Origin: Bacteroidales bacterium
GTDB lineage: Bacteria > Bacteroidota > Bacteroidia > Bacteroidales > UBA932
Direction of reading: 5' to 3'
DNA length: 10,957 nt
Assembly: GCA_024689525.1 (NCBI GenBank)
Contig: JAILDI010000142.1
Location: 1 to 10,957 of the forward strand
The notes beneath the pieces are model-generated. The model saw only the letters and a program-made list of their open reading frames with translations, was not told where the DNA came from and searched no databases. Of this stretch, positions 1 through 10,957 are shown one piece after another; the first letter of the stretch is position 1; each line of letters begins with the position of its first letter. The translations under genes were made by a program, and so were the position numbers.

Positions 1-151
1 TCTCCTTCTCCACCATCTCCAGCAGATACTTCGTGAAGCCGTACAGAATGGACATATCGGCTCCCTTGGAGTTGATCATCGGCCTCTGGAGGAAGGCGTA
101 ATACATCTTGAATACCAGCGCGTGGCCGTCTATGAGGAATAGTTTATTCAT
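1..151 (-). CDS. polA: DNA polymerase I, N-terminal 50 codons (cut by window edge)
   Basis: The leftward reading frame from the ATG at 151-149 begins MNKLFLIDGHALVFKMYYAF and continues through RPMINSKG and a YGFTKYLLEMVE segment. This is the start of the 5'-3' exonuclease (FEN-like) domain of bacterial DNA polymerase I. Asp8 in LIDGHA is the expected first metal-binding acidic residue. The enzyme removes RNA primers and fills gaps in replication and repair; only the nuclease N-terminus is visible. The gene runs off the left edge, so the polymerase domain cannot be checked. The start codon lies inside the end of the upstream YD-peptide ORF (stop at 146-144), which suggests translational coupling with whatever is transcribed upstream. 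No TAnnTTTG promoter was seen directly before it; two hairpins at 184-288 occupy that stretch. Recognition is by family knowledge, without alignment. Confidence 0.9.
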   Translation of the reverse strand, partial: MNKLFLIDGHALVFKMYYAFLQRPMINSKGADMSILYGFTKYLLEMVEKE

Positions 152-485
152 ATTCTTCTTTGTTATGTGCCCCTGAAGAAGGTTTATGGAGAGGTTGTGA
201 TTTTATGGCCTCGAACTTCTCCATAAGTGTGCGTCTGTGGCCTTGTTTTGGAGACGTTCCCCCATCTGAAATCACAACTTCTCCAAAAGTGGCTGCGAAA
301 AGCAGGTCATTGCTCACTATTGGCATGACATTCCAGCTCTCTGTCGGCAGCATTGCGACATTTGTGGACGTGGTGTCCCTCTGTGTCCTGTTGCCAGCGG
401 AATCGTAGGAATATACAACAGTAGCTTGTGCAAGTGCTTGAACTGCAAAAACAAATCCGGCAAGCAAGGAGATTATGATTCTCAT
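144..485 (-). CDS. Short secreted peptide with one YD/RHS-type motif; C-terminal half encoded by repeat DNA
   Basis: This is a 113-residue ORF. Residues 1-20 look like a Sec signal peptide (basic MR, a hydrophobic stretch, then an AQA-type cleavage region). Residues about 22-35 read TVVYSYDSAGNRTQR, a single YD repeat as found in RHS/YD-repeat proteins. From residue 65 the coding sequence is the 43-bp repeat (ATFGEVVISDGGTS) and then the second hairpin (LMEKFEAIKSQPLHK), so roughly the last 49 residues come from repeat DNA and not from a folded domain. Full RHS proteins have many YD repeats, so this is either a minimal leader-type peptide or the stump of a larger gene. It follows the 199-residue ORF by 25 nt, and its stop lies inside the polA start region. 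The initiator ATG (485-483) is well placed for the signal peptide. Function is unknown; expression is not shown by the sequence. Confidence 0.55.
   Translation of the reverse strand: MRIIISLLAGFVFAVQALAQATVVYSYDSAGNRTQRDTTSTNVAMLPTESWNVMPIVSNDLLFAATFGEVVISDGGTSPKQGHRRTLMEKFEAIKSQPLHKPSSGAHNKEEYE
184..226. repeat. 43-nt imperfect hairpin element (unit 2)
   Basis: Plus-strand arms TTATGGAGAGGTT (184-196) and AACTTCTCCATAA (214-226) pair at 12 of 13 positions around a 17-nt loop (197-213) that begins GTGATTT. Geometry and loop start match unit 1 at 246-288 read from the other strand, so unit 2 is an inverted, diverged copy of it. The single mismatch is at position 10 of the arm in both units. 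There is no T-tract, so it is not an ordinary intrinsic terminator. It lies 33 nt upstream of the polA start. Confidence 0.75.
246..288. repeat. 43-nt imperfect hairpin element (unit 1, intact copy)
   Basis: Plus-strand arms TTTTGGAGACGTT (246-258) and AACTTCTCCAAAA (276-288) pair at 12 of 13 positions around a 17-nt loop (259-275). Relative to unit 2, arm position 3 has changed from A to T together with its partner, so the pair is preserved. The 43-bp exact direct repeat at 251-293 covers all of this hairpin except its outer five bases TTTTG. Confidence 0.75.
251..293 (-). repeat. 43-bp direct repeat, copy A
   Basis: This stretch is identical over 43 bp to 3453-3495 in the same orientation; flanking bases differ on both sides. 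Read on the minus strand it begins GCCACTTTTGGAGAAGTT and encodes ATFGEVVISDGGTS in the YD-peptide ORF. Together with copy B it bounds the AT-rich block that separates polA from the ABC ATPase gene. Confidence 0.9.
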
Positions 486-510
486 ATTGATAGTTTTGGT
501 CTATATCAAA

Positions 511-1110
511 CTAATAACAACGATATTTTTGCAAATATTCTTTTCTGAAATCTGGTGTGAACCGATTCTCTGTCTGTTTTTCTTCAAGGAATAGAATTCC
601 TTTTTCCTTTTCACCAACCATAAGATACAGGAGGGGAAGAATAATAAACTGTTGATCCAGGCGTATCAATTTGCCGTTGCTTTCGTATAACCTCAGCAAG
701 TACTCTACATCTTCAACTTGGTCGTAAAACGGGTATGCAAAACGACGAATAGTATCAAACATTTCATGACACTCTGCTTCAATATTGGAATTGTCATAAA
801 AATCCCATTCCTTGTATGTGTTCGGAGTTGTAAGATAACCAATATTTGTATTTAATACCCATAATGGCGCCAACAACTTATCTCCTGTTATTTGTTTGTA
901 CAACTTTTCTATTCCAAGATGCCGAATAGCAGGAAATACTCCGACAGATCGGGATGCGGGATATGTGGAAAAACAAAAGAATAACAAATCTTGAAACTCT
1001 TTTTTCCCCCCATCTCTAAAAAACCATCTGCTCTTCCCAATCCGCAAAAAGCCCTCTTCCTGACAATTCTTAATTATTTGTGTCTCTATTATTGGTAATA
1101 ATTGTGACAT
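511..1110 (-). CDS. Hypothetical protein, 199 aa (possible immunity-type protein)
   Basis: I do not recognise this family with confidence. The product has no signal peptide or membrane segment, so it is probably cytoplasmic. It opens MSQLLPIIETQIIKNCQEEG, followed by an aromatic and basic stretch (SRWFFRD, residues about 28-34), then SVGVFPAIRHLGIEKLYKQITG near residues 56-77, then an acidic middle and a C-terminal helix-rich part ending YLQKYRCY. An N-terminal helix followed by strands around a short Arg/Trp/Phe motif recalls DUF4304-like proteins and other small immunity-type proteins seen near RHS toxins, but this is only an impression. It is AT-rich like its neighbours. It lies 25 nt upstream of the YD-motif peptide and downstream of a decayed gene. 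No clear TAnnTTTG promoter was found before its ATG at 1110-1108. Confidence 0.7.
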   Translation of the reverse strand: MSQLLPIIETQIIKNCQEEGFLRIGKSRWFFRDGGKKEFQDLLFFCFSTYPASRSVGVFPAIRHLGIEKLYKQITGDKLLAPLWVLNTNIGYLTTPNTYKEWDFYDNSNIEAECHEMFDTIRRFAYPFYDQVEDVEYLLRLYESNGKLIRLDQQFIILPLLYLMVGEKEKGILFLEEKQTENRFTPDFRKEYLQKYRCY

Positions 1111-1211
1111 TTTATCAACTGTATTAAACTAAAAAACTCTCAGTAATTTGCTTTATGTGATTGTTAAAAGAAACTACTAGCCCTAAACATCCTATTGGTG
1201 ACTGATTATCA

Positions 1212-1495
1212 CTATGATAACTTATCAATTATTGATTCGATTAATGAGCCAGTTTGTGTGATGCTGTACATCGAATCAAAATGATTTGGCAATTCTTAGC
1301 CCAAATAGTTTCTGATGTCATTTGCCAAATCACTATCCATTATTAATGTGGGAGTCTCTTCTTTACCCCATATTACAACACGAAGGCCTTTTTCATGTAA
1401 AAAAGCTTTAAAAACGATGACTCTTCTTTGGTTAATCTAATCTAATCTTATAATAATCATAGTCAATACTTGTGATGTGTCAAATACATAAACAT
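1212..1495 (-). pseudogene. Decayed small gene: frameshift at a GATTA repeat plus an in-frame stop
   Basis: This gap of about 390 nt has no intact gene but holds a degraded coding sequence on the minus strand. Fragment 1 reads SIDYDYYKIR just below 1470. Fragment 2 (1436-1299) reads from INQRRVIVFKAFLHEKGL through VVIWGKEETPTL to DSDLANDIRNYLG, then hits TAA at 1298-1296. The same frame continues with ELPNHFDSMYSITQTG and SLIESIIDKLS to TAG at 1214-1212. Fragments 1 and 2 are out of frame and meet at three tandem copies of GATTA; removing two copies would join them. A possible original ATG lies at 1495-1493 or 1489-1487, but a further one-base shift is needed from there. The original product would have been about 90 residues, cytoplasmic and of unknown family. 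The protein-like composition of the fragments is the main evidence; no homologue was checked. Confidence 0.55.
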
Positions 1496-1503
1496 AATAC
1501 CAA

Positions 1504-2160
1504 TCATCTTAATCTCAATTCAACCGAAAAGAGAGAATCATCTGCTACCTCAGTGATAAAAGATGTGGCCTCATATTCCGTTAGCGTCCCATTATCTTCG
1601 TATCTTAATGCATATAAGCGAGAGTCCTTAACCGACCAAAAAATATTGGCGGAATTACCATTTTGAAATACTTCTAAATGGACATCACCAATCTGAAATA
1701 GCAGTGTGGGTTTGTTTTCTAATATATACTCACGTAATACGCTCATTTTCTTGATATAATTCGAATGGCAAGAATCTATATTATCCCGATAAAATGATAT
1801 AGGCTCTGATTTGCCTTCCCAGTAATCTAAATCTCCCCTTGGATTGGAATACAATGCTCCAGTCATTGGGGACAGTGCACGAATATAAGAAAGATATGGC
1901 TTCTTTCGGCTCAATAAAACAAACAATTGCGCTCGTTTCTCGTCTACTGAAAGTCTTTGATATTTTCTGTCATTCCACAGATTCATCACCACAGGAATAT
2001 AAAACAGGGTATCAGTCGGTCTCTTCCATTTATCATGGTTATACTGTTTAAACACTTTCATAACAAAGGAGTCATATGCTGCACCCGATTCTTCATAATA
2101 CAACCGGCTGCAGCATGACGAAAGAATAATGGTAAAACAAACAATCTTTAGTAGCCTCAT
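1504..2160 (-). CDS. Predicted lipoprotein of unknown function, 218 aa
   Basis: The N-terminus MRLLKIVCFTIILSSC is a short type II signal peptide with lipobox LSSC, so Cys16 would be lipidated and the mature protein anchored in the inner or outer membrane. The segment after the Cys (CSRLYYEESG) is not the classic acidic surface-export signal of Bacteroidetes. The mature part is soluble, rich in aromatic and charged residues (KWKRPTDTLFYIPVVMNLW near residues 44-62; FQIGDVHLEVFQ and IFWSVKDSRLYALRYED in the C-terminal half), and looks like a compact beta-rich domain. I recognise no family. It starts 65 nt after the AAA ATPase stop, with no clear promoter between, so the two are probably co-transcribed. 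AT-rich, like the rest of the block. Confidence 0.7.
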   Translation of the reverse strand: MRLLKIVCFTIILSSCCSRLYYEESGAAYDSFVMKVFKQYNHDKWKRPTDTLFYIPVVMNLWNDRKYQRLSVDEKRAQLFVLLSRKKPYLSYIRALSPMTGALYSNPRGDLDYWEGKSEPISFYRDNIDSCHSNYIKKMSVLREYILENKPTLLFQIGDVHLEVFQNGNSANIFWSVKDSRLYALRYEDNGTLTEYEATSFITEVADDSLFSVELRLR

Positions 2161-2225
2161 AACTAGAAACTGAATACTTTAAAAAAAGAGACAGAAGCCT
2201 ATTCGCTGTTTTTATCTGCGCTTAC

Positions 2226-3362
2226 TTAATACACCCGGCATATCCATTCCCGGAGGAAACGGTCGGCTAGGGAATAAGACTTTTTCCTGCCCTCAGATTC
2301 GTAAGTGAGAAGCTGGGCATCCAAAAGATTTGTTATTGCATACTGAACAGAACTGGGAGACTTCAATGAATGCTTTTTTACGAATGCAACTGAGGTTACT
2401 CCTGTGGCTTTTCCTTCCTTGGCGATAGCAATGAGTGTTTCTTTCTGCTGGTAATTCAACTTGTTCATTAAATCAGAATACGTTCGCCCTTTTTCCTCAA
2501 GAATCTCCGATAGCGTAAGACTGATATCTCCAATGTCCAAGGCCTTGCTTTCATCACGATACGCGAAAGCATTATGATACAGGTTATGCACATAATAAGT
2601 GTGGCCTTCAAACAAGTCGTAGGCAAATACGGCTGCTTCAGCTGACAGCTCTCTTCCCGCATTCTTGAATTGATTTATCGCAAATGAGCAATAGACATTA
2701 CGAGGTATACGGTCCAGAAACAGTTGCTGTGCACTATTATAAAACGGCTTCGCTGCAGAGTGAAATATATTCTCCAGAATATGCCTGTTGCTCCCTGCAT
2801 AAATAAAACAACAGTTATTCATTTTTTGGATATATGAACGGAGTAGCGCCTCAACATTCTTTTCCGGATAATACGCTATCTGCTGAAATTCGTCGATGGC
2901 GAATATACAAGGCTTATCCGCATTCTCCAAATAGTTGAATATTTCCTGGAGTGTAAGTTCCGGTGTATGGATATCTCCCAATTTTACATTGAAAGACGGA
3001 ATTCCGCTAATTGGATCATAAGAAAAGCTTCCGGCAAGCGAACGTATGGTGGATAGAAAGAAATCCAGGGCCGCCCGGCCTTTCGGAACCAGTGCAGAAT
3101 AGATTTCTCTTCCAAGGAACAATACTAATTCATGAAGACTGGTTGTCGGGTATATGTCCGTATAAAAAGTATAGTACTTGCTTCTAATTGATGGCTGATT
3201 ATAGGTGTGATATATAAGCTGGGTCTTTCCCATCCTTCTTGGAGACGTTAGAAGGACATGCGCCTTGTTCTCCAGAGTACGCACCAACCATTGTGTTTCC
3301 TTTTCCCGGTCACAAAAGAACCTGTCGGGAATCATACCTGTAATATAGAATGGATTCTCCAT
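2226..3362 (-). CDS. AAA-family P-loop ATPase, COG1672 / ATPase_2 type
   Basis: Starting at the ATG at 3362-3360 (MENPFYITGM) the product has 378 residues. The P-loop is TSPRRMGKTQ (residues 39-48), the Walker B segment is CIFAIDEFQQ (152-161), and a sensor-like strand FIYAGSNRH follows near 186-194. This order and the SPRRxGKT form of the P-loop are typical of the archaeal-type ATPase_2 family, which is abundant in Bacteroidales. The last 70 or so residues look like a winged-helix domain (SLKSPSSVQYAITNLLDA). These proteins bind and hydrolyse ATP; their biological role is largely unknown. A longer ORF reaches 3467, but a promoter (3382-3413) sits inside that extension and the first 35 residues do not resemble the family, so 3362 is preferred. 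It is the first gene of the AT-rich block and appears intact. Confidence 0.88.
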   Translation of the reverse strand: MENPFYITGMIPDRFFCDREKETQWLVRTLENKAHVLLTSPRRMGKTQLIYHTYNQPSIRSKYYTFYTDIYPTTSLHELVLFLGREIYSALVPKGRAALDFFLSTIRSLAGSFSYDPISGIPSFNVKLGDIHTPELTLQEIFNYLENADKPCIFAIDEFQQIAYYPEKNVEALLRSYIQKMNNCCFIYAGSNRHILENIFHSAAKPFYNSAQQLFLDRIPRNVYCSFAINQFKNAGRELSAEAAVFAYDLFEGHTYYVHNLYHNAFAYRDESKALDIGDISLTLSEILEEKGRTYSDLMNKLNYQQKETLIAIAKEGKATGVTSVAFVKKHSLKSPSSVQYAITNLLDAQLLTYESEGRKKSYSLADRFLREWICRVY

Positions 3363-3381
3363 AAACTGTTGTTTTACTGAA

Positions 3382-3413
3382 CAAAAATACGGATTTCCAT
3401 CGAAATATACAAA
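3382..3413 (-). promoter_or_regulatory. Bacteroidetes-type promoter of the AAA ATPase gene
   Basis: On the minus strand TTTG (3413-3410) is followed after exactly 20 nt by TATTTTTG (3389-3382), a full match to the -33/-7 consensus TTTG / TAnnTTTG. Transcription would start near 3375, leaving a short leader of about a dozen nt before the ATG at 3362. This means the block carries its own promoter and does not rely on the upstream housekeeping operon. Confidence 0.75.
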
Positions 3414-3429
3414 TCCTATAATAGAATTT

Positions 3430-4113
3430 CTATAAAGAAGCGGGAAATTCGCGAGACGTTCCCCCATCTGAAATCACAACTTCTCCAAAAGTGGCAGTGG
3501 GATGCAGGTTGGGGAAGGCCTCGCAAATTACTTCCGGCCCGCCTGTGTGGAAGGAGCCGTCGGGGGCGATGGCGAATATGCGGGAGGCGCGGGGGGCGGA
3601 TTCGTGGAGGTCGTGGGAGGAGAAGAGGATGGTGAGGCCCTGCTCGCGGGAGAGCCTTTGCAGGCAGTCCACCACCAGGACGCGGTTTTCGGCGTCGAGG
3701 AAGGCCGTGGGCTCGTCCAGGAGCAGGCAGGACGGCTTCCGGACCAGGCCGGAGGCGATGCAGAGTTTCTGGAACTCGCCGTCGCTGAGGGTCGATATGT
3801 CGCGCTGGGCCAGGTGCTCCAGGCCGAGGGTTTGGAGGGCCTGGTCGATGCCTTCGCCCCGGCCGTAGCCGCGGTCGAAGAGGCTGTTGCGGAGGAAGTC
3901 ACGTGCCGTGAAGCCCTTCAGTTTGGGGATACGTGTGGGCACCATCGCACACTCGCTGCGGAAGCGCCGGGCAATCTCCCGCAGCAGGCTGGACTTGCCG
4001 CTGCCGTTGGGACCGCAGAGGAGCACCAGCTCGCCCGGAGCCAGGGTAAAGGAAATGTCCTTCACCAGCGTCCGGCTGCCGTAGCCGATGGATATGTTGT
4101 TCACGGATATCAT
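3430..4113 (-). CDS. ABC transporter ATPase, iron-siderophore/haem/B12 type, with repeat-encoded C-terminus
   Basis: The 227-residue cytoplasmic ATPase pairs with the FecCD-type permease upstream. Visible motifs: Walker A GPNGSGKS (residues 34-41), signature TLSDGEFQ, Walker B CLLLDEPTAFLD, and the H-loop SSHDL. The LSDGE form of the signature occurs in FecE/HmuV-like proteins. The start is the ATG at 4113-4111, whose ATGA overlaps the permease stop; a longer ORF from 4191 only adds residues shared with the permease gene in another frame. The native sequence appears to stop at residue 206 (FPNLHPT); residues 207-220 are ATFGEVVISDGGTS from the 43-bp repeat, then REFPASL and TAG. Family members usually have 250 or more residues, so the C-terminus looks truncated by the accessory block. 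The catalytic core is complete, so activity may survive. Substrate cannot be told; no binding protein or TonB receptor is in the window. Confidence 0.88.
   Translation of the reverse strand: MISVNNISIGYGSRTLVKDISFTLAPGELVLLCGPNGSGKSSLLREIARRFRSECAMVPTRIPKLKGFTARDFLRNSLFDRGYGRGEGIDQALQTLGLEHLAQRDISTLSDGEFQKLCIASGLVRKPSCLLLDEPTAFLDAENRVLVVDCLQRLSREQGLTILFSSHDLHESAPRASRIFAIAPDGSFHTGGPEVICEAFPNLHPTATFGEVVISDGGTSREFPASL
3453..3495 (-). repeat. 43-bp direct repeat, copy B (truncated hairpin)
   Basis: Identical to copy A at 251-293. It keeps the loop and one full arm (AACTTCTCCAAAA, 3478-3490). The other arm breaks off after GAGACGTT: positions 3448-3452 read TTCGC where copy A has TTTTG. So the junction between housekeeping DNA and the AT-rich block falls inside the hairpin arm. 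Base composition changes sharply here, GC-rich to the right and AT-rich to the left. Confidence 0.9.
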
Positions 4114-5036
4114 CGGCCCAGGAGTATAGCGATTATCATAGGTATGCCCACGAGAGCAAGGGTGCTGCCCACGGGGAGGGGAATGGCCCATACGTTGGCC
4201 AGGATGTCGGCGGCGAGGGCCAGGCCGGCCCCGCAGAGGCAGGAGACCGGTAGCACCCGGGCGTGGACCGACGATGAGCAGGCGCGGCGCGCCAGATGCG
4301 GTGCCACGATGCCAACGAAACCCACGGGCCCGCAGAATGCGGTGACGGCGGCAGTCATAAGGCTGGCGCTTATCATCGACAGTGTGCGTATGTTTTTAGG
4401 GGAGGCGCCCACCATGGTGGCGTATTCCTCGCCGAAGAGTATCACGTCAAGGCCGCGGGCGTTCACCAGGGCCATAACGGACCCGGCAACGAGCGCTGCC
4501 CAGATTATGAGTATTTCCAGGTATCTTGTTCCGGCAAAACTGCCTGCCATCCAACTGTGGAAAAGTTTTAGGCTCTCTTCGCGCGCGGTGAACTGCAGGA
4601 TGGAAGCGGCGGCGCTGAACACGAAGCCCAGCAGCACGCCGAAGATAAGCAGTGTGTTTCCGCTCACGCGTGAAGATACGGCAACCAGCAGCAGCGCTGT
4701 AAGGAAAGCCGCGGCGAAGGCTGCGGCCACCATCGACACTCCGCTAATCCAGAGTCCTGTACCCACGGCCAGCGAGGCCAGGGCTGCTCCCAGGGCCGCA
4801 CCGCCGCTTACGCCCATAATGTGGGGATCGGCCAGGGGATTGCTGAAAAGGGCCTGCATCTGCGCGCCGGAAAGGGACAGTGCGCAGCCGGCGAGGATGG
4901 CGGTAAGGACGCGGGGAACACGAAGTTTCCATAGAAGGACGCCCTCCGGAAGCGAGAATCCGCCGCCTCCGGCCAGGAGATCGGCCCCCGCCAGAACCAG
5001 CACGGCAACGGCTATTATGGGCACGGTGCGCTTCAT
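4110..5036 (-). CDS. FecCD-family ABC transporter permease (iron-siderophore, haem or cobalamin uptake)
   Basis: This 308-residue inner-membrane protein is of the BtuC/FecCD type. The diagnostic segment is LRVPRVLTAILAGCALSLSG followed by AQMQALFSNPLADPHIMGVS (roughly residues 38-77); GGAALGAALASL follows. Multiple hydrophobic segments run to the end (for example VGFVGIVAPHLARR, the conserved cytoplasmic coupling region, then a final VGSTLALVGIPMIIAILLGR helix). The length is slightly below the family's usual 320-350. It forms the membrane channel for the ATPase encoded directly downstream; the two genes overlap in ATGA. Its own start overlaps the stop of the LolC/E-like gene in the same way. 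No periplasmic binding protein gene is adjacent, so the partner must lie elsewhere or the pair is part of a reduced locus. The exact ligand is not inferable from sequence. Confidence 0.92.
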   Translation of the reverse strand: MKRTVPIIAVAVLVLAGADLLAGGGGFSLPEGVLLWKLRVPRVLTAILAGCALSLSGAQMQALFSNPLADPHIMGVSGGAALGAALASLAVGTGLWISGVSMVAAAFAAAFLTALLLVAVSSRVSGNTLLIFGVLLGFVFSAAASILQFTAREESLKLFHSWMAGSFAGTRYLEILIIWAALVAGSVMALVNARGLDVILFGEEYATMVGASPKNIRTLSMISASLMTAAVTAFCGPVGFVGIVAPHLARRACSSSVHARVLPVSCLCGAGLALAADILANVWAIPLPVGSTLALVGIPMIIAILLGR

Positions 5037-6241
5037 CGGCCCTGCTGTTTGACGGATGGAATGCAGGCTACGGCGTAACCCGCCAGAGCGACTCCCAGGA
5101 TGATGAACAGGAAGTCGGTGGCCTTGAGTATCACGGGATATGCGCTCACGGCGAAGTTGCCGGGCATCTGGATAATGCCGAACCGTTGCTGGACAAGAAC
5201 CAGGACGGTGCCGGCGATAAGGCCGATAATCATTCCCAGCAGCGTAATCATCCAGCCCTCAAGGCGGAAGATTCGGCCGGTGAGGCTTTCCGGAGCGCCC
5301 AGGCTGCGCAGCGTTTCCATATCCTGCTCCTTCTCGATGATGAGCATCGTGAGGGAACTGAGCACGCTGAAGGCGATAATCAGCACTACGAATATCAGAA
5401 TCAGGTAAATAGCCAGTTTTTCATAGCGCATCATCTTGTACAGCGCGTCATTCTGGCGAACCCTGTCCTTGACGTCGAAACCGGGCCCGAAAGCCTCTTC
5501 GATGTTTTTGACGACGGCCTTGGTGTCGGCGTCATCGACCAGCCTTATTTCAAGGGCTGATACTTCCGATTCGTACTCCAGCAAATCCCTCATCACCTCA
5601 ATGGGGACGATGGCCAGTTTGGCGTCGACATCGGCATTAACCGATATCGTTCCGGCGGCGAAAACCCTCTGCTGACGCAGGCTGGCGGCCGGATTCTGGA
5701 GCGAAAAAGGCGCCGTGCGGGACGGGTAATAGATATCGACCGGATATAAAAGCCGGTGGCTGATGCCAAGGTTGTAGGCCAGCGCGGCCCCGAATACGGC
5801 CTGGGTACGGCGGTTCTTGTGCAGGGCGAATTCGCCCTCCATCATCCTTTTACGAAGGGGCGTTTCCTCCTCATAGACTTCATCGACCCCGCGCATAATG
5901 CAGATTCCCTGCTTGTCCATATAGGAGAGGAAAACCTGCTCCTCGATGACGCTGGAGATGCTTGCGATGCGGTCGTCGTGGTATATTTTGTCGAATGCGA
6001 GGCTGTCCGGGGTGAAGACTTTGCCGGTGGACGGGGTGATGCGGATTTCCGGGTCGATTTCGCCCAGACTGTCCTGCACCAGCTTGTTGAATCCGTTGAA
6101 AACGGAAAGGATGATAACCAGCGCCGCCGTTCCTACGGCCATTCCCGCCACGCTGATTCCGGAGATAACGTTGATTACGTTATGCGATTTCCGGGCGAAC
6201 AGGTAGCGGAAGGCGAAACGGAGCGGCAGCGGAAGCTTCAT
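5033..6241 (-). CDS. LolC/LolE-family permease (FtsX-like), putative lipoprotein-releasing system
   Basis: The 402-residue protein has the layout of MacB/LolC-type permeases: one N-terminal transmembrane segment (within NVINVISGISVAGMAVGTAA, residues about 20-50), a large periplasmic domain (about 55-265), then three C-terminal segments of an FtsX domain (LAIYLILIFVVLIIAFSVLS; GWMITLLGMIIGLIAGTVLV; FLFIILGVALAGYAVACIPS). The coupling motif SLGAPESLTGRIFRLEGW lies between the second and third segments. The family moves lipoproteins out of the inner membrane toward LolA with the ATPase LolD; Bacteroidetes often carry one LolC/E-like gene used as a homodimer. No lolD is in the window. Its ATG (6241-6239) overlaps the rbfA stop in ATGA, and its stop overlaps the FecCD permease start. 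It could instead be another FtsX-like permease, but the N-terminal FARKSHNVINVISGIS segment is typical of LolC/E. Confidence 0.88.
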   Translation of the reverse strand: MKLPLPLRFAFRYLFARKSHNVINVISGISVAGMAVGTAALVIILSVFNGFNKLVQDSLGEIDPEIRITPSTGKVFTPDSLAFDKIYHDDRIASISSVIEEQVFLSYMDKQGICIMRGVDEVYEEETPLRKRMMEGEFALHKNRRTQAVFGAALAYNLGISHRLLYPVDIYYPSRTAPFSLQNPAASLRQQRVFAAGTISVNADVDAKLAIVPIEVMRDLLEYESEVSALEIRLVDDADTKAVVKNIEEAFGPGFDVKDRVRQNDALYKMMRYEKLAIYLILIFVVLIIAFSVLSSLTMLIIEKEQDMETLRSLGAPESLTGRIFRLEGWMITLLGMIIGLIAGTVLVLVQQRFGIIQMPGNFAVSAYPVILKATDFLFIILGVALAGYAVACIPSVKQQGR

Positions 6242-6585
6242 TTCTTAAGCAGTTCTTCGATGTGCTGGGCGTAGTCCAGGGAGGTGTCCAGGAGGAAAAC
6301 CAGCTCCGGAACGATCCGCAGCTGCTTTGCCATCGCGTGGCCCAGTTCGCCCCTGATCCTTCCCAGGTTCTCCTCCAGCATGGCCATCACGCTCTGCTGG
6401 TGGTCCGACGGGAACACGCTCACGAACACCTTGGCTACGGACAGGTCCGGACTGATGCGCACCTCGCTCACGGTAACCAGGGCTCCGCCCCACGCCGCCA
6501 TACCCTTGGAGCGGATGATCTCCGCCAGGGCCTTCTGTATTTCACGGGCAACCTTGAGCTGCCTTGTCGATGCGGGTTTTTCCAT
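6238..6585 (-). CDS. rbfA: 30S ribosome-binding factor A
   Basis: The 115-residue protein has the RbfA pattern: RQLKVAREIQKALAEIIR near the N-terminus, VTVSEVRISPDLSVAKVFVS in the middle and the C-terminal LRIVPELVFLLDTSLDYAQH, ending with HIEELLKK. RbfA is a KH-type RNA-binding factor that helps 16S rRNA 5'-end maturation and late 30S assembly, notably in the cold. Length matches the family. Its ATG shares one base with the tyrS stop (TAATG), and its TGA overlaps the LolC/E start, so it should be translated by coupling. The rbfA - LolC/E order is known from other Bacteroidetes genomes, which supports both calls. Confidence 0.95.
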   Translation of the reverse strand: MEKPASTRQLKVAREIQKALAEIIRSKGMAAWGGALVTVSEVRISPDLSVAKVFVSVFPSDHQQSVMAMLEENLGRIRGELGHAMAKQLRIVPELVFLLDTSLDYAQHIEELLKK

Positions 6586-7874
6586 TATTTGATATTAATA
6601 ATGTAATAGTTCTTCTTCCCCTTCTGGGCCAGGATGTAGTGCCCGTTCACGATATCATCGGCAGTAACTTCCCGGTCGATGCCGGCGATTTTCTCCTTGT
6701 TCATCGACACTCCGCCGCCCTGCACCATCTTGCGGGCCTCTCCCTTGGAGGGGAGGATGTCGGTCTTCACGGCCAGCAGGTCCAGGATGTTGCAAGGGAA
6801 ATCATTGGCGCTGAGCTCGTAGGAAGGCACATTGGCGAAGACCTCACGCACGGTGCGCTCGTCCATACCGCGGAATGTCTCTGCCGATACGTTGCCGAAG
6901 AGCAGCTGTGATGCTGCCACGGCATTGTCATAGGCTTCCTGCCCGTGGCACATTACGGTAACCTCGCGGGCCAGGGCCTTCTGCAGCACACGGCGGCCGG
7001 GATCTTCCCTCTGCTCGGCGATGAGTGCGTCGATGGTTTCCTTCGGCAGCATGGTGAAGATCTTGATGTAGCTCTCCGCATCCACGTCCGACACGTTCAG
7101 CCAGAACTGGTAGAACTCGTAGGGCGATGTGCGCTCCGCATCCAGCCAGATGTTGCCCTTTTCGGTTTTGCCGAACTTGGTTCCATCGGCCTTGCGGATA
7201 AGAGGGCAGGTGAGTGCGAAGGCCTCGCCCCCGGCGATACGGCGGATGAGCTCGGTGCCGGTGGTGATGTTGCCCCACTGGTCGCTTCCGCCCAGCTGCA
7301 GCACGCAGCCCTTGTTCTTCCACAGCCAGAAGAAATCGTAGCCCTGCATGAGCTGGTAGCTGAATTCAGTGAAGGACATACCCTCCGAGGAGTCCCTCTG
7401 CAGGCGCTTCTTCACGGAATCCTTGGCCATCATATAGTTGACGGTGATATGCTTGCCGATGTCGCGGATGAAGTTGATGAAGCTGTAGTCCTTCATCCAG
7501 TCGTAGTTGTTCACGAGCTCCGCCTTGTTGGGGGCGTCCGACTCGAAATCCAGGAACCGGCCCAACTGTGCCTTGATGCAGGCAACGTTGTGGTTGAGGG
7601 TTTCCTCGTCCAGCAGATTTCTTTCGGCCGATTTCATCGACGGATCACCGATCATACCCGTGGCTCCGCCAACCAGCGCGATGGGCTTATGCCCGCACGC
7701 CTGGAAATGTTTGAGAATCATCACGCTCACCAGATGGCCGATATGCAGTGAATCCGCCGTGGGGTCGATGCCCACATATGCCGCTGCAGGCCCCTGCATC
7801 AGCTTTTCTTCCGTTCCGGGCATAATGTCCTGGATCATCCCCCTCCATCTGAGCTCTTCAACAAAGTTTTTCAT
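6585..7874 (-). CDS. tyrS: Tyrosyl-tRNA synthetase
   Basis: The 429-residue class I aminoacyl-tRNA synthetase charges tRNA-Tyr. The HIGH motif is intact at residues 44-47 ([10 protein letters not shown]), with the upstream [10 protein letters not shown] that binds tyrosine. The second class I signature is KFGKT (233-237), the usual TyrRS form of [14 protein letters not shown] (195-203) is the conserved tyrosine-pocket loop. An S4-like RNA-binding domain occupies the last 65 or so residues ([17 protein letters not shown]). Length and domain order fit the bacterial TyrS family. It is the first gene of a five-gene overlapping operon and has its own promoter at 7911-7941. Start chosen at the ATG 7874-7872, preceded by an A/G-rich GAAGAAA. 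Confidence 0.98.
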
Positions 7875-7890
7875 ATGTCGATTTCTTCTT

Positions 7891-7911
7891 GTAGGTTTTT
7901 AAATAACCTAC
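7891..7911 (-). promoter_or_regulatory. Inverted repeat at the tyrS transcription start
   Basis: A perfect 7-bp inverted repeat, GTAGGTT - 7 nt - AACCTAC, lies immediately after the tyrS -7 box and shares its last base. It covers the predicted transcription start (near 7905) and ends 16 nt before the ATG. It could be an operator for a dimeric regulator or a hairpin at the mRNA 5' end. It is too small for a T-box. Confidence 0.45.
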
Positions 7912-7941
7912 AAAGATAATCAAAAACGGGCATAAAAAAAA
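7911..7941 (-). promoter_or_regulatory. Promoter of the tyrS operon
   Basis: TATCTTTG (7918-7911, minus strand) is a perfect -7 box. The -33 position, 19 to 20 nt upstream, falls in the T-tract of the preceding terminator and reads TTTT in place of TTTG. Predicted leader about 30 nt. Confidence 0.7.
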
Positions 7942-7960
7942 GCCGCCCTTGCGGGGCGGC
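7934..7960 (-). terminator. Intrinsic terminator of the histone-like gene
   Basis: On the minus strand a perfect 7-bp GC stem GCCGCCC / GGGCGGC with a 5-nt loop is followed directly by eight T. It starts about 20 nt after the stop codon of the 57-residue gene. Its T-tract doubles as the -33 region of the tyrS promoter. Confidence 0.9.
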
Positions 7961-7980
7961 AGAGTTCTAAGCCGAAGGAA

Positions 7981-8154
7981 TTACTTTGCGGCTTCCACGG
8001 AAACCTTACGGAATTCCTTGAGATCCTTCATAAGAGCGAGGGCAGCCTTGCGGGCGCGTGCACCGGCGGCTTTGTTACCCTTTACTACCTGGGCCTCTGC
8101 GTTCTTTGCGAACTCGGCGATCTCTGCATTGATTTTTTCAACAAGCTGTTTCAT
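7981..8154 (-). CDS. Histone H1-like protein (Hc1 family), 57 aa
   Basis: The minus-strand ORF from the ATG at 8154-8152 to TAA at 7983-7981 encodes a 57-residue Lys/Ala-rich protein beginning MKQLVEKINAEIAEFAKN, with KGNKAAGARARKAALALMKD in the middle and KEFRKVSVEAAK at the end. This matches the short H1-like (Hc1, PF07432) proteins of Bacteroidetes, whose hallmark is the GNKAAGxRARKASL segment. They are thought to bind DNA and help pack the nucleoid. It is monocistronic: its own promoter lies upstream (8203-8233) and a strong terminator follows. Confidence 0.88.
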   Translation of the reverse strand: MKQLVEKINAEIAEFAKNAEAQVVKGNKAAGARARKAALALMKDLKEFRKVSVEAAK

Positions 8155-8202
8155 AATTAGTTGATTTGGTTTAGTTTGTTAGAGTAATATCCAAAGTTTT
8201 GC

Positions 8203-8233
8203 ACAAGGTAGAGAAAAAAAATCAATTCACAAA
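8203..8233 (-). promoter_or_regulatory. Promoter of the histone-like gene
   Basis: TTTG (8233-8230) - 19 nt - TACCTTGT (8210-8203) on the minus strand. The -7 box is one position off the TAnnTTTG consensus; the -33 box is exact. The spacer and surroundings are very AT-rich. Predicted leader about 40 nt. Confidence 0.6.
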
Positions 8234-8261
8234 AAAATAAAAGTAAAAAATGCAGAAAAAA

Positions 8262-8876
8262 CTAAATTTCAGGCGTTTCCCCGGCACTTTTTTCCACTTT
8301 TTCCTCTCTTTTTATCTTCGTATTCAGAAAACTCATCGCTTTTTGTGCACCAATCGTCGAGAAATCCTTGATTCCTTGGATGATACGCGCGGAAATTTCG
8401 GGAACGAGAGTTTTTTCTTCCTCACTAAGGTCTCCCAGCACAAAATCTATCTGTCCGCCCCTGGAAAACTCATTGCCGATACCAACCCTGATCCGCGCCC
8501 ACGAATCGGTTTCCAGAGTGTCGATAATGTTCTGGAGACCGTTGTGGCCGCCGGCGCTGCCGCCTTCCCGCATACGGATTGTGCCGAAGGGGAGATTCAG
8601 GTCGTCGGAGATGACAATAAGGTTTTCGATCGGGATGGACAGCTTCTGCATCCAATAGCGTACGGCGTTGCCGCTCAGGTTCATATAAGTCGATGGCTTG
8701 AGCAGATGGAAGTGCCTTCCCTTGAAAGAGACTTCCGCAACCGAGCCGTAGCGCTGCACGGAAAACAAAGTATTGGACGCCTGAGCCCAGGCATCCAATA
8801 CCATAAATCCCATGTTGTGACGGGTGGAGGCGTATTCGGCCCCGATGTTTCCGAGTCCTGCAACCAGATACTCCAT
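8262..8876 (-). CDS. pth: Peptidyl-tRNA hydrolase
   Basis: The 204-residue enzyme frees tRNA from peptidyl-tRNAs that drop off ribosomes. The N-terminal signature YLVAGLGNIGAEYASTRHN holds Asn10 and the catalytic His20. Further active-site features are KPSTYMNLSG (Asn66), SDDLNLPFG (Asp91/92) and GGHNGLQNI (Asn112), all in the expected order and spacing. The last 20 residues are a charged tail (KIKREEKVEKSAGE) beyond the usual end. It starts 21 nt after the rplY stop, so rplY and pth form a transcription unit; this pairing is common in bacteria. Two other translation genes, tyrS and rbfA, are nearby on the same strand. No hairpin terminator was seen after the stop; only T-rich DNA precedes the next promoter. 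Confidence 0.97.
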   Translation of the reverse strand: MEYLVAGLGNIGAEYASTRHNMGFMVLDAWAQASNTLFSVQRYGSVAEVSFKGRHFHLLKPSTYMNLSGNAVRYWMQKLSIPIENLIVISDDLNLPFGTIRMREGGSAGGHNGLQNIIDTLETDSWARIRVGIGNEFSRGGQIDFVLGDLSEEEKTLVPEISARIIQGIKDFSTIGAQKAMSFLNTKIKREEKVEKSAGETPEI

Positions 8877-8897
8877 AACCGCCAGTTAAGGAAAGAA

Positions 8898-9479
8898 TTA
8901 GGCCTTTGCAGCCTCTGCAGCGGCCTGCTGCATGGCGCGGGTGGTCTTTACGCGGCAGATGATGGTGTTCTTGTCCGACAGGATCTTGATTCCATCGTAC
9001 TTGAGGTCGCCTGCGGTGAGGCGCTTGTCAAGCTCCAGGGGAGTCACATCCACGTCCAGCTGGTCCGGGAGGTCCTTCATGAGGGCCTGCACCTTGAGGC
9101 TGCGGGATACCTGTACGAACTTACCACCGGCCTGCACGCCCACGGGGTGACCGAAGATGTTCAGGGGAACATTGATGGCGATGGGCTTCTTCTCGTCAAC
9201 TGCGAGGAAGTCTACGTGGAGACAGTTGTCCTCCACCGGATGCCACTGGTACTCGTGTGCCACTGCGGTGTATACTTTACCGCCAAGATTAAGGTCTACG
9301 ATGTAGGCTGCGGGAGTGTGGGTAAGACCCTGGAGTTCCTTCTCCTTAACGGTGAAGAGAACATTGTCCATACCTGCGCCATAGAGATTGCAGGGAACCA
9401 GACCCTGACGGCGGAAAGCCTTGATAACGGCCTTGTTGCCTTTTTCACGGATTTCTCCGTTGAGAGCGAAATGCTTCAT
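8898..9479 (-). CDS. rplY: 50S ribosomal protein L25, long CTC/TL5 form
   Basis: The 193-residue protein is the two-domain form of L25. Residues about 1-90 form the 5S rRNA-binding domain (ALNGEIREKGNKAVIKAFRR; the VPCNLYGAG loop; HEYQWHPV). Residues about 95-180 form the TL5/CTC C-terminal domain (INVPLNIFGHPVGVQAGGKF; LDVDVTPLELDKRLTAGDL). An Ala-rich tail (QQAAAEAAKA) ends it. It belongs to the central protuberance of the large subunit. It heads the rplY-pth unit, read from a consensus promoter at 9567-9598 through a leader of about 80 nt containing two hairpins. Start at the ATG 9479-9477. Confidence 0.95.
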   Translation of the reverse strand: MKHFALNGEIREKGNKAVIKAFRRQGLVPCNLYGAGMDNVLFTVKEKELQGLTHTPAAYIVDLNLGGKVYTAVAHEYQWHPVEDNCLHVDFLAVDEKKPIAINVPLNIFGHPVGVQAGGKFVQVSRSLKVQALMKDLPDQLDVDVTPLELDKRLTAGDLKYDGIKILSDKNTIICRVKTTRAMQQAAAEAAKA

Positions 9480-9508
9480 TGTAATTAAGTTTAAAAATGT
9501 GTTACTCA

Positions 9509-9557
9509 GTCTTTTGTTTCAAAGACCCCATTGCACCAAAAAGGGTTGTCCCTTTTT
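9509..9557 (-). promoter_or_regulatory. Structured 5' leader of rplY: two hairpins
   Basis: In the transcribed minus strand an 8-bp perfect stem AAAAAGGG / CCCTTTTT with loop ACAA (9557-9538) is followed by a 6-bp stem GTCTTT / AAAGAC with a 6-nt loop (9526-9509). Both lie between the predicted start (near 9561) and the ATG at 9479. The first resembles a terminator stem, with its T-run inside the stem. Such leaders often allow a ribosomal protein to control its own synthesis; that role is a guess here. Confidence 0.4.
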
Positions 9558-9566
9558 TAAGGCCCG

Positions 9567-9598
9567 CAAAGGTAGTATCTATTTTCGGAATTTCCAAA
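9567..9598 (-). promoter_or_regulatory. Promoter of rplY-pth
   Basis: TTTG (9598-9595) - 20 nt - TACCTTTG (9574-9567), an exact match to the Bacteroidetes housekeeping consensus. It overlaps the divergent tpiA promoter by 17 bp. Confidence 0.85.
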
Positions 9599-9613
9599 TA
9601 ATTAGTATCTTTG
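9582..9613 (+). promoter_or_regulatory. Promoter of tpiA
   Basis: The -7 box TATCTTTG (9606-9613) is exact; the -33 position (9582-9585) reads TTTT with a 20-nt spacer. A perfect 10-bp palindrome CGTTTAAACG (9618-9627) covers the predicted start region, about 20 nt before the ATG, and could be an operator. Confidence 0.75.
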
Positions 9614-9647
9614 TGTCCGTTTAAACGAATACCTAAAAACAAAAGAT

Positions 9648-10403
9648 ATGAGAAAATACATCGTTGCAGGCAACTGGAAAATGAACACCACAGTTCCTGA
9701 AGGCGTAGAACTCGCCAAAGCAGTAGTTGAGAAAGCAAAAGAACTTCCCGCAAACGTAAAACTCGTGGTGGCACCCCCGTTCACCCACCTCGCCCCCGTG
9801 GCGGAGGCCCTCAAGGGCTCCAAGGTGGCCCTCAGCGCACAGAACTGCGCAGACCATGTGAAAGGCGCCTACACCGGTGAAGTTGCTCCCGCAATGCTCA
9901 CTTCCCTCGGCTGCGAATACACCATCCTGGGTCACTCGGAGCGCCGCCAGTACTACGGCGAAACCGACGAAAAGCTTGTGGTGAAGACAAGGCTCGCCCT
10001 TGACGCAGGCCTCAAGGTTATCCTCTGCGTAGGTGAGAGCCTGGACGAGAGGAAGGCCGGCAAGCACTTCCAGGTGGTTACGGACCAGACCAAGGCCGTC
10101 CTCTACACCCTCAATCCGGAAGACCTTGCAAACATCGTCATCGCATACGAGCCCGTATGGGCAATCGGCACAGGCGAAACCGCAACTGCCGCACAGGCGG
10201 AGGAAATCCACGCCTGCATCCGCAACGTCATCGAGGAGAAGTTCGGTGCCGCTGCAGCAGACGACATGACCATCCTTTACGGTGGCTCCTGCAAGCCTTC
10301 GAACGCTAAGGAACTCTTCGCGGAGAAGGACATCGACGGCGGCCTTATCGGTGGTGCCGCCCTCAAGGCGGAAGACTTCATTGCAATCGCAGCTTCCTTT
10401 TGA
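9648..10403 (+). CDS. tpiA: Triose-phosphate isomerase
   Basis: The 251-residue TIM-barrel enzyme interconverts dihydroxyacetone phosphate and glyceraldehyde 3-phosphate in glycolysis and gluconeogenesis. AGNWKMN places Asn9 and catalytic Lys11; LGHSERRQYYGE holds the electrophile His96; AYEPVWAIGTGETAT holds the catalytic base Glu168 and the flexible loop 6. The phosphate-binding YGGSCKPSNAKEL and DGGLIGGAALKAEDF close the barrel. All key residues are present and length is standard. It is the first gene on the plus strand, read from 9606-9613, and its stop overlaps the TTG start of the glycerate kinase gene. Confidence 0.98.
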   Translation: MRKYIVAGNWKMNTTVPEGVELAKAVVEKAKELPANVKLVVAPPFTHLAPVAEALKGSKVALSAQNCADHVKGAYTGEVAPAMLTSLGCEYTILGHSERRQYYGETDEKLVVKTRLALDAGLKVILCVGESLDERKAGKHFQVVTDQTKAVLYTLNPEDLANIVIAYEPVWAIGTGETATAAQAEEIHACIRNVIEEKFGAAAADDMTILYGGSCKPSNAKELFAEKDIDGGLIGGAALKAEDFIAIAASF

Positions 10404-10957
10404 TCCTTGTAGCGCCTGATTCATTCAAAGAGTGCCTCTCGTCCAGGGAGGTGGCGCGTGCCATAAGTTCCGCGCTCGGGGAAAGATTCCCGGGCGCGGA
10501 AATCGTTGAAATGCCCCTGGCCGACGGGGGAGAGGGCACTGTCGATGTGGTAACGCGGGCCCTGGGGGGCTCTATTTGCCGTGCTATGGTTTGCGGGCCT
10601 ATCGGGATGCCTGTCGATGCCCTGTATGGCATCGCCGGGGACACTGCCGTGATCGAGGTTGCCCAGGCCTGCGGGCTGCAACTTCTCAAAGCCTCTGAGC
10701 GTAATCCCCTGACAGCCACATCCCGCGGAGTGGGCGAGGTGCTTCTTGCAGCCCGCGAGCGTGGATGCCGTCATTTCCTTATCGGCCTTGGCGGAACAGC
10801 AACCTGCGACGGCGGAGCAGGGATGCTTTCGGTACCCGGATTGCGCGAGGCAATGGCCGGGGCCTCGGTTGAGCTGCTCTGCGATGTGGACAATCCCTTC
10901 CTCGGGCCCCGTGGCGCGGCGCGCGTTTTCGCCCCGCAGAAGGGCGCATCACCATCC
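10400..10957 (+). CDS. glxK: Glycerate kinase (GlxK/GarK family), partial, TTG start
   Basis: The frame is open for 186 codons to the window end. It reads ILVAPDSFKECLSSREVARA at the N-terminus, then GAEIVEMPLADGGEGTVDVV and, further on, FLIGLGGTATCDGGAGML. These are the hallmarks of the type I glycerate kinase fold (PF02595), which phosphorylates D-glycerate, usually to 2-phosphoglycerate. The C-terminal half is beyond the edge. There is no ATG in register with the family's first residues; the only sensible start is TTG at 10400-10402, which overlaps the tpiA stop (TTGA), giving (M)ILVAPDSFKE, the usual N-terminus. Coupling to tpiA is therefore likely and places the gene in central carbon metabolism. 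It is easily missed by ATG-only gene calling. Confidence 0.93.
   Translation, partial: MILVAPDSFKECLSSREVARAISSALGERFPGAEIVEMPLADGGEGTVDVVTRALGGSICRAMVCGPIGMPVDALYGIAGDTAVIEVAQACGLQLLKASERNPLTATSRGVGEVLLAARERGCRHFLIGLGGTATCDGGAGMLSVPGLREAMAGASVELLCDVDNPFLGPRGAARVFAPQKGASPS

Follow-up and report, generated by a model that had tools for sequence, protein, structure and literature searches.

Gene content of the locus

The locus comes from an uncultured Bacteroidales-like bacterium, in which an AT-rich gene cluster sits between two housekeeping genes. We refer to the whole stretch of DNA analysed (10,957 nucleotides) as the window. On its minus strand, tyrS (named by eye), rbfA, a LolC/E-like permease, a FecCD permease and an ABC ATPase are followed by the AT-rich stretch and then by polA. 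An earlier note on this DNA, made from the sequence alone, had described a tightly overlapping operon apparently split by an AT-rich island between two direct repeats, and these observations held. According to the ORF coordinates, tyrS and rbfA overlap by 1 nt, and the rbfA/LolE-like, LolE-like/FecCD and FecCD/ABC pairs by 4 nt each, the last being computed with the ABC start at 4113. The base composition changes sharply at copy B of the repeat, from a GC content of 0.42 (3001-3500) to 0.67 (3501-4000); the island as a whole ranges from 0.32 to 0.43 and the adjoining operon from 0.55 to 0.67. The two 43-mers have the same orientation, are identical at 43/43 positions and lie 3202 bp apart. The features of the region are as follows.

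2..151, minus strand: start of polA (PF02739, TIGR00593)
144..485, minus strand: RHS/YD-leader-like ORF, 113 aa (18 related proteins including itself)
187..285, no strand: whole 99-bp REPIN-like palindromic doublet (alignment of copies; 98-bp counterpart in L001)
251..293, minus strand: copy A, the doublet arm common to copy B (identical 43-mer)
511..1110, minus strand: 199-aa protein, candidate immunity protein (homologues in 6/250 genomes)
1111..1503, minus strand: AT-rich spacer in which one frame stays free of stops for 46 residues (sequence)
1504..2160, minus strand: 218-aa protein, candidate immunity protein (homologues in 3/250 genomes)
2226..3362, minus strand: AAA ATPase, 378 aa (PF01637, PF13173)
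3430..4113, minus strand: ABC ATPase, 227 aa as read (PF00005)
3453..3495, minus strand: copy B, a single 43-bp REP arm bordering the island next to the ABC gene (identical 43-mer)

Both repeat copies are read into by neighbouring genes. The family part of the ABC ATPase spans about the first 206 residues (as far as 3496) and the remainder is read-through of copy B, within which the AAA ATPase ORF also remains open, upstream to 3467. At the other border, the C-terminal part of the leader-like ORF is read through the palindromic doublet and overlaps the start of polA by 8 nt (144-151).

The repeat belongs to a multi-copy palindrome

The 43-bp repeat turned out to be one arm of a dispersed 99-bp palindrome, a point absent from the earlier note: copy A lies within a whole doublet, and copy B is a lone arm. 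When window positions 140-310 were compared with six genomes, those of the top ABC relatives, one of the six matched (G001, bin Tb.RUG.440), giving 17 matches, several of which represent both strands of one place. Aligned, they revealed a palindrome made of two hairpin arms. The 24-base core of the repeat (up to 3 mismatches) matched twice in the window against a mean of 0.00 in 200 shuffles, and a 17-base arm pattern (up to 2 mismatches) was found 33 times in G001 and 20 times in the related genome G225, compared with 1 and 2 matches of the reversed pattern. The arms are inverted and uniformly spaced, as in REPINs: across 24 stretches from G001, G225 and the window, arm starts lay 82 bp apart at 22 places. 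Whole doublets numbered 13 in G001, 7 in G225 and 1 in G265, with none in 397 other genomes drawn from the genus and none for the reversed-pattern control. The doublet family appears to be clade-specific, dispersed and REPIN-like. Since the 43 bp belong to such a family, the repeat is more likely an exchange site than a duplication created on insertion. A target-site duplication also agrees poorly with the lack of a transposase and with the presence of the repeat at the empty site and elsewhere.

The sole doublet of G265 (L181, G265:C91:10413-10511) agrees with the G001 C115 copy at all of the 80 letters shown; bin contamination and recent transfer are both possible readings. The motif GCCAC to the left of copy B was considered as a donor mark and dropped, as it also flanks the copy in G001 C145. 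In G001, variant doublets (18-116 and 1666-1764 of L081, contig C17) flank a RAYT-like gene of 311 aa, which is 47% identical to one Y1_Tnp protein, together with a 150-aa ORF that matched no family.

The island is present or absent at the repeat

We compared the junction between the ABC ATPase gene and polA in relatives, as the earlier note had proposed. At the locus L001 the site is empty: the ABC gene runs into one doublet, followed by polA, and across this doublet and its flank towards polA the identity with the window is 92%. Thus, a relative without the island carries one copy of the repeat. The note had also predicted that collapsing the repeats would join the ABC gene to the end of the leader-like ORF in a single frame of 255 residues. 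Among the 15 best of 120 listed ABC proteins, which were the ones aligned, such a frame was observed in two, P0146 (278 aa less a 23-residue insertion, giving 255) and P0148 (272 aa less a 17-residue insertion, giving 255). Both read through the doublet to ...KPSSEAH(D/N)KEEYE, which is the tail of the window's leader-like ORF with G for E. However, 255 residues proved not to be the usual length of the family, as 13 of these best 15 of 120 proteins have 203-212 aa, end before the repeat and carry no repeat tail. The 255-residue ORF is therefore real in relatives, but as a read-through and not as the family norm.

Because L001 is an empty site and P0146 and P0148 read through the doublet, the cluster is, as far as these comparisons reach, a presence/absence island located at the repeat. 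Of the earlier claim that the island was inserted at, or can be lost through, this repeat, the presence or absence at the repeat stands (for P0146 and P0148 at the protein level); no case of loss through it was observed directly. At the same time, the ABC protein naturally ends near residue 206 in 13 of the 15 relatives, which is one half of an outcome that the note had set against its own reading.

The ABC homologues P0144 and P0145 end in FGGT where others enter the repeat, and these C-termini are perhaps the scar of a lost doublet.

The cargo resembles the tail of an RHS locus

The island holds two candidate immunity proteins and no toxin gene, and their possible kinship with immunity genes lies in the position of their homologues behind RHS genes. 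Homologues of the 199-aa gene follow an RHS gene in three of the five genomes read, directly in G039 and G045 and with one ORF between in G056; in G137 and G191 no RHS gene lies ahead, and a sixth context (G165) is outside this count. Among the homologues of the 218-aa gene, that of G200 immediately follows an RHS gene and that of G100 a YD leader; the one in G206 stands alone. The 199-aa protein is 24% identical to its L120 (G039) counterpart and the 218-aa protein, whose N-terminus looks signal-like by eye, 36% identical to that of L123 (G200). RHS core models matched the RHS proteins of L121 (G045), L123 (G200) and L082 (G001); in L120 (G039) and L122 (G056) the RHS protein was identified by eye. 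The leader-like ORF itself scored 15.1 bits with RHS_repeat, under the cut-off of 22. Gene order is RHS, 199-aa homologue and YD leader in L120, and RHS (2109 aa), a 246-aa gene and a YD leader at the contig end in G001 C97. These arrangements suggest that the 199-aa and 218-aa proteins may be immunity proteins and that the cargo most probably represents the tail of an RHS locus. The spacer at 1111-1503 is perhaps the end of a lost gene.

Fold searches with the models of both candidate immunity proteins (mean pLDDT 90.5 and 80.5) returned nothing at E≤0.001, and one relative scored 19.3 bits with DUF4304, under the cut-off of 23.2. The AAA ATPase family, judged by 7644 of 8000 scored candidates at E≤0.001 and strong matches in 21 of 61 genomes, is widespread. 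An anti-phage system was considered and rejected: the AAA ATPase had 6 PADLOC matches (best E 2.9e-05, others between 0.00057 and 0.03), whereas the three further island proteins had none. A plain transposon or integrative element was likewise set aside, no transposase or integrase being found among the island ORFs. Positions 1-3560 of the window had no match among phages and plasmids (near mode), two exact repeat patterns had none in viral contigs, and none of the 9 viral stretches matched by the leader pattern encodes a relative.

Junctions and a mosaic-like ABC end suggest possible exchange at the repeat

We read the leader-repeat junctions at the protein level in 18 leader proteins, one of them the window's. 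A tail derived from the repeat is present in 11 of these, or in 10 of 17 if the database relatives alone are counted; seven lack it, and P0006 keeps just the last part. These 11 proteins, again counting the window's, have five different continuations downstream of the repeat. One leader start (P0001, P0002 and P0003) occurs with three continuations. Conversely, the polA-type continuation occurs with three leader types, namely P0001, P0005 with P0010, and P0011, the position of the last three proteins before polA being inferred from a tail of about 13 residues.

In the window's ABC ATPase, residues 1-170 align with P0139-P0142 and residues 171-206 with P0144-P0148: in the first part the window is identical to P0139 at 165/170 positions versus 146/170 for P0144, and in the second at 25/36 versus 32/36. 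For three pairs chosen once the alignment had been inspected, a split this strong arose in 3, 2 and 1 of 20000 shuffles. The ABC tree places the window with P0139-P0142 (unstarred support of 91/98). The 3' end of the window's ABC gene thus looks mosaic, and together with the leader junctions this fits homologous exchange in and around the doublet.

In G225, contigs C85 and C87 (L160 and L159; 1-188) share the first 141 bases of an ORF resembling an RHS N-terminus, 15 of 29 residues of which are identical to part of the G001 RHS protein. Apart from two mismatches, the contigs continue to agree over most of the first arm, beyond which their surroundings differ; the upstream part of this repeat was found nowhere beyond C85 and C87 themselves. 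Possibly they represent one island at two places, collapsed in assembly. G001 showed no counterpart of the 283-aa gene that adjoins the second G225 doublet.

Origin of the island

We consider it fairly probable that the island is a displaced RHS-tail immunity cassette which arrived by homologous recombination at the repeat. The ancestral state would have been one palindrome between the ABC ATPase gene and polA, as in the island-free relatives. The donor would have been the tail of an RHS polymorphic-toxin locus, whose leader-like ORF ended in the same palindrome, and the 3.2-kb cassette would have comprised the two candidate immunity genes, the AAA ATPase and the RHS-leader-like ORF. Entry through the palindrome and neighbouring sequence would leave a single arm on the ABC side. 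We infer gain rather than loss and homologous recombination as the route, and the 43-bp pair could presumably excise the island again. No contig revealed both occupied and empty forms of this island among conspecific strains. The G001 RHS locus had no arm within the 12 kb read, its leader lying at the contig end. The doublet was absent from eight genomes with cargo homologues (G039, G045, G056, G100, G137, G191, G200 and G206); therefore the cargo genes are independent of it.

The reverse order of events, in which the occupied state is old and L001-like alleles arose by loss between the two arms with one palindrome left, seems rather unlikely. A clean deletion between identical 43-mers would indeed yield the empty structure, and four leader proteins of at least three leader types bear the polA-type tail, so occupation may predate the window. 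However, copies A and B are still identical whereas the L001 counterpart differs, a contrast that speaks for a recent event on the branch leading to the window, and the ABC genes of 13 of the 15 relatives (best 15 of 120) end without the repeat. The chief technical doubt concerns the metagenome assembly, in which the contig could be a chimaera formed at the repeat or a merger of two related strains. Such repeats do disrupt assemblies, as seen in the identical initial bases of C85 and C87 and the G001 leader at a contig end, and two joined strains could also produce the ABC mosaic. Yet copy B gives way to unique sequence at the end of its 43 bp, which means that there must be a single-arm junction somewhere, and P0005, P0010 and P0011 (also from assemblies) carry leader, repeat and polA-type tail; we regard a chimaera as improbable.

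It is improbable that a RAYT-type HUH transposase moved a REP-bounded segment via its arms in an IS200/IS605-like manner. G001 has three Y1_Tnp genes and G225 four, the RAYT-like gene of G001 is flanked by two doublets of variant sequence, and copy B ends near the foot of a hairpin. Nevertheless, the island is without a transposase, the seven Y1_Tnp loci read in G001 and G225 had no doublet and no arm of the window's repeat family, and the doublet-flanked gene of G001 matched no Pfam family and scored 14.2 bits with NF047646 against a cut-off of 80. The ABC mosaic, too, favours homologous exchange over RAYT transposition.

Relation to known systems and implications

Recombination at the palindrome recalls minimal mobile elements, in which a variable cassette between two conserved genes is exchanged by homologous recombination; the window's cassette differs in having a dispersed palindrome at both borders. 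As in REPINs and BIMEs with their RAYTs, hairpin pairs are inverted, fixed in spacing and apparently dispersed (the layout of two REP arms given for REPINs in PMC3116915), and RAYT-like genes occur in the same genome. RAYT subclass 2.6 is described as mostly from Bacteroidetes, with atypical flanking structures copied elsewhere in the genome (PMC6006769). In contrast, the window's family has far fewer copies (13 and 7) than the hundreds given for Pseudomonas REPINs (PMC3390384), shows no GTAG tag, has a RAYT candidate only and borders a gene island. Strings of immunity genes behind RHS genes and polyimmunity loci are known (PMC3482391). The island resembles the latter in holding several candidate immunity genes without a toxin and in having relatives behind RHS genes, but it stands apart from any RHS gene and has a palindromic repeat at its border. 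It shares co-oriented, short, probable orphan-immunity genes with the rAID arrays of Bacteroidales (a preprint, PMC12247911), but it has two candidate genes only, and no tyrosine recombinase or other recombinase was found among its ORFs.

Our results suggest that such scattered palindromic repeats can be exchange points for bacterial warfare genes. More tentatively, and with somewhat less than even confidence, the REP doublets of this clade may be docking and reassortment sites common to AT-rich defence and immunity cassettes, with RHS-tail islands moving from doublet to doublet across chromosomal locations without an enzyme of their own. In G001 an Abi_2 gene is bracketed likewise by a second palindromic family. 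If so, REPINs, usually viewed as miniature selfish DNA, would be linked with the spread of polymorphic-toxin immunity genes, no integrase would be needed for orphan immunity cassettes to travel, and a genome's repeats would mark where to seek warfare genes overlooked by family searches. We found no paper joining 'REPIN' and 'polymorphic toxin' in the open-licence literature, and the one paper listed there that combines Rhs, extragenic palindromes, recombination and immunity deals with the Neisseria T6SS.

The Abi_2 parallel is a single case, met by chance. In L172 (G001 C129:8000-13500), 144-bp direct repeats of the second family (1096-1239 and 2279-2422, 96% identical) bracket an ORF with an Abi_2 domain (1465-2229, 41% GC; 37 bits against a cut-off of 25.6), and this repeat pair adjoins a doublet of the window's family.
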